Origin: Spirochaetaceae bacterium
Lineage (GTDB): Bacteria > Spirochaetota > Spirochaetia > Treponematales > Treponemataceae
Direction: 5' to 3'
Length of the DNA: 64,000 bases
Assembly: GCA_017936665.1 (NCBI GenBank)
Contig: JAGBFB010000032.1
Coordinates: 1-64,000 of the forward strand
Shown: piece by piece, positions 1 to 64,000 of the stretch
How positions within the stretch are numbered: the stretch's first letter is position 1
Layout of the letters: each line of letters starts with the position of its first letter
Notes under the pieces: model-generated
Told to the model about the DNA's origin: nothing
Database searches by the model: none
Seen by the model: the letters and a program-made list of their open reading frames with translations, nothing else
Position numbers and translations under genes: made by a program

Positions 1-377
1 CCGTTACCATTTCCACCATTTAAAGAGCTACATCCTCCTGTAGAAACTTTTGTTCCAGTATCTGGTGATATATTATTTCCACCACCTAAATCATCTTTTG
101 CAGGATTATCGCCTGTTGCTGGTGGATTTTCTGGCGTTTTTGTTCCTCCACAAGTTCCTGTACTTGTTCCTGTTGTACTTCCGTTTGAATAACTTGGGCT
201 ATAACTTGATGGTGTGTCGCTTCCATTATTTGATGGTGCATTATTTGTTTCATTCCCACCTGAAGGTGGTGTTGCTGGTTGGGTTTGTGTATAATTACCA
301 CAAGCACTTGTGCCACCGTTTACTTGCATCAAACTTGTTAAATCTAACTTTACAAATTCTTTTACTGTTATTTTCAT
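1..377 (-). CDS. Secreted low-complexity protein with double-glycine leader (partial)
   Basis: The frame is open from an ATG at 375-377 to the window edge (125 codons seen). It has a good ribosome site (AGGAGG at 384-390). Residues 1-22 form a leader ending in LDLTSLMQVNGG. Counting back from the Gly-Gly, hydrophobic residues sit at -12, -7 and -4, which is the pattern of double-glycine leaders cut by C39 peptidases of ABC exporters (family knowledge). The mature part begins TSACG and is rich in Gly, Ser, Thr, Asn and Pro, with isolated Cys residues (TSACG, TGTCGG, GGCSS). I see no TM segment, no lipobox and no catalytic motif. It could be a bacteriocin-like or cyclised peptide precursor, or a surface filament or adhesin; the C-terminus is outside the window. 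A C10 tract and a hairpin lie in its upstream region. Confidence 0.6.
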   Translation of the reverse strand, partial: MKITVKEFVKLDLTSLMQVNGGTSACGNYTQTQPATPPSGGNETNNAPSNNGSDTPSSYSPSYSNGSTTGTSTGTCGGTKTPENPPATGDNPAKDDLGGGNNISPDTGTKVSTGGCSSLNGGNGN

Positions 378-421
378 AACTTTGCCTCCTGTTAAAATAT
401 CTAATAAGTACAAACCATAAT

Positions 422-491
422 GTCACTCCGAAAATGTTTCAAAATCGTATCACTTTACATAGTGTAGATATGGAAACAGGTTCAGCATGAC
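422..491. repeat. Imperfect 70-bp inverted repeat
   Basis: The left arm starts gtcactccgaaaatg (422) and the right arm ends caggttcagcatgac (491). The arms pair over about 30 positions with several mismatches around a short AT loop. The right arm also aligns with the perfect palindrome at 24548-24568 (about 19 of 26 positions by eye, ending in tgac), so both may belong to one extragenic palindrome family. It lies between the C10 tract and the start of the double-glycine-leader gene, so it would be in that gene's leader if transcription starts near the tract. Confidence 0.45.
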
Positions 492-539
492 AAAACTTTT
501 TAGATATATAATTTTGCGTATTTCCTGTCTCCTATTATG

Positions 540-549
540 CCCCCCCCCC
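540..549. repeat. C10 homopolymer (poly-G on the minus strand)
   Basis: Ten consecutive C in an AT-rich intergenic region, about 160 bp upstream of the minus-strand double-glycine-leader gene. Poly-G tracts of this length are known slipped-strand contingency loci in spirochaetes, for example upstream of Treponema pallidum tpr genes. Phase variation here is an inference. Confidence 0.75.
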
Positions 550-637
550 GATAAGTTTTGTCAAGTACTAAATAGTATTTTTTTATAAAAATATTTAAAT
601 TATTTATCATACAAGAAATATATGCACACATTAAAAT

Positions 638-752
638 CTCTCTGCTGTACTATAAACACACACTAATGTGTACACAATGGAGGAGTTTTCGTGTACACCA
701 TATACCTCTTTTATAGTACACGAAAGACCCTCTTTATCGTACACATTAGCAC
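638..752. repeat. 23-bp periodic array around GTGTACAC
   Basis: Octamers recur at exact 23-bp steps: ctgtacta (645), gtgtacac (668), gtgtacac (691), tagtacac (714) and tcgtacac (737). The copies at 668 and 691 are perfect 8-bp palindromes. The outer and inner copies also form nested inverted repeats (663-673 with 739-749; 687-696 with 716-725). A weaker match lies one step further left (622). It reads as an operator or iteron array rather than a CRISPR, because the conserved core is too short. The 378-850 gap otherwise holds only the C10 tract, the hairpin and the 3' flank of the acyl-CoA synthetase gene. Confidence 0.6.
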
Positions 753-850
753 CTATTTATTATACCATATAAATAATTAGGTTGTAGATTATTTGAGGAA
801 AAATATTTTATATAGAGTAGTAGATTGTCAAATAAATTCAGCAAGACAAA

Positions 851-2587
851 TTAAGATTTATCCTTTTTATCGTTTTTGTCTTTTTTATCTTTGCTATAAA
901 CATATCGTTTAATTTTTTGACTAGCAGTCTTTTCAAAATTTTCGATAAACTTAATTGTTGAAATCTTTGACATCTTGTTTACTTTTTCATTTACAAAGAA
1001 TTTTATTTCTGAAATTAAAGCATCCCGTTTGTAAAGTATATCTTCTGTAAAATCGTGAACGGCATCCCCAACAGCATTTCCTGCTGCAAGTAATTTTTCT
1101 ATAATAGTTCCATCTTTTTTAAGTTTTTCGCCATCAAGTTGAACAAGAGCAACAAGACTTCCTTCTTCTTCCACAACCAAAGATTCATTTACTAAAGGAT
1201 GTTGATTCAATACAAATTCAATATCTTCTGGATAAATATTTTCGCCTGAAGAACTTAAAATCATATTTTTTAGGCGACCTTTTAACTCAAGCCACATTCC
1301 GTTATGAAGCAAACCTAAATCTCCAGTTTTAAACCAACCTGCTCCAACAGAATCATTTTCTGTAGTAAAAACGCTTTTTGTAAGTTCACTTTCTTTGTAA
1401 TAACCTTTCATTACATTTGGTCCACGAGCAACAACTTCGCCAATTCCTGTTTCTGGGTCAGGATTAATAATTGCAAGTTCAACGCCCCGTAAAATAGGTC
1501 CAACTGTTCCTGGAATTGTTTCTTTAGGAGAAGATCCTGCAAGCAAAGGAGAAGTTTCGGTTAATCCATAACCGATTGCATAAGGAAATTTTGCATCTTT
1601 TAAGAAATATTCAACTTTAGTATCAATTTTTGCGCCACCAATTCCAAAAAAGCAAATTCTACCACCAAAAGTTTTCTTTAATTGACTTCCCGCAATTTTG
1701 TGCATTATTTTTTGGAAAAATGGATTTTTGTACAATTTTTTAGAAAACTCAGTTTTGTTTAATGTTGGAAAAACCTTATTTTTATAAATTTTTTCCATAA
1801 TCATTGGAACACTTAAAACAATTGTAGGTCTAATTTTCTTGAAAGCTGGTAACAAAGAAGAAACCGTTGGTGGTCGCTCCAAATAATAAATACATCCACC
1901 ATTTAAAACAATAAGAACAAAGCCAATTGTAAATTCATAAACATGAGAAAGTGGCAAAAATGATAAACATTTATCTCTTTGATTTACACGATGAACAGTT
2001 TGACATTGAATTGCAGTCCATACTAAATTTTTGTGAGTAAGTTCAACACCTTTTGAACGGCCTGTAGTTCCAGAAGTATAAATGATAGAAGCGGTATCTT
2101 CTTCCAAAACTTCCACATCATTAACAAATTCTGAAATTGTAAATCCTTCCGGTTCACCTCTTAAAAAAGTTAAATCATCAAGTTTAATCACGATTGGAAG
2201 AATATCTTCTGACAAGTCTTTTACTTTGTTCCATAATTTTTCGGCAACAAACATTACAGAAACTTGAGCATGATTTAAAATTGAAGTTACTTCAACTGCA
2301 CTAAAATCTGGCAACAAAGGAACTGCAATAGCTCCCATATTTACAATACCAAAATAACTTGCCCCCCAGTTTGGCATACTTGTACTAAAAATTGAAACTT
2401 TATCGCCTTTTTTGATACCTAAACTGTGTAACAAAGCAGAAACTTCTTTTACTTTGCTTCCAATCTGTTCGTAAGTTAGAGGAGTTCCATTTACAAAGGA
2501 TAAAGCTGGTCTACTTGAGAACTTTGATAAAGTATTGTTTAACAAAGCAGGAAAAGTATACTGCTTTAAATCTTTTATAGTTTGCAT
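851..2587 (-). CDS. Long-chain acyl-CoA synthetase (AMP-binding enzyme)
   Basis: A 578-residue ANL-superfamily adenylate-forming enzyme that activates fatty acids with ATP and CoA. The phosphate-binding loop IIYTSGTTGRSKG is at about residues 168-180. The adenine motif GYGLTETSP and the hinge motif WFKTGDLG follow, and there is a Lys/Asp-rich C-terminal tail. The open frame continues 38 codons further upstream, but the ATG at 2587 has GGAGAAATT just before it, while the extension runs through a series of hairpins and does not look like family sequence; I therefore start at 2587. It stands alone on the minus strand. Spirochaetes often carry several such synthetases for exogenous fatty acid uptake (general knowledge). 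Substrate chain length cannot be read from sequence. Confidence 0.9.
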   Translation of the reverse strand: MQTIKDLKQYTFPALLNNTLSKFSSRPALSFVNGTPLTYEQIGSKVKEVSALLHSLGIKKGDKVSIFSTSMPNWGASYFGIVNMGAIAVPLLPDFSAVEVTSILNHAQVSVMFVAEKLWNKVKDLSEDILPIVIKLDDLTFLRGEPEGFTISEFVNDVEVLEEDTASIIYTSGTTGRSKGVELTHKNLVWTAIQCQTVHRVNQRDKCLSFLPLSHVYEFTIGFVLIVLNGGCIYYLERPPTVSSLLPAFKKIRPTIVLSVPMIMEKIYKNKVFPTLNKTEFSKKLYKNPFFQKIMHKIAGSQLKKTFGGRICFFGIGGAKIDTKVEYFLKDAKFPYAIGYGLTETSPLLAGSSPKETIPGTVGPILRGVELAIINPDPETGIGEVVARGPNVMKGYYKESELTKSVFTTENDSVGAGWFKTGDLGLLHNGMWLELKGRLKNMILSSSGENIYPEDIEFVLNQHPLVNESLVVEEEGSLVALVQLDGEKLKKDGTIIEKLLAAGNAVGDAVHDFTEDILYKRDALISEIKFFVNEKVNKMSKISTIKFIENFEKTASQKIKRYVYSKDKKDKNDKKDKS

Positions 2588-2600
2588 AATTTCTCCGATA

Positions 2601-2743
2601 AGAAGTAACTGAGGAATTTTCAAATTCCGAAGGAACTTCTTAGTTGTGGTTTCGTAATGTAATGAGAAACCACAGTTAATATCACAAGTTTGCTCTAGCA
2701 AACTTGATTTGAAAAGCGAAGCACTATTTGTGCGTAGCTTTTC
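2601..2743. other. Four consecutive hairpins upstream of the acyl-CoA synthetase
   Basis: Back-to-back inverted repeats lie just upstream of the synthetase start: 2601-2640 (agaagt/acttct with inner ggaattt/aaattcc), 2645-2674 (tgtggttt/aaaccaca), 2685-2706 (caagtttgct/agcaaacttg, 2-nt loop) and 2711-2743 (gaaaagc/gcttttc with inner gcac/gtgc). If transcribed, they would form a strongly structured leader. I do not recognise a known riboswitch. Confidence 0.55.
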
Positions 2744-2838
2744 ATAATTCCCCTTAAAATATTTTTATGGATTTTTCTTATTGTGATGAAATGTTAACAT
2801 ATTTGCAAGTAAATTTAAAGTACGAAGAATTTTATATA

Positions 2839-3462
2839 TCAATGTTTTTTATCAAAAAAATTTTTTGTTTTTAATTCTGTTATTATTTTAGAAGCAATAA
2901 TTTCTGCACCCTTTTCATTAGGATGGTAATCGTCAATTTTCAGAGTATCATCATAAAAACGTCCATTCCAAATATTTGAGATTACTAAAATATTGTTATT
3001 TTCAAAAAATTCAAATGCTTCATGATACTCAACTAACATCTCATTATTTTGTAATTCATCAATAGTTAGAAACATTGATGAATCTATAAAACTCACAAGG
3101 CATACTTTTATTTTTTTTTCTTGTAGATAGTTAATTATAGTTAACAAATTTTCCTTTGTAGCTTTTGCAGTTTTTCGTAATAAAAAGTCATTTGCACCTA
3201 ATTCAATTATTGCAAAACTAATATTTGATAAATCAAACTTATTAAGTTGTTTTACACAAACATTCGCTGTGTATCCCAATACACAACTATCAATTATACG
3301 ATAATCAAATTCTTTATTAACAATCTGAACAACAGAACTATTATTAGATAATATAAATCCTGAAAATAAACTATCTCCAATACACAAAGTATCTTTGGAG
3401 TTTGAACATCCAAATAAAAAAATAATTAAAATCATGCAGAATATATATATTTTTTTTTTCAT
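2839..3462 (-). CDS. SGNH/GDSL-family hydrolase lipoprotein
   Basis: A 207-residue exported esterase-type hydrolase. There is a signal peptide with lipobox LFGC (Cys about 19), then block I GDSLFSG (nucleophile Ser), block III GAND, and the C-terminal DYHPNEKG block with the Asp and His of the triad. The order and spacing match TesA-like SGNH hydrolases. The lipid anchor places it in the periplasm or on the surface; the substrate is unknown. Six bases separate it from the upstream minus-strand gene (start 4218), so it is the last gene of a likely three-gene operon with that lipoprotein and a C39-like peptidase. Confidence 0.8.
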   Translation of the reverse strand: MKKKIYIFCMILIIFLFGCSNSKDTLCIGDSLFSGFILSNNSSVVQIVNKEFDYRIIDSCVLGYTANVCVKQLNKFDLSNISFAIIELGANDFLLRKTAKATKENLLTIINYLQEKKIKVCLVSFIDSSMFLTIDELQNNEMLVEYHEAFEFFENNNILVISNIWNGRFYDDTLKIDDYHPNEKGAEIIASKIITELKTKNFFDKKH

Positions 3463-3468
3463 ATGATT

Positions 3469-4218
3469 CTAATCAATTGGAATAAAAGTCGTTGCATTAG
3501 AATTAGTATTTCTTGAATTAACCTCTTTGTTTAATACAAAAGCTCTGTGATTAAATCCTACTCTTGATAAAGTTACATTATCAGAACGCAATGTTAAATC
3601 ATCTGAAAATGTTGCATTTATCCATGGGTCAATAAAAACATAATTATCAAAATTATCAGCATCAAGAACGGAACGTGAATTTTTTGTATTTATACAATAT
3701 TTCCAAGAATAAATTGGATCAAAAGATTCTATAGATCCATCATAGTAAAAAATTGCCTCTAAATCATTTGTTATATATCCTAGAGAAGACGCATATTCAG
3801 AACATTGCTTTTGAGTAGCCATATACATCTTATTAGAATTAGAATTTAATAATAACGCTCCATTTTCTAATTCACCAGTAATAGCATTAACAGTTTGTAT
3901 ACCAAGAACTTGGCCATCAGGCATCACTCCTGTTATAAGATAGTAAAATTTTTTTTCCTTATGTAATTTTCCATCAGGTAAAACCGAAATAAATACAGTT
4001 TCACCCCAAGTTATGTCATATACTCTTTCATCAAACTTAGGAGAAGAAAGAACATAAAATTGCTGATAATAATCTGATTCCATAATATCTTTTGCAACAA
4101 CTTCCTTTGCAAATTCCTCTGTGATAAAAGAAAGCTTAGCAATTTCTTTTTCTGAATTGTTACAAGCCATAAAACATATTGTAACTAAAAATAACAAAAA
4201 TAAACTAAATTTTTTCAT
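3469..4218 (-). CDS. Lipoprotein of unknown function
   Basis: 249 residues. The signal peptide ends in lipobox CFMAC (Cys about 19). The mature part is mixed alpha/beta with aromatic-rich segments (for example YDITWGETVFIS, FDPIYSWKYC) and no motif I recognise. It lies 8 bases after the C39-like peptidase gene and 6 bases before the SGNH hydrolase, so the three are probably co-transcribed and may act on the same extracellular substrate (inference from position only). Confidence 0.65.
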   Translation of the reverse strand: MKKFSLFLLFLVTICFMACNNSEKEIAKLSFITEEFAKEVVAKDIMESDYYQQFYVLSSPKFDERVYDITWGETVFISVLPDGKLHKEKKFYYLITGVMPDGQVLGIQTVNAITGELENGALLLNSNSNKMYMATQKQCSEYASSLGYITNDLEAIFYYDGSIESFDPIYSWKYCINTKNSRSVLDADNFDNYVFIDPWINATFSDDLTLRSDNVTLSRVGFNHRAFVLNKEVNSRNTNSNATTFIPID

Positions 4219-4226
4219 AAAAACTC

Positions 4227-4874
4227 CTAATTATAATCCTTAAAAAACAATGTCAAATATCCACTATCATTTACAAGTGATTCAAACTCCCATTGTTCAT
4301 AACTAACATGTCTTTCCCCATAATAAGGATCGTTATAATATACTTTTGTAGTTTTATTAGTATTTAAATCTTTTTGATATCCTGTTACAACTACTGCATG
4401 TGGAGGATTTATATTTTTATACCCAAGAACAGAAATTAAAGGTTGTCTATCTATTTGTATTTCAGGAATAATTTGAAACATTGATCCAGAATTACATGAA
4501 AAATCGGAACTCAATTCTGCGAAATCGTCATTAGTAATATTTATATGATAACGCATAAATGCAGAAATAGACTGAGGTGCACCATCATTGGAATATGGAT
4601 AAAACGAAGAACCGTAAGTCATCCAAAAAAAATCACTTATGTACTCTTGAACTTCATAATTTGATCCATCTAAAAAATCCTCATCAGACCAACCAACAAT
4701 ATCAGCAAAAAACTCGGCACACATCAAAGTACAAGCAGGTAAACACCACACTTTTGTTTCTTGATAAATTAATGGAACATCTATTTGGTACGTCTTCTTT
4801 GTTGATATAGCAGAGCTACAAGAGATAGAAAATAAAATGAAAAATAAACATAAAATAATATTAACCCTTTTCAT
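4227..4874 (-). CDS. C39-like (papain-fold) cysteine peptidase lipoprotein
   Basis: About 215 residues when started at MKRVNIILC, which gives a clean signal peptide with lipobox SISC; an ATG seven codons upstream is possible. The catalytic pattern of the Peptidase_C39_2 type is visible: QETKVWCLPAC (oxyanion Gln and nucleophile Cys), then HAVVVTGY (His) and YYNDPYYG (Asp). The family includes exported peptidases and transpeptidases; without an ABC domain it is not the standard double-glycine-leader processor. It heads the operon with the lipoprotein and SGNH hydrolase genes and is divergent from the antiporter gene. No clear ribosome site is visible. Confidence 0.7.
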   Translation of the reverse strand: MKRVNIILCLFFILFSISCSSAISTKKTYQIDVPLIYQETKVWCLPACTLMCAEFFADIVGWSDEDFLDGSNYEVQEYISDFFWMTYGSSFYPYSNDGAPQSISAFMRYHINITNDDFAELSSDFSCNSGSMFQIIPEIQIDRQPLISVLGYKNINPPHAVVVTGYQKDLNTNKTTKVYYNDPYYGERHVSYEQWEFESLVNDSGYLTLFFKDYN

Positions 4875-4981
4875 AGTAATACTATATGACAACATTTATA
4901 TACTTGTCAACAAATAATAATAAAATTAACAATAAGTTAACATTTATTTACAAAAATCTCCAATATTATTATAATCCAGTT

Positions 4982-6706
4982 ATGAATGTTATTGCTGATA
5001 TAGTTCCAGAATTTATGCATTTTAACTTTGTAGATTCTGCAAATTTAATTTTACTTTTAGGTTTTATTTTAATTTTAGGTGCAATTGGTGGACGCCTTTT
5101 TCAAAAACTAAAAATTCCACAAGTTGTAGGATATATCGTAATTGGAATTATCATTGGTCAATCAGGGTTTCAGATTTTAAGTTCACAAGTGATAACTGCA
5201 CTTGACCCAATAAATTCACTTGCTCTTTCTTTGATAGGATTTTTAATTGGAGCAGAATTAAAAACTTCGGTAATAAAAAAATACGGAAAACAATTTACAG
5301 GAATTTTGCTTTTTGAATCCATCGTACCATTTGTGGTTGTTTCTATCGCTGTAACTTTGATAACTTTTTTTGTTACAAAAGATTTTGTTTTAGCAATTTG
5401 CTTAGGTTTGATTTTAGGCGCAATTTCTGCCGCCACAGCTCCAGCTGCTACAACTGATGTTTTAAAAGAAAACAGAACCCGAGGTCCACTTACCACAACA
5501 GTTTTAGGAATTGTTGCTATGGACGATGCAGTTGCATTGATTTTGTACGCAATTACATCTTCTATCGCTTCAAATCTTTTAGGTGGGCAAAGTTTATCTT
5601 TGGGAACACAACTTCTAACTTTAGCCTACGATATTTTTGGTTCAATTTTAATGGGATGTTTTATCGGTTTTATACTTAGCCTTTTACTAAAAAATATTAT
5701 GAACAACGAAGGAAGAAGTTTATCTTTTTCTTTAGGATTTTTGTTTTTATCCACAGGAATTTGTGCCTTAATCAATCTTGATAACATTCTTTGTTCAATG
5801 GCAATTGGATTTTTTCTTGTAAACTTTGCACCAGCAAAAATCAGAGCTGTTTTTGAATTTATTGAAAAATACACTCCTCCAATTTATGTTTTATTTTTTG
5901 TTTTGGTTGGTGCAAAATTAAATATTTGGAATGTTACTTCATTCTTAGGAATAATCGCTATCGTTTATGTTTTGTGCAGAACTATCGGAAAAACTATCGG
6001 TGCAAAAATCGGAGCAAAACTTACAAAGGCTCCAATCACAGTTTACAAATATCTTCCGTATTGTCTTTTAAGTCAGGCAGGAGTTGCAATCGGACTTTCA
6101 ATTGCAGCAGGACAACAATTTCAAGATACAATCGGAAGTACAATAATGTTGATTGTTACTGCCACAACTTTTATTGTTCAAATAATTGGACCTATTTGTG
6201 TAAAATATGGAGTTACAAAGGCAGAAGAATGTGGACTTGATATTACAGAAGATGACATTATGAAACAATGCAAACTTTCTGATGTTCAGTGTGGAGGTAT
6301 TGCAATTTGTGATAAAAATTCCCCTGCAATTATTTTAGAAAACGAAAGTTTGCCTTCTTTAATAAATTCTTTTGGAAAAAATCATAATCAAAACTATGTA
6401 GTAAAAACTGAAGATAATAAACTTGCTGGAATTATCACTTTGGAATACTTAAAAGAAACTTTGCTAATAATGGATTTTTACGAAGCAATGATGGCAGAAG
6501 ATATTATGGTTCCTACAGAAATTTTTGTTACACCAGAAATGCCAATTCCAGAAGTGATGAATCTTTTTACAGAACATGATGTAGACGCTTTACCAATTTT
6601 AGACAAAGAAGGTAACGTCCTTGGAGTTGCTGAAAAAACTGCCATAGAACATTACCTTCATGCAAAGATTTTAGAAGTGCATCAAAAATTGGCTATGTTA
6701 GGATAA
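4982..6706 (+). CDS. CPA2-type cation:proton antiporter with C-terminal CBS domains
   Basis: About 574 residues from the ATG at 4982; the open frame starts further upstream with non-family sequence. The first 410 residues form about 12 hydrophobic segments typical of the Na+/H+ exchanger fold, including the conserved core AAPTTD-like ATAPAATTD and AMDDAVALILY, where the Asp residues are the usual ion/proton site. The last 150 residues are cytoplasmic and end in a CBS pair (EDIMVPTEIF ... DALPILDKEGNVLGV), which usually senses adenine nucleotides. The role is pH or monovalent-cation homeostasis at the inner membrane. It is convergent with the next gene, with only one base between the stop codons. 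Confidence 0.88.
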   Translation: MNVIADIVPEFMHFNFVDSANLILLLGFILILGAIGGRLFQKLKIPQVVGYIVIGIIIGQSGFQILSSQVITALDPINSLALSLIGFLIGAELKTSVIKKYGKQFTGILLFESIVPFVVVSIAVTLITFFVTKDFVLAICLGLILGAISAATAPAATTDVLKENRTRGPLTTTVLGIVAMDDAVALILYAITSSIASNLLGGQSLSLGTQLLTLAYDIFGSILMGCFIGFILSLLLKNIMNNEGRSLSFSLGFLFLSTGICALINLDNILCSMAIGFFLVNFAPAKIRAVFEFIEKYTPPIYVLFFVLVGAKLNIWNVTSFLGIIAIVYVLCRTIGKTIGAKIGAKLTKAPITVYKYLPYCLLSQAGVAIGLSIAAGQQFQDTIGSTIMLIVTATTFIVQIIGPICVKYGVTKAEECGLDITEDDIMKQCKLSDVQCGGIAICDKNSPAIILENESLPSLINSFGKNHNQNYVVKTEDNKLAGIITLEYLKETLLIMDFYEAMMAEDIMVPTEIFVTPEMPIPEVMNLFTEHDVDALPILDKEGNVLGVAEKTAIEHYLHAKILEVHQKLAMLG

Positions 6707-6707
6707 T

Positions 6708-7220
6708 TTATTTAAAGCTTGTAGTAATTGCTATGTAGGGCATGCCACCAGCACCAGACGTTCCAAAAAATAAAGTATGCCCAAATTTTACTCCAATAAA
6801 ATACCAAAAGTTCAATGTAATAGATGTATCTAAAATACCATCAAAATCAAAAACATCTGGAAAAATTACGTAACTAAAATCGCTATTCCATAATCCAGTT
6901 GCTCTTCCTCCCAAACTTGTATTAAAGATTAGTAATTCTATAGGTCTGTAACTAATTCCACCTGTAAGTTGAGTATAAACTCCAATACCAGAACTTGTAA
7001 AAGATGCACCTACTTGACCATCAAAGATTGGAACAATTTGTTTTTTTATATCATCCTTATCATAAAACCTTGTAGCACCTGCAAAAATATCAAATGAAGC
7101 AACATCAGTTTTTTTAATGAAATACTTCATGTCAACTCCAAAGGAATAAAGATTTGTATGTGCAAAGGAACTAAAAGTTACAAATACAAAAATAAATGAT
7201 ACAAGGAAAATACGTTTCAT
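6708..7220 (-). CDS. Outer-membrane-type exported protein, paralogue of 13596-14210
   Basis: 170 residues with a cleavable signal peptide (FSSFAHTNLYSFG) but no lipobox Cys. The mature part alternates hydrophobic and polar residues in short Gly-rich strands, as small beta-barrels do. The C-terminal half aligns by eye with the product of 13596-14210: IYTQLTGGISYRP, then a FDGILDTS-type segment, then PYIAITTSF. The function is unknown. It lies two bases after the lipoprotein gene 7223-7882 and is probably co-transcribed with it. Confidence 0.65.
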   Translation of the reverse strand: MKRIFLVSFIFVFVTFSSFAHTNLYSFGVDMKYFIKKTDVASFDIFAGATRFYDKDDIKKQIVPIFDGQVGASFTSSGIGVYTQLTGGISYRPIELLIFNTSLGGRATGLWNSDFSYVIFPDVFDFDGILDTSITLNFWYFIGVKFGHTLFFGTSGAGGMPYIAITTSFK

Positions 7221-7222
7221 TG

Positions 7223-7882
7223 TTATTCTCCTGATTTAGTTAAAACAGTTGATGACCATTTTCCTTTTGCATCCATACAGAATACATAAGCTTTTCCTGA
7301 AGCAGAAATTACACCACTTCCAATTTCTTGAAATAAATATTCATCATCAATATCTTCAGTAAACATAATAAAAGCATTGTTTTCTTTTTCAAAATTTCCA
7401 TTGATAGAAATTATAATATCATCCACTGAAATTCTAAAAACTAAAGAATTGTTAACATCATTCATTACAGTAGTAATTGATTTATCAGAATTTTTCCAAG
7501 TCCCGTTTAAATTGAATTTTCCATCTCGACTTTTAATAAAAAATATTTCTCCTCCCATTTCTAAAGGAAGTTCAATTTTGAAAACATCTTTTTCAATAAA
7601 AGTTAATTGAAAAACTTCTTCTATTCCATCGATAGAAACATTTGCACCTGTTGCAGTTGCAACAAAAGTTCCAGTAGCACTGGTAAAACCTTCATCAAGT
7701 GAATTTACTGTAAAAACGCCAGATTCTGTAATCACAATTTCATTTTCAAGACTATCTTGAATCCACTTACCAATAAATCTTTCTGATTGAATAACAGCAT
7801 TTGAATCATTACTACAAGAAACAAACACCGAAAATCCTAATATTGATAATAAAATTAACAATACTAAACAAATTTTTTTCAT
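7223..7882 (-). CDS. Lipoprotein with two lipocalin-like 'GTW' modules
   Basis: 219 residues with lipobox FVSC. Module 1 starts FIGKWIQD; module 2 starts NLNGTWKNSDK and closes with SGVISASGKAYVF and KWSSTVLTK. The same closing pattern (GVxSxxGxxY then an SxxLTK-like end) is found in the lipoproteins at 14299-16503 and 17686-20019, so this is a locally expanded domain family. Small lipocalin-like beta-barrels of this kind bind hydrophobic ligands or act as surface antigens in other bacteria; no ligand can be named here. An SD-like gagag precedes the ATG. Confidence 0.65.
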   Translation of the reverse strand: MKKICLVLLILLSILGFSVFVSCSNDSNAVIQSERFIGKWIQDSLENEIVITESGVFTVNSLDEGFTSATGTFVATATGANVSIDGIEEVFQLTFIEKDVFKIELPLEMGGEIFFIKSRDGKFNLNGTWKNSDKSITTVMNDVNNSLVFRISVDDIIISINGNFEKENNAFIMFTEDIDDEYLFQEIGSGVISASGKAYVFCMDAKGKWSSTVLTKSGE

Positions 7883-7925
7883 AAAACATCTCTCCTTGCG
7901 ATATGAAAAATAAGATAAAAGTACA

Positions 7926-7949
7926 ACTATACTCTTATAAAAGTATAGT
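7926..7949 (-). terminator. Hairpin downstream of the 8028-8891 gene
   Basis: Perfect arms actatact/agtatagt around an 8-nt loop, about 80 bp past the stop of the minus-strand gene 8028-8891 and 45 bp before the next start. No strong T run follows, so it may instead be an operator of the downstream operon. Confidence 0.35.
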
Positions 7950-8027
7950 GAATGAAAAAAGAGAATGCGTAATTTTAATGAGAAATATGTTACTTAAAAG
8001 AGTGAAAAATTATTTATTATTCAAAGA

Positions 8028-8891
8028 TTATCTAAATTCAAAAGTTTTTACCATCGAATCTAAATAAGTACGAACTAAAGCTTCAATACTTCTTTCAATT
8101 TGTGCTTCAATTTCTCTTAATGCTAAATCTGGATTTTCTTGAAATCTTCTATAACTTATTGATGATGATATACATTGCCATGACATAGGAAAGTATGTAT
8201 CAAAAAAAGTTACTATACACATATTTACTTCCCCATAAACTTGGGCTTTAAAACCGTCTTTATGCAATTTCATTACACCAAAATCAACTACAAAAAAAAT
8301 TGCCGCATTTGATTGTGTTCTAGTTAATAATCGTCGAACTAATTTTTTATCAGGTTCTATTAGTCTGTAATTTTCTGATGTAGTTTTGTATATTCCATTA
8401 TTGTTTGAATCTGTAGTAACATATCGTTTTCTAAATGCTGATGGCGAATAATCATATCTATCTTCTGTAAACCAATTTTCTGTCAAAAATGGCCAAAAAA
8501 ATTTTCTTACCTTTTGTGAATTATAATATTTTTTTAATGCTTTTTCGGTTTCAGAGATTTCTACAAAAGCAATTCTTCCTTCTTCTGAAAATGTCTGTTT
8601 TATCGAATTAGATATTCTATCAACCATTTCCTGAGAAAGTTCTAAATATTTTGTATCTGGTAACGAAAAATAAAACTTTCCTCTATCTTCTTTATCCAAT
8701 TGTTTTTCATTGTAATAAGAATATCTTACTTCATCCCTAAACCTAATTGTAGCTAAAACAGCAGGAGTAATTTTTTGTAATTCGTTATCTATTTTTTCTT
8801 TATCCGACATAAAAAGATAAGCAACGGATGTACAACTTGTAAAAATGAAAAAATAGATTATAGTTATAAAACAAAATAAATTTTTTTTCAT
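8028..8891 (-). CDS. Lipoprotein of unknown function
   Basis: 287 residues, lipobox FTSC (Cys about 20). The segment PAVLATIRFRDEVRY resembles PAALVTVLVSDRAEWIE in the lipoprotein at 16614-17585, and both end in a helical stretch after an NP-(D/S) motif (NPDLALREIEAQIERSIEAL here, NPSILINKFP there), so the two look like distant paralogues. No catalytic motif is seen. It is separated from its neighbours by 75 bp upstream and 145 bp downstream, so it is probably a single-gene transcript. Confidence 0.6.
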   Translation of the reverse strand: MKKNLFCFITIIYFFIFTSCTSVAYLFMSDKEKIDNELQKITPAVLATIRFRDEVRYSYYNEKQLDKEDRGKFYFSLPDTKYLELSQEMVDRISNSIKQTFSEEGRIAFVEISETEKALKKYYNSQKVRKFFWPFLTENWFTEDRYDYSPSAFRKRYVTTDSNNNGIYKTTSENYRLIEPDKKLVRRLLTRTQSNAAIFFVVDFGVMKLHKDGFKAQVYGEVNMCIVTFFDTYFPMSWQCISSSISYRRFQENPDLALREIEAQIERSIEALVRTYLDSMVKTFEFR

Positions 8892-8966
8892 AATCTCAAA
8901 AATAAGGAAAACTTAAATACTAGATTTTAGTAAAAAAGTTTTCCTACAAATTTTTTTTTGGATAAA

Positions 8967-9362
8967 TTATTTTACACGTGTTAGTGTAATAGTTTCATCA
9001 GCATTTGACAAAACTAATTTTTCTTTAGAATATTCAATAGTATAATTTACACTTTCTACTTCTTTGTAACTAGGATATTCTATTTTAGGACTTGCTAAGG
9101 ATAATTCATTAATACTATCTACCCACCAAGTACCTGTTGTTATTATAGCAAATTTGTACTGAGGTTCGCTATTTAAGTAAGGCACATAATGAATAATAAA
9201 TCTGTCATTTGGTAGGAATTCATAAGTTGTAACATCTTTTGAATTAGTGTTTTCATCAACTACTACAGATTCCCATTTTGTGCCTTCTAGTTTACTGTTT
9301 AAACCACAACCGACAAAAAATAATATAAAAAATACAGACAAAATAATAATTATTTTTTTCAT
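8967..9362 (-). CDS. Small lipocalin-like lipoprotein
   Basis: 131 residues, lipobox FVGC. After the anchor comes LEGTKWESVV, followed by alternating beta-strand-like segments (TYEFLPNDRFIIHYV, TGTWWVDSINELSL) and a final TITLTRVK; this is the pattern of small lipocalin-like domains. It ends like its upstream neighbour 9379-9789 (TYKLTRAQY), 16 bases away, so they are an operon pair of related proteins behind the poly-G tract at 9861-9869. Confidence 0.6.
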   Translation of the reverse strand: MKKIIIILSVFFILFFVGCGLNSKLEGTKWESVVVDENTNSKDVTTYEFLPNDRFIIHYVPYLNSEPQYKFAIITTGTWWVDSINELSLASPKIEYPSYKEVESVNYTIEYSKEKLVLSNADETITLTRVK

Positions 9363-9378
9363 AAAAACTCCTTAAAAT

Positions 9379-9789
9379 TTAGTATTGGGCTCGTGTTAAT
9401 TTATAAGTTTTACCATAGAAAGTAAAATTTAAAACATCTCCATCAATTTCTGCTATAGCTGTATCCTCAATAACTTTACCATTATCTAAAATTCGAACAT
9501 TTAAATTTGGAATTTTTTCTATCCAATACAATACATTATAAGATTCAGATTCATGATAATCATATTCAATATTTCCCACAGTTCGTGAGAAGTAAAAATC
9601 ATGGTTAGTAAAACTTAAATGTGTTCTAATTGTAACTGGAATTAAAAAGCCTTCAATTTCAATTGTTTGAGTTTCTGTACTTTCCCAGTCTGTCAAATCA
9701 TAGAGGTCAGTACCTCCACAGCCAACAAAGATTAACGACACTGCAAATACCACAAATAAAACTAAAAAATTTCTTAATTTCATTTTCAT
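9379..9789 (-). CDS. Small lipoprotein downstream of a poly-G tract
   Basis: 136 residues. The signal peptide has lipobox FVGC, then the mature start GGTDLYDLTDWEST. A beta-rich body ends in TYKLTRAQY, like the neighbouring small lipoprotein. A ribosome site (AGGA) precedes the ATG. A G9 tract (coding strand) lies 72 bp upstream of the start codon, at nearly the same distance as the one before the lipoprotein gene starting at 20019, which suggests transcriptional phase variation of this two-gene unit (inference). The function is unknown. Confidence 0.6.
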   Translation of the reverse strand: MKMKLRNFLVLFVVFAVSLIFVGCGGTDLYDLTDWESTETQTIEIEGFLIPVTIRTHLSFTNHDFYFSRTVGNIEYDYHESESYNVLYWIEKIPNLNVRILDNGKVIEDTAIAEIDGDVLNFTFYGKTYKLTRAQY

Positions 9790-9860
9790 CCTTCCTGAAA
9801 TTATAAAATTAAGTTTAAAAATTAAAATTTTAAACTATCTTTTTTTAGTTTATCATGATA

Positions 9861-9869
9861 CCCCCCCCC
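9861..9869. repeat. C9 homopolymer (poly-G on the minus strand)
   Basis: Nine consecutive C in AT-rich intergenic DNA, 72 bp upstream of the lipoprotein gene starting at 9789. This position suits changing promoter spacing or a regulator site by slippage. The rest of the 9790-10001 gap contains one perfect 14-bp palindrome, cgtaaaattttacg at 9953-9966. Confidence 0.75.
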
Positions 9870-10001
9870 GTCAAGTAGGATATTCAAAATTTAATAATTT
9901 AAAATACAAAGCCGTTTAAAACCGTGCTTTCTTAGCAAGTTTTTAGACAATACGTAAAATTTTACGATTGAGAATTTATTTTATTAAAACTTTTTTTATA
10001 T

Positions 10002-13000
10002 TTATTTTCTGTAATTAAAATTGATTTTTACATTTTTAAAATCAGATTTTGCGTCTTCATCAATTTCAATTGCATTCCATTCTTCTTCAGTTCCTGGATA
10101 ATTTATTTCTTTAACCGTGTTATACGAAAACATACTTTCAAGTTTTTTTATGTTTTTAGACAAAGTTATTGTTTTCAAATTTTTACAAACTGTAAATGCA
10201 CCTGGTTCAATAACAGTTACATTATCTGGAACCGTAATTGATGTAATATTTTCATTCCAACCCAATGCAGAATGTCCAATTGTCGTAATATAATCTGGAA
10301 TAATTACATCTCCACTTGCAGAAGGATAAGCTAGAAGTGTTTTTTTATCCTTTGATAACAACATTGTTCCATCTTTTGAAACAGCAAAATTTGGATTTTT
10401 ACTTGCATCAATTTTTCTTAAATTGTAACAGCCATCAAACATTGAGGAATAGGTTTTTATATCTTTAGGAATTGAAATTTCTTTTAAATTTTTACAGTTT
10501 AAAAACCAATTAGAAAGAGTTACTTCGTCTGTATTTTCGTAATTAATAAATTTTCCATAAAACTCAAAACTTTCTAAATTTTCACAGTCAGTAAAAGCAG
10601 AATGTCCATAATCAAATCCTCTCCAACCTAGACCAGGAAAATATTTATTTGTTAAATTACCATTTATAACTACAGATTTTAAATTTTTACAATTATAAAA
10701 TACACTCTCAGCAAATTTAATTTCTTTTGAATTGATTATCAATTTTTCTATGTTACCATTAGCAAAAGAATATCCACCCAAAAATTCAACATGTTCTGGA
10801 ATTGTTAAAGTTTTTATGTCATATCCTTCTATAATTGAAGAAGAATTTTCTATGATGGAAATATTTTTTGGAATTGTAACATCACCAGAAAGTCCAGCCC
10901 AAGCATATAAAGTTTTACCATCTTTTGATGTTAGCATTTTGCCGTTATCAGCTGTAGAAAAATTTTCGTTATTTGAATCAACTTGAAATTTTAATTTTGG
11001 GCTATCACATAGACTTGGAAAACAAACAGGATGTTTATCGTTTTTAAAACCTATAAATTCTAGTGAAGCAGGAAATTTAATCAGTTCTAAATTAGTACAA
11101 CCGTTAAAAGAATTATAACTAAATGCTAAGTCTTTAACTCCATTTTCAAACTCGATTGATTTTAAATTTGCACATTCTTTAACAGATACACCTGTAGAAC
11201 TAGCAGGTAAAACTAATTTTTCTATTTTTTTACAACCACTAAAATCCACAAAAGTAATATTTGTAGGTAAAATTACAGATGTTAAATTTTCACAACCAGA
11301 AAAATTTAAACTAATATATTCATTTTCAAATGTTGAATCGTGATATTCACTATAAAATTTTCCAGATTTTAATTTTTTAGGAAAAACAACACTTGTTAAA
11401 TTAGTACAATTTGCAAAAGCATTATCACTTACAGATTCAACTGAATCTGGAATTATTACGCTTGTAATATTTTTATTGTTTGAGAAAAAATTATTTCCAA
11501 TCGCTGTAAGCCCATCTGGAACTGTAATATCACCTGATGCACCAATCCAAGCGTAAAGAGTTTTACCATCTTTTGATGTAAGCATTTTTCCATCAGTAGA
11601 AACAGAGAAAAAAGAATTTTTTGAATCTAAAATAAATTTAAAATCCTTTGAAACATTTTCAAAATAAAAATTTGAATCAGATTCTATTTTTTCTAAACTT
11701 GCAGGAAGTTCTATTGATTTTAATTTTTTACAATCTGCAAATCCAGTACCATTGATTCTACATTCTTTTATGTCTGAATTAATAATTACTTTTTCTAAAT
11801 TTATACAACCTTCAAAAATACCACCAATTATCGAAAATGAAGTTTTTGGTATTGTAATTGTTTTTAAACTTGTACAATTTTCAAAAGTATCATATCCTAA
11901 ATTTTTTATTTCTGGTGGGAATGTTACATTTTTTAATTTTTTACAATTTTCAAAAGTAGAGCCAGAAAACTCTACACAACCATCAATTTTTGCATTTGTA
12001 AGATTTTCACAATTTTCAAAAGCACAAGAACCAATCTTTTCAACAGAAGAAGGAATTGAAATTTCTTTTAAACTTACACAATTTGAAAAAACTGAATATT
12101 GAATTTCAGTTACTGAATTTGGAATATTTACAGAAACTAAACTTGAACAATTTATAAACAAACCCGATGAAATTTGCGTTAATTTGTTTGAAAGTTTTAC
12201 TTTTTCAAGACTTGAACAATTTGAAAAAACTTCTCTTCCAAGTTCTGTTACAGAATCAGGAAGTGAGATTTGTTTTAAGGCAGTACATTTATAAAAGGCA
12301 TAATCTTTTATTACAGCAAGATTAGAATTAAATTTTATTTTTTCTAAACTTGCACAATCTTTAAATGCATTTGAACCAATACTTTTTACAGATTTTGGAA
12401 GTTCTATAGAAAGAAGGTTTTCGCAATTTTCAAAAGTTGAAGGTGCTATTTGTTCAAGACCGTTTGGTAATGTAATTTTTGTTAAAGAAGAACAATCATT
12501 AAAAGCATTTTCTCCAATAAATTTTGTATTTTCTGGGATAGTAATCTGTTCAAGATTTTCGCAATCATAAAATGCTTCTGTATTTATTTTCTCTATTGTT
12601 TTTGGAAGATATATTTTTACTAAATTATTATTTCCACTAAAAACTTTTGCAGGAACTTCTTCCATATTTTTTAATTTACTTAAATCTAAAGTAACTTTGT
12701 TTACATTTTTAATGGAATAAACAAAGCTTTTAAAACTATCTTCTGTGTAAGTTCCTGTTAGCTTTATTGTATTTATTCCTTTACTAGAAAAATTTATATC
12801 TTCCATTTCTTTATGATAATTATTTAATGAAATTGTATGATTTACTTTTTCAACTTGATTTTTATCACTTGAATTTTTTTTAGAATCATCTTTTTTGAAC
12901 AAAGAAATAATTCCAACAACTGTTAAAACACCTACAGTTATTCCTGCTTCTTTTAGAAACTCGTCGTCTGAAAGTTTATCTAAACTAACACATCCAGTTA

Positions 13001-13058
13001 ACATTGTTGAACAAATTAAAACTATTAAAGTTGGTAACCAAATTATTCTTTGTTTCAT
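10002..13058 (-). CDS. BspA-like leucine-rich-repeat surface lipoprotein
   Basis: 1018 residues. The signal peptide has lipobox LTGC. Then come about 30 LRR_5 (BspA/TpLRR) repeats of the form F-x-N/D-C-x-x-L-x-x-I-x-L/I-P-x-x-V (for example FENCENLLSIELPKSVKSIG). Three times the repeats are broken by a beta segment containing SKDGKTL or SKDKKTL followed by SGDxxxP, at about residues 487, 741 and 900. BspA-type proteins of Treponema and Tannerella mediate adhesion to host matrix or co-aggregation (family knowledge). A TM-like stretch near residue 40 (EAGITVGVLTVVGIISLF) lies just after the lipid anchor, which is unusual. The small lipoprotein gene 13075-13557 is 16 bases upstream, so the two are likely one operon. 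Confidence 0.88.
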   Translation of the reverse strand: MKQRIIWLPTLIVLICSTMLTGCVSLDKLSDDEFLKEAGITVGVLTVVGIISLFKKDDSKKNSSDKNQVEKVNHTISLNNYHKEMEDINFSSKGINTIKLTGTYTEDSFKSFVYSIKNVNKVTLDLSKLKNMEEVPAKVFSGNNNLVKIYLPKTIEKINTEAFYDCENLEQITIPENTKFIGENAFNDCSSLTKITLPNGLEQIAPSTFENCENLLSIELPKSVKSIGSNAFKDCASLEKIKFNSNLAVIKDYAFYKCTALKQISLPDSVTELGREVFSNCSSLEKVKLSNKLTQISSGLFINCSSLVSVNIPNSVTEIQYSVFSNCVSLKEISIPSSVEKIGSCAFENCENLTNAKIDGCVEFSGSTFENCKKLKNVTFPPEIKNLGYDTFENCTSLKTITIPKTSFSIIGGIFEGCINLEKVIINSDIKECRINGTGFADCKKLKSIELPASLEKIESDSNFYFENVSKDFKFILDSKNSFFSVSTDGKMLTSKDGKTLYAWIGASGDITVPDGLTAIGNNFFSNNKNITSVIIPDSVESVSDNAFANCTNLTSVVFPKKLKSGKFYSEYHDSTFENEYISLNFSGCENLTSVILPTNITFVDFSGCKKIEKLVLPASSTGVSVKECANLKSIEFENGVKDLAFSYNSFNGCTNLELIKFPASLEFIGFKNDKHPVCFPSLCDSPKLKFQVDSNNENFSTADNGKMLTSKDGKTLYAWAGLSGDVTIPKNISIIENSSSIIEGYDIKTLTIPEHVEFLGGYSFANGNIEKLIINSKEIKFAESVFYNCKNLKSVVINGNLTNKYFPGLGWRGFDYGHSAFTDCENLESFEFYGKFINYENTDEVTLSNWFLNCKNLKEISIPKDIKTYSSMFDGCYNLRKIDASKNPNFAVSKDGTMLLSKDKKTLLAYPSASGDVIIPDYITTIGHSALGWNENITSITVPDNVTVIEPGAFTVCKNLKTITLSKNIKKLESMFSYNTVKEINYPGTEEEWNAIEIDEDAKSDFKNVKINFNYRK

Positions 13059-13074
13059 ATTAATTCCTTAAAAT

Positions 13075-13557
13075 TTATTCTTCTATTTCTATTTCTGTAA
13101 AACCTTTATCTTTTATATCTATATAATCATTATCACTGAGTTTAGCATAATCACCATCTGCAATTATAAAATAATATCTTAATCCATCAACAAGACCAAG
13201 AGGTTTCCATTCTCCTTCAATTAGAGCTTCTTGAACATTTAAGTATACAGTTACATCATCTGATTTTGTATTCGCATCTTTAGGTTCACAAGACTCTATC
13301 TTACCTTTGAAAGAAACAAGGTTTCCGTACTTGTTATCGTCTTTATAATCATATTTATCGGTTATTATATCATAAGAATCTGTTGTACATAATTTTGCTT
13401 CAAAAGTAGAATCTGTAAAAAAAGTGATTTCTTCGTAACATTCATAGTGGATTAAACACTTCCAAGAAGTTTCAACCTTTTTCTCAAAAAGAAAATCACA
13501 ACTTTGCATTGCAAATATCATTGAAATTGCAAATAAAATAAAAATAAGTTTTTTCAT
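13075..13557 (-). CDS. Small lipoprotein, unknown
   Basis: 160 residues with lipobox MQSC. The mature part starts DFLFEKKVETSWKC and is acidic, with paired Cys (WKCLIHYEC) and a long charged loop, ending EIEIEE. The start resembles the 'W-x-S/C' opening of the lipocalin-like lipoproteins nearby, but I cannot support a family. It sits 16 bases before the large LRR lipoprotein gene and is probably co-transcribed with it. Confidence 0.6.
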   Translation of the reverse strand: MKKLIFILFAISMIFAMQSCDFLFEKKVETSWKCLIHYECYEEITFFTDSTFEAKLCTTDSYDIITDKYDYKDDNKYGNLVSFKGKIESCEPKDANTKSDDVTVYLNVQEALIEGEWKPLGLVDGLRYYFIIADGDYAKLSDNDYIDIKDKGFTEIEIEE

Positions 13558-13595
13558 TTCAGATATTATCCATTTATAGAAGCGATAAAATCAAA

Positions 13596-14210
13596 TTACA
13601 TTCTTAATCCAATATTTTCTAAAGCAGTAGTAATTGATATGTATGGATTTGCATAAAATCCTGTAAATCCAAAATTTAATATTGCACCAAGTTTTAATCC
13701 TACAATGTAGAAAAAATTGAAATTAAGACTTGCATCTACAATTCCATCTATTGCTATGCCATCTGGAATTAAAATATTTCCTCCACCATATACTCCTGTA
13801 AGTTTTGCACCTACAGCAAGATTTAATATTAATAAAGAAACTGGTCTAAAACTAAACCCACCCAAAAATTGTGTATAAATTCCCACTCCTCCAAAATCAG
13901 CAGGTGTTCCATGAAAAGAAAAACCAAAAGAAAAATCAAAAATAGGCATAAAAATATCGTCTGTATCGTCATGATCAAAAAATGTAGTCTGACCAGCAAA
14001 CAAATTAAGTCCAGTAGCTTGATCTAATAAAGCTTCATCTTCGGGTTCATCTTGATAGTCATAATTGTATGAATAATCATCTTCTTCATCTTCAATATAA
14101 GTTTTGTCAAAATGAAAAAACGCTCCTGCTCCACCATAAAACATTTTTGTATGAGCAAATAAATTGAAAGATAAAATTGTAATTAATAGAAGAAAAATTA
14201 TTTTTTTCAT
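13596..14210 (-). CDS. Outer-membrane-type exported protein, paralogue of 6708-7220
   Basis: 204 residues; signal peptide ending in NLFAHTKMF without a lipobox. It shares with the 6708-7220 protein the FAHT cleavage region, the Gly-rich strand pattern (VGIYTQFLGGFSFRP), a DGIVDAS segment and the closing PYISITTA. It differs by an acidic insertion near residues 30-60 (EDEEDDYSYNYDYQDEPEDE), plausibly an extracellular loop. A small beta-barrel is likely; the function is unknown. Its start is about 90 bp from the LRR lipoprotein gene upstream. Confidence 0.65.
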   Translation of the reverse strand: MKKIIFLLLITILSFNLFAHTKMFYGGAGAFFHFDKTYIEDEEDDYSYNYDYQDEPEDEALLDQATGLNLFAGQTTFFDHDDTDDIFMPIFDFSFGFSFHGTPADFGGVGIYTQFLGGFSFRPVSLLILNLAVGAKLTGVYGGGNILIPDGIAIDGIVDASLNFNFFYIVGLKLGAILNFGFTGFYANPYISITTALENIGLRM

Positions 14211-14250
14211 AAATTAGACCTCCAAAAAAATAGGTTTTATAATATAAGTT

Positions 14251-14287
14251 TTGTCCAATATCAATTTTTAAGACTGATATTGGGCAA
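14251..14287 (-). terminator. Hairpin after the LRR lipoprotein gene 14299-16503
   Basis: A 13-bp stem, ttgtccaatatca (14251-14263) with tgatattgggcaa (14275-14287), with one G-T pair. It starts 12 bases past the stop codon. The downstream sequence is AT-rich but has no clean T run. Confidence 0.5.
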
Positions 14288-14298
14288 AAGTAATTAAA

Positions 14299-16503
14299 CT
14301 ATAATTCTCTAAACCATGTATCAAATCCATGATAAAATTTTTCATCCTCATATAAGAGTGTTAAATTTTTTGCATTTAATTCAGGGTCAGTAACAGAAAC
14401 ATATTCTCCATTTTTAAATTGCTTTGCATCTTCTATTTTAGAAGCACAATAGAATTGTGTTGTATTTTTAAAAATAACAGAACTTAAAGAATCACATCCA
14501 AGGAAAGCAAATTCTTCTATAAGTTCTACATTTTCTCCAATTATTACATCCGTCAAAGATTTACAACTTAAAAATGTAGAGTTAAGATTGATAACACTGT
14601 CTGGTATTATTACAGAAATTAATGAAGCACAACCTGAAAATGTACTAGGTAATTCTTTAATTCCATCTGGGATTTTTACACTTTCTAATGAACTACATCC
14701 GTTACAAGTAAATCTCAAAATTTCAGTTCCTCCCGCCGGAATAGAAACTGATTTAAGTGAACTGCAATTACTAAAAGTACCGTTACCTAGTTTATCAAGA
14801 ATTTCTGGTAATTCAATTCTTTCTAGAGCACTCATATTAGAAAAAGCATATCCTTCAATAGAATTTACAGAATCAGGTACTTCTAAAAATTCAATTTTTT
14901 CACAATAACCAAAACCACTATAACCGATAGATTTTAATTCACTAGGTAAAGTAACAGAAGTAAGAAAAGTATTTTTATAAAAAGCATATTCACCTATTCT
15001 TTCTACAGAATCTAGAATAGTATAATTTATATCTTCTTTTAGACTTGGATATTGAATTATTGTTTTACTATCATTGGTATACAAAACATTATCAATAACT
15101 TTATAGGATTTATTATCCTCACTTATTAGTATTTCTCTTAATTTACCACTTGCAAAAGGTCCCTCTCCGATAGAAATAACAGAAGCAGGAATGAATATAG
15201 AAGATATTTCTGTATTCAAAAAGGCGGCTCTTTCAATTGTAGTCAAAGTTTCTGGCAAAATTATATTTTCAATACAAGTATTGTAAAATGCATTATTTTC
15301 TATAATTTGACATCCTTTAGATAAAGTTACATATTTTAACTTAGTAGCTGCTTGAAAGGCACTATTTTCGATAACTTTTACATTTTCAGAAAAATATACA
15401 CCAACAATATTTCCACAACCTGCTAATGCATAACTTCCTATCGTATTTAAATTAGGATTATCTACATTTGAAAAAACTAAAAAAACATTTAATTGTTCTT
15501 CATAGTTACTAATAGCAGACTGTAAAACACTACCATTTACCACATCATCATTAGTAAAATCCCTAAGAAAAAGAGTTGCTTCTGTTGCTCCAGACTCAAC
15601 AATTTCAGTGATTTTTGATTCTACATTAGACGGCGTAATATCTTTATAAATTTCTCCAATATATTCAATTTTATCTAAAATTGAATTATCTTCTGGCATT
15701 TCTGGAATTTCTGTACTTGTTCTTGTAAATACATCAGATTTCCATGTACCATCGGCGGAACTTGTTTGATGATAATAGTTTACATAGGATTTTCCGTTTG
15801 TTGACATTACACCAGTTGCAATACTTCCAAATTCATCATTTTGTATTAATTCAATTGTATTTTCATAAATTCTAATTTCACCTTCAGAAGTAGTTACACC
15901 AGCATATTCTCCTACTTGTTCTCTTCCTATAACAGCATAGTTTGTTTCATCGATTAAAATGTCCCACCATTCATTTGACCAGGTTCCAACAAAATTTGGA
16001 GATGTTGATTGTTTTTTTACAAAAGTACAAGCATTCCCTAGATTAAAAGCTGTTAAATCCATTGAAAATACATCACTTTCACCTTCTAGCATTTCCATCG
16101 TAACAGTTGCAGTTATAGTTTCACCATTTTCAGTTGGAACATTATTCACAGTTGCAGTTGCACTTTTACCATCTTCACCAAGAACATAAGTTCCTTCATA
16201 GTTTTGTGTTGTATCTTCATCGATTTCTACTATAGTTTCAAAAGATTTATCTTCATTAATTTTACAAGTTATAAATAACTTGTCCATTATATATTCGCCC
16301 ACAAGATGATTTATAACTTCATCTTTTTCTTCATCTTGTGTTTTGTCATCCTCTTTATCGTCTTCTCCATCTGTATCTACAGGTGGTGTGTTAGGATTTT
16401 CTGGTACTTGAGGTGTGATTGTACCATTGTCACAAGAAGTAAATATTAAAATAGGTACTATTAATATAAAAAAAATTACAAATATAAAATTATTTTTTTT
16501 CAT
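14299..16503 (-). CDS. Chimeric lipoprotein: lipocalin-like N-terminus plus BspA-like LRR
   Basis: 734 residues. Lipobox FTSC is followed by an acidic linker (GEDDKEDDKTQDEEKDE). Residues about 60-270 are two lipocalin-like modules (HLVGEYIMDKLF; FVGTWSNEWWDI) closing with TGVMSTNGKSYV and GTWKSDVFTR, like the lipoproteins at 7223 and 17686. From about residue 330 LRR_5 repeats follow (FSNCSSLKSVSIPAGG, FSGCASLISVIIPDSV), with one inserted beta segment (YKVIDNVLYTNDSKTI). The fusion of the two local surface-domain families in one chain is visible directly. The likely role is surface exposure and adhesion. Confidence 0.85.
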   Translation of the reverse strand: MKKNNFIFVIFFILIVPILIFTSCDNGTITPQVPENPNTPPVDTDGEDDKEDDKTQDEEKDEVINHLVGEYIMDKLFITCKINEDKSFETIVEIDEDTTQNYEGTYVLGEDGKSATATVNNVPTENGETITATVTMEMLEGESDVFSMDLTAFNLGNACTFVKKQSTSPNFVGTWSNEWWDILIDETNYAVIGREQVGEYAGVTTSEGEIRIYENTIELIQNDEFGSIATGVMSTNGKSYVNYYHQTSSADGTWKSDVFTRTSTEIPEMPEDNSILDKIEYIGEIYKDITPSNVESKITEIVESGATEATLFLRDFTNDDVVNGSVLQSAISNYEEQLNVFLVFSNVDNPNLNTIGSYALAGCGNIVGVYFSENVKVIENSAFQAATKLKYVTLSKGCQIIENNAFYNTCIENIILPETLTTIERAAFLNTEISSIFIPASVISIGEGPFASGKLREILISEDNKSYKVIDNVLYTNDSKTIIQYPSLKEDINYTILDSVERIGEYAFYKNTFLTSVTLPSELKSIGYSGFGYCEKIEFLEVPDSVNSIEGYAFSNMSALERIELPEILDKLGNGTFSNCSSLKSVSIPAGGTEILRFTCNGCSSLESVKIPDGIKELPSTFSGCASLISVIIPDSVINLNSTFLSCKSLTDVIIGENVELIEEFAFLGCDSLSSVIFKNTTQFYCASKIEDAKQFKNGEYVSVTDPELNAKNLTLLYEDEKFYHGFDTWFREL

Positions 16504-16529
16504 AAACCATCTCCTATAAAAAGAAATTA

Positions 16530-16567
16530 ATTCCGATATCTAATCCATAAGAAATAGACATCGGAAT
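16530..16567 (-). terminator. Hairpin between lipoprotein genes
   Basis: Stem attccgatatcta (16530-16542) with tagacatcggaat (16555-16567), 13 pairs with one wobble or mismatch. On the minus strand it is followed by a T-rich stretch, so it can terminate the transcript of 16614-17585 before the LRR lipoprotein gene. Confidence 0.55.
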
Positions 16568-16613
16568 CAAGACAAAATTAAATAACCAGATATTAATTCA
16601 GATTTAATAAATT

Positions 16614-17585
16614 TTATTTTCCACCATCAGTAAATGCTTTTTTTGCAGGATGGAATCCGAAAGAACTATCAGAAATAAGTCTTTCTGTTGTAACTTCAAG
16701 TTTTGGAACCTCAAATAATTTTGTTTTTACATTTAGATTACTTGTTGTTAATTCAATAGATTCTTTCATCAACATTGGAAATTTATTTATCAAAATACTT
16801 GGATTAGCAATAAATTCATTCCAATTTACAGGACTTGAAAACACAACACCATTTACTTGTTTTTGCAATTTTCCGCTATCATCAGTGATATAAATTGTTG
16901 TTAAACAGTATGCTTTTGTAGGAACATTTGTAGCAGGAAATGGTTGTATAGAATATTCAACTGTTGCATAAACAAGTGACGATGCTTTTTGCTTATTCTT
17001 TTTAGCTGCACTTACAACAGCTTTTGTTAAATCTTCATCACTTGGAGTAGCTTCATAATATCCAGCAGGAGTTGTAACTGTAAACATTTTCATACCAATA
17101 GCTTGCAATCCCTCAGTAATTGCAGCTCCAGCAACATTAGCAGCAGCATCTGTTAAAATTCCACCTAAATCTCCTGATAAAACTTTTTTTGCTTTATTCC
17201 AACCAGATTTCTTCTCTGCTTTTTCTATTGCTTTAGCAAGAGCATCATTAACAACCTTATCATTTACAAAAGTAAAGCCACCAGCTTGTTCAAGACCATT
17301 TTTTAATTCTATTGCAGAAGCATTTATTAATTCTTCTGGAATTACTTGTGCTTTTACACTACCAGTTTCACTCAAAAATTTTTTACCATCATTCATTTTT
17401 GCATAGGAATCTTCTGTTAACTCTATCCATTCTGCTCTATCACTTACTAAAACAGTAACCAATGCAGCTGGTGAATTTTTTGCACCCACTTTTTGACTTT
17501 CTGTTAATCCACCTGTTGAAGCACACCCAGTGAAAACTAAAATTGCAAACATTAAAATTGCAAATCCTAAATTAATTTTTTTCAT
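16614..17585 (-). CDS. Lipoprotein of unknown function
   Basis: 323 residues with lipobox FTGC, then ASTGG. The mature part includes SPAALVTVLVSDRAEWIE, a Gly/Ala-rich helical stretch (DLGGILTDAAANVAGAAITEG, about residues 145-165) and a Lys-rich region (KKNKQKASS). It looks distantly related to the 8028-8891 lipoprotein. No enzymatic motif is recognised. A Gly/Ala-rich helix in a lipoprotein could insert in or lie on a membrane, but this is speculative. AGGAGGA precedes the start, a strong ribosome site. Confidence 0.62.
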   Translation of the reverse strand: MKKINLGFAILMFAILVFTGCASTGGLTESQKVGAKNSPAALVTVLVSDRAEWIELTEDSYAKMNDGKKFLSETGSVKAQVIPEELINASAIELKNGLEQAGGFTFVNDKVVNDALAKAIEKAEKKSGWNKAKKVLSGDLGGILTDAAANVAGAAITEGLQAIGMKMFTVTTPAGYYEATPSDEDLTKAVVSAAKKNKQKASSLVYATVEYSIQPFPATNVPTKAYCLTTIYITDDSGKLQKQVNGVVFSSPVNWNEFIANPSILINKFPMLMKESIELTTSNLNVKTKLFEVPKLEVTTERLISDSSFGFHPAKKAFTDGGK

Positions 17586-17636
17586 AAAATTTTTCCTCCT
17601 CGCATTTATGAAACTTATTTGTAAACTATCACAATT

Positions 17637-17672
17637 CTCTCCTCGTCAAGAAAGATATCTTAACGAGGAGAG
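17637..17672 (-). terminator. Strong hairpin after lipoprotein gene 17686-20019
   Basis: Perfect 10-bp GC-rich arms ctctcctcgt (17637-17646) and acgaggagag (17663-17672), 13 bp past the stop of the minus-strand gene. Probably an intrinsic terminator, although the T run after it is weak. Confidence 0.65.
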
Positions 17673-17685
17673 GAAATTAGTTCTA

Positions 17686-20019
17686 TTATTGTTGTTTTGT
17701 TAGGATTAAAGAACTTAACTCATGAGTTGTATCAAAATCTTCACCTTGATAAGAAATATAAAGAGTACCAGAAGCAGAAACTACACCTTCGCTAAGAAAA
17801 TTTGTATTTTCTGTACCACACTTATACATATTTCCACTGTGTAAAAAATATGTACTTGATATCTCATATTCACCAACAGTTAAAACTAATTGTTCGGTTT
17901 CTTTTGTATCATCAATTATCAATGTAGCACCATCAGATGAAGTCCAAGTTCCATTAAAATCAAAATCTTCAAATTGAGCTTTTACAAAATAAGAAATAAC
18001 CCCACCAAGAGAAGTCGGATCAAATTCGTAAACATCATCTTCTATTTTAGAACAAGGAACTGTTTCACCCGAATAGTCAAGATCAAACCCATCATCTGTT
18101 TTATTCTTTATGCTAATTTCATGATCATTAAGAAGAGCAGTATTAGATTCCCAATCAAAACCACACTCCGTATTTTCATTGTTTATCCATAGTTCTAAAT
18201 TTGCATCAGAGGATTTTGGTAAATATACTGTAGCATCTTCCTCTAGCGAAGAATCATAATATTGAAGTGCAACTCCAACTTTAGAAAAAATTGCTTTTTT
18301 GCCAACAAATTCAGGTCTATCACCAAGAGGATCTAAAGTAATTTGATTTCCTTCTATAGTGAAAGTTCCTAAAGATTTAGTTTCATCAGATTGTCTAAAT
18401 CTATATGACATTGTATTTTTATCAATTGTAAAAGAAAAACTGTCATCGCTATACAAAGAATATTCACCATTTATATCAGGTGTTGTAGTAGTTTTTTTGA
18501 TAAAGATTTCACTTTCACTCAATCCCAGCGATGATAAATCCATAGAGAAAGCTGTATCGTAAAGACCTATTTCCTTATCACTATCATAATATGTCAAAAG
18601 TTCTATTTCAAAAGTTTTTTCTTCGCCATCTAGTTCTACGATTGCCTTTGCAGTATATTCTAAAGGATTAATTATATATGTTCCTTCAAAATCATAATTG
18701 TCATCAAGACAGTCATTAACAAAGGTTCCGTAATTTAATGAACCACCATCAGCTGTTAGAGTAAGAGTTGTTAAAAAATCAGCTTTTTGCCAAGTTGAAG
18801 TACCGCCCGTAAATAATGCTCTTGCAGATTCTACTGCAGGAATATACCAATAATAAACAGGAGCATGTTTATTTCCATAATCGACACCTAAATCAATTAA
18901 GTAATAAATATCACCAGAATATTCATCAGATTCGATTGTATATTTAAACCTTAAAGAACATCTACATTGATTATAATCAGAATATTCTGTGAGATCAGTA
19001 GAAAGATAATTTTTATACCATTCATTATATTCGTCAAAATCAGGTAATTCATAAATGAAGCCTGAATAATTTTTTATTTCTGAATCGTCGAACATATCTG
19101 TAAAGGTATATTCAAAATCTTCAATTTCACCATCTGGTCCAAATAATGAAATGTCAAATTTTAGAGATGTAGTTGCATCAGCATATACAACTAAAGGATT
19201 TTCATCAGAAATTTCATGATTACGAACATCTGTAACTTTAATATCAAAATAATAGTTTAAAGTTTTTACTGTAATTATATTTGATTTTAATCCTTCGTAT
19301 TCATAATAAAGTTCAATTTCTTTATTTACATATTCTTCTGGAAAATCAAAAGTAACTTCTACATGTCCATTAGGATAATAATTTCTAGAAGTATAAATTC
19401 CTGTAACAGTTTTTTCTGTAAAATTTTCGTCACCTTTTAAACGAGTAAATTGTTTAATTTCAGTATCTTTAGTAAATTTCACAGAATTTTTATTATGAGA
19501 AATCAAATCAAAAACATATGAATATTCATTATTTTTTACTTTTCCAGGAAAGTCGTATATTTGCATTTCATTTTGTTCTACTAAAATTAAAGGCTCTAAA
19601 TTACTAACAATTACTTTTATTTTTTCTGATGTGTAATACTCACCTACAGTTGCCCAATACTCAAATTCTTTAGTTTCACCAGCATTTACCATATCAAAAC
19701 CAATATCAACTGTATAACTAATATCACTACCATTAGCAATATCCCAACTTTTTACAACACCTGCTGATTTTTCATGTATTTCATATTTTACATCAGCATC
19801 GTTACTCCATGTTAAAGAACCAAAACGCAATGAAACAGTATAACTATCTCCCTCGTGAGCATAAACAATACCATCAGTGTTCTCATGACTATCATCATAA
19901 CATTCAACCCAAACATGAAAATCATCTCCACTAAATTCGAATGGGTCTTCTCCACAACCTACAAATACAAACATTGCTAATAAAACAAGCAATGTTCCCA
20001 AAATTTTTCCTAGTTTCAT
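17686..20019 (-). CDS. Large lipoprotein with C-terminal lipocalin-like modules, behind a poly-G tract
   Basis: 777 residues from the ATG at 20019 (AGGTAG just upstream); the open frame extends 11 codons further without a signal sequence. Lipobox FVGC is near residue 23. Residues about 30-360 are beta-rich and look like tandem Ig-like domains (repeated patterns such as VYAHEGDSYTVSLRFG and VVYADATTSLKFDISLFG). The C-terminal third contains lipocalin-like modules (DINGEYSLYSDD; FNGTWTSSDGATL) and the local closing pattern EGVVSASGTLYISY ... SLILTK. It is probably a surface protein. A G9 tract lies 64 bp upstream and a divergent XRE regulator gene starts 243 bp away. Confidence 0.75.
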   Translation of the reverse strand: MKLGKILGTLLVLLAMFVFVGCGEDPFEFSGDDFHVWVECYDDSHENTDGIVYAHEGDSYTVSLRFGSLTWSNDADVKYEIHEKSAGVVKSWDIANGSDISYTVDIGFDMVNAGETKEFEYWATVGEYYTSEKIKVIVSNLEPLILVEQNEMQIYDFPGKVKNNEYSYVFDLISHNKNSVKFTKDTEIKQFTRLKGDENFTEKTVTGIYTSRNYYPNGHVEVTFDFPEEYVNKEIELYYEYEGLKSNIITVKTLNYYFDIKVTDVRNHEISDENPLVVYADATTSLKFDISLFGPDGEIEDFEYTFTDMFDDSEIKNYSGFIYELPDFDEYNEWYKNYLSTDLTEYSDYNQCRCSLRFKYTIESDEYSGDIYYLIDLGVDYGNKHAPVYYWYIPAVESARALFTGGTSTWQKADFLTTLTLTADGGSLNYGTFVNDCLDDNYDFEGTYIINPLEYTAKAIVELDGEEKTFEIELLTYYDSDKEIGLYDTAFSMDLSSLGLSESEIFIKKTTTTPDINGEYSLYSDDSFSFTIDKNTMSYRFRQSDETKSLGTFTIEGNQITLDPLGDRPEFVGKKAIFSKVGVALQYYDSSLEEDATVYLPKSSDANLELWINNENTECGFDWESNTALLNDHEISIKNKTDDGFDLDYSGETVPCSKIEDDVYEFDPTSLGGVISYFVKAQFEDFDFNGTWTSSDGATLIIDDTKETEQLVLTVGEYEISSTYFLHSGNMYKCGTENTNFLSEGVVSASGTLYISYQGEDFDTTHELSSLILTKQQ

Positions 20020-20082
20020 ACTTCTACCTCCAAATATATTTATGAAAACCAAGTTAAAAAATATGGAGAGGGGTAACGAGTA

Positions 20083-20091
20083 CCCCCCCCC
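20083..20091. repeat. C9 homopolymer (poly-G on the minus strand)
   Basis: Nine consecutive C 64 bp upstream of the lipoprotein start at 20019, placed like the tract at 9861-9869 (72 bp upstream). Probably a slippage-prone promoter or leader element. Confidence 0.75.
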
Positions 20092-20108
20092 ATCTATATA
20101 TGAAATAC

Positions 20109-20187
20109 ATCTAAATTAGATATATTTTATAATTTTTTGTTATAAATAAAGCATTTTCAATGTATATAATACATCTATATAAGATGT
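20109..20187. promoter_or_regulatory. Two palindromes between a lipoprotein gene and an XRE regulator
   Basis: The palindrome atctaaattagat (20109-20121) and acatct-N5-agatgt (20171-20187) share the ACATCTA half-site, 62 bp apart; another half-site, catcta, directly abuts the C9 tract at 20091-20096. They lie in the divergent region and are good candidates for operators of the regulator encoded at 20263-20616. Binding is inferred from position only. Confidence 0.5.
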
Positions 20188-20262
20188 TTTGTCAAACAAT
20201 TATTAGAAAAATATTGCTAAAATAAATGTATACTGATTTAAAAATTAAGATAATTTCAATGT

Positions 20263-20616
20263 ATGGGTAATCTACAACAATTGTTTATAACTAATTTAAA
20301 AATATTTAGAAAACAAAAAGGCTTACGTCAAATTGATTTAGCACTAGAAATTGGAAAAAGTTCTAACTACATCAACAGTATCGAAAATGGAAAGTATTTT
20401 CCTTCTCCTGATACGATTGAAAAAATCTGTCAATGTTTGGATATTGAAGCCTTTCAACTTTTTCAAAAACAAGAAAAAACTGATAGCTTGAAAGAAAATA
20501 AAAACACAGAAATTTCACAAAGTATTATTGAAAATCTTTATACAAAACTAAAAGAAGATTTGTATAAATTCCTAAAGAAAGATATTGAAACTATTCTTGG
20601 AAGTGTCAAAAAATAA
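20263..20616 (+). CDS. XRE-family HTH transcriptional regulator
   Basis: 117 residues. Residues about 8-62 form a lambda-repressor-type HTH: FRKQKGLRQIDLALEIGKSSNYINSIENGKYFPS, with the recognition helix around SSNYINSIENGK. The remainder is a Lys/Glu-rich helical tail (SIIENLYTKLKEDLYKFLKKD), a likely dimerisation coiled coil. It is divergent from the poly-G-preceded lipoprotein gene, with palindromes between them, so it may repress itself and the lipoprotein. It is a stand-alone gene ended by a hairpin terminator shared with rpsU. Confidence 0.85.
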   Translation: MGNLQQLFITNLKIFRKQKGLRQIDLALEIGKSSNYINSIENGKYFPSPDTIEKICQCLDIEAFQLFQKQEKTDSLKENKNTEISQSIIENLYTKLKEDLYKFLKKDIETILGSVKK

Positions 20617-20619
20617 AAA

Positions 20620-20654
20620 AAGCTGAAAATCTACACTAAGTAAATTTTCAGCTT
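20620..20654. terminator. Bidirectional terminator between the XRE regulator and rpsU
   Basis: Stem aagctgaaaat (20620-20630) with attttcagctt (20644-20654), flanked by A and T runs, between convergent genes. Confidence 0.8.
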
Positions 20655-20678
20655 GTAAATTTCAATTAAAAACTAATT

Positions 20679-20885
20679 CTAGTACTCTTTTTTGTCAGAC
20701 TTGCGTTTTTTGTTTAAAAGTTTGCGTTCAAGAGTTACTTTCTTTTGGTGATTAATTGCAGAAGGTTTTACATAGTATTCACGTTTTTTGAATTCACGAA
20801 CAATACCTTCTTTTTCAACCATGCGTTTAAAGCGTTTGATTGCTTTTTCAAGGTTTTCTGAATCGTCAACCATGATTGTTGCCAT
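20679..20885 (-). CDS. rpsU: 30S ribosomal protein bS21
   Basis: 68 residues, the normal S21 size. It begins [20 protein letters not shown] and has the family core [19 protein letters not shown] followed by a very basic C-terminus ([15 protein letters not shown]). It binds the 30S platform near the anti-Shine-Dalgarno and helps initiation. The ribosome site GAGGTGAAA is strong. It stands alone, convergent with the XRE regulator. Confidence 0.95.
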
Positions 20886-21010
20886 AAAATTTCACCTCCT
20901 CATAACTCCGGCAGTTCCGAAATCTAATGTAAGTTTATAGGAAAATTGAGTTTTATTCAAGTGGGAAAACTTGTTGTATCAAAATTATCCCAATTAACTT
21001 GCTATAAAAA

Positions 21011-21391
21011 TCAACAATAAAAAAGTCTTAACACGGGAACCACTGTTTGTATCAATTTAAAATGATTATCCATTGTCCAAAGTTGGCAATCGTTTTTTAT
21101 TGCAAGATAGGCAATTATTCCATCTTGAAAGGGAATTGTAAGTCCGTTTTTTTTCAGTTTTGCAAACAAAGAAGAAATTTCTAGCCAATCTTGTTTTTCA
21201 AAGGAAAGATATTCAAAACATTCTAGGGCAATTTTTAGTTTTTCGCTTTCTTTTGGATTTTTGCTACCTTGTAAAAGTTCTGTAAAAATCACTCCACAAG
21301 TTGCAATTTCATTTTCTTGAAAAATTGATTCCTTTTCTTTAGTAGGATTTTTCAAAAAATCAATCAGTATGTTTGTGTCTACCAAAATCAT
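21011..21391 (-). CDS. PIN-domain toxin (VapC-like ribonuclease)
   Basis: 126 residues, the usual VapC length. The N-terminal acidic motif MILVDTNILIDFL carries the first catalytic Asp; the Glu of TELLQG and the Asp residues of PFQDGIIAYLA and LWTMDNHF complete the PIN metal site. PIN toxins cleave RNA, often initiator tRNA or rRNA (family knowledge). The start overlaps the stop of the upstream XRE protein by 4 bp (ATGA), the translational coupling typical of toxin-antitoxin pairs. Confidence 0.88.
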   Translation of the reverse strand: MILVDTNILIDFLKNPTKEKESIFQENEIATCGVIFTELLQGSKNPKESEKLKIALECFEYLSFEKQDWLEISSLFAKLKKNGLTIPFQDGIIAYLAIKNDCQLWTMDNHFKLIQTVVPVLRLFYC

Positions 21392-21891
21392 ATTAAACTT
21401 GCCTCTCTAAATTCAGTTACAGAGTCGGAATCAAGAGAGATTTTTCCTGCTAAGTCGAAGAAGGCTTTTTTTGATTTTGGAACAGAGGATTTTGCAACAA
21501 TTTGCTCGGCTTGTAGCATTTTTATAAAAGCCCCAACAGAAATAAGCGCTTCTTCCGAAAGAGTTTTTAAAGCCGCCGTTAAGATTCCCAATTGATTATT
21601 TGAATTATCATCATAAAATCCATATTTCACAGAAGGAGATGCAACATAACTTTCTGTATCTTGTTGGATTTTGTAAGAAACTTTTTCTTTGTTAGGAGAA
21701 AACTCATCATCAATAATTTGAGAATAAGAAACTGAATACAATTTTGCCAAAGCAACCACAACTTTTACAGGAGGCTCAACTTCACCAGATTCATATTTGA
21801 TGTACATTTGCCTAGAAACTTGAAGATAAGTTGCCAAATAACTTTGAGAATAATTGTGTTTTTCCCGCAAGGCTTTTATTGAATCTTTCAT
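21388..21891 (-). CDS. XRE-HTH antitoxin paired with the PIN toxin
   Basis: 167 residues. The N-terminal HTH (LREKHNYSQSYLATYLQVSRQMYIKYESGEVEPP) is at about residues 6-45. The middle is a linker, and the C-terminal tail FFDLAGKISLDSDSVTEFRE resembles the toxin-wrapping tail of VapB/Phd antitoxins. The HTH is cro-like, whereas most VapB proteins use AbrB or ribbon-helix-helix folds, so this pairing is less common. Translation is coupled to the toxin by the 4-bp overlap. It probably represses its own promoter. Confidence 0.82.
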   Translation of the reverse strand: MKDSIKALREKHNYSQSYLATYLQVSRQMYIKYESGEVEPPVKVVVALAKLYSVSYSQIIDDEFSPNKEKVSYKIQQDTESYVASPSVKYGFYDDNSNNQLGILTAALKTLSEEALISVGAFIKMLQAEQIVAKSSVPKSKKAFFDLAGKISLDSDSVTEFREASLI

Positions 21892-21952
21892 GATTATAGA
21901 TTAGCATTTGATTTTGCAATTGTCAAGAAAAATTTACAGAATAATTTTTATG

Positions 21953-23263
21953 TTAAATATATTTTACAAAAAAGTTTGTTATTGCACTAGACATCTCTGG
22001 TCTGACGCCAACTTGTTCTGCAAAGTTTTGCCATTTTGAAACTGCACTTTTAACTTGATAGATTGCATCTGCTACATCTTTTTTTCGTAAACTAGCGATT
22101 TTTGCACATTGATTAAAATCTTCTATTATAAAGTTGCTAGTTTTTCCGTTTATGGTCATTTGATGACGACTTGTCCACTTGCCTGCTGGGTTGTAGGCAA
22201 AACAAACATCATAAAAAGGAGCAAGTTTCCATTTACCAGTTTTATCCATTAAGAAAGAAACATTTTTTACATGGTCGTCGCAATTACAAGCCATTACATT
22301 AAAAATCATTCGTTTAAAAAAATCCAATTTTTCTGGATAATATAATTCTAAGCGATTCATCACAGAAAAAACTTGTTCATAGCTATTACTTGCAGCTTGA
22401 TTAAAATCAAAATGACAAAGCCCTGCTAAAGTTTGCATATGAAGTTTTTTGCCGTCTGTTGTACGGTCAAAGCGTTTTGTCATAAAGTGCTGATTTTTGC
22501 CATCATCTAAAAGATAACATTGGCTCATATCAATACCTGCCGATTTTGCCATAAGGTAATAAGCATATTCCACAAGACCAAAATCAAGTTCATCATCATT
22601 TTCTTTGTCTTTGTTGCCGGAAACGCCGCTAAATTTTATTAGCCAATATTCAAAGCCTTTCTCAGTTTCCACTTGACCAGAGCGCACTTCTTTTGTTACA
22701 GGATTAAATGCAATAACAGCTTTTGCCCTTGCCCCTCCTGCAGAAGTTCCAATTTTTATGATTTTTGCCAATTCTTGATTTAAGTTTTTTTTATCACATT
22801 CATCTAAAACAGATTTTAAGTTTTGACGATTTTGTAAAACAAGACTTGCCAATTCCACAAGATTTTGAACATTTAACACTTCGCTTAAGTCATTTTGATT
22901 TTGTAAAAGTGGATAAAATTCCAAAGCCCCCATTCCACGATTTCCTGTGTAACAAAGCCTTTCTACAGCATTAAAACTTTCTGGAAGACGCCCTTGTTTT
23001 GAAAGCCAAGCGTTTATAAGATGATTTCCAAACTTATCTGGAAGAGAATCAGCTAAAAATCCTGGCAACCCGAAAAATGATTCATAAGAAAGGTTTGGGA
23101 ATCGAAAAATACCAGAGCCCAAAGGCATTGTAATTGGAGAAACTTGAATTCCTGTTTGCACAAATGACGGATTGTATTCAAATGAAGCGTATTTTTGTCC
23201 CTCAGGCAAAGTTACAGCACCAATTGAAGTTCCCCACATTTTAACTTCGGCAGTTGTGTTCAT
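21953..23263 (-). CDS. hipA: HipA-family serine/threonine kinase toxin
   Basis: 436 residues, the normal length. It has an N-terminal HipA_N region with SLPDKFGNHLINAWL, then the kinase domain: the Gly-rich, autophosphorylated-Ser loop GTSAGGARAKAVIAF (about residues 172-186), the Lys-containing strand YWLIKFSG, the catalytic loop MACNCDDHVKNVSFLM and the metal Asp in LAPFYDVCFAY. Family members phosphorylate tRNA synthetases such as GltX and induce dormancy. All key residues look intact, so it should be active. The start overlaps the end of the HipB gene by 4 bp (ATGA). Confidence 0.92.
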   Translation of the reverse strand: MNTTAEVKMWGTSIGAVTLPEGQKYASFEYNPSFVQTGIQVSPITMPLGSGIFRFPNLSYESFFGLPGFLADSLPDKFGNHLINAWLSKQGRLPESFNAVERLCYTGNRGMGALEFYPLLQNQNDLSEVLNVQNLVELASLVLQNRQNLKSVLDECDKKNLNQELAKIIKIGTSAGGARAKAVIAFNPVTKEVRSGQVETEKGFEYWLIKFSGVSGNKDKENDDELDFGLVEYAYYLMAKSAGIDMSQCYLLDDGKNQHFMTKRFDRTTDGKKLHMQTLAGLCHFDFNQAASNSYEQVFSVMNRLELYYPEKLDFFKRMIFNVMACNCDDHVKNVSFLMDKTGKWKLAPFYDVCFAYNPAGKWTSRHQMTINGKTSNFIIEDFNQCAKIASLRKKDVADAIYQVKSAVSKWQNFAEQVGVRPEMSSAITNFFVKYI

Positions 23264-23640
23264 TTATCTTCGCCCCAAATAAAATTTTCTGTATTTTTTA
23301 CAGAGGAAGAATTACCGTATTCTGGAGTTTTTTCTCGGACTTCTCGGTAACGTTCTGGCTCTTTTGGATTTTTTGCGTAAAGATATTCCATTGGAGAAGG
23401 TTCTGTTACAGGCAAAAGAAGTTCAATTCCAGAAAGTTGATGCAAAGTTCTAAGCATTTTTAATAAATTTGCAAGTTGCACACTTTCGCCTTTTTCAAAA
23501 CGCTCAACTGTGCTTTTAGCAACTCCACAATTTTTTGCAAAAGTTTCTTGCGTCATTTTTTTACGGATGCGTTCCGTTTTGAGCCTAGTTCCTAATTCTT
23601 GCAAAATTTGTTCATCTGTATGAAATTCTGTAAGTTTCAT
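23260..23640 (-). CDS. hipB: HipB-like XRE antitoxin
   Basis: About 126 residues from the ATG at 23640; a TTG two codons earlier is also possible. The HTH at about residues 15-60 reads LGTRLKTERIRKKMTQETFAKNCGVAKSTVERFEKGES, a lambda-repressor-type fold. A longer C-terminal tail (EYLYAKNPKEPERYREVREKTPEYG) may contact HipA. It is translationally coupled to hipA. Two identical-type palindromes upstream (23684 and 23724) are the likely autoregulatory sites. Confidence 0.88.
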   Translation of the reverse strand: MKLTEFHTDEQILQELGTRLKTERIRKKMTQETFAKNCGVAKSTVERFEKGESVQLANLLKMLRTLHQLSGIELLLPVTEPSPMEYLYAKNPKEPERYREVREKTPEYGNSSSVKNTENFIWGEDK

Positions 23641-23683
23641 ATACAAACGATAATACAGTTTTTTTTAGCTGTCAAGTTTTTAA

Positions 23684-23740
23684 TTCTTCTATTTTGAAGA
23701 AATATTTAGATATTTTGTAGTTATTCTTCTATTTTGAAGA
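23684..23740. promoter_or_regulatory. Paired palindromic operators of hipBA
   Basis: TTCTTC-N6-GAAGAA at 23684-23701 and a copy with one terminal change at 23724-23740, 40 bp apart (about four helical turns, same face). Both lie 44-100 bp upstream of the hipB start. Dimeric HipB proteins bind spaced palindromes like these; the sequence itself differs from the E. coli operator. A third, exact copy is at 24583-24600. Confidence 0.65.
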
Positions 23741-23778
23741 GTTATCACTAAATATCAGATAAATTTTCAAAAAGAAAT

Positions 23779-23821
23779 GCCACGCGGATTTGTTCACAGC
23801 TAACGCTGTTCACTGATTTTG
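23779..23821. repeat. Dispersed 43-bp repeat, copy 1
   Basis: gccacgcggatttgttcac followed by agctaacgctgttcactgattttg; copy 2 is at 24365-24408. The two share the first six bases and an uninterrupted 21-base 3' part (taacgctgttcactgattttg). Both are preceded by an A-rich run. Confidence 0.6.
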
Positions 23822-23905
23822 ATTATTTTTTTGCAATTTGATGGAATGTAATAATGTTTTTTTAGCCATTTTTCAAAATAGCGTATAATTTGTTTTTTTC
23901 TAAAT

Positions 23906-24013
23906 TTATAAGTTTTGTTCGGAAATATTATAATTACGCTTCTTTGCTAATTTTACATCTTTTTTATATTGATTTGTCCAACGAATTTGATATATAGGTC
24001 CTTTTTCTACCAA
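23906..24013 (-). pseudogene. Truncated YafQ/RelE-type toxin
   Basis: Directly after the DinJ-like antitoxin frame, a TTG at 24013 with GGAGGAA nine bases upstream opens a 35-residue frame: YQIRWTNQYKKDVKLAKKRNYNIS then EQNL and stop. The segment matches the N-terminal helix-strand of YafQ toxins (KKDLKLAKKRGYD-type), but the catalytic C-terminal half is missing and no continuation is visible in other frames. The toxin is probably dead. The frame overlaps the antitoxin end by 7 bp. Confidence 0.65.
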
Positions 24014-24273
24014 TTTTTCATTTCCTCCGCAAATTCATCAAATGTATAACTTTTTACATTTGGATCATTGATTAATTTATCGCCTTCTTTCATAGCTTTA
24101 ACTGTTTTACGGTTAGGATGCTCAACTCCTATTTCAAAAGGAATTTTACCTTCTCTGATAACTTGTTTTGTAAACATATTGTATAAGCCAGAAACTGAAA
24201 TTCCAATTTGTTCGCAAAATTCGCTGATATATTTTTTATCATTTTCATCAATACTAATTGTTAGATTAGCCAT
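24007..24273 (-). CDS. RelB/DinJ-family antitoxin
   Basis: 88 residues. The N-terminal ribbon-helix-helix MANLTISIDENDKKYISEFCEQIGISVSGLYNMFTKQVIREGKIPFEI is the DinJ pattern (strand, helix, turn, helix, then the IPF motif). The C-terminal part NDPNVKSYTFDEFAEEMKNW is the toxin-binding tail. The cognate YafQ-like toxin gene downstream is truncated to 35 codons, so this is an orphaned antitoxin that may still regulate its own promoter or protect against related toxins. Confidence 0.85.
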   Translation of the reverse strand: MANLTISIDENDKKYISEFCEQIGISVSGLYNMFTKQVIREGKIPFEIGVEHPNRKTVKAMKEGDKLINDPNVKSYTFDEFAEEMKNW

Positions 24274-24364
24274 AATTACACCTCATTTATATTAAAATAC
24301 ACTATAATTATACTAATTCTTACTATAAAAACAAGTATTTTTGATAATTTCACACAAAAAAGAT

Positions 24365-24408
24365 GCCACGTGGCTTTATTCATAGGATAACGCTGTTCAC
24401 TGATTTTG
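24365..24408. repeat. Dispersed 44-bp repeat, copy 2
   Basis: gccacgtggctttattcat followed by aggataacgctgttcactgattttg; pairs with copy 1 at 23779-23821. The 24274-24736 gap contains this repeat, the 34-bp array, a palindrome and a HipB-type palindrome, but no gene. Confidence 0.6.
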
Positions 24409-24424
24409 TTTGCTCTGTAAAATC

Positions 24425-24526
24425 AATAGTACGCAAAGTATTTTTTATCAAATTCGCTAATAGTACGCAAAGTAATTTTCTTAAAAATTACTAATAGTAC
24501 GCAAGGTATTTTTAGTTTTGAAATGT
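24425..24526. repeat. Orphan array: three direct repeats, 34-bp period
   Basis: aatagtacgcaaagta at 24425 and 24459 and aatagtacgcaaggta at 24493, spaced exactly 34 bp, with unrelated AT-rich spacers. It has the same architecture as the arrays in front of the two DUF4143 ATPase genes (three copies, 32-33 bp), but no ATPase gene follows on either strand. It shares the pattern CTAAnAnnnCGCA with the array at 27266. Confidence 0.7.
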
Positions 24527-24547
24527 CTTAAAAATATTGTTGTATAG

Positions 24548-24568
24548 ATTCCGAATCAAGTTCGGAAT
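24548..24568. repeat. Extragenic palindrome
   Basis: Perfect arms attccgaa/ttcggaat around tcaag, followed by gacggggg. This is the form of an extragenic palindromic repeat; a diverged pair appears at 422-491. Confidence 0.55.
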
Positions 24569-24582
24569 GACGGGGGTTTGGA

Positions 24583-24600
24583 TTCTTCTATTTTGAAGAA
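24583..24600. promoter_or_regulatory. Third TTCTTC-N6-GAAGAA palindrome
   Basis: Identical to the 23684-23701 palindrome upstream of hipB but about 900 bp from it. It could be a distal HipB site or the trace of a second hipBA-like locus. Confidence 0.5.
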
Positions 24601-24736
24601 TACAGGTGGTCAAGGGACATTTCAGTTAAACCCTTGACTCATCTTTGTTTATGTTCTCCAAGTATTGTAGAACCTAAATTAAAACAGAAGGCACTTAAAA
24701 TATAAACATTCCAAGTACCTTTTGTTAACGAAAAAT

Positions 24737-25213
24737 TTAAATCTTCAAAATTTCTTTCTTTTTTGCATCAAAATCTTCTTGTGTAATTACGCCTTCATCA
24801 AGAAGTTTTTTGTATCTTTTTAATACAACAACAGAATCAAATTCTGCTTGGGAAGCAGCTTGAACTTGAGCTATGGCTTCTGATGAAACAACTGGAGTAC
24901 CATCTGTAGGTCCCCCCCCATTGCGGCAGCAGCAGTAGCAGCTTCTTTTTCTCTTGCTTTCATCGCTTTTTCACCAGCTTTTGTAAGTTGATCATGTTCC
25001 ACAACTTTTCCTGGATTATCTAATTCAAAACATTGTCTTGAACAATACTTTCCTACAAATAATAACGGAAAAATTCTATATTGATAATCACTCCCCCCCC
25101 CACCTACCTTTTTTATCATACATACCACATTGAGAGCTGAGAGTTTTACACATTTTACATCTTTTTTGCCTATACATATCGCAAAAAGGAATTTTTTTAT
25201 TTAATATACCCAT
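24737..25213 (-). CDS. SHOCT-domain protein interrupted by two poly-G tracts (phase-variable)
   Basis: Starts at ATG 25213 (AAGGAG upstream) and encodes a Cys-rich N-terminus (C11, C19, C22, C29; MYRQKRCKMCKTLSSQCG) resembling a small zinc-binding module. At the G9 tract (25093-25101) the frame runs into TGA after 41 residues. One G fewer would join the frame WGGSDYQYRIFPLLFVGKYC, whose next part contains an Ala/Lys-rich helix. At the second tract (G8, 24912-24919) this middle frame again leaves register; one G more would join the C-terminal SHOCT domain LKRYKKLLDEGVITQEDF. The total length is a multiple of three, so the outer parts share a frame. Three products are possible: 41, 113 or about 158 residues. 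As written the gene is off. Homopolymer sequencing error is the alternative. The function of SHOCT proteins is unknown; the domain is often oligomerising. Confidence 0.75.
24912..24919. repeat. Intragenic C8 tract (poly-G, coding strand)
   Basis: Eight C within the SHOCT gene. Nine (or six) would restore the frame from the middle segment into the SHOCT domain. Confidence 0.75.
25093..25101. repeat. Intragenic C9 tract (poly-G, coding strand)
   Basis: Nine C within the same gene. Eight would restore the frame from the Cys-rich N-terminus into the middle segment. Confidence 0.75.
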
Positions 25214-25393
25214 AATTTACTCCTTATTTTTTAGGTATTATATTAATAAGACAAAAGTCTTATCATTTAAGTTCATCATATACCTAAATTTTCTTGCTGT
25301 AGTGAGTATTTACTACTCAATTTTTAGTGAGTTATACACATAGGTTTTAATGTGTATTTTTGTCCACTTTTATTGACTGGTATAAAGTGTTGA

Positions 25394-25479
25394 AAACTCC
25401 ATAGAAAAAGTGTATATTATTAACATAAACTCGCTTGAAAAAGTGTAATTTTTATCAAAAACTCCCTAAAAAAAGTGTC
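25394..25479. repeat. Three direct repeats upstream of ATPase gene 1 (32-33 bp period)
   Basis: Units begin aaactccatagaaaaagtgt (25394), aaactcgcttgaaaaagtgt (25427) and aaactccctaaaaaaagtgt (25459). Each is about 21 bp of conserved sequence plus an 11-12 bp AT-rich spacer. The last copy ends 13 bp before the ATG and directly abuts the ribosome site TTAGGAG. This suggests operators overlapping the promoter and leader, or a cassette boundary. Confidence 0.75.
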
Positions 25480-25492
25480 TTAGGAGATTTTT

Positions 25493-26827
25493 ATGTTTAG
25501 AAGAAAAATAATGGCAGAACTAGAAGTCTGGAAGAATTCTAGTGGAAAAAAGAAGGCTCTTGTTATAAAAGGTCTTCGCCAAATTGGAAAAACTTATAGT
25601 GTTCGAGAATTTGCAAAAGAAAATTATAAAAATGTTGTGTATGTAAATTTTAAAGAAAACGAAAGTGCTAAAAAAATCTTTGATTATGATTTGAATGTAA
25701 ACAGAATAATTATAGATTTATCTGCATTAATTCCAAATTCTCGATTTGAAGAAGGAAATACTGTAATTATTTTTGATGAAATTCAGGAGTGTGCAAATGC
25801 TCGGTCCAGTATTAAACCTTTTTGCGAAGATGGAAGATTCGATATTATTGCTACAGGCTCTCTTCTTGGAATAAAAGGATATAATAAAAAGAAAGGAAAA
25901 GGCGTTCCAACAGGATTTGAGCGTGTTGTCTATATGAAGCCTATGGATTTTGAAGAATTTCTATGGGCAAAAGGTATAAATGAAAATGTTATTGCTTATA
26001 TTCGTGAATGTTACGAAACTAAAACTCCTGTAAGCGAAGCAACTCATCAGGCAATGCTTAGATATTTTAAAGAATATATTTGTGTTGGTGGGTTACCTTA
26101 TATTGTTGATAGATTTATTTCTACAAATGATATGAATGTAGTTTGGCAAGAGCAACATGATATTATTGAAGAATACAAAGATGATTTTGGTAAACATCTT
26201 GATGAAAACGAAAATGAAGAAATTGATTTTTCTTTGCTTGGTAGAATAAACAAAGTTTTTGATTCAATTCCAGCTCAGTTAGCAAAGGAAAATAAAAAAT
26301 TTGTATTTTCTGCATTGGAAAAAAAAGGTCGTTCAGAAAAATATCTTCCTGCAATTCAATGGTTGTGTGATTTTGGAATTATAAATCTTTGTTACAATCT
26401 TAGTAATATTTCAGACCCACTTGAAGGAAACAAAATAGATAGTATTTTTAAAATCTATATGCAGGATTCAGGTCTATTTATTTCAATGCTTGATCGGGAT
26501 TGTGCTGCAAAAATTCTTTCTGGAGATTTAGGATTTTATAAAGGTGCTATTTTTGAAAATATCATAGCTGACAGTTTTTCAAAACAAGATAAAAAACTTT
26601 ATTATTTTCATAAAGACTCTGGTCTTGAAATAGATTTTGTTTCAAAAATAAAGAATGAAATCTCACTTATTGAAGTAAAAGCAACAACAGGAAATACAAA
26701 ATCTGCAAATACCGTTTTAAAAAATCCTCAATATGATGTGAATATATGCTATAAACTTTCAGAAAACAACGTTGGTGTTGTTGAAAACAAAATAACAATT
26801 CCATATTATATGGCGTTTCTTTTGTAA
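25493..26827 (+). CDS. AAA+ ATPase with DUF4143 domain (1)
   Basis: 444 residues. The N-terminal AAA domain has Walker A GLRQIGKTY (about residues 26-34), Walker B VIIFDEIQE and a sensor-like ATGSLLGIK. Residues from about 280 form the DUF4143 region, ending in a PD-(D/E)XK-like signature: ENIIADSF ... GLEIDFV ... LIEVKA. Such proteins are abundant and often in many copies in anaerobes including treponemes; their biological role is not established. Two lines of thought exist: a defence or toxin-like nuclease, or a selfish cassette. The gene stands alone behind a three-copy repeat array, with a good ribosome site. Confidence 0.88.
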   Translation: MFRRKIMAELEVWKNSSGKKKALVIKGLRQIGKTYSVREFAKENYKNVVYVNFKENESAKKIFDYDLNVNRIIIDLSALIPNSRFEEGNTVIIFDEIQECANARSSIKPFCEDGRFDIIATGSLLGIKGYNKKKGKGVPTGFERVVYMKPMDFEEFLWAKGINENVIAYIRECYETKTPVSEATHQAMLRYFKEYICVGGLPYIVDRFISTNDMNVVWQEQHDIIEEYKDDFGKHLDENENEEIDFSLLGRINKVFDSIPAQLAKENKKFVFSALEKKGRSEKYLPAIQWLCDFGIINLCYNLSNISDPLEGNKIDSIFKIYMQDSGLFISMLDRDCAAKILSGDLGFYKGAIFENIIADSFSKQDKKLYYFHKDSGLEIDFVSKIKNEISLIEVKATTGNTKSANTVLKNPQYDVNICYKLSENNVGVVENKITIPYYMAFLL

Positions 26828-26924
26828 AAATTTAGATAAAAAGGTGACAAATTGAACTTTTTTACTTTGTTTTGTTATATTATTTAAATCTTTCTTATTA
26901 AAGTTTTTTTTCAAGGAGAAGCCC

Positions 26925-27224
26925 ATGTCTGTTGAAATAATCGAACAAGTTACATCTTTTAGTGAATATATGCAAGGAACTAGCATACTTCCAAAGGCAA
27001 AAAATGGATACTGGACTGTTTCTAAAACAAATGCTTTTGATAAAATAAAATATTACGATTATCACATTGAATATAAAAGTTTAATAGACTGTGACCATAA
27101 TTTTAGAGGAAAAAATAAAGATTTTGTTTCTGGACTAAAACAACTGGGTTTAGATATATGTTTTCTTAGGTATAGAAATAATTATTATGAGAAAGGATCA
27201 ATAACAATTTATATGATTTTATAA
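26925..27224 (+). CDS. Small hypothetical protein between the two ATPase genes
   Basis: 99 residues behind a strong ribosome site (AAGGAG, seven bases before the ATG), so it is probably translated. The sequence (SFSEYMQGTSILPKAKNGYW, then CDHNFRGKNKDF) has no signal peptide or TM segment. The start (IIEQVTSFSEY) and the F-R-G tripeptide faintly recall the opening of FRG-domain proteins, but this is too weak to name. It could be the remnant of a longer gene. It lies about 100 bp after ATPase 1 and 42 bp before the array of ATPase 2. Confidence 0.55.
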   Translation: MSVEIIEQVTSFSEYMQGTSILPKAKNGYWTVSKTNAFDKIKYYDYHIEYKSLIDCDHNFRGKNKDFVSGLKQLGLDICFLRYRNNYYEKGSITIYMIL

Positions 27225-27265
27225 ACCACAGTCGAACCTGTTGTAATGATGCTGTTGTTTTTACC

Positions 27266-27345
27266 AAAATATCGCAGTTTTACAGGGTAAAAACTCTAAA
27301 ATATCGCAGTTTTACTAGACAAAAACTCTAAAATATCGCAGTATA
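27266..27345. repeat. Three direct repeats upstream of ATPase gene 2 (32-bp period)
   Basis: aaaatatcgcagttttac at 27266 and 27298 and aaaatatcgcagtatat at 27330, exactly 32 bp apart; the 14-base spacers of the first two units end identically in aaaaactct. The last copy ends five bases before the ATG at 27351, leaving no ribosome site, so the third copy may overlap the transcription start. The design is the same as for the array at 25394, but the unit sequence differs. Confidence 0.78.
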
Positions 27346-27350
27346 TAATT

Positions 27351-28628
27351 ATGACAAGAGAATCTATAGAAATAACATTGCATGAACAAAAAGAGGAATT
27401 TGAAACAAAGAAGAACATGAATGTTTGTTCACGTGCAGAAGAATCTTTAATAAATCTAAATAGTAATTTAGCACAAGTTGTAATTGGCATTAGAAGAAGC
27501 GGAAAATCAACTTTGTGTATGAATGTAATAAAAAAATCAAACATAAATTTTGCTTATGTGAATTTTGATGATGAACGATTTTCTTCTGCTAGTTCTGAAG
27601 ATTTAAATGTTATTCTTGAATGTCTATATAAAATTTACGGTGACTTCAATCATCTATTTTTAGATGAAATACAAAATATTGATTCTTGGCATCTTTTTGT
27701 AAACAGACTTTTGCGTTCTGGAATGCATTTACTTATTACTGGTTCAAATGCAAAACTTTTAAGTGGAGAATTAGCCACACATCTTACAGGTCGATATATT
27801 CAAACTGAATTATTTCCTTTTTCTTTTAAAGAATATTGCCAGTACAAAAAAATTAACACTTCTTATTCAACAACAAAAGAAAAAGGTCTTTTACAAGCGG
27901 TTTTTGAGGAATATCTTAAAGATGGTGGGTTCCCTGAACTACTAGAAGAAAATAGAAAACAAACTTATATAAATACACTTGTTAATAATATTCTACAAAA
28001 TGATATTGAAAATCGTTATTCTATAAAATATAAAGTTGCCTTTGAACAACTTGCACACCATCTTTTAAACAATGCTCCTTCTACAATGAATTATAAAGAC
28101 TTACAAAATACCTTTGGGTTTAAGTCTGACCATACAGTTGAAAACTATGTAAATTACTGTAAAAATGCCTATCTAATTTGTGGTTTGCATAAATATTCTG
28201 CAAAAAGTAAAATTAGAATTCGTGATGAAAAAACATATGCAGTAGATGTTGCTCTTATGAATAATAGACAAAATGCTTTTGCAGGAGAAAATTTTGGTTG
28301 GAGGCTTGAAACAATTATATACATTGAATTACTCCGACGATACAAAAACCAAGGATACGATATTTACTATTATAGCGAAACTTCTGGCGAATGTGATTTT
28401 GTAATTTGCCAAGGTAAAACAGTTTATCAATTAATACAAGTTAGTTATGATATATCTTCACCTAAAACATTAAAACGAGAAATAAACGGACTTTTACTTG
28501 CATCAAAAAAAACAGGTTGTACAAATCTTTTGTTAATAACAAACCATGATGATTATTCTATTACAAAGGAAAATCAAAATATTTCTGTAATAAGTGCCTA
28601 TAGTTGGCTTGTGAATTTTCAAAACTAA
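27351..28628 (+). CDS. AAA+ ATPase with DUF4143 domain (2)
   Basis: 425 residues. Walker A GIRRSGKSTLC is at about residues 45-55, Walker B LFLDEIQNI follows, then ITGSNAKLLSGELATHLTGRY (sensor and arginine region) and GGFPELL, the typical family order. The C-terminal nuclease-like part reads ETIIYIELLRRY ... GECDFVICQ ... LIQVSYD; here the final lysine of the E-x-K signature is not evident (QVSYD), unlike ATPase 1, so nuclease activity is doubtful. It is only distantly similar to ATPase 1, so the pair are family members rather than a recent duplication. No ribosome site is visible. Confidence 0.87.
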   Translation: MTRESIEITLHEQKEEFETKKNMNVCSRAEESLINLNSNLAQVVIGIRRSGKSTLCMNVIKKSNINFAYVNFDDERFSSASSEDLNVILECLYKIYGDFNHLFLDEIQNIDSWHLFVNRLLRSGMHLLITGSNAKLLSGELATHLTGRYIQTELFPFSFKEYCQYKKINTSYSTTKEKGLLQAVFEEYLKDGGFPELLEENRKQTYINTLVNNILQNDIENRYSIKYKVAFEQLAHHLLNNAPSTMNYKDLQNTFGFKSDHTVENYVNYCKNAYLICGLHKYSAKSKIRIRDEKTYAVDVALMNNRQNAFAGENFGWRLETIIYIELLRRYKNQGYDIYYYSETSGECDFVICQGKTVYQLIQVSYDISSPKTLKREINGLLLASKKTGCTNLLLITNHDDYSITKENQNISVISAYSWLVNFQN

Positions 28629-29065
28629 AAAACCTGTGCGTTCAACGCACTATTTTTCTATGCACTTCTACTCATTACAGAATTTCTAAACTATATACAA
28701 GAGAAATTCAATGTAGTTTTTACACAAATAGTAATGTTCTTTTAAAGAAGCTTGATATTGAACAGAAAACTCATATTTATAGAATAGTTCAAGAAGCTAT
28801 GACAAATGCAGCAAAACACGCAAATCCTACTGAAATAAAAGTTGTTGTTAGAGAAGATTTAGAAAATAATTTAATAAATTTTTTTATCACTGATGATGGA
28901 TGTGGTTTTAATAATAAAACAGTCAAAGAAATTGGCATAGAAAAAAGTACAAAACTTGGACTAAAGGGAATGGAATCTAGGGCTATTCTTCTAAATGGAA
29001 ATCTACAAATTCAGTCTGATGAAGAAACTGGAACTCATATTAAATTGGTTGTACCTGTAAATTAA
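28604..29065 (+). pseudogene. C-terminal fragment of a NarL/LiaS-type sensor histidine kinase
   Basis: The open frame of 153 codons overlaps the end of the ATPase gene. Recognisable kinase sequence begins only near residue 34: HIYRIVQEAMTNAAKHA (N box), FFITDDGCGFN (G1 box), LGLKGMESRAILLNGNL (G2 region) and GTHIKLVVP at the end. The sensor, TM and HisKA_3 (phospho-acceptor) parts are missing, and no response regulator is adjacent. It is best read as a decayed two-component gene cut by insertion of the ATPase cassette. The ATP-binding half could still fold if expressed. Confidence 0.72.
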
Positions 29066-29097
29066 GTTTTCCAGTCCTTGCTAAATCTCTACTCTAA

Positions 29098-29126
29098 TTG
29101 CATACACTGTCATTTTATGCTATAAT
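29098..29126 (+). promoter_or_regulatory. Sigma-70-type promoter of purH
   Basis: TTGCAT (29098-29103), a 17-bp spacer and a perfect TATAAT (29121-29126), 38 bp upstream of the purH start. Confidence 0.7.
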
Positions 29127-29164
29127 CTGTACAAATTTAATTTTATTTACATATCGAGGTTGTC

Positions 29165-30778
29165 ATGAAAAAAAGAGCACTTATGAGTGTCTTTGTAAAA
29201 GATGGTATACTTGAATTGGCTCAGTACTTAAAAAGTGCTGATTGGGAAATTCTTTCTACTGGTGGAACTGCAAAATATTTAACACAAAATGGAATTGAAG
29301 TTACTGATGTAAGTTCTGTAACAAATTTTCCAGAATGTCTTGATGGACGCGTAAAAACTCTTCACCCAGCAATCCACGCAGGTTTACTTGCTCGTCGAGA
29401 TAATCCAGAACATATGAAAACTATCCAAGATTTAGACATTAACACAATTGATTTAGTGTGTGTAAATCTTTATCCTTTCTTTGAAAAAGTACAAGCAGGG
29501 CTTACTTTCCCAGAAACTGTGGAATTTATCGATATTGGTGGACCTACAATGATTCGTGCTGCTGCAAAAAATTATCAAGATGTTATCGTTTTAACAGATC
29601 CAGCAGATTACGAAGTTGTAATTGAAGGCTTAAAAACAGGTGATGTTCCTGTTGAAGTAAAAAGATATTTAGCAGGCAAAGTTTTCAATTTAACTTCTGC
29701 TTATGATGCTGCTGTTAGCCGCTTTATGCTTGGTAGCGAAAATCCTGAAGAAAATGAATTGCAACACTACTACACAATGCCTTTAGAAAAATCACAGGAA
29801 TTACGCTATGGCGAAAATGCTCATCAAAAAGCTGCTCTCTATTTAACTGCTGACCACAAAGGTGCTTTTGGAGGAATGGAACAATTCCAAGGAAAAGAAC
29901 TTTCTTACAATAATATCCGCGACTTAGATGTGGCTTGGAAAGCTGTTAGTGCTTACAATAAATTTGTAAAAAATGCAGAAAGCGTAAAATCAGATGATGG
30001 TTCTACTGTAAACTTTGCAGGAACTGAAGGTTCAATTTTTACTATTGCATTAAAACACAACACTCCATGTGGTGCTGCTTTAGGGAAAGATGCTCTTGAT
30101 TCATACAAAAAAACTTATGAATGTGATCCAGTTTCTATCTTTGGTGGAATTATCGGATGTAGTGGAACTATCGATAAGGCTGCTGCAGAAGAAATGGTAA
30201 AATGCTTTTTGGAAGTTATCGTTGCTCCTGATTTTACAGAAGAAGCATTGGAAGTTTTTAAAGCAAAGAAAAATCTTAGAATCATAAAAGCAACAATTGA
30301 AGCAACAGAATTTTTTGACTCAATGAGTGTTGACGGTGGTCTTTTAGTACAAAGCCGTGATAATCAACTTTTTGAAAAATGGAATGTTGTTACAAAAGCA
30401 AAACCTACTCAAGACCAAATTGATGAAATGGCTTTTGGTATGACAGTTGCAATGTTTGCAAAATCAAATGCAATCGTAGTTGTAAAAGATAAAACTGCAA
30501 TTGGAATTGGTTGTGGTCAAACAAATAGAATTTGGGCTGCTGGTCAAGCATTAAGCCGTGCAAAAGAAGTTACTGATAGATTAGGAACATCTCAAGCAGA
30601 AGTTCTTATTAGTGATGCTTTCTTTCCATTTGCAGACTGCGTAGAAGAAGCAGCAAAATTTAATATTAAAGCAATTATTCAACCAGGTGGTTCTATCAGA
30701 GATCAAGAATCAATTGATGCTGCTGATAAACTTGGTATTGCAATGGTATTTACTGGAGCAAGACACTTTAAACACTAA
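29165..30778 (+). CDS. purH: Bifunctional AICAR formyltransferase / IMP cyclohydrolase
   Basis: 537 residues, close to the usual 510-530. The N-terminal MGS-like IMP cyclohydrolase domain (about 1-195) shows ILSTGGTAKYL and the signature DGRVKTLHPAIHAGLL. The C-terminal formyltransferase domain shows LRYGENAHQKAALY, ELSYNNIRDLDVAW, the catalytic KHNTPCGAA and SDAFFPFADCVEEAA. It carries out the last two steps of purine synthesis (AICAR to FAICAR to IMP) in the cytosol. GAGG precedes the ATG. MraY follows after 23 bases, so a purH-mraY-glnN transcript is possible. Confidence 0.96.
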   Translation: MKKRALMSVFVKDGILELAQYLKSADWEILSTGGTAKYLTQNGIEVTDVSSVTNFPECLDGRVKTLHPAIHAGLLARRDNPEHMKTIQDLDINTIDLVCVNLYPFFEKVQAGLTFPETVEFIDIGGPTMIRAAAKNYQDVIVLTDPADYEVVIEGLKTGDVPVEVKRYLAGKVFNLTSAYDAAVSRFMLGSENPEENELQHYYTMPLEKSQELRYGENAHQKAALYLTADHKGAFGGMEQFQGKELSYNNIRDLDVAWKAVSAYNKFVKNAESVKSDDGSTVNFAGTEGSIFTIALKHNTPCGAALGKDALDSYKKTYECDPVSIFGGIIGCSGTIDKAAAEEMVKCFLEVIVAPDFTEEALEVFKAKKNLRIIKATIEATEFFDSMSVDGGLLVQSRDNQLFEKWNVVTKAKPTQDQIDEMAFGMTVAMFAKSNAIVVVKDKTAIGIGCGQTNRIWAAGQALSRAKEVTDRLGTSQAEVLISDAFFPFADCVEEAAKFNIKAIIQPGGSIRDQESIDAADKLGIAMVFTGARHFKH

Positions 30779-30801
30779 AATTTTTAAGCAAGGGTTAAAC
30801 C

Positions 30802-31872
30802 ATGTTATATTATTTCGGTTCGTTATTTGTTGAATCTTTTGGACCTGCAAGGTTACTTCAATCTTACACTGTATTGATTGGATTATCTTTGTTTGTGGGT
30901 TTTACTTTAAGTTACTTTTTTCTTCCAAAATTTTTCAAGTTTTTGCCAAGTGATAGAGGTAGAGAATTTACTTTAACGGCAGAAGCCGCCAAAGGAAAGC
31001 CAACTGGTGGAGGAGTTGTTTTTATATCAATTTTTGTCATTACGGTTTTTATTTTTGTACCTCTTGATTTATTACAAATTTCAATCTTGATATTAACTTG
31101 GTTGACCATGCTTACAGGATTTCTTGATGATAGAGCAATAACAAGTTGGGGAGAATATCGCAAGGGCGCACTAGACTTAATTATCTGTGTTGCAGCATCT
31201 TTTGTTTTATATTTTCTCAATGATAGAGTACAACAAGGACAATCAATACAATTTTGGCTTCCATTTGTAACAAAGCCTGTAACAATCGCACCTTGGTTAT
31301 TTATTACGATTTCAACAGTTCTTTTATGGATGTCAATTAACACAACAAACTGTACCGATGGCGTAGACGGATTATCTAGTACATTAGTTTTAATCGGTTT
31401 AATCACCATGGGAGTAATTTTTTACTTCATACTTGGACACAAAGAAATTTCCGCATATCTTCTTGTTCCGCATTTAAAAGATGGCGCAACTTGGGGTTTA
31501 ATGTGTTTTGCTTTAAGTGGCGTTTTAATGGGATATTTGTGGCACAATGCATTTCCTAGCAAAGTTTTAATGGGTGATGCAGGAAGTAGAGCCTTAGGAT
31601 TTTTTATCGGTGTATGTGTTATTGTTTCTGGAAATCCATTTTTGATTATCGCAACTTCTTCTATTATATTTATAAATGGTGGAATGGGATTACTCAAAGT
31701 TTTTTTGTTACGATTTTTCAAAATTCATGTTTTTAAGAACATTAGATTTCCTTTACATGACCACATGAGAAAATCTAGAAGTTGGTCTCCAACTCAAGTT
31801 TTAATAAAATTTATGATTCTTCAAGTTCTAATTACAATAGCATTGTTAGGAATCATATTTAAAATTAGATAA
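30802..31872 (+). CDS. mraY: Phospho-N-acetylmuramoyl-pentapeptide transferase
   Basis: 356 residues with about ten membrane segments. It transfers phospho-MurNAc-pentapeptide to undecaprenyl phosphate, forming lipid I. The conserved catalytic sites are visible: KGKPTGGGV-like KPTGGGVVFI, the NTTNCTDGVDGLSS loop, VLMGDAGSRALGF and the C-terminal FPLHDHMRKSR. It is away from the usual mur/dcw cluster; purH lies just upstream and glnN 24 bases downstream. The ribosome site AAGGG is modest. Confidence 0.94.
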   Translation: MLYYFGSLFVESFGPARLLQSYTVLIGLSLFVGFTLSYFFLPKFFKFLPSDRGREFTLTAEAAKGKPTGGGVVFISIFVITVFIFVPLDLLQISILILTWLTMLTGFLDDRAITSWGEYRKGALDLIICVAASFVLYFLNDRVQQGQSIQFWLPFVTKPVTIAPWLFITISTVLLWMSINTTNCTDGVDGLSSTLVLIGLITMGVIFYFILGHKEISAYLLVPHLKDGATWGLMCFALSGVLMGYLWHNAFPSKVLMGDAGSRALGFFIGVCVIVSGNPFLIIATSSIIFINGGMGLLKVFLLRFFKIHVFKNIRFPLHDHMRKSRSWSPTQVLIKFMILQVLITIALLGIIFKIR

Positions 31873-31896
31873 TCTTTTTTATTAGGAAAAAATTTA

Positions 31897-33981
31897 ATGG
31901 ATAAAATGAGTAACGTTCCTGAATATTTTGGTTGTATGGTTTTCAATGAAACAGTTATGAAAGCTAGACTTCCAAATGAAATTTTTAATTCTTTGAAAAA
32001 AACTATGGAAGAAGGTTCTGCCCTAGAATCTAACGTGGCAAACGAAGTTGCAAAAGCAATGAAAGAATGGGCAATTGAAAAAGGCGCTACTCATTATTCC
32101 CATTGGTTTCAGCCAATGACAGGAATTACTGCCGAAAAACACGATAGTTTTATTCATCCTATTGAAGATGGAAAAATTACCATGGAATTCAAAGGCAAAG
32201 AACTTATCAAAGGCGAAGGTGATGGTTCTAGTTTTCCTTCAGGTGGATTACGTGCAACTTTTGAAGCCCGTGGATATACAGCATGGGATCCAACAAGTTA
32301 TGCTTTTATAAAAGATGGAACACTTTGTATTCCAACAGCCTTTTGTTCTTACGACGGAAGTACTCTTGATAAAAAAACTCCCCTACTTCGTTCAATGGCA
32401 GAATTAGACAAACAATCTTGTAGATTATTAAAACTTTTTGGTAAAGAAGTAAAAAAAGTTACATCTACAGTTGGTGCTGAACAAGAATATTTTTTAATAG
32501 ATAAAAACTTATATCAGAAAAGAAAAGATTTAATTTTTTGTAACAGAACTTTATTTGGAGCAAAGCCTCCAAAGGGGCAAGAGTTAGAAGATCATTACTA
32601 CGGTGCAATTAAACCACGTATCGCAGAATTTATGAAAGACTTAGATGAGCAACTTTGGAAATTAGGAATTCCTTCTAAAACAAAACATAATGAAGTTGCT
32701 CCTTGTCAACATGAAATGGCTCCTGTTTTTACAACAACAAATCTTGCAGCAGATCAAAATCAGCTTACAATGGAAATTATGAAAAAGGTTGCTCAAGAAC
32801 ATGGAATGATTTGTATCTTGCACGAAAAACCTTTTGATGGATTAAACGGAAGTGGTAAACATAACAACTGGTCAATTTCAACTGACACTGGAGAAAACTT
32901 ACTTGAACCAGGAAACACTCCAGAAGAAAATGCACAGTTCCTTTTGGTACTTACTGCAATAATAAAAGCAGTTGATGAACATCAAGATTTACTTAGACTT
33001 TCTGTTGCTTCTCGTGGGAACGATTTACGCCTTGGTGGAGATGAAGCTCCGCCTGCAATTATTTCAATTTTCTTAGGAGATGAATTAACTGCAATCTTAG
33101 AATCTATAATGACAGGAAAACCTTACGACAAAAAAGCAAAAGAAGTTATGAAGTTGGGTGTAGATTCTCTTCCTGCTTTTCCTAAGGATAACACAGACAG
33201 AAACAGAACATCTCCATTTGCATTTACTGGAAACAAATTTGAATTTCGTTCTCTTGGTTCTTCAATGTCAATTTCTGGGCCGAATGTAATTATCAATACA
33301 ATTGTTGCAGATGTTTTTCAGGAGTTTGCAGAAAAATTAGAAGGTGCAAAAGATTTTAATCTTACCTTAAACGAACTCATAAAAGAAACATTAAATAAAC
33401 ACAAAAGAATTATTTTTAACGGCGACGGATATTCATCTGAATGGATTGAAGAAGCTAACAAGCGTAGTTTGTTAAATTTGAAAACCACAACAGAAGCTCT
33501 TCCTTATTTCTTGAAAAAAGAAAATATCCAACTTTTTGCAAAGCATGGAATTTATTCAGAAGAAGAAGTAAAAGCTCGTTACGAAATTCAAATGGAAGAA
33601 TATGCTAAATTAGTAAACATTGAAGTTAAAACAATGTTGGATTTAGCAGAAAAAGAAATTATTCCAGCGTGTATAAAATATTTAAAAGAAATTTCTGAAT
33701 CAGAAAAAATTATTGGTTCATCAAATTGTAAAGCCGCAACTTCAATAAAAAAAGATATTTCAAAATTTATTGATGGAGCCTTTGAGCAATTAAATAAATT
33801 GCGTGAATTAAAATTTGAAACTCAAAAAATTAATGATGCAACACAAAGAGCAACTACTTACACAAAAAAAGTAATTCCAGTAATGAATGCTTTACGAGAT
33901 TTTTGTGATGAGTTAGAAAAGAAAATTCCTTCTGGATATTGGCCGTTCCCAAATTATGCAGAAATTTTATTTAGAGTATAA
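31897..33981 (+). CDS. glnN: Type III glutamine synthetase
   Basis: 694 residues, typical of the large GSIII class found in Bacteroidetes, spirochaetes and others. It converts glutamate, ammonia and ATP to glutamine. Motifs: HWFQPMTG near the N-terminus, GAEQEYFLI (metal-binding Glu), [28 protein letters not shown] (ATP/Glu site), FRSLGSS and a helical C-terminus. No AMPylation-type regulation is expected for this class. It starts with AGGA before the ATG and is followed after 18 bases by an ABC ATPase gene. Confidence 0.96.
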
Positions 33982-33999
33982 TTGTTACAGAGGTTTATT

Positions 34000-34689
34000 A
34001 TGGTAAAAATTGAAAACGTAACAAAGATATATGAACAAAAAGAAAATCCAAAAGATAAAAAAGGAATTGCAACAAAAGCATTAGATAATGTTTCTGCAAT
34101 AATTGAAGATGGTGAATTTACAGCCTTTGCTGGACCATCTGGTTCTGGAAAAACAACTATGCTTAATCTTATTGGATGTTTAGATTCAATAACATCTGGA
34201 AAAATTTTTATTGATGATAAAGACATTTCTACAATGACAAGTCAAGATAAAAATTTAATTAGGCAACAAAAAATTGGTTTTATTTTTCAAAGTTATAACT
34301 TAATTCCAGTTTTAACAGCACAAGAAAATGTTGAACTTGCTTTAGACTTACTTAAAAAATATTCCAAAGAAGAAATTTCTAGTATGGCTTATGAAATTTT
34401 AAAAGAAGTTGGTTTAGACGGATTACAGAATAGAAAACCAAACCAACTTTCTGGAGGTCAGCAGCAAAGAGTTTCTATTGCAAGAGCTTTAGTAAAAAAA
34501 CCTTCTGTTATTCTTGCCGATGAGCCAACTGCAAATCTTGATTCAAAAAATGGATTGAACATAATTGAACTCATGCAAGAATTAAATAGAACTCATAATA
34601 CAACTTTTATTTTTTCAACACACGATAAAATGGTTATGGAACATTGTCGTAGAATCATAAAAATAAAAGATGGTAAATTCATAGATTAA
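34000..34689 (+). CDS. ABC transporter ATPase, LolD/MacB type, without permease
   Basis: 229 residues from the ATG at 34000 (AGAGG upstream). Walker A GPSGSGKTTMLNLIG, Q-loop FIFQSYNLIP, signature LSGGQQQRVSIARAL, Walker B VILADEPTANLDS and the H-loop STHD make it a complete MacB/LolD-like nucleotide-binding subunit. Such ATPases pair with FtsX-like permeases for lipoprotein or peptide export; none is adjacent, since the next genes are on the other strand. It must use a permease encoded elsewhere. It is convergent with the LPP20 lipoprotein gene, 10 bases apart. Confidence 0.9.
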   Translation: MVKIENVTKIYEQKENPKDKKGIATKALDNVSAIIEDGEFTAFAGPSGSGKTTMLNLIGCLDSITSGKIFIDDKDISTMTSQDKNLIRQQKIGFIFQSYNLIPVLTAQENVELALDLLKKYSKEEISSMAYEILKEVGLDGLQNRKPNQLSGGQQQRVSIARALVKKPSVILADEPTANLDSKNGLNIIELMQELNRTHNTTFIFSTHDKMVMEHCRRIIKIKDGKFID

Positions 34690-34699
34690 AAATTTATAT

Positions 34700-35716
34700 C
34701 TATTTTGCATTCATTGAATTTATAAAATCTGAATCAAATTCTTTATTCAATTTTTTCTCTAATCTTAGAATTGTTTTTTGATTTGCTTCTGCAATAGTTT
34801 TATGAGCAATTCGTTCAGATGCAGAATATGAATAAATAATTGAATCAGTTTGTAAGTCTTTTAAGTTTGCACTAAAATTATAGCGAGCATAATACAATTC
34901 ACCTGAAGATGTATTTTCAATTTTCATATCAATTTCAAAAACATAATCTTGTTGAGGTGCATTTACAGAAAACCCTTTACTAGTAAAATATTTATAAAAA
35001 TAATTTTTTATTCGTTCTTCATTTTCCAAACCAGAAATTGTTATAGAAATTTTTCTTGCAAAATCGCTTGCAATATTTTCTATGTCATTTGATTTTGTCA
35101 TGGTTTTAGCCGTAACCGTATAAGAAGCTTTATTTACTGCATAAATAATATCTAAATACGATTCATTGTCCAATGCAAGTTTAATTGCATTTTGTAATTT
35201 TCCGTAAATGTAAAATTTATCTTTATCACTTGTAGTTAAGTTTATGTTTTCTTTAATTATCTTTTCATTTTCTGAAATTTTTTGAGAATAATATAAATAT
35301 GTTTTTGCTTTATTCAAAATTGCAAGGGAATAATAATTTCCATCTCTATCAATCCAAGTTTCAGCAATTTCAACGCCAACTAAATTATCAATCAAAGCAG
35401 AAGTTCTTACAATTTGATTTATAGAAGAAGATAATTCTGCATTACCTGTTGAATTTAATTTTTCTGAATTTACAACTGTAATTTCTGATTCAATTTTTTG
35501 TTTAATAATTTTTCCAATATTTGAAATTGCAATAGAATTTGCTTGATCCAAAGTAGTTGCAATTCCAACTGCACATAAATTATTTTTTGTATATTCATGT
35601 TCAGTTTCAGTTACCCAACTAGGAGTTTTTCCTTTTGAAGAAATATTTGTAGAAACACAAGAAGTAAAACATAATAATGCAATTACAAATACACTTTGAA
35701 TTTTTATTTTAAACAT
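34700..35716 (-). CDS. LPP20-family lipoprotein
   Basis: 338 residues; lipobox FTSC, then SSKGKTPSWVTETEHEYTKNNLCAVGIATTLDQANSIAISN, the PxWV and A-x-G-x-A-x-x-x-x-x-A features of the LPP20 domain, followed by an alpha/beta region and a second beta-rich half. The family is known from Helicobacter (LPP20) and other Gram-negatives as an outer-membrane lipoprotein of unknown function. It overlaps the end of the upstream COG3014-like gene by 13 bp and has GGAGG before the start, so it is co-translated as the third gene of a lipoprotein operon. Confidence 0.75.
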   Translation of the reverse strand: MFKIKIQSVFVIALLCFTSCVSTNISSKGKTPSWVTETEHEYTKNNLCAVGIATTLDQANSIAISNIGKIIKQKIESEITVVNSEKLNSTGNAELSSSINQIVRTSALIDNLVGVEIAETWIDRDGNYYSLAILNKAKTYLYYSQKISENEKIIKENINLTTSDKDKFYIYGKLQNAIKLALDNESYLDIIYAVNKASYTVTAKTMTKSNDIENIASDFARKISITISGLENEERIKNYFYKYFTSKGFSVNAPQQDYVFEIDMKIENTSSGELYYARYNFSANLKDLQTDSIIYSYSASERIAHKTIAEANQKTILRLEKKLNKEFDSDFINSMNAK

Positions 35717-37011
35717 ACAGCCTCCAAAAAATTTAATTTTTTATTTGAAACATCATAATCATTAAACACTTTTCTATAAATTTCTGTTCCACTAGATGAC
35801 ATATAACTTACACAAATATCATATTTTCCTGGGAACAAATCTATGCCAGAAATATAGACGCTAGAAGGAAAATATTTTGAAGTTCTTACATCGGCAACTT
35901 CTGTAATCTGATTTGAAATTAAAGATATAGCGTGTAAAATTTCTAAAGTAGGTGAATTTTTTTCTTCTTTATAATTTTCTAACATTGAAGTTGTTCCAGT
36001 TTTTAAAATTGCTCTTGCAATTGACTTTGTATAAATTAAAGATTGTTTTTGTTTAAAAGTATCAATTGCAATATTACTAATACTTTCAATTTTTTCAAAT
36101 TGTTTTTTATACACTTCTCCAGTTTCTTGGTTGACTATCATAAGAGTAATAGTTGCAACATTAGAATTTACATTTTTCATCACAGGTAGTGCAATTTTAA
36201 ATCCATAATATATATTAGAAATACTTTCTTCGTATTTTCTTGGTGCTATTCCTGAAAATGCAACGGCATTTAATCTAACTTTATTTTTTTCTGTTTTAAA
36301 ATTTTCTTCAATTTGTTTTGGAAAAGAAAAATCATATAATTTTTTTTGTGTGTTAAAAGCAGATATTAAATAATTATAATCAATTTTTGCTGAATCAATA
36401 TCACCCTCATATAAATACAAAAGCATACTTAAATATCTAGCAAAAACAGAATCGTAAAAATTTATTTTATAATCATCTTGATTTAACGCCTCTGTTTCAA
36501 TTTTAGCATGGTTTTTTACTTCATAAATTTTTTCTTGATATTTAACTGATAAAGTTTTTAATTTATTATTAAATCTACGAATTTCAACAAAAGCCGAATC
36601 ATATTCTTCTTCAGCGATAAAAGATAAACACTTAAAAAGATTTACATAAATATCTTCATATTCTTCACCAGAGTAATCAATAACATTATCGTTTAGCAAA
36701 TATGATGATATATTTTGGGTTACACTTTTTGAATATTTTTCATAAATCAAATTTTCTGCTTGATTTAGATAATTCACACTTTCTTGGTTTAATCCAGAAT
36801 AATGGGCAAGTAAACCTAAATCAAGCATTTTTAAAACATCATCATAAGATGAGTATAAGTTTTTTGGAGCATCTTGTATATTTGTATATGCTAATTCATA
36901 ATTTCCATTTTGAGCTTCGGTTACAAATACTGTATGTAATTGAGAATTTGAAACACAAGAAACAAAAGAGAAAATAAAAAATATTAATAATAAAAATAAT
37001 TTTTTTTTCAT
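35704..37011 (-). CDS. COG3014-like lipoprotein with helical-repeat N-terminus
   Basis: 435 residues from the ATG at 37011; lipobox FVSC. Residues about 25-220 are helical and TPR-like (NGNYELAYTNIQDAPKNL, YSGLNQESVNYLNQAENL, EEEYDSAFVEIRRFNNKL). The C-terminal half is mixed, with ISGIDLFPGKYDICVSY near the end. COG3014 proteins are often encoded beside LpoB- and LPP20-like lipoproteins, as here. It is probably a periplasmic scaffold of envelope assembly; this is inferred from neighbours only. Confidence 0.68.
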   Translation of the reverse strand: MKKKLFLLLIFFIFSFVSCVSNSQLHTVFVTEAQNGNYELAYTNIQDAPKNLYSSYDDVLKMLDLGLLAHYSGLNQESVNYLNQAENLIYEKYSKSVTQNISSYLLNDNVIDYSGEEYEDIYVNLFKCLSFIAEEEYDSAFVEIRRFNNKLKTLSVKYQEKIYEVKNHAKIETEALNQDDYKINFYDSVFARYLSMLLYLYEGDIDSAKIDYNYLISAFNTQKKLYDFSFPKQIEENFKTEKNKVRLNAVAFSGIAPRKYEESISNIYYGFKIALPVMKNVNSNVATITLMIVNQETGEVYKKQFEKIESISNIAIDTFKQKQSLIYTKSIARAILKTGTTSMLENYKEEKNSPTLEILHAISLISNQITEVADVRTSKYFPSSVYISGIDLFPGKYDICVSYMSSSGTEIYRKVFNDYDVSNKKLNFLEAVCLK

Positions 37012-37045
37012 CTTAATCAATTATGAAATTAGCAAAACAAAATTT

Positions 37046-37669
37046 TTACCATCTAATAGAAGATTGTTTTAGATGTTTTTTTATATCCATATTCTCTCCA
37101 CTCCAAACAATTTCTGAAGTTTCGATATCATATAATTCTGCTACTACTTGATAAGTTCGTACAGTTTCTCCAGGGATTGAATCAATAATAGTTCTAACAC
37201 TTCCGATTAAAAGGAAATCTGCACCTGTTTCGTTTGCTAGAATTTTTGCTGTTTCTTCACTAGCCCAATCCTGCTGTGCTAAAATTTCTTCACGAAGTTC
37301 TTCTTTTACAGCTTTTTCTGCTGAAAATTTTACTTTTCCACTATTTATCAAAGCAACCTTAAATTTTGTTGCAAGAATTTCTGTATCAAGATGTTCGTCA
37401 CTTCTGTTTTTAAAACTTCCTAATTGAACAACTGGCTCTTTTTGATTTTCTTTTATGTAACGAATTATAGCAGGTGCATTTACACATTCTTCAACTAAAG
37501 TTTCTGCAATAATTCTTACATCAGTATCATTCCAGTAACCACTTAAATCAGTTTGTTTGTTAGGATTTATTCTTTCGACAGATTGTCCACTTGAATTTAC
37601 AGACATACATCCTACAAAAGAAAAAATACAAACCACTGCACTGAAAACAACAAATAATTTTTTAATCAT
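37046..37669 (-). CDS. LpoB-like penicillin-binding-protein activator lipoprotein
   Basis: 207 residues; lipobox FVGC. The core DLSGYWNDTDVRIIAETLVEEC is the start of the LpoB fold, followed by PVVQLGSFKNRSDEHLDT, LATKFKVALINSGKVKF and ETGADFLLIGSVRTII ... VWSGENMDIKK. In enterobacteria LpoB reaches from the outer membrane to activate PBP1b; in spirochaetes the partner is not known. It is the first gene of the operon with the COG3014-like and LPP20 genes and has a clear ribosome site, GAGAGG. Confidence 0.82.
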   Translation of the reverse strand: MIKKLFVVFSAVVCIFSFVGCMSVNSSGQSVERINPNKQTDLSGYWNDTDVRIIAETLVEECVNAPAIIRYIKENQKEPVVQLGSFKNRSDEHLDTEILATKFKVALINSGKVKFSAEKAVKEELREEILAQQDWASEETAKILANETGADFLLIGSVRTIIDSIPGETVRTYQVVAELYDIETSEIVWSGENMDIKKHLKQSSIRW

Positions 37670-37697
37670 AAAAACCTCTCTGTAATATAAAATATTT

Positions 37698-38918
37698 TTA
37701 TAGCATAATGTATGCTAAAACCTTTGCATCTTCTACCATGTTTTTGACAACACAATATTCATCAGGTTGGTGTGCAGTTTCATCTAGCGTACTCCAAACT
37801 GCACATTGATATCCTTCATTTCTAAGATAAGAACCAACAGTACCACCACCAATACCGATAGTTTTTGATTCAATATTTTTTACAGCCTTAATTCCGCTGG
37901 ATAAAAGTTTTACAACATCACTATCTTTTGGTGTTGCAGGAGATTCCACTTGCTGAGGACATTCATATTCAATTTTTACACCATATTGATTTTCTACTTG
38001 AGCAACAAGTTTATCAATTTCTGATTTTACTTGTTCAAGTTTGTAACATGGCAAAATTCTACAGTCCATACAGAAAACATCGTCACCTGGAATTGTATTT
38101 ATATTTGGTACATTGCTTTCTTTTTTTGTAGGTTGAAAAGTTGAATAAGGTGGTTCAAATAATTCATCACGCTTATTAAAAACTTTTTCAAGATTATTCA
38201 CACGCAAAGCTAAATCATAACCAGCTAAACAGGCATTTGCTCCTTCATCTGGTCGAGAACCATGAGCTTGTTTTCCTTGCACATGAAAGCGAATCCATAA
38301 AAGATTTTTTTCTGCAACTTCGATTGTTTTTCCTTGAGAATCTCCACCGTCTGGAATTACAACCATATCATCTTTATTAAACAGATTATGATTTTTTAGC
38401 AAATATTGAATTCCGTAAGTTGAGCCAACTTCTTCATCTGCAACAAAAAGAAGTTTTACATTATATTTTGGTTGAACATTATTTTTTATGAGAGCAAGAA
38501 TTGCAAAAATTGATGAAACTAAACCTTGCTGATTATCTTCAACTCCTCGTCCATAAAGTTTGCCATCTTTTTCAATAACTTTCCAAGGGTCTGAATGCCA
38601 CATAGAAAGTTCTCCAACAGGAACAACATCAAGGTGAGTCATTATCCAAAGAGATTTTGAAGTATCTTTTCCAGGAATTGTTGCAACTAAATTTGGTCTA
38701 ATTCCACTTTTTACTCTAGAATCAGGAGCATCAAAGCGTTGTAAATCAGAAAATCCTTCATTTTTAAGCCATTGTTCAAGGGCAATACACTTTTCAAGTT
38801 CTCCATCTCCTTCACTTTCTGGAGAAAGAGCTGGTTTTGAAGTAAGAAGTGTTTGTAATTCAATCATTTTAGATGTTTTTGATTCAATAAATTCAAAAAG
38901 CGAGTTGATATTTTCCAT
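37698..38918 (-). CDS. M20-family metallopeptidase (Xaa-His dipeptidase/ArgE-DapE type)
   Basis: 406 residues. Zinc ligands and catalytic residues are in the expected order: MTHLDVVP (His and Asp), GRGVEDNQQG (bridging Asp), LLFVADEEVGS (catalytic Glu and ligand Glu), VVIPDGG (ligand Asp) and the C-terminal DETAHQPDEYC (last His). A dimerisation domain lies in between (QGKQAHGSRPDEGANAC). It hydrolyses short peptides or acylated amino acids in the cytosol. It has no signal peptide and is 28 bases upstream of the LpoB-like gene. Confidence 0.9.
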   Translation of the reverse strand: MENINSLFEFIESKTSKMIELQTLLTSKPALSPESEGDGELEKCIALEQWLKNEGFSDLQRFDAPDSRVKSGIRPNLVATIPGKDTSKSLWIMTHLDVVPVGELSMWHSDPWKVIEKDGKLYGRGVEDNQQGLVSSIFAILALIKNNVQPKYNVKLLFVADEEVGSTYGIQYLLKNHNLFNKDDMVVIPDGGDSQGKTIEVAEKNLLWIRFHVQGKQAHGSRPDEGANACLAGYDLALRVNNLEKVFNKRDELFEPPYSTFQPTKKESNVPNINTIPGDDVFCMDCRILPCYKLEQVKSEIDKLVAQVENQYGVKIEYECPQQVESPATPKDSDVVKLLSSGIKAVKNIESKTIGIGGGTVGSYLRNEGYQCAVWSTLDETAHQPDEYCVVKNMVEDAKVLAYIML

Positions 38919-38943
38919 AATGCTAAAATTTCCTCATATATTA

Positions 38944-38970
38944 TAACACTTTCTACGAAAAAAAGTGTTA
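38944..38970. promoter_or_regulatory. Palindrome between divergent peptidase and flavoprotein genes
   Basis: Perfect arms taacacttt/aaagtgtta separated by 9 nt, in the 155-bp divergent region. A possible operator; no regulator is adjacent. Confidence 0.35.
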
Positions 38971-39073
38971 CTTAATTTACTAATATTATATACATTTATA
39001 GAAAACTTATCCACTAATTGATATAATGTTTATAAATTTTTATTTTTATAAAATTGAAACAAGGATGGATTTT

Positions 39074-39715
39074 ATGAAAGAACTTACAGTTTTAGCAATT
39101 AACGGAAGCCCTCACTCAGAGGGAGGAACTTTTCAAGCAATAAATATTGTTGCAAAAGAACTTGAAAAACAAGGAATAAAAACTGAAATTTTGCAAATTG
39201 GAAACAAATCAATTAGAGGATGCCAAGGTTGTGGGACTTGTAAAAAAGGTAGCACAAATGGACTTTGTGTTTTTAATGATGATGAAGTAAATATCGCTAT
39301 TGAAAAATTAAAAAATGCAGACGGATTAATTTTAGGAAGTCCAGTTTATTATGCAGGAATCAACGGAACTATGAAAAGTTTTTTAGATAGATTTTTTTAC
39401 GCAGGAGCAAGTAATCTTAGACACAAAGTTGCAACCTCTGTAGTTTCTGTTAGAAGAGCTGGAGGAGTTGCAACTTTTGACCAATTAAATCATTTTTTAT
39501 ATCTAGCTGAAGCTCTTGTAGTTCCTTCAATTTACTGGAATGTTGTACATGGAACATCAGAAGATGCAATTCAACAAGATAAAGAAGGTATGCAGATTTT
39601 AGAAAACCTTGGACAAAATATGGCTTGGATGCTAAAAATGAGAGAAGCCACAAAAGAAAGTTTAAAAGAACCTTCTCCTGTAGCTTCTAAAACACGCACA
39701 AGTTTTATTAGATAA
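39074..39715 (+). CDS. Iron-sulfur flavoprotein (NADPH-dependent FMN reductase family)
   Basis: 213 residues from the ATG at 39074, which has AAGGAT at proper distance; an ATG nine bases earlier is possible. Flavodoxin-like fold: FMN-phosphate loop INGSPHSEGGTF, then GCQGCGTCKKG, a Cys cluster as in archaeal-type iron-sulfur flavoproteins, then GLILGSPVYYAGINGTMKSFLDR, the family FMN-ring motif. It probably transfers electrons from NAD(P)H or ferredoxin to unknown acceptors such as quinones or oxygen species. Convergent with the S1-domain gene, two bases apart. Confidence 0.88.
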   Translation: MKELTVLAINGSPHSEGGTFQAINIVAKELEKQGIKTEILQIGNKSIRGCQGCGTCKKGSTNGLCVFNDDEVNIAIEKLKNADGLILGSPVYYAGINGTMKSFLDRFFYAGASNLRHKVATSVVSVRRAGGVATFDQLNHFLYLAEALVVPSIYWNVVHGTSEDAIQQDKEGMQILENLGQNMAWMLKMREATKESLKEPSPVASKTRTSFIR

Positions 39716-39717
39716 AA

Positions 39718-40836
39718 CTATTTTTTTAACAAGGCGGCAAATGGATTGTAAGTTTCGCCAGCAGAATCATCTTGATTATCAAGATATTTTGCAGTTGTTT
39801 TATCTTGTTCTATCGAAGATGCTGGTCTTAAAGAAATTCTTTCATTATCAGCATCTACAGAATTAATTACAACCGACATTTTGTCGCCAACTTTGTAAAC
39901 TTTTCTAAGATTAGTATTTCTATCTGTATCCAAATCAGAAATGTGAACTAAACCATCAACACCTTCTTCTAATTGAATAAAAACACCAAAATCAGCAATG
40001 CGAGAAATTTTTCCGTCATGTTTTGAATCTACTGGATATTTTTTTGCAACATTATCCCAAGGATTTTCTAACAATGATTTTAAACTAACTGAAACTTTTT
40101 CATTTTTCCAATCTGCTTTTAAAACGCTAACAGTTAATTCTTGTCCAACATAAAGAACAGTTTCAATATCATCAACTCGACTTCTAGAAATTTCTGAAAT
40201 TGGAAGTAAGGCTTTGAAACCACTTTCATCACCAACAAAATTTACAAAGGCACCAAATTTTTGCAAAGAAATAACTTTTACTTTTACGCTTATTCCTTCT
40301 TTGATACTTTCTTGTAAAGATTTTATTTTACCTTGAAAAACTTCTTGAGCAACAAGTTTATTTGAAACTAAAATATTTTTTCCGTCTTCTTTAAATTCTT
40401 GAATTTTAAAAGTTAAAACTTTTCCGACATAAAAACTTGCTTCTTCTTTTTCTTTAAAACCCATTTGTGAGTATGGACAAAAGGCTCTTGAATTTCCAAT
40501 TTTAATTTCAAATCCACCTTTGATTTCTTTTTCAACTTTTCCTTCAACTGGAATTTCATTTTTCCAAGCATTTTCTAACATTGACTTATCAGCTTTTTCA
40601 CCAGCAATTTTTGTTGTAAAACGCATTTCACCTTTGATGTTTCCTAGATAAAAAACTTTTATTTTATCACCTACAGAAAGTTCTTTGCCATTTTGTTTTA
40701 CAATTCCATTTTCATCAGTCAATTCTGATTTTTCTAAAATTCCTTCTGACTTTGCATTTAGATCTAAAAAAATACAATCATCAGTAATTGCCACGATTGA
40801 AGTTTCAATCTCTTGTCCAATTTCAAAAAATTTCAT
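39718..40836 (-). CDS. S1-domain RNA-binding protein (ribosomal S1-like)
   Basis: 372 residues with four S1 (OB-fold) domains, at about 1-75, 90-165, 180-255 and 265-340. The last two carry the clearest signature (FGAFVNFVGDESGFKALLPISE; FGVFIQLEEGVDGLVHISD). The size is between the six-domain S1 of proteobacteria and the short S1 of Gram-positives. Spirochaete genomes usually carry a larger rpsA too, so this may be an S1 paralogue for mRNA binding. It lies 12 bases after the patatin gene and is likely co-transcribed. Confidence 0.82.
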   Translation of the reverse strand: MKFFEIGQEIETSIVAITDDCIFLDLNAKSEGILEKSELTDENGIVKQNGKELSVGDKIKVFYLGNIKGEMRFTTKIAGEKADKSMLENAWKNEIPVEGKVEKEIKGGFEIKIGNSRAFCPYSQMGFKEKEEASFYVGKVLTFKIQEFKEDGKNILVSNKLVAQEVFQGKIKSLQESIKEGISVKVKVISLQKFGAFVNFVGDESGFKALLPISEISRSRVDDIETVLYVGQELTVSVLKADWKNEKVSVSLKSLLENPWDNVAKKYPVDSKHDGKISRIADFGVFIQLEEGVDGLVHISDLDTDRNTNLRKVYKVGDKMSVVINSVDADNERISLRPASSIEQDKTTAKYLDNQDDSAGETYNPFAALLKK

Positions 40837-40848
40837 ATTACCATCCTT

Positions 40849-41703
40849 TTAATTTGTATATTCTATAATATTTTTAATGATAGATAAAGCATCTTTTTTA
40901 CCAAGATTATATGTATCTAAAATTTTTTCTTTATCTTTTTCGGTACGACTTGCAGTTGGTTTTTCTGAAGGTCTGATAATAATCACATTACCTAACTGTT
41001 CTTGTTTTTCTAAAAATTCAAGTTGTTGATTGTAAATAATGTGACGATTTTCTATAGCTTCAATTAATTTGGGATATTTTTTATAAACTAATTTTATTAT
41101 CGGTAAAAGTGAATTTGGATTTTTTCGATAACCTGCTTCTTGTGTTAGAATTACAATATTTTTTTCAAATCCTAATTCCTGCATTTTTTTTATTGGAATA
41201 GAATCTGCAATTCCACCATCAAGTAAAAGATTATCTTCGATTTTTATAATCTTAGAAACAAGAGGCATAGAAGCAGAAGCTTGAAGCCATTTTATTTTTT
41301 CACCTTTCAAAGTTTCGCACTCATGATAAATTGCACTTCCTGTTTTCACATCTGTGCAAACAGCAAAAAACTGAGTTTGATTTTTATCAAATGAATCATT
41401 GTCAAATGGATCTAAAGTTTCTGGAAGATCATAATAACAAAATTTTTCATTGAAAAAATTTCCTGTAGTAATAAGGGACCCTATCCCCATGTAATTTGAG
41501 TTATCGCAATATTTTGTTGTGTACCTGATTGAGCGACCAATTTGTCCAGATAAAAAACTTGCACCATGAACACAACCAGCAGAAACTCCTATTACTCCAT
41601 CAAAAGAAATTTTATTTTCAGCAAAGGTATCTAAAACCCCGGCAGTATAAATTCCTCTATGTCCTCCACCTTCTAAAACAAGTCCGATTTTATTTTTTCT
41701 CAT
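40849..41703 (-). CDS. Patatin-like phospholipase
   Basis: 284 residues. The oxyanion-hole motif LVLEGGGHRGIYTAGVLD is at about 8-25, the nucleophile elbow GVSAG at about 39-43 and the catalytic Asp in LLDGGIADSIP. The dyad is complete. There is no signal peptide, so it acts in the cytosol on phospholipids or lysophospholipids (family knowledge). ArsC/Spx-like and S1-like genes flank it on the same strand, with short gaps of 28 and 12 bases. Confidence 0.9.
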   Translation of the reverse strand: MRKNKIGLVLEGGGHRGIYTAGVLDTFAENKISFDGVIGVSAGCVHGASFLSGQIGRSIRYTTKYCDNSNYMGIGSLITTGNFFNEKFCYYDLPETLDPFDNDSFDKNQTQFFAVCTDVKTGSAIYHECETLKGEKIKWLQASASMPLVSKIIKIEDNLLLDGGIADSIPIKKMQELGFEKNIVILTQEAGYRKNPNSLLPIIKLVYKKYPKLIEAIENRHIIYNQQLEFLEKQEQLGNVIIIRPSEKPTASRTEKDKEKILDTYNLGKKDALSIIKNIIEYTN

Positions 41704-41731
41704 TTATATTCTCCATTTTTCAAAATACAAA

Positions 41732-42091
41732 TTACTTCCAAGTTTCCCAAATTTTTGTTGCAAGACCAACTGTTGCAAGATTTTTTCCGTTACGAACAAT
41801 TGGTTGCTTTAATAAATTTTGATTTTCAAAAAGTTTTTCTTCGATGTCACTTTCATCAAGGTAAGCAATACTAGAATAATCTTTTGAAGATTTATCTATC
41901 ATAGAAAGAACTGCATCTTGTCGACTTCCTTCTGTTTTTGAAATTGCTTGAACAACTGAATCAAATTCTCCACGGCTCATTTGTTTTTCTTTTAAATCAA
42001 TAAATTGGAATTGAATCCTTCTTTCTTTGAACCACATCTGTGCTTTTTTACAATCAAAGTTTTTATTTGTTCCAAAAATTTGTATTTGCAT
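41732..42091 (-). CDS. ArsC/Spx-family protein
   Basis: 119 residues, the usual length. Thioredoxin-like fold with QIFGTNKNFDCKKAQMWFKERRI: the CxxC-like first Cys of this family is replaced here by NFDCKKA, i.e. a single Cys at about position 14. The family region QPIVRNGKNLATVG matches the ArsC 'RPIV' stretch. Arsenate reductase activity is not implied by this alone. First gene of a run with the patatin and S1-like genes. Confidence 0.8.
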   Translation of the reverse strand: MQIQIFGTNKNFDCKKAQMWFKERRIQFQFIDLKEKQMSRGEFDSVVQAISKTEGSRQDAVLSMIDKSSKDYSSIAYLDESDIEEKLFENQNLLKQPIVRNGKNLATVGLATKIWETWK

Positions 42092-42156
42092 AAAAAATAT
42101 TTCCTTTCTAAATAAGTTTATATTAATATTAATATTTTTTAAAGTAAAAATTTTAT

Positions 42157-43902
42157 TTATACACTTCTGTTATGTAATTTTGTATAAATACCATTTTTTA
42201 ATAAAAGTTCCTGATGAGTTCCAAGTTCTTTTATTTCTTTATCATCAATTACAGCAATGCAATCTGCATTTTGAATTGTAGAAAGTCTATGTGCAATAAT
42301 CAAAGTTGTTCTTCCTTTAGAAAGTTCATCAAATGCTTTTTGAATTTTAATTTCCGTTGCTGTATCTAAGGCTGATGTTGCTTCATCCAAAATTAAAATA
42401 GGAGGATTTTTTAAAAAACATCTTGCAATAGAAACTCGTTGTTTTTGTCCACCAGAAAGTTTAATTCCTCTTTCACCAACTAAAGTATCATAACCTTGTG
42501 GCATCTTCATAATATCATCATGAATTTCAGAAAGTTTTGCAGCTTTGACAATTTCTTCATCTGTGGCATTAATTTTTCCGTAAGCAATATTTTCTTTTAT
42601 AGTTCCTGCAAATAAAAAAACATCTTGTTGAACAATTCCAATTTGTTTGCGTAAAGATTTTAAAGTAATATCTTTTATATCAATTCCATCAAGAAAAATT
42701 TTCCCATCTGTTATTTCATAAAAACGAGGTAGTAAATTACAAATTGTAGTTTTACCTCCACCAGAAAGTCCAACCAAAGCAAATTTTTGTCCAGGATTTA
42801 TTTTTAAATTAATATTTTTCAAAACTTCAATTCCATCAGTGTAAGAAAAATTTACATTTTCAAAATTGATATTTCCTCTTGCACAAAAAATATCTTTTGC
42901 ACTTGGGTTTTCTTTTATACTTGTATCAATTCGCATAACTTCAAGAAATCTTTTAAATCCAGCCATTCCAGTTGTATACTGTTCAACTAAAAATGATAAT
43001 CTGCGAATTGGAGATGAGAAAGCAGCAATAAAAAGATTTGCAGCAACCAAATCTGAAATTTGCATTTTGTTTTGCATGATAAAAAATCCACCAACTGCTA
43101 AAACTAAAATACTAAGCACACTACTAAAAAATTCTACATTTGCATGAAAACTTGCTACATGTTTATAAAATTTTTTCTTTGAAGATTTAAATAATTTATT
43201 TCCTTCTTCAAATCGATTAATTTCGTATTCTTCATTTGTAAAAACTTTTGTAACACGCACACCAGAAATACTTGATTCTAAAACTGCATTTATTTCTGCT
43301 GTTGCTTCTTTTACTTTTCGTGAACTTTCTGTAAGAGATTTTCTTGAAATCATTATTATTGCAATAATTATTGGAACAAAGATAAAAACAATTACAGCAA
43401 GTTCCCATCTGATTTTTAATAACAGAAAAAATGAACCAAGTAAAGTTAAAATAGAAATTAAAAAGTCTTCTGGACCATGATGAGCAAGTTCTGTAATTTC
43501 AAACAAATCAGTTGTTGCACGAGACATTAACTTTCCTGTTCTATGTTTATCATAAAAACTAAAAGACTGATTTTCTAAATGTTCAAAAACATCACGACGC
43601 ATATCTGTTTCAACGCAAGCACCAAAATAATGTCCCCAATAATTAACAAACCAAGTAAAAACTCTTCTTAAAATATAAACAAAAACTAACGCACAGATTA
43701 AAATAAAAAATGCTTTAAAATTTTTATTTGGTAAAAGTGAATCAATCGTAAATTTACTAATCATCGGAAAAGTTATATCGATTAAAGAAATCATAATTGC
43801 ACAAAACATATCAAGGGCAAAAATTTTCCAATGAGGTTTGTAATAAGAAAAAAATACTTTTAAGGGTTTGGAATTATAAAATTCAAAATTTTTATTTTTC
43901 AT
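42157..43902 (-). CDS. ABC exporter, permease-ATPase fusion
   Basis: 581 residues from the ATG at 43902 (AGGAC upstream). Six TM segments in residues about 20-310, then the ATPase: Walker A GLSGGGKTTICNLLPRFYE, Q-loop GIVQQDVFLFAGTI, signature LSGGQKQRVSIARCF, Walker B ILILDEATSALD and the H-loop IAHRLSTI. Half-transporter of the MsbA/multidrug type, presumably a homodimer. It follows the TetR gene after nine bases, so TetR likely controls its own operon, including this exporter. Confidence 0.92.
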   Translation of the reverse strand: MKNKNFEFYNSKPLKVFFSYYKPHWKIFALDMFCAIMISLIDITFPMISKFTIDSLLPNKNFKAFFILICALVFVYILRRVFTWFVNYWGHYFGACVETDMRRDVFEHLENQSFSFYDKHRTGKLMSRATTDLFEITELAHHGPEDFLISILTLLGSFFLLLKIRWELAVIVFIFVPIIIAIIMISRKSLTESSRKVKEATAEINAVLESSISGVRVTKVFTNEEYEINRFEEGNKLFKSSKKKFYKHVASFHANVEFFSSVLSILVLAVGGFFIMQNKMQISDLVAANLFIAAFSSPIRRLSFLVEQYTTGMAGFKRFLEVMRIDTSIKENPSAKDIFCARGNINFENVNFSYTDGIEVLKNINLKINPGQKFALVGLSGGGKTTICNLLPRFYEITDGKIFLDGIDIKDITLKSLRKQIGIVQQDVFLFAGTIKENIAYGKINATDEEIVKAAKLSEIHDDIMKMPQGYDTLVGERGIKLSGGQKQRVSIARCFLKNPPILILDEATSALDTATEIKIQKAFDELSKGRTTLIIAHRLSTIQNADCIAVIDDKEIKELGTHQELLLKNGIYTKLHNRSV

Positions 43903-43911
43903 AATCATGTC

Positions 43912-44475
43912 CTAAACTAAAGATTGTATTGTAGTTAAAAAATATTCTGCAATTTTTTCTGGAGATTCTTTCATCTTGTTTGAAATCCACCAACTTACTG
44001 TATTAACAAAAGAAGAAGCAATATGATGTACTAAAAAATTTTCTGGTAATGTAGATTTTTTTAATAATCCTTTTTCTGCATATTGAATTTGAATTAAATG
44101 TTGCAAATTTGATTTAAAATATTGCAAAAAAATTTCATTATTCTGTGAAGATAAAAGTTGCAAAATATTATAATCATTTTCTTGTAGATGTCTTAAAAGA
44201 TGCAAAAAGACAGAATCATTTGAAGTTCCACAAGAAAAATTATAATGACCATGTGGAATTCCTTTTGCTGTATCTATTATATGTCCAAAAAGTTCTGTAC
44301 ACAAATCTTCAAGCAAAGATTCTTTTGTTTCAAAGTGTGAATAAAAAGTTGTTCTTCCAATATTTGCTTTATCAATTATTTCTTGCACAGAAAGTTGATT
44401 ATAATTTCTTTCTGATAAAAGCAAAGTAAAGGCGTTAAAAATTGCTTCTCTAGTGCGTTTTTGTCTTCTATCCAT
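43912..44475 (-). CDS. TetR/AcrR-family regulator
   Basis: 187 residues. N-terminal HTH RTREAIFNAFTLLLSERNYNQLSVQEIIDKANIGRTTFYSHFETKESLL is the family pattern (about residues 7-55); the C-terminal ligand domain ends near YFLTTIQSLV and recalls the AcrR-type region. It sits directly upstream of the ABC exporter and divergent from the P-type ATPase gene, with TGTTCA-type palindromes between. It probably derepresses the exporter on ligand binding. Confidence 0.9.
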   Translation of the reverse strand: MDRRQKRTREAIFNAFTLLLSERNYNQLSVQEIIDKANIGRTTFYSHFETKESLLEDLCTELFGHIIDTAKGIPHGHYNFSCGTSNDSVFLHLLRHLQENDYNILQLLSSQNNEIFLQYFKSNLQHLIQIQYAEKGLLKKSTLPENFLVHHIASSFVNTVSWWISNKMKESPEKIAEYFLTTIQSLV

Positions 44476-44492
44476 AAAATTTCCTAAAAATT

Positions 44493-44606
44493 ACTGAACA
44501 AAATAAAAAAAATGTTCAGTATTGAACATAATCTAAATTTAATTCTTGTAATAATTATGTTTTAAATTATTATGTAATTACAAAACAAATTGTTCTGTAT
44601 TGAATA
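44493..44606. promoter_or_regulatory. TetR operator palindromes in the divergent region
   Basis: Perfect palindrome TGTTCA-GTAT-TGAACA at 44513-44528 with an extra half-site actgaaca at 44493-44500. A near copy, TGTTCTGTATTGAATA (14 of 16 positions), is at 44591-44606, close to the P-type ATPase gene start at 44653. These are the best candidates for TetR sites controlling both directions. Confidence 0.7.
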
Positions 44607-44652
44607 TATTGTATTTCAATTTACTTTATTTATCAAGACAATAGGAGTTTTT

Positions 44653-46521
44653 ATGTTACATGAATTTATTGAAAAATTAGAATCAATTCCCGCAACAATA
44701 ATCGGAGGGATATTTTTAGTTGCTAGTTTTATTTTATCAAAACTAGGTATAACTTTTATATTTGACTTTGCTTGGATTACAATTTTTATTAGTGGCATTC
44801 CCTTGTTGTATAGTGCAATAAAAAAATTAATCAACAACAAAGGAATAAGCAAAATCTCATCGGCTCTATTAATTTCAATAGCAATGATTGCAGCAATTTC
44901 CATTGGAGATTTATTTGCAGGGGCAGAAGTTGCTTTCATAATGGCAATCGGAGAAATTCTAGAAAACATTACAACTAACAAAGCAAAGAAGGGATTAAAA
45001 AACTTAATTAAACTTACTCCAACACAAGGACGAAAGATTCAAGACGGAAAAGAAATAATTATCAATGCTGATGAAATTCTACTTAATGATATTATAAGAA
45101 TTTTACCAGGCGAAATAATTCCTGTTGATGGAATTATTATTCAAGGTGAAACTTCAATAGACCAATCAATTATGACAGGAGAATCTTTACCAGTTGATAA
45201 GACAATTAATGATGAAGTTTTTTGTGGAACAATAAATAGATTTGGTTCAATAGATATAAAAGCAACAAAAGTTGGTGAAGATAGTTCTTTTCAAAAATTA
45301 ATTAAAATGGTACAAGAAGCTGAAAACAAAAAATCGCCAATTCAAAGAATTGCAGATAAATGGGCAAGTCTCTTAGTTCCAGTGGCACTATTACTTGCAA
45401 TAATAACTTATTTCGTAACACAAGATATTACTAGAGCAGTTACAATTCTAGTTGTATTTTGTCCTTGTGCTTTGGTATTGGCAACACCTACTGCAATTAT
45501 GGCAGCCATTGGTCAAGCAACAAAGCATGGAATAATTATTAAATCTGGTGAAGCTTTAGAAAAGATGGGAAAAGTTGATACAATTACATTTGATAAAACA
45601 GGAACAATTACTTTGGGCAAATTAGAAGTAAGTGATATAATTTCTTTTTCAGAATTATCTGAAGAAAATTTATTACAACTTGTTTCTTCTGCAGAATCTA
45701 AAAGTGAACATCCTTTAGCAAAAGCAATAATTGAACATGCAAAAAAGATGAACATCCTACTTGATGAATCAACTTCATTTAAAATGGAAGCAGGCAAAGG
45801 AATTTTTGCAATCGTAAATAATGATGAAATTCTTTGTGGTAATGAAAAGTTTTTAAATGAAAAAAATATTAAAATCGAAAATGAAATAAAAGAAAAACTT
45901 AATGAATTACGCTTACAAGGGAAAGCAACCTTACTTGTAGTTAAAAATAATAACTGCATAGGAATAATTGCGTTATCTGATATCTTAAGACCAGAAGTAA
46001 AAAACATTATTGAAGAATTATCAAAATTAAAAACTGAATCAATTTTGCTTACTGGAGATAACAAAACCACAAGTGAATATTTTGCAAATCTTGTTGGAAT
46101 AAAAAAAGTATTCAATGAATTATTACCAGAAGACAAAGTTAAAAATATTATTGATTTACAAAATTTAGGAAAAACAGTTTGTATGATTGGTGATGGTGTA
46201 AATGATGCTCCTGCATTAAAAACTGCAAATGTTGGAATTGCAATGGGTTCAATAGGAAGTGACATTGCTATAGAAGCTGCTGATATAGCTTTAATGAGTG
46301 ATAACATTTCTAAAATTACTTATTTAAAACGACTTTCAAATGCAACTGTAAGAACAATTAAATTTAGTATTGCACTTTCAATGTTTATAAATTTTCTTGC
46401 AATAGCATTATCTGTTTTAGGATTACTTAATCCAACAACAGGTGCATTAGTACATAATGCTGGTTCAGTTTTTGTTGTTATGATAGCGGCATTACTATAT
46501 GAAAGAAAATTTGATAAATAA
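44653..46521 (+). CDS. P1B-type heavy-metal-translocating ATPase
   Basis: 622 residues from the ATG at 44653 (AGGAG upstream); the open frame continues upstream with unrelated sequence. The transmembrane metal motif CPC (VVFCPCALVLATPTA), the A-domain IMTGESLPV, the phosphorylation site DKTGTITLG and the hinge GDGVNDAPALKTANVGIAMG are all present. No N-terminal HMA (CxxC) domain. The last TM region reads HNAGSVFVVMIAALLY, and the usual metal specificity (Zn/Cd, Cu, Co/Ni) cannot be told apart here. It exports toxic metal across the inner membrane. It shares its control region with the divergent TetR-ABC operon. Confidence 0.93.
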   Translation: MLHEFIEKLESIPATIIGGIFLVASFILSKLGITFIFDFAWITIFISGIPLLYSAIKKLINNKGISKISSALLISIAMIAAISIGDLFAGAEVAFIMAIGEILENITTNKAKKGLKNLIKLTPTQGRKIQDGKEIIINADEILLNDIIRILPGEIIPVDGIIIQGETSIDQSIMTGESLPVDKTINDEVFCGTINRFGSIDIKATKVGEDSSFQKLIKMVQEAENKKSPIQRIADKWASLLVPVALLLAIITYFVTQDITRAVTILVVFCPCALVLATPTAIMAAIGQATKHGIIIKSGEALEKMGKVDTITFDKTGTITLGKLEVSDIISFSELSEENLLQLVSSAESKSEHPLAKAIIEHAKKMNILLDESTSFKMEAGKGIFAIVNNDEILCGNEKFLNEKNIKIENEIKEKLNELRLQGKATLLVVKNNNCIGIIALSDILRPEVKNIIEELSKLKTESILLTGDNKTTSEYFANLVGIKKVFNELLPEDKVKNIIDLQNLGKTVCMIGDGVNDAPALKTANVGIAMGSIGSDIAIEAADIALMSDNISKITYLKRLSNATVRTIKFSIALSMFINFLAIALSVLGLLNPTTGALVHNAGSVFVVMIAALLYERKFDK

Positions 46522-46555
46522 ATTTTTAAGACTTAATTTTAGTTAATAAGAATTT

Positions 46556-46585
46556 GCAGGCTTTGGTAAAAAAATTAAAGCCTGC
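46556..46585. terminator. Terminator between convergent ATPase and exported-protein genes
   Basis: Perfect arms gcaggcttt/aaagcctgc around a 12-nt A-rich loop; the right arm covers the last codons of the minus-strand gene. Confidence 0.8.
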
Positions 46586-49514
46586 TTGTTATACTAAAGC
46601 CATAATCAAAATGCCTTTGATTTTTTTCTGGAAAAAATCTATAAACAAAATTATATTTTAAAATTATTGGAACAACAGGAAGATTACCCAAACCAATTCT
46701 ACTTTCTAAAGAAAAGCCAAGTTTTAATTCATCATAATAATTAAAATTTCCGTAAATTAAATCGTAAAAATGTTTTGTAAATTCATAAGAAGAATTATTT
46801 TTATTTTTTAGTGTTAAAAATTTTCCATTATAATCAACATCAACATAAAATCTATTAAGATATAAAACAGAAAACCAACTTATACTTTTTTGAATTTCAA
46901 TATCAATTAATTTTATATTGGTAGAAAAATTTATTAGTTTTTTTGATGTTGGTAGAACAGCAAAATTAAATTCCGTTGGTAAACCAAAACATCCAACTGT
47001 TGTTGATGGAATTGGTAACAACCTTGGCACTTTTAATTTTACACTTGGATAAAAGTTACAAAACAAATTTTTATCTTTATTGCTATCATTATAATTATAA
47101 AAAATATCAACGTTTAAAAATAAATTTGTTTCAAAAGTTTCAAAAATATTTATACCTTCTTTTCTGCTTATTCCAACACCTATTCTTGATTGATTATAAA
47201 CTAAAAGTCTATCTGTCATATCATATTTTGTAGAACTATAAAATGGAGTTGTGAAATTTTCGATAAAACTTAAATACTCTTCTGCAACTGAAAATTGTCT
47301 ACCATAAAAAATACTTGCTGAATTTCCAAATCCTAAATAAGAAGAATTATAACCAGATAAAATATAACTTCCACTTAATTCATTGTAAGTTTGTTTAAAA
47401 CCAAATTTATCAAACTCTAATGAAGAACTTAAACTATAAGACCACAAATCTGTTGGAGCATTACCATAAATTTTAAAATTTGCAGAGCCAGAACCTGACT
47501 GAGGAATATATCCTAAACTAAAATCTAAACTATAACTATCGTATGGAGATAAAGTAGAAAGAGTAAAACCAATTCCAGTTTCAGAAGCAATTTCAAGAGA
47601 ATCTTCTTGCTCAGAAATTTTATATGTAGGAAAATATAAGCTTGGAATTATTGTTGCTCTAAACAAAAAATTAAATGGATTATATTTTTTTTCTAAATCT
47701 TTAATATTTAAATTTGATTCTGAAATATAATTTTGAATATCATTTGATTGATTATTAGTTACATCAATTACATTTAACTCTACATTTTCAAAACTTAATT
47801 TTGACAAATCACTTTGTAAAATTCTTTGGTGATTAAAAAATGATGCGATATAAATTATTTTATCTTCATTTAAAATAATTGGATTATAAAATCCTCCAGA
47901 AAAATCTTTTGTTAAAAATTTTGCTTGCAATTTTTGTTCTATTGAATTATTTAAATCAAAATTATTTAAATCTATTATTCCAAGTCTTGGCATTGTGCCT
48001 TTTTGTGTATATGAAAAATAAATTTTATTATCATAACAAGATATATCTTGTAGTACTGTATCTTCTGATAACATCTTAATTTCTTTTTGTTTTTTTGTAT
48101 TAATATTATATAATTTAATTGAAAAATCTAAACCATCTTTGTACAAAAACAAAAGATTTCCATTGCCACCATCACAAAGTGAAAATTTATTTTTACCAAA
48201 TTCTTTATCAAACTCATTAACAAAATTTATATTTTTAATATTTCCTTCTTCATCTTTTTCTATTTTATAAATCTTTGTAGAAATAAATTGACTTACAACT
48301 TTTACTGTTGCTAAATAATGATTACCTTCCCATGATAAAATTACTGAATCTGAAATTCCTTCTTCACTAACCGAGAAAAGTTTTTTTGTTTCTAAATCAT
48401 AAATTTTAGTTTTAAGTTTTGGAAGAGTTTTATTTTTATCATAATAATCTATTGCCAAATATTTATAATCACTTGAAACAGAAATATTTTCTACAGAAGA
48501 AAAACTTAAAAGTTTTTTTGGTTTACTAAATTGCATTTGTGAATTTTGCAAAAGTTCTGTATATAAAATATCATTTTTGTATTTATCATAAAAAACAAAT
48601 CCATCTTTCACTTTTATTAAATCACTATAACGACTTACATATTTTTCATTGAAAACTAAATCAACTTCTTCCTCTTGCCAAGGCTCTGAATTTACTTGAG
48701 CAAAATTTTGTTCTTCAATAAATTCTTTCCATGCCTTTTTTATTGAAACACCAAAGACTTTTTTAAATGCTCTTGTATAAGTTAGATTTTTTACATTTAC
48801 ACACCTGTGCCAAAATTCAGTAAATTTTTCTTCTCCATATTTGTCATGAACCCACTGATAAAACTTTGATCCAAATTTATATTGTAAATCGCTTGGATAA
48901 ATATCTCTAACACCAGGAATATCACTATAATTTATTTTTACATTTTCAATTAAAGATTGCTTAAAAATATGATTTGCATATTCACTATTTAATCTACCTT
49001 CACCAGTTGAACTTTCTTCAAGAACAGCTGTTCCTTCTGCCATTGCGGTATTTGCAACAAAACTTGCACCAATAGAATTATCTCCAAAAACTTTACGAAA
49101 TCCGTACCAAAATTTATTTCTGATATTATAATTTATTGCATGAGTTAATTCGTGATAAAATACTTTCAAAAAATCATCTTTATAAACTAACATTTCATCA
49201 TTACATCTTGTATCAAACATTACTATACGATTGTAACCATAAGTTGAAAAATAAGCATTGAAAGAATCGTAACTTGGAATTAATGTAACAGGAAATCGAT
49301 AGACCTGCTCAAGTTTATATTTTTGACTTAAAATTTCGTAATAATTATCTGCATTTTCGTATAAAAGTTTTGCAGCTTCTTTAGATTCTTCTGGATAGAT
49401 TATATCAAAATATTTTGTACTTAAAACTTTTAATTCAGAATTAAAAAATGAATTTGCAAAAACAGCTGAATAAATCAAAGTGAAAAGGAATATAACAAAA
49501 AGTTTTCTTTTCAT
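46575..49514 (-). CDS. Large exported protein: metallopeptidase-like, propeller-like and barrel-like regions
   Basis: 979 residues with a signal peptide (YSAVFANSF). Residues about 30-270 resemble gluzincin-type peptidases: FYHELTHAINYNI gives an HExxH-like motif (HELTH), and MAEGTAVLEESS may supply the third ligand Glu. Residues 300-580 are beta repeats with Y/F-rich strands, like a TolB-type propeller. From about 650 the sequence has long amphipathic strands rich in Tyr, Ser and Gly (SYSLDFSLGYIPQSGSG; SGSYILSGYNSSYLGFG), like an outer-membrane barrel, ending YGFSITSRL. This suggests a surface-anchored protease or an assembly factor; the architecture is unusual. The function is inferred. 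Confidence 0.7.
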   Translation of the reverse strand: MKRKLFVIFLFTLIYSAVFANSFFNSELKVLSTKYFDIIYPEESKEAAKLLYENADNYYEILSQKYKLEQVYRFPVTLIPSYDSFNAYFSTYGYNRIVMFDTRCNDEMLVYKDDFLKVFYHELTHAINYNIRNKFWYGFRKVFGDNSIGASFVANTAMAEGTAVLEESSTGEGRLNSEYANHIFKQSLIENVKINYSDIPGVRDIYPSDLQYKFGSKFYQWVHDKYGEEKFTEFWHRCVNVKNLTYTRAFKKVFGVSIKKAWKEFIEEQNFAQVNSEPWQEEEVDLVFNEKYVSRYSDLIKVKDGFVFYDKYKNDILYTELLQNSQMQFSKPKKLLSFSSVENISVSSDYKYLAIDYYDKNKTLPKLKTKIYDLETKKLFSVSEEGISDSVILSWEGNHYLATVKVVSQFISTKIYKIEKDEEGNIKNINFVNEFDKEFGKNKFSLCDGGNGNLLFLYKDGLDFSIKLYNINTKKQKEIKMLSEDTVLQDISCYDNKIYFSYTQKGTMPRLGIIDLNNFDLNNSIEQKLQAKFLTKDFSGGFYNPIILNEDKIIYIASFFNHQRILQSDLSKLSFENVELNVIDVTNNQSNDIQNYISESNLNIKDLEKKYNPFNFLFRATIIPSLYFPTYKISEQEDSLEIASETGIGFTLSTLSPYDSYSLDFSLGYIPQSGSGSANFKIYGNAPTDLWSYSLSSSLEFDKFGFKQTYNELSGSYILSGYNSSYLGFGNSASIFYGRQFSVAEEYLSFIENFTTPFYSSTKYDMTDRLLVYNQSRIGVGISRKEGINIFETFETNLFLNVDIFYNYNDSNKDKNLFCNFYPSVKLKVPRLLPIPSTTVGCFGLPTEFNFAVLPTSKKLINFSTNIKLIDIEIQKSISWFSVLYLNRFYVDVDYNGKFLTLKNKNNSSYEFTKHFYDLIYGNFNYYDELKLGFSLESRIGLGNLPVVPIILKYNFVYRFFPEKNQRHFDYGFSITSRL

Positions 49515-49613
49515 AAAAAATCCTCATGTAAAATGAAAATAAACTATAAATATGATAACACTAATTTTTACAAATATCTAGCGTATAAATTCAATCTATG
49601 TTATAGTAGAAAT

Positions 49614-50678
49614 ATGAATATTTTTTTAATAAATGGAAGCCCAAAAGGGAAAAACAGTAATAGTTTAAAATTAGCAAATTCTTTTATTGATGGAATAAAA
49701 AACGCTTCTGAAAAGTCTAAACAAACTGTAGAATTAAGAGAAGCAACTTTAAATACAATGAACATTCATTCTTGTCTTGGATGTTTTTCTTGTTGGAAAA
49801 ATACTCTAGGCAAATGTTGTATCAACGATGATATGTCAAAAATTATTGAAGGACAACTTTGGGCAGATATAATCATTTTTAGTTTTCCTCTTTACTTTTT
49901 TAATGTACCAGGAATTTTAAAAAATGTAATTGATAGACAACTTCCTATGAGCTTACCTTTTATGAGTGAACGAACAGATGGAATCGGTAACGGAAGTCAT
50001 CAATTAAGATACAACATGGATAATAAAAAATATGTTTTAATTTCAACATGTGGATTTTATACTGCTGAAAAAAATTACGATAGCGTAGTTTCTATGTTTA
50101 ATCATATTTGTGGGAAAAATAATTTTGAAACAATTTTCTGTGGACAAGGAGAATTATTTTCAATAAAAGAATTATCCGAAAAAACAGATAGTTATCTTAA
50201 AAATGTAAAACAAGCAGGAATTGAATTTGCTTCACAAAATAAAATTACTGAAAAAACAAAAGACAAATTAAAAACTCTACTTTTTGAAAAAGAAGTTTTT
50301 GAGAAAATGGCAGATGCTTCTTGGGGAATCGAACAAAATAATTCTAGCGAATCTTCTACAGAAAAAAATGAATCATTAATTTTTACAAAACAAATGGCTG
50401 CTTTATATAACACAAAAAATTATGATGGCAAAGATAGAATCTTAGAAATGCATTACACTGACATAAATAAAACATATCAAGTAATATTAACTGCCGAAGG
50501 AAGTTCTGTAATTGAAAATCCTACTACAAAATATACAACTAGGATTGAAACACCTTTTGAAGTTTGGGTTGCAATTTCTCGTGGTGAATTAAATGGAATG
50601 AAGGCATTAATCACAGGAAAATACAAAGTTATGGGAGATGTAACTTTAATGATGAAGTGGGGAAAACTTTTTGGATAA
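49614..50678 (+). CDS. Flavodoxin-fold oxidoreductase fused to an SCP2-like domain
   Basis: 354 residues from the ATG at 49614; upstream codons look non-coding. Residues 1-190: NADPH-dependent FMN reductase-like fold, with INGSPKGKNSNSLK and the Cys motif SCLGCFSCW, then FSFPLYFFNVPGILKNVIDR. Residues about 240-354 resemble an SCP2 (sterol-carrier-like) domain: TTRIETPFEVWVAISRG, GMKALITGKYKVMGDVTLMMKWGKLF. Such fusions are known among clostridial and spirochaetal NAD(P)H oxidoreductases acting on hydrophobic substrates. No ribosome site is visible. Confidence 0.8.
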   Translation: MNIFLINGSPKGKNSNSLKLANSFIDGIKNASEKSKQTVELREATLNTMNIHSCLGCFSCWKNTLGKCCINDDMSKIIEGQLWADIIIFSFPLYFFNVPGILKNVIDRQLPMSLPFMSERTDGIGNGSHQLRYNMDNKKYVLISTCGFYTAEKNYDSVVSMFNHICGKNNFETIFCGQGELFSIKELSEKTDSYLKNVKQAGIEFASQNKITEKTKDKLKTLLFEKEVFEKMADASWGIEQNNSSESSTEKNESLIFTKQMAALYNTKNYDGKDRILEMHYTDINKTYQVILTAEGSSVIENPTTKYTTRIETPFEVWVAISRGELNGMKALITGKYKVMGDVTLMMKWGKLFG

Positions 50679-50727
50679 ACATCATTTTGTTAAAATGATT
50701 AAATTATATTTTTATTAAGGAATAATT

Positions 50728-52590
50728 ATGAAGAAACCAAATTTAAAACAAAAATTGAGTTATTGGTTTGATAACTTAATGTCAAAAGGAACTTTGTCAC
50801 TAATTTTCGTTTTGGCAGTTATTACTATTCTTGTTGTTTTTATCACAGGAATTGTTGTTTCGATTTCAGACCCAGAAGCGAACGGAAATATTTTCCAAGC
50901 AGCATGGATGAGTTTGATGCATGCCTTAGATGCAGGTACAATTGCTGGTGATGATACAAGTAACATTCTTTTTATTGTAATGATGTCCATCGTAACTATT
51001 TGTGGTTTATTTATTACAAGCATGTTAATTGGTGTAATCAGTACAGGTCTTGAATCAAAAATGGAATCACTACAAAAAGGACATTCACTTGTTCTTGAAA
51101 AAAATCATGTTATCATTTTAGGATTCAATGAAAATGCAATTAATATTATTCGTGAATTAATTATCGCAAACGAAAACCAAAAGAAAGGTGTAATCGTTGT
51201 GATGGATAATCAAGATAAAACTGAAATGGAAGATTTAATCAGTCAAAGAATTCCTGAAACAAAAAATACACGAATAATTTGCAGAAGTGGAAACATTGAT
51301 AGTATTTCTGATGTAGAAATTTGTTCACCACAAACTTGTCGATCAATTATTGTAAATGCAGAAAATGATTTTATGAGCATAAAAGCTGTTCTTGCCAGTG
51401 CAACAATTTTAGAAGAATCACATAACGAAAGTGCATACATTACAGCATTAATTCACAGTGAAGAAAATGCAGAAGCAGCTAAAATCGCTGGCAATGGAAA
51501 AGCAGAAGTTTTCTATTATCAAAATTCTATTGCAAGAATTATGGCCCATACTTCTCGTCAACCTGGAATGTCAACTGTATTTACAAACTTACTAAGTTAT
51601 GCAGGCGATGAAATTTATGTAGAAAAAATTTCAGGTCTTGTAGGAAAAAATTTTGGTGAATTAAATTTATTATTTCCTAAATCTACAGTTATTGGACTTA
51701 TCCGCAACGATAAACCACTTTTAAATCCACCAACTACAACAAAAATTCTTGATTCAGATAAAATTATTTTAATTGCAGAAGATGATGGTATTTCAATACC
51801 AAACGAAACTTCGGCTAATGTCAATCAATCTTTATTTGCAGAAGGAAAAGCAGATGAACCAGTTCCTCAAAAAACAATAATTTTTGGTTGTAACGAATTA
51901 ACAAAACAAATTATCACAGAACTTGACTGTTATGTTCCAGCTGGTTCAGAAATTATAGTTGCAACAACAGAAGAAAATTTTTCAGAAGAATTTATTCCTA
52001 CTCAAGAAGAATTAAACAAATTAAAACTTACAAAAGAAATTTGTAACATCTTTGATAGAAATGAATTAGAAAGAATTGTTTCTGTAAATCCTAATAATAT
52101 TTTAATATTAACTAATCAAGAAGATGATGATGAAACAGCAGATTCAAAAACATTATTACTTCTTTTACAACTTAGAGATATTACAAGAAAAAATACTTAT
52201 CATTTTACAATTACAAGTGAAATGCGCAGTGTTGAAAATCAAGAACTTGCAGAAGTAACAAAAGTTACAGACTTTGTTATCAGTAGCAACATTACAGCTT
52301 TAATGATGACACAAATTTCTCAAACAAGAGAACAATTTGTAATTCTTGACGATTTACTTTCTGATACTGGTTCAGAACTTTATATGAAAGTTGCACATAG
52401 ATATGTTGTGTGTGATAAACCTGTAGATTTTTATACAGTTTGTGCGTCAGCAAATAGATATGGCGAAATTGCAATAGGTTATAAAAAAATCCTTTTTGAT
52501 GGAGAATTTGAAATTGTATTAAATCCACCAAAAGATAAAGAAATTATTTTTACAAAAGAAGACAGTTTAATTTTAGTTGCTGAAGAATAA
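50728..52590 (+). CDS. CASTOR/POLLUX-like ion channel with RCK-type domains
   Basis: 620 residues. Two TM segments (about 20-50 and 80-110) with a re-entrant loop between, then residues 125-620 carrying two Rossmann-type regulatory halves: VIILGFNENAINIIRELI with YQNSIARIMAHTSRQPG, and IIFGCNELTKQIITELD with NILILTNQEDDDETADSK. This is the layout of bacterial relatives of the plant CASTOR/POLLUX channels. Probably a cation channel gated by cytosolic ligands. AAGGAAT precedes the start; it ends in a strong terminator. Confidence 0.82.
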   Translation: MKKPNLKQKLSYWFDNLMSKGTLSLIFVLAVITILVVFITGIVVSISDPEANGNIFQAAWMSLMHALDAGTIAGDDTSNILFIVMMSIVTICGLFITSMLIGVISTGLESKMESLQKGHSLVLEKNHVIILGFNENAINIIRELIIANENQKKGVIVVMDNQDKTEMEDLISQRIPETKNTRIICRSGNIDSISDVEICSPQTCRSIIVNAENDFMSIKAVLASATILEESHNESAYITALIHSEENAEAAKIAGNGKAEVFYYQNSIARIMAHTSRQPGMSTVFTNLLSYAGDEIYVEKISGLVGKNFGELNLLFPKSTVIGLIRNDKPLLNPPTTTKILDSDKIILIAEDDGISIPNETSANVNQSLFAEGKADEPVPQKTIIFGCNELTKQIITELDCYVPAGSEIIVATTEENFSEEFIPTQEELNKLKLTKEICNIFDRNELERIVSVNPNNILILTNQEDDDETADSKTLLLLLQLRDITRKNTYHFTITSEMRSVENQELAEVTKVTDFVISSNITALMMTQISQTREQFVILDDLLSDTGSELYMKVAHRYVVCDKPVDFYTVCASANRYGEIAIGYKKILFDGEFEIVLNPPKDKEIIFTKEDSLILVAEE

Positions 52591-52616
52591 AATATTTTTC
52601 AAACACTAAATTTAAA

Positions 52617-52655
52617 AAAACAACTCGTGAAGGAGAATCATTCACGAGTTGTTTT
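52617..52655. terminator. Bidirectional intrinsic terminator
   Basis: Stem aaaacaactcgtgaa with ttcacgagttgtttt (15 bp), loop 9 nt, T run at the end; between the convergent channel and nucleotidase genes. Confidence 0.92.
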
Positions 52656-52670
52656 TATTTTAAATAATGT

Positions 52671-54299
52671 TTATTTAATTAAAATTCTGTTTTGTACATT
52701 TAAATATTCTTCTGTAATTGTTCCATTAAGATTTTCTTTTATATATTTTTCAAGTAATTCCACATCCAACATTCCATCATTAACAATTATCTTTGAATTA
52801 TTTAACATAGATGCTCCACTACCCTTATCTAATAATAAATAATTATGAGATGCTAATGTATATAATTTGTTTTTATCAATTTGTTCATATTGATTATTTT
52901 CTTTGTTTAATATTTTCACATCTGAAACTCTTCTTGTACCTGTCACTTTTACAAAAACATCATTTTCATCAACAACAACGCTTGTTGGAATTTTTGTATT
53001 TACAACACATTGTATTCCAGATACTTGTTGGAAAGAACCATTTTCTTCAGGTAAAGACATGTAAACAAATTCTAAAAAATCTAAAAGTTGCTGACCACTT
53101 ACTTCTGCAACACAAACAGTATTATTCCATGGAAAAACATTTAAAATATCATTAAATGTAATCTTACCTGAATTTAAAGGAGCTCTAATTCCACCTCCAT
53201 TAATTACACCAACATCAGAATTTGTTACAATTCTAAATGCATCTGCACAAAAATCCCCTAGATTAGTTTCTGAATTTCTGATAATTCGTTTACCTTCACT
53301 ATTATGCGTAATTAAATTTACTTTGCTTTCCCCAATAAATCTTTCACCTAATTTTTTATACTCATCATTTATTTTCTTAATATATTTTTCAATTTCTAAA
53401 TCTTTACTATTATAAGTATCAGTTGAAATCAATTCAGTTTTAACTTTTCCTGTATTTGTCAAAGTTAGTTTTCCAATATTTTGAAATTTTGTTCCAGTTG
53501 AACTAATAATTACTTCTCGATTTTTTTTATCTTTAATAATTTCTTTTTCAATTACACTATGAGAATGTCCGTCTAAAACAACATCAATTCCATAAGTATT
53601 TTTTACTAATTCTTGACAAGACCATTGAGGAAGTACACCTTCTGTTCCTAAATGAGATAGCAAAATAATGAATTCTGCTCCATCTTTTTTTGCCTCATTA
53701 ATATTATTTTGTACAGTTTTATATAAATTATCCCCAGAAAAACTATATAGATAATTTCCGTTATCATCCATAAATTGAATTGGAGAAGAACTTGAAATGG
53801 TACTTGGGGTTGTTACGCCTATAAATGCAATACCAAAATCTTCATAACTTATAATTTTATATGGTTCAAAAACTAATTCATTTTCTTTTAAGTTTATAAA
53901 ATTTGAACAAACTATTGGAGCTTCAATTTTTGAAGTTAATTCAAACAATCTAGAAAGTTTATAATCAAATTCATGATTTCCTAGAGTAAGAACATCATAA
54001 TCAACTAAGTTAATTAAATTTGCAATATATTCACCTTGAGAAATTGCACCTAAACTACTTCCTTGGATATAATCTCCTGAAGAAACAACAGCAACATAAT
54101 TATTTTCTTGTATAAGTTCGTTTTTTAATGCAGAAACTTTTGCATATCCATCAACATTACAATGAACATCGTTTTCGTAAATAATAACAATATCTTTTTC
54201 TAAAGATAACAAAGAATCTGATGAAGTAACATTTGTAGATATACATCCAAAAAATGATAAACAAAAAACTAATAAATAAAAAATAAATTTCCTTTTCAT
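52671..54299 (-). CDS. 5'-nucleotidase-family lipoprotein (UshA-like)
   Basis: 542 residues; lipobox FFGC. Metallophosphatase N-domain with ENDVHCNVDGYAKV (D, H), SSGDYIQGS (D), TLGNHEFDYKL (N, H), LLSHLG and LDGHSHSV (H, H). The C-terminal nucleotide-binding domain has GVINGGGIRAPLNSG and FPWNNTVC. All ligands are in place, so it should dephosphorylate nucleotides or related phosphoesters in the periplasm or at the surface, giving nucleosides for uptake. Single gene, convergent with the channel gene. Confidence 0.92.
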   Translation of the reverse strand: MKRKFIFYLLVFCLSFFGCISTNVTSSDSLLSLEKDIVIIYENDVHCNVDGYAKVSALKNELIQENNYVAVVSSGDYIQGSSLGAISQGEYIANLINLVDYDVLTLGNHEFDYKLSRLFELTSKIEAPIVCSNFINLKENELVFEPYKIISYEDFGIAFIGVTTPSTISSSSPIQFMDDNGNYLYSFSGDNLYKTVQNNINEAKKDGAEFIILLSHLGTEGVLPQWSCQELVKNTYGIDVVLDGHSHSVIEKEIIKDKKNREVIISSTGTKFQNIGKLTLTNTGKVKTELISTDTYNSKDLEIEKYIKKINDEYKKLGERFIGESKVNLITHNSEGKRIIRNSETNLGDFCADAFRIVTNSDVGVINGGGIRAPLNSGKITFNDILNVFPWNNTVCVAEVSGQQLLDFLEFVYMSLPEENGSFQQVSGIQCVVNTKIPTSVVVDENDVFVKVTGTRRVSDVKILNKENNQYEQIDKNKLYTLASHNYLLLDKGSGASMLNNSKIIVNDGMLDVELLEKYIKENLNGTITEEYLNVQNRILIK

Positions 54300-54350
54300 A
54301 AAAATAATTTTAACATGGCTTTTATAAAAAGTCTAATTTATATTTTAAAA

Positions 54351-54827
54351 TTATGATTCAGTTATAGCTTTGCCGCAAATATGTTCAATATGTAATTTTA
54401 ACAAAAGAGTTATATCTAAAGCAGATGCAATTTCTTTTTGTATATAATTTTCATCTTGAATAAATTTATATGAAAGTTTTGTTGTAATATCAATAATTTT
54501 TTCTTTATCATCAATTATTTCAATTTTACCAAACACAATTACACTTTTAAAATTTAATTCCCAATGATTTTCCTTTTTAAAACCTTTATCATAAACACAA
54601 AACGAAACTTTATTATGATTTTTTAGAGAATCTAATCTATGACCAATATTTCCACAATGAAAATAAATTGCACCATCTTCAATATTGTAAAAATGATTCA
54701 TTGGCATTCCATAGGGATAATCTTCATCACCTAAAACAGACAGTACTCCACGTTTTTCTTCTGTAAGAATTTTTATACATTCATCTTTTGAGAGTTCTTT
54801 ATTTTTTCTAACTAATTCTCTAAACAT
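54351..54827 (-). CDS. Pyridoxamine-5'-phosphate-oxidase-like flavoprotein (NimA-like)
   Basis: 158 residues, typical split-barrel length. LTEEKRGVLSVLGDEDYPYGMPMNHFYN is the opening of the NimA/PNPOx-like fold, followed by AIYFHCGNIGHRLDSLKNHNKVSFCVYD. The fold binds FMN or F420. NimA relatives reduce nitroimidazoles in anaerobes, but neither that nor any substrate can be read here. The epimerase gene ends nine bases upstream on the same strand, so this is the third gene of the AAC(3)-epimerase run. Confidence 0.85.
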   Translation of the reverse strand: MFRELVRKNKELSKDECIKILTEEKRGVLSVLGDEDYPYGMPMNHFYNIEDGAIYFHCGNIGHRLDSLKNHNKVSFCVYDKGFKKENHWELNFKSVIVFGKIEIIDDKEKIIDITTKLSYKFIQDENYIQKEIASALDITLLLKLHIEHICGKAITES

Positions 54828-54836
54828 AATTTTTCC

Positions 54837-55760
54837 TTATAAAATATTATCTATAAAATCAAAATAATTTTTCTTGTTTACTTTTTCTTTATTATTTTTA
54901 TACCAATCATAAGATTTATGCAAGCCAATACTTAACGAAGTAGTATTTACTAAAATTGTTTTTTGTTTTGTAACATCAAGATAATATTCGTAATCATAAA
55001 ATGGAAAATAATTTCTTTGTGGAATTTCTTTAGTAACATTTACTAGTTGTAAATCTGAACCAACAATTTGATAACATAATTTTACCCAATCCAAAATTGA
55101 AATACATTCTTCATTTCCTAGATTAAATATTTTTTCTTTTGGATTATTTATTAAAATATTTTCTATTACTTTACATAAATCTTCGATATAAAAAAATTGT
55201 AATTTCATTTTTCCATCTTGTGGAATATAAAACATTCTTTTTTGTTCTGCACAATCAAAAACAAATGATTCTCTATAAACATTATTTTCTTGTCCATACA
55301 AATATGGTGGTCGTAATATAAAATAATTTGAAAAATTTTCTTGCAAATATTTTTCTGCTTCAATTTTATTTATACCATATTCATTCCAAAAAATATTTTT
55401 TCCTAAATTATTATTTTCAGAAAATGGAAGTGGTAAAGTTTCAGGATATACTGCACTAGAACTTAATAAAATATATTTTTCAACTAAGTTTTTTGTATCA
55501 CCTAATGAATCTAAAATTGATTTTACATCATTCTTTGTGTATGAAGTGATATCAACAATAACATCAAATTTATATTCTTCAAGTTTATTTTTAAGATTTT
55601 CCCGTGATGAATGTATTAAAATTACATTTTCAACTTGTGGATGATTATTTCTGTTTAGAACATAAACTTGATATTCATCTTTGAATTTGCTAGATGCAAA
55701 ATAAGAAGCAACAATTTTACTTACAAAAACTGTTCCACCTGTAACTAATATTTTTTTCAT
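54837..55760 (-). CDS. NAD-dependent epimerase/dehydratase-like protein
   Basis: About 307 residues from the ATG at 55760, which overlaps the stop of the acetyltransferase gene by 4 bp (ATGA). The Rossmann NAD loop is altered: ILVTGGTVFVSKIVASYF has GGTxFVS in place of GxxGFIG. Ser of LLSSSAVYP and YGINKIEAEKYL give the Y-x-x-x-K catalytic pair. An extended SDR, with sugar-nucleotide or RNA-binding (CSP41-like) relatives. Translationally coupled to the AAC(3)-like gene; the link is unclear. Confidence 0.82.
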   Translation of the reverse strand: MKKILVTGGTVFVSKIVASYFASSKFKDEYQVYVLNRNNHPQVENVILIHSSRENLKNKLEEYKFDVIVDITSYTKNDVKSILDSLGDTKNLVEKYILLSSSAVYPETLPLPFSENNNLGKNIFWNEYGINKIEAEKYLQENFSNYFILRPPYLYGQENNVYRESFVFDCAEQKRMFYIPQDGKMKLQFFYIEDLCKVIENILINNPKEKIFNLGNEECISILDWVKLCYQIVGSDLQLVNVTKEIPQRNYFPFYDYEYYLDVTKQKTILVNTTSLSIGLHKSYDWYKNNKEKVNKKNYFDFIDNIL

Positions 55761-56548
55761 TTTCGATTTTTCTCTATCCACCTTACAGCAAAATCTACAA
55801 TATCTCGTTGCTTCATAAAAGTTAAAATTCCATTTCCTAAGTTTCCTTTGTTTACTGAACAATTTTCTTCGAAGGATTTTCCAATTTCTTCAAAATCTTC
55901 ACCATCAACAAAAAGTGTTTCATAAACTTTCCAAACTCGTTTATCATTTTCCATGATTGCGCTATGTTCTATACAATTATGTTTACTTTTATAATTTGCT
56001 CTTGCATCAGCTAAGTGAATAGAAGTATTTTTATCATAACCAACACCAATTTGTAAAACAAATCCATCTAGTTCATAAATTTTTGCAATAGGAGAACCTT
56101 CTCCAAAAATATTTGATAAATCATGATTTTCAGTAATATACTTTGCATGTTTTCCCCAAGCTGAAACAGAACGGGCTGGATGGTCACTTCGCAAAGTTCC
56201 TGGCCACTTTCTAAACATCTCAGCAACTGCACCCATAGTATTTGTTGGAGTAATATCCTTGTTATATGCAGGCCAATTTTCTCTGATAATATCATGCCAT
56301 TCTTCAGGTTCTTCCCAATGAACACCAGTTGATGGATCTAAATTTTTCCAAGACTGGGTAGGCATAAGGATTGTACCTTCTTCACCAACTGTTTCAATTA
56401 AGGCTTCGATCACAACCTGAGCACCACCACAAACAAATCCTAAACTGCTTAATGAAGTATGAACAATAACTGTTTGTCCTTTTCGTAATCCAACATCATT
56501 CAATGATTTTAAAATATCTTGTTTTAAAACTATTTGTCGTTCTTTCAT
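55757..56548 (-). CDS. Aminoglycoside 3-N-acetyltransferase family protein (AAC(3)-like)
   Basis: 263 residues, matching the family. Motifs of the Antibiotic_NAT fold: TVIVHTSLSSLGFVCGGAQ, ILMPTQSW, RSDHPARSVSAWG (catalytic His region) and IGVGYDKNTSIHLAD (second His). It uses acetyl-CoA; in known resistance enzymes the 3-amino group of aminoglycosides is acetylated, while chromosomal relatives such as YokD have unknown natural substrates. The neighbouring divergent gene is a phosphotransferase of the aminoglycoside class. Resistance is not shown by sequence. Confidence 0.88.
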   Translation of the reverse strand: MKERQIVLKQDILKSLNDVGLRKGQTVIVHTSLSSLGFVCGGAQVVIEALIETVGEEGTILMPTQSWKNLDPSTGVHWEEPEEWHDIIRENWPAYNKDITPTNTMGAVAEMFRKWPGTLRSDHPARSVSAWGKHAKYITENHDLSNIFGEGSPIAKIYELDGFVLQIGVGYDKNTSIHLADARANYKSKHNCIEHSAIMENDKRVWKVYETLFVDGEDFEEIGKSFEENCSVNKGNLGNGILTFMKQRDIVDFAVRWIEKNRK

Positions 56549-56647
56549 AAACTCACTCTCCTATAAAAATTATGATAATACCAAAGAAAAATTTATGCAA
56601 TACAAAAATCATTGCATATAATAATTAAATTATGATAGTATTAATTT

Positions 56648-57475
56648 ATGACCGTTTTTGAAAAATTAAATAACACTAATTATTCTATTGACACAATTGG
56701 TAAGTCAAATTCTCAAATTTTAATCTTTGATGATTCGGTTTTAAAAATTCAAGAAAACAATTTTGAAGCTCAAAATGAATTACAAACTTTATTATGGCTA
56801 GAAAAATCTAATAAAATAATCTCTCCAAAAATACTTGATTCAAAAATTATAGATAACAAACTTTATATTCTAATGACAAAAATTCAAAACGAAATTTTAG
56901 ATAAAAATAATTTTGTAATGTCTTGTGATGAATATTTTTTATCTCAAGATATTTTATTAATAGAACTTCTTTCTAAAATTTTAAAAAAAATTTGGTCTTT
57001 AGATATTACAAATTTAAATGCAAAACATAATTTAGATAGAAAAATTTTACAAGCAGAATTTAATGTTAAAAATAATTTAGTCGATATTGAAGATTGTCAA
57101 GAAGACACTTTTTCTACAAAAGATAAAAAAGGAAAATTTGAAAATCCACAAGAATTATTAAATTGGTTAAAAGCAAATAAACCTGCAATGAAAGAAGAAG
57201 AAAAATGTTTTTCACATGGGGACTTTTGTTTACCCAATATTTTTTTTAATAAAAACAATAAAACTGATTTTGGAATCATTGATGTAGGAAGAGCAGGAAT
57301 TCTTGATAAATGGAATGATATTGCACTTTGCTATAGAAGTTTAAAAGATAATACAGTAGGAATTTACGGAAAAGGAAAATATAAATTTGATGAAAATTTG
57401 TTTTTTGAAAAATTAGAAATCATTCCTGATTGGGAAAAAATCAATTATTATATTTTACTAGATGAATTGTTTTAA
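56648..57475 (+). CDS. Aminoglycoside phosphotransferase-like kinase (APH(3')-like)
   Basis: 275 residues. Small-molecule kinase fold: VLKIQ (Lys) with an N-terminal lobe, then the catalytic loop CFSHGDFCLPNIFF (Brenner-type HGD-x-x-x-x-N) and the metal motif GIIDVGRAGILDKWNDIA, the latter closely following APH(3') enzymes. All key residues are present, so activity is likely. It is very AT/Lys-Asn-rich, like its neighbours, so it does not look recently acquired. Divergent from AAC(3)-like gene by 99 bp. No clear ribosome site. Confidence 0.87.
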   Translation: MTVFEKLNNTNYSIDTIGKSNSQILIFDDSVLKIQENNFEAQNELQTLLWLEKSNKIISPKILDSKIIDNKLYILMTKIQNEILDKNNFVMSCDEYFLSQDILLIELLSKILKKIWSLDITNLNAKHNLDRKILQAEFNVKNNLVDIEDCQEDTFSTKDKKGKFENPQELLNWLKANKPAMKEEEKCFSHGDFCLPNIFFNKNNKTDFGIIDVGRAGILDKWNDIALCYRSLKDNTVGIYGKGKYKFDENLFFEKLEIIPDWEKINYYILLDELF

Positions 57476-57501
57476 TTCTCATAATATGATAAATTTATTT
57501 T

Positions 57502-58140
57502 ATGAAATTACTTTATGCCACAACTAACAATGCAAAATTAAAATCAATGCAAAGAATTGCAAATACTCTTGATATAGAAATTTTTGGTTTAAAAGATTTA
57601 GAAAATATTTCAGAGTTTAAAAATATTAAATTACCACAAATTGATGAAAGTGGAAAAAATCCATTAGAAAATGCAATCATAAAAGCTAAAGCATATTATG
57701 AAGTTTTACAAATTCCACTTTTTAGTTGTGACTCAGGATTGTATTTTGATGAATTATCAGAAGAAGAACAACCAGGTACACATATCCGAAGAATAAATGG
57801 CAAAGAATTACAAGATGCACAAATGATTAAACATTATTCAAATTTGGCTTTTAATCATGGTGGAAAAATTATTGGAAGATATAAAAATGCAATTTGTTTA
57901 ATTTTTAACAAAGATAAAATTTTTACAAGCATGGATAAATCTTTAGAAATTGAACCTTTTTATCTTGTAGATAAACCTCATCAAAAAATTACTTCAGGAT
58001 TTCCATTAGACTCACTTTCTGTAGATATAAAAACTGAGAAATATTATAATGATTTAGATGACAATCTTGCAGTTGATAAAAATGCTATAGAAAATGGCTT
58101 TGCAAATTTCTTCAAAAAAGTTTTAGAAGAACTAAAATAA
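57502..58140 (+). CDS. RdgB/HAM1-like nucleoside triphosphate pyrophosphatase
   Basis: 212 residues. Opens with ATTNNAKLKSM, the TNN-x-K substrate loop of the ITPase family, then ENAIIKAKAYYEVL, the central SCDSGLYFDEL (catalytic acid) and PGTHIRRINGKE. Removes ITP/XTP from the nucleotide pool. The C-terminus is less typical (SGFPLDSLSVDIKTEKYY in place of the usual GYDP...FAEL), so substrate may differ. Follows the kinase gene by 26 bases; its end overlaps the convergent HAD gene by 9 bp. Confidence 0.82.
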   Translation: MKLLYATTNNAKLKSMQRIANTLDIEIFGLKDLENISEFKNIKLPQIDESGKNPLENAIIKAKAYYEVLQIPLFSCDSGLYFDELSEEEQPGTHIRRINGKELQDAQMIKHYSNLAFNHGGKIIGRYKNAICLIFNKDKIFTSMDKSLEIEPFYLVDKPHQKITSGFPLDSLSVDIKTEKYYNDLDDNLAVDKNAIENGFANFFKKVLEELK

Positions 58141-58893
58141 ATTCGTTTCTATATATTTTGCAACTCCATCTTCATTATTTGAAAGTGTAACTTCATCAGC
58201 AATATTTTTCACTTCTAAAATTGCATTAGAAACAGCAATTCCTTTCCCACAAAGTTTTAGCATTCCAATATCATTAAAATCATCGCCAAAACAAATAATT
58301 TCTTCTAAAGGAAGGTTTAGATGTTTTGATAAAAATTTAATTGCAAATTCTTTTGTTGCATTTCCAGAAGAAAATTTATACCAAGGAATATCTGAAAATG
58401 GAAGATAATCGCAAGAAGAAACTGAACTTGCAATTTCCTTTGCTTTTTTGCTATCTTGCATATTTACACAAAACTTCATAGCTGGTTCATTAAAATCAAA
58501 AAAATCATTATAAATAGCATCATCTGCATAAACGGCTGATTTATTTTCTTTACGATTCCAGAAAATATTATTTAAAGTGTCTAAAGTCATTTCACAATTT
58601 TTTCCACATACTTTAAAAACTGTGGATAATAATTTTCTAGTTTCTTCTATTGTGAAAGATTCAGTATGAATTAATTCATCATTGTAATAAATGCAAGCTC
58701 CATTGTTACAAATTATTATTTGTGGTTTAATTTTTTCTAAAAAAGGTTTTATATTTACTTTTCCTCTTGAAGTACAAAATCCAACAAGAAACCCTTTTTC
58801 TTTGCAACGGTTAAATATTTCTATTGTATAAGATGAAATTGTTTTATCACTATGCAAAAGTGTTTCATCTAAATCTGTTAAAATCATTTTCAT
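58132..58893 (-). CDS. HAD-superfamily (Cof-type) hydrolase
   Basis: 253 residues. Motif I LTDLDETLLHSDKTIS (nucleophile Asp), motif II FCTSRGK, motif III Lys region and motif IV CFGDDFNDIGMLKLCGKGIAVSNA are all present, with a C2B cap between. Cof-type members dephosphorylate sugar phosphates or flavin or pyridoxal phosphates; substrate unknown. AAGGAAA lies before the start. Neighbour of the ICMT-like gene (15 bases downstream of its end), same strand. Confidence 0.88.
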   Translation of the reverse strand: MKMILTDLDETLLHSDKTISSYTIEIFNRCKEKGFLVGFCTSRGKVNIKPFLEKIKPQIIICNNGACIYYNDELIHTESFTIEETRKLLSTVFKVCGKNCEMTLDTLNNIFWNRKENKSAVYADDAIYNDFFDFNEPAMKFCVNMQDSKKAKEIASSVSSCDYLPFSDIPWYKFSSGNATKEFAIKFLSKHLNLPLEEIICFGDDFNDIGMLKLCGKGIAVSNAILEVKNIADEVTLSNNEDGVAKYIETNLF

Positions 58894-58908
58894 AAAAATT
58901 TTCCTTAA

Positions 58909-59583
58909 TTACCAAACAAAGGGAATTAATCTGAATTTAACTTTTTGTTTATATTCTTTGTAGCCATCTAAATTTTCTTCTAAAACTTTTTCTTCGTTCA
59001 TAATTCTTATAGCAATAAAAAATGGATATGGACTAATACAAAGCAAACCCCACCAAGAACCAAGAATTACAGGAATTGATAAAAATAAAAACACTGTAGA
59101 AAAATACATTGGATGACGAACAATTCCATAAAGACCAGTATCAATTACTTTTTGATTTTCTTGAACTTTTATTGTTCGAGATAAATAAATATTTTCTCTT
59201 AATACTTCAGCATACATTCCATAGGAAATTAGTAAAACTGTGCTTGCAAAAATTACACACCAAAAAGGAACATTAGACCAAGAAAATCTAAAATCAAAGG
59301 CTGAAATTAAAAAACTAGCAATAAATAAAATTGCAGAAAAACCTACGACTCCTTTTTGAGTTTTTTCTTTTTCTTTTACATCTAATCTTTTTTCTAAGAG
59401 TTCTGGTGATTTTATAAATAGTAAAATTCCTAAAATAAACATTGGAAAAAAAAGCAAAGCAATAAAAAGCCATGCGTTTTTGTAATTAAAAGTTCCTGCT
59501 GGTAAAAATAAAAGCAAGGAAATTAAAATAAAACCAACAAAAAATTTTGTTAGTGCGTTAAATAATAATTTTAATTTTGTCAT
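58909..59583 (-). CDS. ICMT/PEMT-like membrane methyltransferase
   Basis: 224 residues from the ATG at 59583 (AAGGAT upstream). Five or so TM segments, then the conserved AdoMet-binding motif GIVRHPMYFSTVFLFLS and, at the C-terminus, RIMNEEKVLEENLDGYKEYKQKV. This is the isoprenylcysteine carboxyl methyltransferase or phospholipid methyltransferase family; bacterial members have varied small lipid substrates, unknown here. Same strand as the HAD gene. Confidence 0.85.
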   Translation of the reverse strand: MTKLKLLFNALTKFFVGFILISLLLFLPAGTFNYKNAWLFIALLFFPMFILGILLFIKSPELLEKRLDVKEKEKTQKGVVGFSAILFIASFLISAFDFRFSWSNVPFWCVIFASTVLLISYGMYAEVLRENIYLSRTIKVQENQKVIDTGLYGIVRHPMYFSTVFLFLSIPVILGSWWGLLCISPYPFFIAIRIMNEEKVLEENLDGYKEYKQKVKFRLIPFVW

Positions 59584-59606
59584 AAATTTTATCCTTGAAA
59601 ACAAAA

Positions 59607-59632
59607 TGGGGAAATAATAATTTACTTCCCCA
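59607..59632 (-). terminator. Terminator after GNAT gene 59651-60280
   Basis: Stem tggggaa/ttcccca (59607-59613 with 59626-59632), followed on the minus strand by ATTTTGTTTTC. Confidence 0.75.
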
Positions 59633-59650
59633 CACTTTTAAAAATTTAAA

Positions 59651-60280
59651 CTAAAAAATATGCCCTGGTAATTTTAGTTTTTCTTTTTTGGGAAATTGCA
59701 AATCGTATTTTTCAAAATCTTCTGGATTTTCATGAGTAACAAAATATCCTTTGGGATCATGATAAATTCCAAAAATATCTTTTAAAAAATCTTCTTTTAA
59801 TTCTTTGCACAAAAAGTAAAGAGCATCCCCTTCAGAATCATCTGCATAGCGAATTCCTTTTGTAGTAGCAGGTACAAATCCACTCTTTCCGTAAAACTCA
59901 CCACTGCCACATATAAGCACACAAGGAATACCAAGTTCTTTTGCTTTTTCTAAAGAATAATCAACTAAGATTTTTCCAAAGCCCTGTCGTTGAAAATCTG
60001 GATGAATTGCAAGAGGTCCAAAGGTTGCAACATCAAGTTTAGTTCCATCATTGCAATCAATCTGTGCTTTAGAATACATTATGTATCCAATTATTTTATC
60101 ATCAACTTCTAAAACTAAAGAAAGTTCTTTGATAAAATCTGGATTACTTCGATAATGATTTACAATAAAATGTTCATCACAACCAGGCTGATAAACATTC
60201 CAGAATGCTTCACGCACTAGATTTTCAACTGTAAAAAAATCTTTAGACTCTTCTTGTCTAATTGTAAAATTTGTTTTCAT
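59651..60280 (-). CDS. GNAT N-acetyltransferase (YhbS-like)
   Basis: 209 residues. Acetyl-CoA loop FQRQGFGKILVDYSLEKA follows the strand DVATFGPLAIHPD; then VLICGSGEFYGKSGFVPA, the end of the fold as in COG3153. The C-terminal 60 residues are an extension with DIFGIYHDPKGYFVT. Substrate unknown. Strong ribosome site region with AGGAGAAA before the ATG. Flanked on both sides by terminator-type hairpins, so a single-gene unit. Confidence 0.88.
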   Translation of the reverse strand: MKTNFTIRQEESKDFFTVENLVREAFWNVYQPGCDEHFIVNHYRSNPDFIKELSLVLEVDDKIIGYIMYSKAQIDCNDGTKLDVATFGPLAIHPDFQRQGFGKILVDYSLEKAKELGIPCVLICGSGEFYGKSGFVPATTKGIRYADDSEGDALYFLCKELKEDFLKDIFGIYHDPKGYFVTHENPEDFEKYDLQFPKKEKLKLPGHIF

Positions 60281-60316
60281 TAAAATTATTTCTCCTAAAA
60301 AATTATAAAAATAAAA

Positions 60317-60357
60317 CTAGGAGACTGCTAAAAAATTACACTAAGGCAATCTCCTAG
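60317..60357 (-). terminator. Terminator after tandem-GNAT gene
   Basis: Stem ctaggagactgc (60317-60328) with gcaatctcctag (60346-60357), 11 of 12 pairs, followed on the minus strand by TTTTATTTTTATAA. Confidence 0.8.
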
Positions 60358-60420
60358 CAAAAAACAATTCTACATAAATCCATTGTCTTAATCATATAGA
60401 TTATTTTATCACATGTTAAT

Positions 60421-61401
60421 TTAATCTGCAATTATTTTTGAAAAAGTTTTTGCCTTGAAAGTTGCAGAACCATCAAACTTTGAATATTCAGTATCTCTTT
60501 CAAAAGTCATTCCAAGTTTTTCCATAACACGACGGCTTCCAATATTATCTATTGCAAAAGTTCCTTCAATTTTTTTAACGCCATATTTTTCTTTTGCGTA
60601 ATCAATCATTGCAGAAAGAGCTTCTACTGTAAAACCCTTTCCCCAAAATTCAGGACGTAAGTTATAACCGATTACCCAGGAATTTTTTTGTGAATCAAAT
60701 CCGATTCCACCGCCACCAATAAGTTCGCCAGTTTCTTTTAATTCAAAAGCTAATTCAATTTCTTTTTCATTTTGATACAAAATATTAAACCATTTTTTTA
60801 CATCACTAGCTTTTTCGTAAAGTGTATACATCATGAATTTATTTACTTTTGGATCACCAGTCCATTTGAAAACTTGTTCGTAATCTCGATTTTTATACAT
60901 TCGTAAAATCATTCTTTCAGTTTCAATTTTAGGATGACAAACAACATTTTTAAAATAGATTTTACATTCATCACCCCAAACATCAATACGCTTTTCTAAA
61001 AATGTAAAACCATATTTTTCATACAAACCTTCATGGTCAGTTGCAATATAAATTTTTTCTACAGGATTTTGCTTTTTTCTTTCTGTTTCAAAAATATAAT
61101 CGAATAAATCAAAGGCAAAACGATTGCCCCTAAATTTTTCAAATGTAAAAACAAAACCAATCCACGGAAAAAGTTTTTCATCGCGAATACAATCTTGATT
61201 TGTGTATGTACAAAAACAAATCAATTCATTTTCTTTTGTCAATAAAAATAATTTTGAATCTTCACCAAGAGTTTTGTAAAATTCATTTTTATCAATTAAT
61301 GAAATTAAAAAATCTGCTGCACCCCAATTTGCTAATTTTATTTTTTCTTTCCAAAAATTTTGTTGAGTTTTTTCTAATTTATAAAAATCTAAAACTTGCA
61401 T
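60421..61401 (-). CDS. Tandem GNAT acetyltransferase (two domains)
   Basis: 326 residues. The N-terminal half (1-150) is a degenerate GNAT with WIGFVFTFEKFRGNRFAFDLFDYIFE and GLYEKYGFTFLEKR. The C-terminal half is a RimJ/RimL type: ETERMILRMYKNRDYEQVFKW, then IGYNLRPEFWGKGFTVEALS (acetyl-CoA loop) and NIGSRRVMEKLGMTFE. Two such domains in one chain occur in some small-molecule or protein acetyltransferases. The second half has the intact loop and is the more likely catalyst. Confidence 0.87.
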   Translation of the reverse strand: MQVLDFYKLEKTQQNFWKEKIKLANWGAADFLISLIDKNEFYKTLGEDSKLFLLTKENELICFCTYTNQDCIRDEKLFPWIGFVFTFEKFRGNRFAFDLFDYIFETERKKQNPVEKIYIATDHEGLYEKYGFTFLEKRIDVWGDECKIYFKNVVCHPKIETERMILRMYKNRDYEQVFKWTGDPKVNKFMMYTLYEKASDVKKWFNILYQNEKEIELAFELKETGELIGGGGIGFDSQKNSWVIGYNLRPEFWGKGFTVEALSAMIDYAKEKYGVKKIEGTFAIDNIGSRRVMEKLGMTFERDTEYSKFDGSATFKAKTFSKIIAD

Positions 61402-61427
61402 ATATAAATTCCTTGTAAAATCATTTA

Positions 61428-61499
61428 TTATCTTTTTTCTTGTAAAAAAAGAAATACTCCATTTTCATTAAGCATATCATAAATATTTTGTTGAGCCAT
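61428..61499 (-). other. Possible 23-codon ORF (leader or gene remnant)
   Basis: ATG at 61499 behind AGGGAATTAT gives MAQQNIYDMLNENGVFLFLQ then EKR and stop. It lies in the gap between the CPBP gene end and the GNAT gene start, on the same strand. The opening AQQNIYD is also how several SAM-dependent methyltransferases begin, so it may be a cut gene start. Too short to be sure that it is coding. Confidence 0.25.
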
Positions 61500-61519
61500 A
61501 TAATTCCCTAAAAATTTAT

Positions 61520-62281
61520 TTATATTTCTTTTTTATCTTTTATAAAAAGAATTACAATAGAATAAATTATCATTCCGATATTTACATACCATAATGCAGC
61601 AAAAAGATTTTCAAACAAAGGTAAATTATTAAACAGTGTGTATGGAAACAAATTTGCAAAAACATCTTCAACAAAATGTAAAATCATTGGAAGAATAATA
61701 TTTTTGGATTTCATATAAATAACAGCCATTACAAAACCAAAACTTCCTGTACTTAAAAAAGTTGATAAACTAAAATCAGTTATAACATGAAGTGCACCAA
61801 AAATAATAAAACTTAACAATGAATAAAACAATTTATTTTTAAAATCTTTGTTACCGTTAAAATATCCTTCTAACAACAAACTTCTAAAATTAAGTTCTTC
61901 GTAAAAGCCTGTTGTAATTTGCTGAAAAATTATTTGCGTCCAAAATAATCCAAGCGGCAATCCAACTGTTCCCATATATCCGATTTTGTATGTTATAATA
62001 AAAAATGCAACATAAAAAATAAAACCAAAACCTGAAATAAACGCAAGTTTAGGATTTTTAAAACTCAACACATCTTTTATTGAACGGCCTAAAAATTTAT
62101 TCAAGATAAATAAACAAATAAAACCAAAAACAATTCTTAAAACTGAACTATAAATGTACCAAGAAACATTTGTTGGCATTAATGTAACTCCCAAAATTGA
62201 AAAGCCCATAAAAAGAGCGCCAACAATAAAAGCCCAAACAATTCCTGAAAATCTTTTATTACAAAAAATTTTTTTTAGCAT
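61520..62281 (-). CDS. CPBP-family intramembrane metalloprotease
   Basis: About 253 residues when started at the ATG at 62281, which has a perfect ribosome site (AAGGAGG, six bases away). Eight or so TM segments. The family motifs are present: FYEELNFRSLLL (EExxxR-type motif), FGALHVITDF (FxxxH) and ILHFVEDVF (HxxxD/N). Such Abi/CaaX-protease homologues process membrane proteins or protect against bacteriocins. The open frame continues upstream for 127 codons into a truncated DinB-like domain (next entry), so a fusion protein could also be made. Confidence 0.85.
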   Translation of the reverse strand: MLKKIFCNKRFSGIVWAFIVGALFMGFSILGVTLMPTNVSWYIYSSVLRIVFGFICLFILNKFLGRSIKDVLSFKNPKLAFISGFGFIFYVAFFIITYKIGYMGTVGLPLGLFWTQIIFQQITTGFYEELNFRSLLLEGYFNGNKDFKNKLFYSLLSFIIFGALHVITDFSLSTFLSTGSFGFVMAVIYMKSKNIILPMILHFVEDVFANLFPYTLFNNLPLFENLFAALWYVNIGMIIYSIVILFIKDKKEI

Positions 62282-62662
62282 AAAGCCTCCTTTTGAAAAT
62301 TTTATCATTTGTTCATTTGTAAATTCATTTCCTGTTGTGATGATTTTTGAATTCAGTCGCTTATCGTATTCATTTTGAAAGAAAATTTGTTGTTGATTTT
62401 TTATAAGTGAGTTACAGACTATATCTTCAATTCTAAAAAGATGAAAAATTGACCAAGCGATTGTTGCATTGTCGTTGCCTTTGCTTTTAGGAAATGGTAA
62501 AAGTGAAAAATCATTTTGGGATAAATCAGAAAATAAATTTTCTACAACTGTAAAAATTTCGTTACGAAGAAAAATTAAAGAATTAATTCCTTGTGAAAAA
62601 GTTTCTTTCTTTTTGAGTTCAGTTTGTATATTTTTATTTAATTCAGACCAAGATAAATTCAT
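62282..62662 (-). pseudogene. N-terminal remnant of a DinB-like protein, in frame with the CPBP gene
   Basis: 127 residues from MNLSWSELNKNIQTELKKKE; helical, with NATIAWSIFHLFRIEDIVCNSLI, a DinB/YfiT-type first half including the conserved H-x-x-R/x-E-D helix. The expected second half of the four-helix bundle (about 40 more residues) is missing: the sequence runs through FSKGG, which is encoded by the ribosome site of the CPBP gene, into its first Met. Best explained by a deletion that joined two genes; a rather large bifunctional protein of 380 residues is the alternative. Confidence 0.6.
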
Positions 62663-62680
62663 ATGTTTTTCTCTTAAAAT

Positions 62681-63166
62681 TTATTTTATCAATTCACATT
62701 TGAATCGAATTACTTTTGTGTTGTTGTAATTTTTTTCAAATTGTGTAATTGCAAAATTATTTTTTCTATAAAATCCTACAGCATCATTATCAGTTTCTGC
62801 AAGAATATATTTCAAATTAAATTTTTCAATCAAATTATTTATCATGAATGAACCAATGCCTTTATGCTGGTGTAATGTATCAACTGCAATTCCAAAAACT
62901 TCAATTTTATTATCTTCGATAAAAGAAACTACAATCATTCCATTTGTTTTGTTTTTATCTTTACAACAAAATATTTTTATAGATTTTTCATTTAAATATT
63001 TTTCAATTAAGTTGCAAAACTTTTCTTCTGTTGGCATGTACATACAAGATTTGTAAATTTCATAATTTTTGAAAATTTCATCTTTATTAGTAAGTTGAAT
63101 TAAATCATTCTTGCAAATTTTGCTAATTGAAAAACTGTCTTTGCTTTGTGCGTTTCGTATTATCAT
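62681..63166 (-). CDS. GNAT N-acetyltransferase
   Basis: 161 residues from the ATG at 63166, which overlaps the stop of the upstream deaminase by 4 bp (ATGA); earlier in-frame codons belong to the deaminase gene. Fold: MIIRNAQSKDSFSISKI (first strand-helix), then VFGIAVDTLHQHKGIGSFMI (acetyl-CoA loop) and LKYILAETDNDAVGFYRKNNF. A single-domain GNAT of unknown substrate, translationally coupled to the deaminase. Confidence 0.87.
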   Translation of the reverse strand: MIIRNAQSKDSFSISKICKNDLIQLTNKDEIFKNYEIYKSCMYMPTEEKFCNLIEKYLNEKSIKIFCCKDKNKTNGMIVVSFIEDNKIEVFGIAVDTLHQHKGIGSFMINNLIEKFNLKYILAETDNDAVGFYRKNNFAITQFEKNYNNTKVIRFKCELIK

Positions 63167-63678
63167 TTTTGCTTTTTTAATACATCCATCTCTCGAATCA
63201 ATTCTTCTAATGGATGATATTCTCCTCCCCAATATTCAAAAACATGCATTCCTTCATCTTCCAAAATTGGACCAACCATTTTAAATGATACATTCATTTG
63301 TTTTAACATTTCTTCGTAATTAGGAATTTCTTGTTCAAATGGAAGTAATTTTTCAAAACTTTTATATGAAACACCAAAAACAATTGTCTTAATTCCAAGA
63401 GAAGCAATTGCCATTAAACATCGAACACATGGCGCACAACTTGTATAAAAAATTGCATTTTCAAAAACTTTATCAGAAAATTTATTTGCAACTTTATGAA
63501 CAAGATTAAATTCTGCATGTCCAAAAATTCCTTTTTCATAATCAGAAGTGTTTTTTGCTTCTTTAATTATTTTATTGTCACTTACTAAAACTGCGCCGAA
63601 AGTATCATATCCTTTTTTGCCTGCACTAATTGCAAGTTCATAACATCGTTTGATAAATTTTTCATGTTGATTTTCCAT
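63163..63678 (-). CDS. Nucleoside/deoxycytidylate-type deaminase
   Basis: 171 residues of the CDA fold. Zinc site: FGHAEFNLVHKV (H-A-E with catalytic Glu) and TSCAPCVRCLMAI (C-x-x-C). The remaining sequence resembles guanine/cytosine-type deaminases more than TadA (no TadA signature tail). Substrate cannot be fixed. Coupled to the GNAT gene; a small lipoprotein gene ends 16 bases upstream. Confidence 0.88.
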   Translation of the reverse strand: MENQHEKFIKRCYELAISAGKKGYDTFGAVLVSDNKIIKEAKNTSDYEKGIFGHAEFNLVHKVANKFSDKVFENAIFYTSCAPCVRCLMAIASLGIKTIVFGVSYKSFEKLLPFEQEIPNYEEMLKQMNVSFKMVGPILEDEGMHVFEYWGGEYHPLEELIREMDVLKKQK

Positions 63679-63694
63679 AATATGCCCCTGAGTT

Positions 63695-63877
63695 TTATTT
63701 TTTCAAGTTGATTTCTTTTTCGAAAAATGATTTATGTAATATTTCATATTCTTCTTTTGTGTTATCTTCTTGCAATATATCATTAATAAATTTTTTACTA
63801 ACACCATCAAGTTTACAAGAAAAAGTAAACATCAATAAAACTAAAGATAATAAAATTTTAATTAAATTATTTTTCAT
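63695..63877 (-). CDS. Small lipoprotein
   Basis: 60 residues with signal peptide and lipobox FTFSC (Cys about 21), leaving a short charged mature tail (KLDGVSKKF, then KEEYEILHKSFFEKEINLKK). GGAG just upstream of the start supports translation. No similarity recognised. Could be the truncated start of a longer lipoprotein. Confidence 0.55.
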   Translation of the reverse strand: MKNNLIKILLSLVLLMFTFSCKLDGVSKKFINDILQEDNTKEEYEILHKSFFEKEINLKK

Positions 63878-63905
63878 AAACTCCTTTATTATTTCCTAAA
63901 AATCT

Positions 63906-63998
63906 TTATTTATAATAATTACTTGAAAGATTTGAAAGTTTGCTTTTTATATTTAATAAAGTTGAACGAAGATTTTTTAATTCTTTTAAACTAGACAT
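63906..63998 (-). CDS. Short helical ORF at the right edge, probably partial
   Basis: The minus-strand frame to the window edge reads MSSLKELKNLRSTLLNIKSK then LSNLSSNYYK and stop: a heptad-like helix. The Met at 63998 is the last codon visible, so the true start may be beyond the edge. Confidence 0.35.
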   Translation of the reverse strand: MSSLKELKNLRSTLLNIKSKLSNLSSNYYK

Positions 63999-64000
63999 TA

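What the first reader, a model, noticed from the sequence alone, without database searches (positions are those of the whole stretch)
1..549. Double-glycine-leader protein downstream of a hairpin and a G10 tract
The leader MKITVKEFVKLDLTSLMQVNGG fits the C39-exporter consensus at every hydrophobic position, and the mature part is Gly/Ser/Thr/Asn/Pro-rich with Cys. Its upstream region combines a homopolymer and a 70-bp inverted repeat. Phase-variable export of a peptide or filament protein from a spirochaete would be unusual. The producer or exporter genes would lie left of the window.
Basis: partly seen in the sequence, partly recalled or inferred. Interest (0 to 1): 0.65.

Follow-up and report, generated by a model that had tools for sequence, protein, structure and literature searches.

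The report
Start of an exported treponeme effector
At the cut end of this contig lies the start of a gene for an exported treponeme protein that most likely belongs to a family of interchangeable antibacterial proteins, each paired with a probable protector gene.

Summary
Window 3-377 (minus) encodes a double-glycine leader followed by a Gly/Ser/Thr/Asn/Pro-rich, Cys-containing stretch; a G10 tract and a 70-bp palindrome lie upstream. The window begins at the contig's first base, so the gene is cut there. The genome has a full C39-peptidase exporter with HlyD and an outer-membrane channel, beside another cargo gene with the same kind of leader. A leader profile finds 45 such proteins in 63 fetched stretches of related genomes. 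They share leader and linker type but carry different C-terminal domains (M23 and M15 peptidases, L,D-transpeptidase, LysM, papain-like) and are usually followed by a secreted or lipoprotein gene that tends to co-vary with the C-terminal domain. This is polymorphic toxin-immunity anatomy on a C39 export leader. The residues after the cleavage site match the neighbouring enzyme: Tyr-Ser/Gly with a glycosyltransferase (0 of 9 with Cys), Cys-Gly with a radical SAM/SPASM enzyme (9 of 9). The window gene is of the Cys type; its own C-terminal domain is not in the assembly. Phase variation is untested; the palindrome is a dispersed repeat. Secretion of such proteins is already published for Treponema denticola; killing is not shown.

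The parts
3..377 (-). ORF for double-glycine-leader protein, at least 125 aa, cut by the contig end (no stop codon)
   Evidence: leader profile E 1.2e-9
312..377 (-). leader MKITVKEFVKLDLTSLMQVNGG, predicted C39 cleavage after GG
3..311 (-). start of mature part: T-S-A-C-G..., low-complexity Gly/Ser/Thr/Asn/Pro linker with 3 Cys; Cys-type N-terminus
385..390 (-). ribosome-binding site AGGAGG, shared in near-identical form with the paralogous copies on contig C15
422..491 (.). 70-bp imperfect palindrome; one copy of a dispersed palindromic repeat
540..549 (-). G10 tract (C10 on the + strand), between inverted-repeat arms 488-498 and 553-563

Best explanation
The window holds the 5' part of a gene for a modular, C39-exported effector. 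Inferred steps: the leader docks the precursor on the peptidase domain of a C39 ABC exporter, which cuts after Gly-Gly and passes the protein through HlyD and a TolC-like channel; the Ser/Thr/Gly/Cys-rich linker carries an interchangeable C-terminal domain (lost here beyond the contig end) that attacks rival bacteria, often at the cell wall; the next gene, with a Sec or lipoprotein signal, protects the producer in the periplasm. Shown by sequence: leader, exporter, shared N-termini with different C-terminal domains in relatives, co-variation of C-terminal domain and downstream gene. Inferred: killing, immunity, the identity of this gene's own C-terminal domain, and that its exporter is the broken locus at contig C18 (TolC fragment plus radical SAM enzyme) or the one at C7.
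For: Exporter set next to another cargo of the same type in this genome. Leader profile: 23 of 190 family genomes, 22 of the 23 with a C39 domain against 50 of the other 167 (without the 8 seed genomes 14 of 15, p 1.7e-6). One single-contig genome (G018) has six cargoes with the same leader and three kinds of C-terminal region, three of the six lying 1.4-1.5 Mb from the exporter. C-terminal domains over Pfam cut-offs, in 31 of the 45 proteins that were scanned: M23 in 4, M15 in 2, YkuD in 1, LysM in 1, DUF4329 in 1. Downstream gene secretory in 32 of 41 against 173 of 494 control genes. Cargo pairs from different loci with homologous C-terminal domains have homologous downstream genes in 9 of 20 cases, other pairs in 3 of 865. 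Contig C15 carries four leader copies (three decayed, one with an in-frame TGA) interleaved with genes, three of which are homologous to genes that follow cargoes elsewhere (43%, 34% and 26% identity): an orphan-immunity-like array.
Against: This gene's C-terminal domain was never seen; the paralogue on C15 ends only about 57 residues after GG, so the window protein could be a short linker-only protein. No killing was found with T. denticola on 7 indicator strains (PMC11879956). 22 of the 31 Pfam-scanned proteins have no domain over a cut-off. In 11 of 20 pairs the downstream genes are not detectably related. No assay of toxicity or immunity exists for any member here.
Confidence: 0.66

Rival explanations
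1. The window gene is a small secreted double-glycine peptide of its own (bacteriocin-like), complete or nearly complete at the contig end, with no enzymatic domain.
For: The C15 paralogue has only about 57 residues after GG and ends GDGKVDYVKR-stop; two cargoes next to exporters are short (95 and 114 aa).
Against: The C15 copy has an in-frame TGA and an internal deletion relative to the window; most relatives are 150-500 aa; the mature part has no hydrophobic stretch of the class II bacteriocin kind.
Confidence: 0.2
2. A decaying remnant: the cargo gene has lost its C-terminal domain by recombination, like the copies on contig C15, and is kept as a recombination seed or not at all.
For: Three of four C15 copies are broken after a few codons and the fourth has an in-frame stop.
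Against: The window copy is open for 125 codons with a good ribosome site, and the pair shows pS 0.38 against pN 0.09.
Confidence: 0.12
3. A secreted structural or adhesive surface protein (matrix or filament), with the downstream lipoprotein acting in assembly.
For: Low-complexity Gly/Ser-rich sequence; the T. denticola authors note fimbrial-like structure hits for one member and saw no killing (PMC11879956).
Against: Wall-hydrolase and papain-like C-terminal domains in relatives, and co-inheritance of C-terminal domain and downstream gene, fit toxin and immunity better.
Confidence: 0.1
4. The G10 tract makes expression of this gene phase-variable (compatible with any of the above).
For: Poly-G tracts of varying length upstream of T. 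pallidum genes change transcription (PMC7864442, passages); this genome has 23 tracts of 9 or more G/C and all five tracts of 8 or more in the window lie between genes.
Against: One assembly gives one length; the tract is 163 nt from the ATG and lies in neither of the promoter-like matches on this strand, and promoter-like matches are no more frequent than in shuffles.
Confidence: 0.25

Closest known systems
[quoted passage not shown]
   Same: Double-glycine cargo, clustered lipoproteins, C39 ABC exporter with HlyD; proteins found in culture supernatant. A fetched relative (L097, G032) carries a protein close to the T. denticola one: 11 of 14 residues of the published antigen peptide.
   Different: The parts of the papers read do not describe exchangeable C-terminal domains, co-varying downstream genes or maturases; the lipoproteins lie upstream there; the window gene has a different leader (NGG) and a Cys-type linker.
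Polymorphic toxin systems (Zhang et al. 2012, PMC3482391)
   Same: Constant N-terminal trafficking part, variable C-terminal domains, immunity gene downstream, multi-immunity loci.
   Different: The passages read list other trafficking routes; the main text as held had 0 uses of 'double-glycine', and C39 appears there as a toxin domain. Here the trafficking part is a C39-cleaved leader.
Caulobacter contact-dependent glycine zipper bacteriocin (PMC5380434, search listing and start of abstract only)
   Same: A Gram-negative antibacterial two-protein system; its type I export is recalled.
   Different: Glycine zipper proteins, not proteins with swappable enzymatic domains.
PapB-type radical SAM/SPASM ranthipeptide maturases, and glycocins (glycosylated leader peptides)
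   Same: The loci hold PapB-like radical SAM enzymes (best NCBIfam model) or a group 1/GT4-type glycosyltransferase beside leader-bearing precursors.
   Different: The radical SAM proteins score 115-145 bits against a cut-off of 340; the putative substrate is the linker of a large protein, not a short peptide.

Membership tests
C39 (PCAT) double-glycine cargo | Leader with hydrophobic residues at -4, -7, -12 and G at -2, G/A/S at -1 (consensus recalled) | tested here: met
   sequence; leader alignment and profile
C39 (PCAT) double-glycine cargo | Exporter with C39 domain in the same genome | tested here: met
   C7 exporter, TIGR01193 4e-174 over cut-off; HlyD and OEP beside it
C39 (PCAT) double-glycine cargo | Exporter beside this very gene | tested here: inconclusive
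   contig ends inside the gene; C18 start carries TolC fragment and radical SAM in the order of locus L154
C39 (PCAT) double-glycine cargo | Cleavage and export of the protein | not testable with these tools
   needs supernatant mass spectrometry
Polymorphic toxin system | Same N-terminal trafficking part with different C-terminal domains | tested here: met
   met for the family (G018); for the window gene itself the C-terminus is missing
Polymorphic toxin system | Cognate immunity gene directly downstream | tested here: inconclusive
   family: 32 of 41 followed by a secretory gene, co-variation in 9 of 20 pairs; window gene: downstream side not assembled
Polymorphic toxin system | C-terminal domain toxic, downstream gene protective | not testable with these tools
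   no assay; T. denticola showed no killing of 7 strains (PMC11879956)
Class II bacteriocin/microcin | Matches Bacteriocin_IIc or a related model | tested here: not met
   window protein: 0 Pfam and 0 NCBIfam families up to E 1
PapB-type ranthipeptide system | Maturase over the NF047865 cut-off | tested here: not met
   four enzymes score 115-145 bits against 340
Phase-variable (contingency) locus | Repeat length varies between cells and changes expression | not testable with these tools
   single assembly

The most novel reading that the evidence does not exclude
In treponemes, RiPP-style maturation has been fused to polymorphic toxins: one leader recruits both a modifying enzyme and the C39 exporter, and the first residues of the mature toxin are made to suit the enzyme. 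Tyr-Ser/Gly starts are glycosylated by a dedicated glycosyltransferase; Cys-Gly starts are thioether-modified by a PapB-like radical SAM/SPASM enzyme. The window gene would be a Cys-type member served by the radical SAM enzyme at contig C18. The modified linker could protect the effector outside the cell, hold it on the producer's surface, or help it across the target's outer membrane.
Probability: 0.33. Interest if true: 0.78.

Novelty: new variant of a known kind. Interest (0 to 1): 0.6.

Why it matters
It gives the orphan 'bacteriocin-type signal' proteins of treponemes a testable function: exchangeable antibacterial effectors with matched protectors, sent out through C39 exporters. It offers a reason why lipoprotein genes cluster with them in T. 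denticola. If the link between linker residues and maturase is real, it is a class of modified protein toxins in which RiPP chemistry acts on a large protein, and mass spectrometry can test it directly. It also warns that such genes sit at contig breaks in assemblies and are easily overlooked.

Tried and rejected
Continuation of the gene: only C15 and the window itself hold the pattern near the window's left end, and no contig ends overlap by the fixed lengths tested, 21 to 127 bases (82 of the 86 contig ends; the far ends of C40-C43 were only read as ORF lists). Reading frames that enter from other contig ends were looked over; none could be tied to the window gene.

Fold of the papain-like domain: a profile search of PDB sequences gave nothing significant (best E 0.12; two CdiA chains at 0.41 and 0.56) and a single-sequence search nothing. 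PADLOC gave nothing of use for five proteins (one weak hit to the glycosyltransferase).

Promoters and terminators near the gene: no more than in shuffles. DNA fold of the upstream region: not clearly more stable than shuffles (z -0.96).

The window's own C39-like lipoprotein gene (4227-4895) was considered as a leader peptidase and rejected: it is Peptidase_C39_2 with no ABC part and has no relative among the loci compared.

Full report
What is in the window. On the minus strand an ORF starts at ATG 377 behind AGGAGG (385-390) and is open to the window's first bases: leader MKITVKEFVKLDLTSLMQVNGG, then TSACGNYTQTQ and a Gly/Ser/Thr/Asn/Pro-rich stretch with three Cys. The window is bases 1-64000 of contig C22, so the gene is cut by the contig end. 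The G10 tract is at 540-549, 163 nt upstream of the ATG. The 70-bp inverted repeat is 422-491. The intergenic region 378-850 has 22 further matches in the genome at E up to 1 (many short and weak), most of them to the part 401-507; of nine such loci looked at, three (L015, L017, L019) plainly show the same GTCAT...ATGAC palindrome, and in the other six my pattern found nothing or an unrelated place. It is therefore a dispersed repeat and no evidence for a switch of this gene. Poly-G tracts are common in this genome: 26 nine-base matches, which merge to 23 tracts.

The exporter exists. PF03412 hits two places in the genome: a full 724-aa ABC exporter on C7 (TIGR01193, 4e-174, over its cut-off), followed by HlyD and an OEP-type protein, and a fragment at the end of C26. 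Just upstream of the C7 exporter are a 277-aa cargo with leader MENFRELDIDELLAVNGG and a lipoprotein gene.

A paralogous array. Contig C15 carries four copies of the window's ribosome site and first codons. Copy 4 is 83% identical to the window protein over 54 residues but has an in-frame TGA at a Gly position; copies 1-3 break off after a few codons. Copy 1 ends in a 24-residue tail that resembles the tail of a cargo-like frame in G004 (58%). Between the copies lie genes with Sec or lipoprotein signals. Three of them are related to genes that follow cargo genes elsewhere: the 216-aa gene to the lipoprotein after the M23-type cargo of L032 (43%, 1.8e-41), the 209-aa gene to the gene after the M23-type cargo of L141 (34%, 1e-29) and to the one after that of L144 (28%, 6e-9), and the 300-aa gene to the gene after the cargo of L154 (26%, 8e-17). 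The 351-aa gene and the lipoprotein stub found no relative. This looks like an orphan-immunity array with toxin remnants.

The family in relatives. A profile from 12 leaders finds 23 of 190 genomes of the same family at E up to 0.001; 22 of these have a C39 domain, against 50 of the other 167 (Fisher 8.6e-10; leaving out the 8 seed genomes, 14 of 15, 1.7e-6). In 63 fetched stretches, chosen because they hold an exporter or a leader hit, 49 ORFs reach E 1 and 45 reach E 0.01. Thirty-one of the 45 were scanned with Pfam: M23 in four (L032, L140, L141, L144), M15/VanY in two (L074, L098), YkuD in one (L158), LysM in one (L101), DUF4329 in one (L152); the other 22 gave no match over a cut-off. A further M23 protein with a weaker leader lies in L097. 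Three proteins (C7, L141, L081), among the 22, share a domain with invariant Cys, His and Asp, papain-like by eye, with no significant PDB match. Genome G018, a single contig, has six cargoes with the same leader and similar linkers but three kinds of C-terminal region (two of them M23, one papain-like, three of a third kind); three of the six lie 1.4-1.5 Mb from its exporter, so a cargo without a neighbouring exporter, as in the window, is not odd.

Pairing with a downstream gene. With one gene model for all stretches, the next gene on the same strand is secretory (crude hydrophobicity rule) after 32 of 41 cargoes and after 173 of 494 other genes (p 1e-7). Four of the 45 cargoes were not in this count (contig edge, short ORF, or no neighbour within 250 bases). 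Of 20 cargo pairs from different loci with related C-terminal domains, 9 have related downstream genes; of 865 other pairs, 3 do, one of them merely two exporters (p 4e-14; pairs are not independent). The C7 cargo and one cargo of G018 illustrate it: C-terminal domains 56% identical, downstream genes 26% identical (2e-15), leaders different. This is what toxin and immunity pairs look like; the eleven pairs without a detectable match show that it is not universal.

Two kinds of maturase. Six loci hold a group 1/GT4-type glycosyltransferase with a methyltransferase-like tail, at different positions relative to the exporter (L007, L088, L100, L102, L142, L151), and eight loci with a cargo of the set hold a radical SAM/SPASM protein (L032, L081, L143, L147, L149, L153, L154, L157); four of the enzymes, including the one of this genome, were compared with NCBIfam and are nearest to the PapB model but below its cut-off. 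No locus holds both. In the first six mature residues, 0 of 9 cargoes at glycosyltransferase loci have Cys (all begin with Tyr) and 9 of 9 at radical SAM loci have Cys, mostly CGGG (p 4e-5; by locus 0 of 6 and 8 of 8, p 3e-4). At loci with neither enzyme in the stretch 8 of 27 have Cys. I noticed the pattern before I counted it, so the p-values are generous. A tree of 27 exporters puts the glycosyltransferase locus L142 inside a group of radical SAM loci, and the radical SAM loci L081 and L147 among loci with neither, so the match seems to follow the enzyme and not only the exporter's ancestry. L092, whose radical SAM protein is too distant to pass my cut-off, has its first Cys at position 8.

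Where the window gene fits. Its mature start, TSACG, is of the Cys type, and its six nearest leaders all stand before a Cys-type start. The genome's radical SAM enzyme of this kind lies at the start of contig C18 behind a TolC fragment; both are nearest to those of L154 (52% over 378 residues; 26% over 175), where the order is cargo, secreted gene, C39 ABC, HlyD, TolC, radical SAM. Contig C15 ends behind truB and ribF, and contig C26 holds, behind its C39 fragment, rpsO and pnp; these four genes are neighbours in many bacteria (recalled), so C15 and C26 probably join. That leaves C22, whose cargo gene points outward, and C18, whose TolC gene enters from outside, as a plausible pair. This is inference; no overlap or read supports it.

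What is known. Treponema denticola has three such proteins next to TepA1-TepB1 and clustered lipoproteins; they are found in culture supernatant, no killing of seven indicator strains was seen, and no mutant was obtained (PMC11879956, three of five parts read; PMC4947327, passages). A T. denticola-like protein occurs in fetched locus L097, which ties the published proteins to this family of genomes and supports its being the treponemes. The passages of the polymorphic toxin survey that I saw do not list C39-leader export (PMC3482391). Searches of the held library turned up no description of exchangeable C-terminal domains or linker maturases in treponeme double-glycine proteins; most subscription papers are not held. 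T. pallidum poly-G tracts vary in length and affect transcription (PMC7864442, passages), which makes the G10 tract worth a test but shows nothing here.

Verdict. It is best read as the front of a polymorphic, C39-exported effector of a treponeme, Cys-type, with its business end missing from the assembly. The family-level anatomy is well supported; toxicity, immunity and modification are inferences.

Noticed in passing
window 2839-4895 (-): Three secreted or lipoprotein genes in a row: GDSL hydrolase, unknown, and a Peptidase_C39_2 protein; no relatives among the loci compared.
   Followed up: partly
window 647-765: Imperfect inverted repeat (50-nt arms, 70%) with repeated GTGTAC motifs upstream of the leader gene; might be a regulator site.
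   Followed up: no
window 9861-9869, 20083-20091, 24912-24919, 25093-25101: Further poly-C/G tracts of 8-9, all between genes; the genome has 23 tracts of 9 or more.
   Followed up: partly
L006 (G000 C15) 2049-5880: Four leader copies interleaved with secreted genes; copies 2 and 3 are the same short stub, copy 4 has an in-frame TGA.
   Followed up: yes
G000 contig ends C3, C9, C24, C38 (L162, L168, L183, L238): A multi-copy family of long frames (637-720 residues or more) with near-identical N-terminal part that looks like a carbohydrate-binding module and differs further on, sitting at contig breaks.
   Followed up: no
G000 contig ends C1, C2, C10, C20, C21, C29, C31, C34, C37, C39: A repeated family with variable ...GISQG/AQQKAIETAKN... 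C-termini at many contig ends.
   Followed up: no
L101 3363-4868: 501-aa double-glycine cargo with LysM and a long Ser/Cys-rich linker.
   Followed up: no

Follow-up and report, generated by a model that had tools for sequence, protein, structure and literature searches.

A small gene interrupted by two poly-G tracts in an uncultured spirochaete related to the agent of syphilis

Can a small gene that is interrupted by two slippage-prone G runs be a working gene with two switches, or is it simply broken? The locus belongs to an uncultured spirochaete related to the one that causes syphilis, and lies within the 64,000-nucleotide stretch of DNA analysed here as a whole (the window). The original prediction held that three pieces, each out of frame with its neighbour, belong to one real gene, and that slippage at either tract would change its product.

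Architecture of the interrupted gene

The unit occupies the minus strand from 25213 to 24737. From the ATG to the stop codon it measures 477 nt, a length divisible by three as had been claimed, and its parts are arranged as follows.

25237–25266, minus strand: promoter-like site, ATGATA-18-TATAAT, 10 of 12 matches, free of poly-G (such sites are about as frequent in shuffled sequences)
25220–25225, minus strand: ribosome site AAGGAG, 6 nt before the ATG, from reading the sequence
25088–25213, minus strand: N-terminal reading frame of 41 codons, with the ATG, the Cys-rich motif CX7CX2CX6C and a stop after G9; codon score 0.03
25093–25101, minus strand: first tract, G9 (C9 on the plus strand), with the N-terminal and middle frames out of register
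24920–25092, minus strand: middle segment, 57 codons open; codon score 0.55
24912–24919, minus strand: second tract, G8 (C8 on the plus strand), with the middle and C-terminal frames out of register
24737–24910, minus strand: C-terminal segment, SHOCT domain and stop codon; codon score 0.64
24688–24721, minus strand: terminator-like stem of 15 pairs followed by a T-rich tail (2 found against 0.4 expected)

As sequenced, the gene yields only 41 codons, with a stop just beyond G9. The N- and C-terminal pieces share one frame and the middle piece is displaced by one, such that both tracts must change residue class for the full product to be made. The frames therefore bear out the idea that the pieces are joined only if both tracts change, and the coordinates given for the two tracts and the presence of one ribosome site were also correct. 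The tracts are 181 nt apart and both translate as glycine linkers. Six of the nine possible combinations of frame class lead to an early stop (41 or 53 aa) and another two get past the first tract but end beyond the second (113 or 125 aa), leaving a single combination that encodes the full-length protein of 158 aa; these lengths are corrected for a computation that was run with an 11-base first tract and prints one residue more. At least three product states (41, 113 or about 158 residues) had been proposed; the frame classes give five. The repeats thus lie inside coding sequence with their length setting the frame, which is the arrangement of a translational contingency locus. The promoter-like site is without poly-G, and the gene does not have the layout of a promoter-spacer switch of the tp0126 or porA type.

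Coding character and domains of the product

A codon-use model was built from 42 long reading frames of the window. On its scale, genuine gene segments of comparable length come out at 0.44 ± 0.14 per codon, and off-frame reading at −0.29 ± 0.16. The middle and C-terminal pieces reach 0.55 and 0.64 in exactly the frames predicted, while their other forward frames contain stops and score negatively. The N-terminal piece, at 0.03, is the best of its six frames and is stop-free for 37 codons, but it falls between the gene and off-frame distributions. Weak by codon use, it is supported by the start site and the Cys motif and can be called suggestive. The expectation that all three pieces would have coding content is therefore strongly upheld for two of them and less so for the first.

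The SHOCT domain (PF09851) matches the C-terminal 26 residues (Pfam E = 7.5e-8; 32.3 bits against a curated cut-off of 27; residues 130–155 of 157). The middle segment contains YCSRQC and an Ala/Lys/Glu-rich stretch which is probably helical. Six Cys residues are spread across the N-terminal and middle parts, as CX7CX2CX6C and then CX3C, and this pattern suggests a metal site that would be split by the first tract; we infer such a site from the sequence, and neither protein families nor solved structures nor structure prediction gave support for it. The same combination of a Cys-rich N-terminus and a C-terminal SHOCT domain is found in zinc-ribbon plus SHOCT proteins (PMC3581485; PF12773, PF09851), but the N-terminal part of this product matches no zinc-ribbon family at E <= 1 and cannot be classed as a zinc ribbon or treble clef. 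The N-terminal/middle part has no match in NCBIfam or the PDB, and AlphaFold, run without relatives, gave no usable fold for the product (mean pLDDT 43). A signal peptide or lipobox was sought by eye in the N-terminal sequence and none was seen; the product is not exported, unlike those of most other tract-bearing genes of the genome.

Poly-G tracts across the genome

The window has a GC content of 28% and contains 2, 1, 0 and 5 G/C runs of length 5, 6, 7 and at least 8, respectively. An order-2 Markov model predicts 0.006 runs of at least 8, making the five observed some 800 times commoner than expected, and the tracts of the gene are longer than chance allows for this genome. There are 35 G8–G10 tracts in the 2.58 Mb of the genome, with G7 almost absent. 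Across the 206 kb examined, runs of length 3 to 7 number 772, 185, 13, 1 and 0, and those of length 8, 9 and 10 number 12, 20 and 3; most of this set was chosen for its tracts, which enriches the upper lengths but does not cause the gap at G6–G7. Placing 35 tracts by chance would give 0.08 pairs within 181 nt. Two tracts this close together are unusual, not extreme.

We examined the stretches around all 35 tracts. Nineteen of them sit between the −35 and −10 elements of promoters that are nearly identical and lie upstream of lipoprotein genes, each with TA(C/G)TTGAC, the G tract and then a TAnnnT hexamer, at a spacing of 16 in 14 cases, 15 in three and 17 in two. A twentieth copy (L143) carries G7. 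By eye, the gene that follows has a signal peptide and lipobox in all 20 cases; an automatic pattern, strictly set, accepts 14 of the 19 promoter-tract genes as opposed to 13 of 54 other genes in the window (p = 2e-4). These roughly 20 poly-G-spacer promoters probably constitute a phase-variable lipoprotein regulon. About eight further tracts are located within lipoprotein-like genes or a short way upstream of them. Those inside reading frames are in frame in three stretches (L069, L075 and L083) and out of frame in three others (L062, twice, L068 and L073); in total, six of nine such junctions are out of frame, as an equilibrium among three frames predicts. In L076, tandem duplicated lipoprotein genes (tracts at 2498 and 3025) have promoters that differ over some 90 nt in nothing but the tract, G8 in one and G9 in the other. 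This pair reads as a footprint of slippage, and is the nearest thing to direct evidence of it here.

Copies of the promoter with the form TA(C/G)TTGAC-G(7-10)-...-TAnnnT are found at 9861–9869 of the window and in L063–L066, L071, L072, L074, L076 and L077, with more in L081–L085, L087–L089 and L143. The tracts of the window outside the two-tract gene are listed below.

9861–9869, minus strand: G9 inside the spacer of a TACTTGACG-...-TAAACT promoter with a lipoprotein gene (9379–9789) downstream; a tract of the type seen in the interrupted gene, put to another use
20083–20091, minus strand: G9 some 64 nt upstream of the ATG that starts a lipoprotein gene of 777 codons' product (777 aa; 17686–20019), without a TTGAC box
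540–549, minus strand: G10 between TTGACA and a TAAT-rich element, a promoter read by eye

The gene that follows the G10 at 540–549 encodes a small protein whose start (MKITVKEFVKLDLTSLMQVNGG) resembles a double-glycine leader, as in bacteriocin-type peptides. L062 (G000:C1) holds a giant lipoprotein gene, apparently broken at two poly-G tracts (2576 and 5581) and with a third break near 4655–4676 (GGTGGTGG); it appears to be a second double-tract gene. In L083, a lipoprotein gene is preceded by a promoter-spacer tract (2477), and a coding tract that is in frame (3672) lies early in the following gene on the same strand, a possible case of two-level gating of one operon. Two sister species (G001 and G002) also have poly-G tracts, but the TTGACG-Gn promoter family was not found in either.

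Origin, alternative readings and meaning

We favour, with a probability of about two in three, a real small gene, controlled by two translational contingency tracts and now OFF, whose Cys-rich and probably metal-binding product has a helical middle and a SHOCT C-terminus. Slipped-strand mispairing is an established route of length change in such tracts, and would at replication alter the length of each. The first tract would act as a gate for translation past about residue 40 and the second would then decide whether translation reaches the SHOCT tail, the assembled genome representing an OFF state that makes a 41-residue peptide. We infer that slippage at the two tracts is live and that the truncated products are without function. 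The genome-wide set of 35 G8–G10 tracts, most of them in lipoprotein promoters and including the L076 pair, provides independent support for this contingency reading. What was originally predicted, two contingency tracts in a real gene, is thus the best-supported explanation and agrees with its genomic context, with the amendments that the possible products number five and that the N-terminal piece is weak.

An N-terminal/middle orthologue was absent from 274 genomes of the family, 394 of the order and 393 of the phylum (about 1,000). GTDB contigs, viral contigs and phages likewise gave no match to this part, and only the SHOCT tail was matched, in otherwise unrelated proteins. A seemingly full-length candidate (L043) was rejected as an unrelated SHOCT protein, and weak matches to the N-terminal piece in three genomes (G219, G246 and G464) were put down to chance. 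The 3′ end of the gene with its terminator (24653–24833 of the window) does recur, at 180 of 181 bases (99.4%), at positions 1–181 of L015, the end of contig JAGARN010000007.1 from Spirochaetaceae bacterium RGIG8708 (G270; water deer colon), which belongs to another genus of the same family. That contig, which holds the sole other copy, ends inside the gene, short of the tracts, and the likeness is lost just after an inverted repeat, GGTTCTACAATACTTGGAGAAC. In the 3′ arm of the terminator one G is an A in the G270 copy, which gives a perfect pair there. A near-identical 3′ end in another genus implies that the segment was transferred recently or is a mobile one common to both.

The neighbours are accessory in kind: a VapC-type PIN protein with an HTH, HipA, HipB, RelB and two AAA_14/DUF4143 ATPases. 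The RelB antitoxin gene is flanked by two 66-bp repeat copies (23758–23821 and 24343–24408) that agree at 82%, and there is no third in the genome; the idea that these are integron cassettes was rejected, there being only two copies and no attC-like end boxes by eye. After RelB, just a short remnant of a YafQ/RelE-like toxin was seen by eye. A 26-bp repeat around CCGAATCAAGTTCGGAATGACGGGG (24546–24571) is dispersed in the genome and occurs again in L062, L064, L065, L076 and L077.

On account of the missing orthologue, the main rival is a decaying orphan, recently acquired in an accessory region, inactivated by slippage and now free of selection. The near-identical 3′ end in a different genus, with the recent transfer to which it points, is in keeping with this, as is a neighbouring RelB that by eye has no intact toxin partner. 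However, the two tracts are the sole lesions, the middle and C-terminal pieces retain gene-like codon use without stops, and drift is not expected to produce poly-G of this length in DNA of 28% GC. We regard decay as unlikely, although it deserves to be taken seriously. More doubtful is a variant of the favoured reading in which the truncated forms (41, 53, 113 and 125 residues) are distinct products, for example a Cys finger plus helix without SHOCT, giving combinatorial control of a cytosolic regulator. If true, this would place such control beside a lipoprotein surface under some 20 poly-G promoter switches.

The tracts might also be expression dampers as opposed to heritable switches, with RNA polymerase slippage or ribosomal frameshifting constitutively recoding a fixed 9+8 arrangement. 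RNA polymerase is known to slip on other long homopolymer runs and, given that the N- and C-terminal pieces share an overall frame, paired slips would yield the full product. This would take two events in opposite directions, though, and recoding is irrelevant at promoters, where most other tracts of the genome sit, so that we think this improbable. Least credible is an error of assembly or consensus hiding an intact gene: the assembly is a draft of 43 contigs and G runs are error-prone, but either tract is shorter than a read, an excess of G8–G10 with a gap at G7 is no pattern of error, and several of the tracts inside reading frames (L069, L075 and L083) are in frame.

The closest precedent for a real gene with two contingency tracts is the Helicobacter pylori Type IIG methyltransferase JHP1272 / HP1353-HP1354, in which two homopolymeric repeats combine to change enzyme specificity (PMC3936762). 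There too, each of two repeats in one gene is able to shift the frame and the combinations give different products, but that gene encodes a large restriction-modification enzyme of known activity, as opposed to a 158-aa orphan read from one genome. In Treponema pallidum, poly-G tracts of about 7–11 at tprE/G/J, tprL and tp0126 differ in length within isolates, and tract length affects the activity of the tp0126 and tprL promoters (PMC7864442); of 17 poly-G targets, 76% showed length variation. The tp0126 tract lies between −35 and −10, a placement shared by 19 loci of the present genome. The characterised T. pallidum loci are transcriptional and concern outer-membrane proteins, whereas the gene described here is translational and lacks an export signal. 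The late tract, which would change or remove the C-terminal part, resembles C-terminal phase variation in Helicobacter canadensis (PMC2823697), where tracts are single; here, the upstream tract gates the downstream one.

Two tracts in one gene are already known from JHP1272, and what is unusual here is the target, a small, non-exported Cys-rich/SHOCT protein. If both tracts switch, the full protein would arise in one of nine combinations, making it rare and two mutations away from the present state; serial gating of this kind by two tracts is little documented. In our view, the lipoprotein promoter family is a more consequential observation than the two-tract gene. An extended set of poly-G switches in a T. 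pallidum relative that is itself uncharacterised means that whether surface switching is ancestral or has evolved repeatedly can be tested in relatives that do not cause syphilis.
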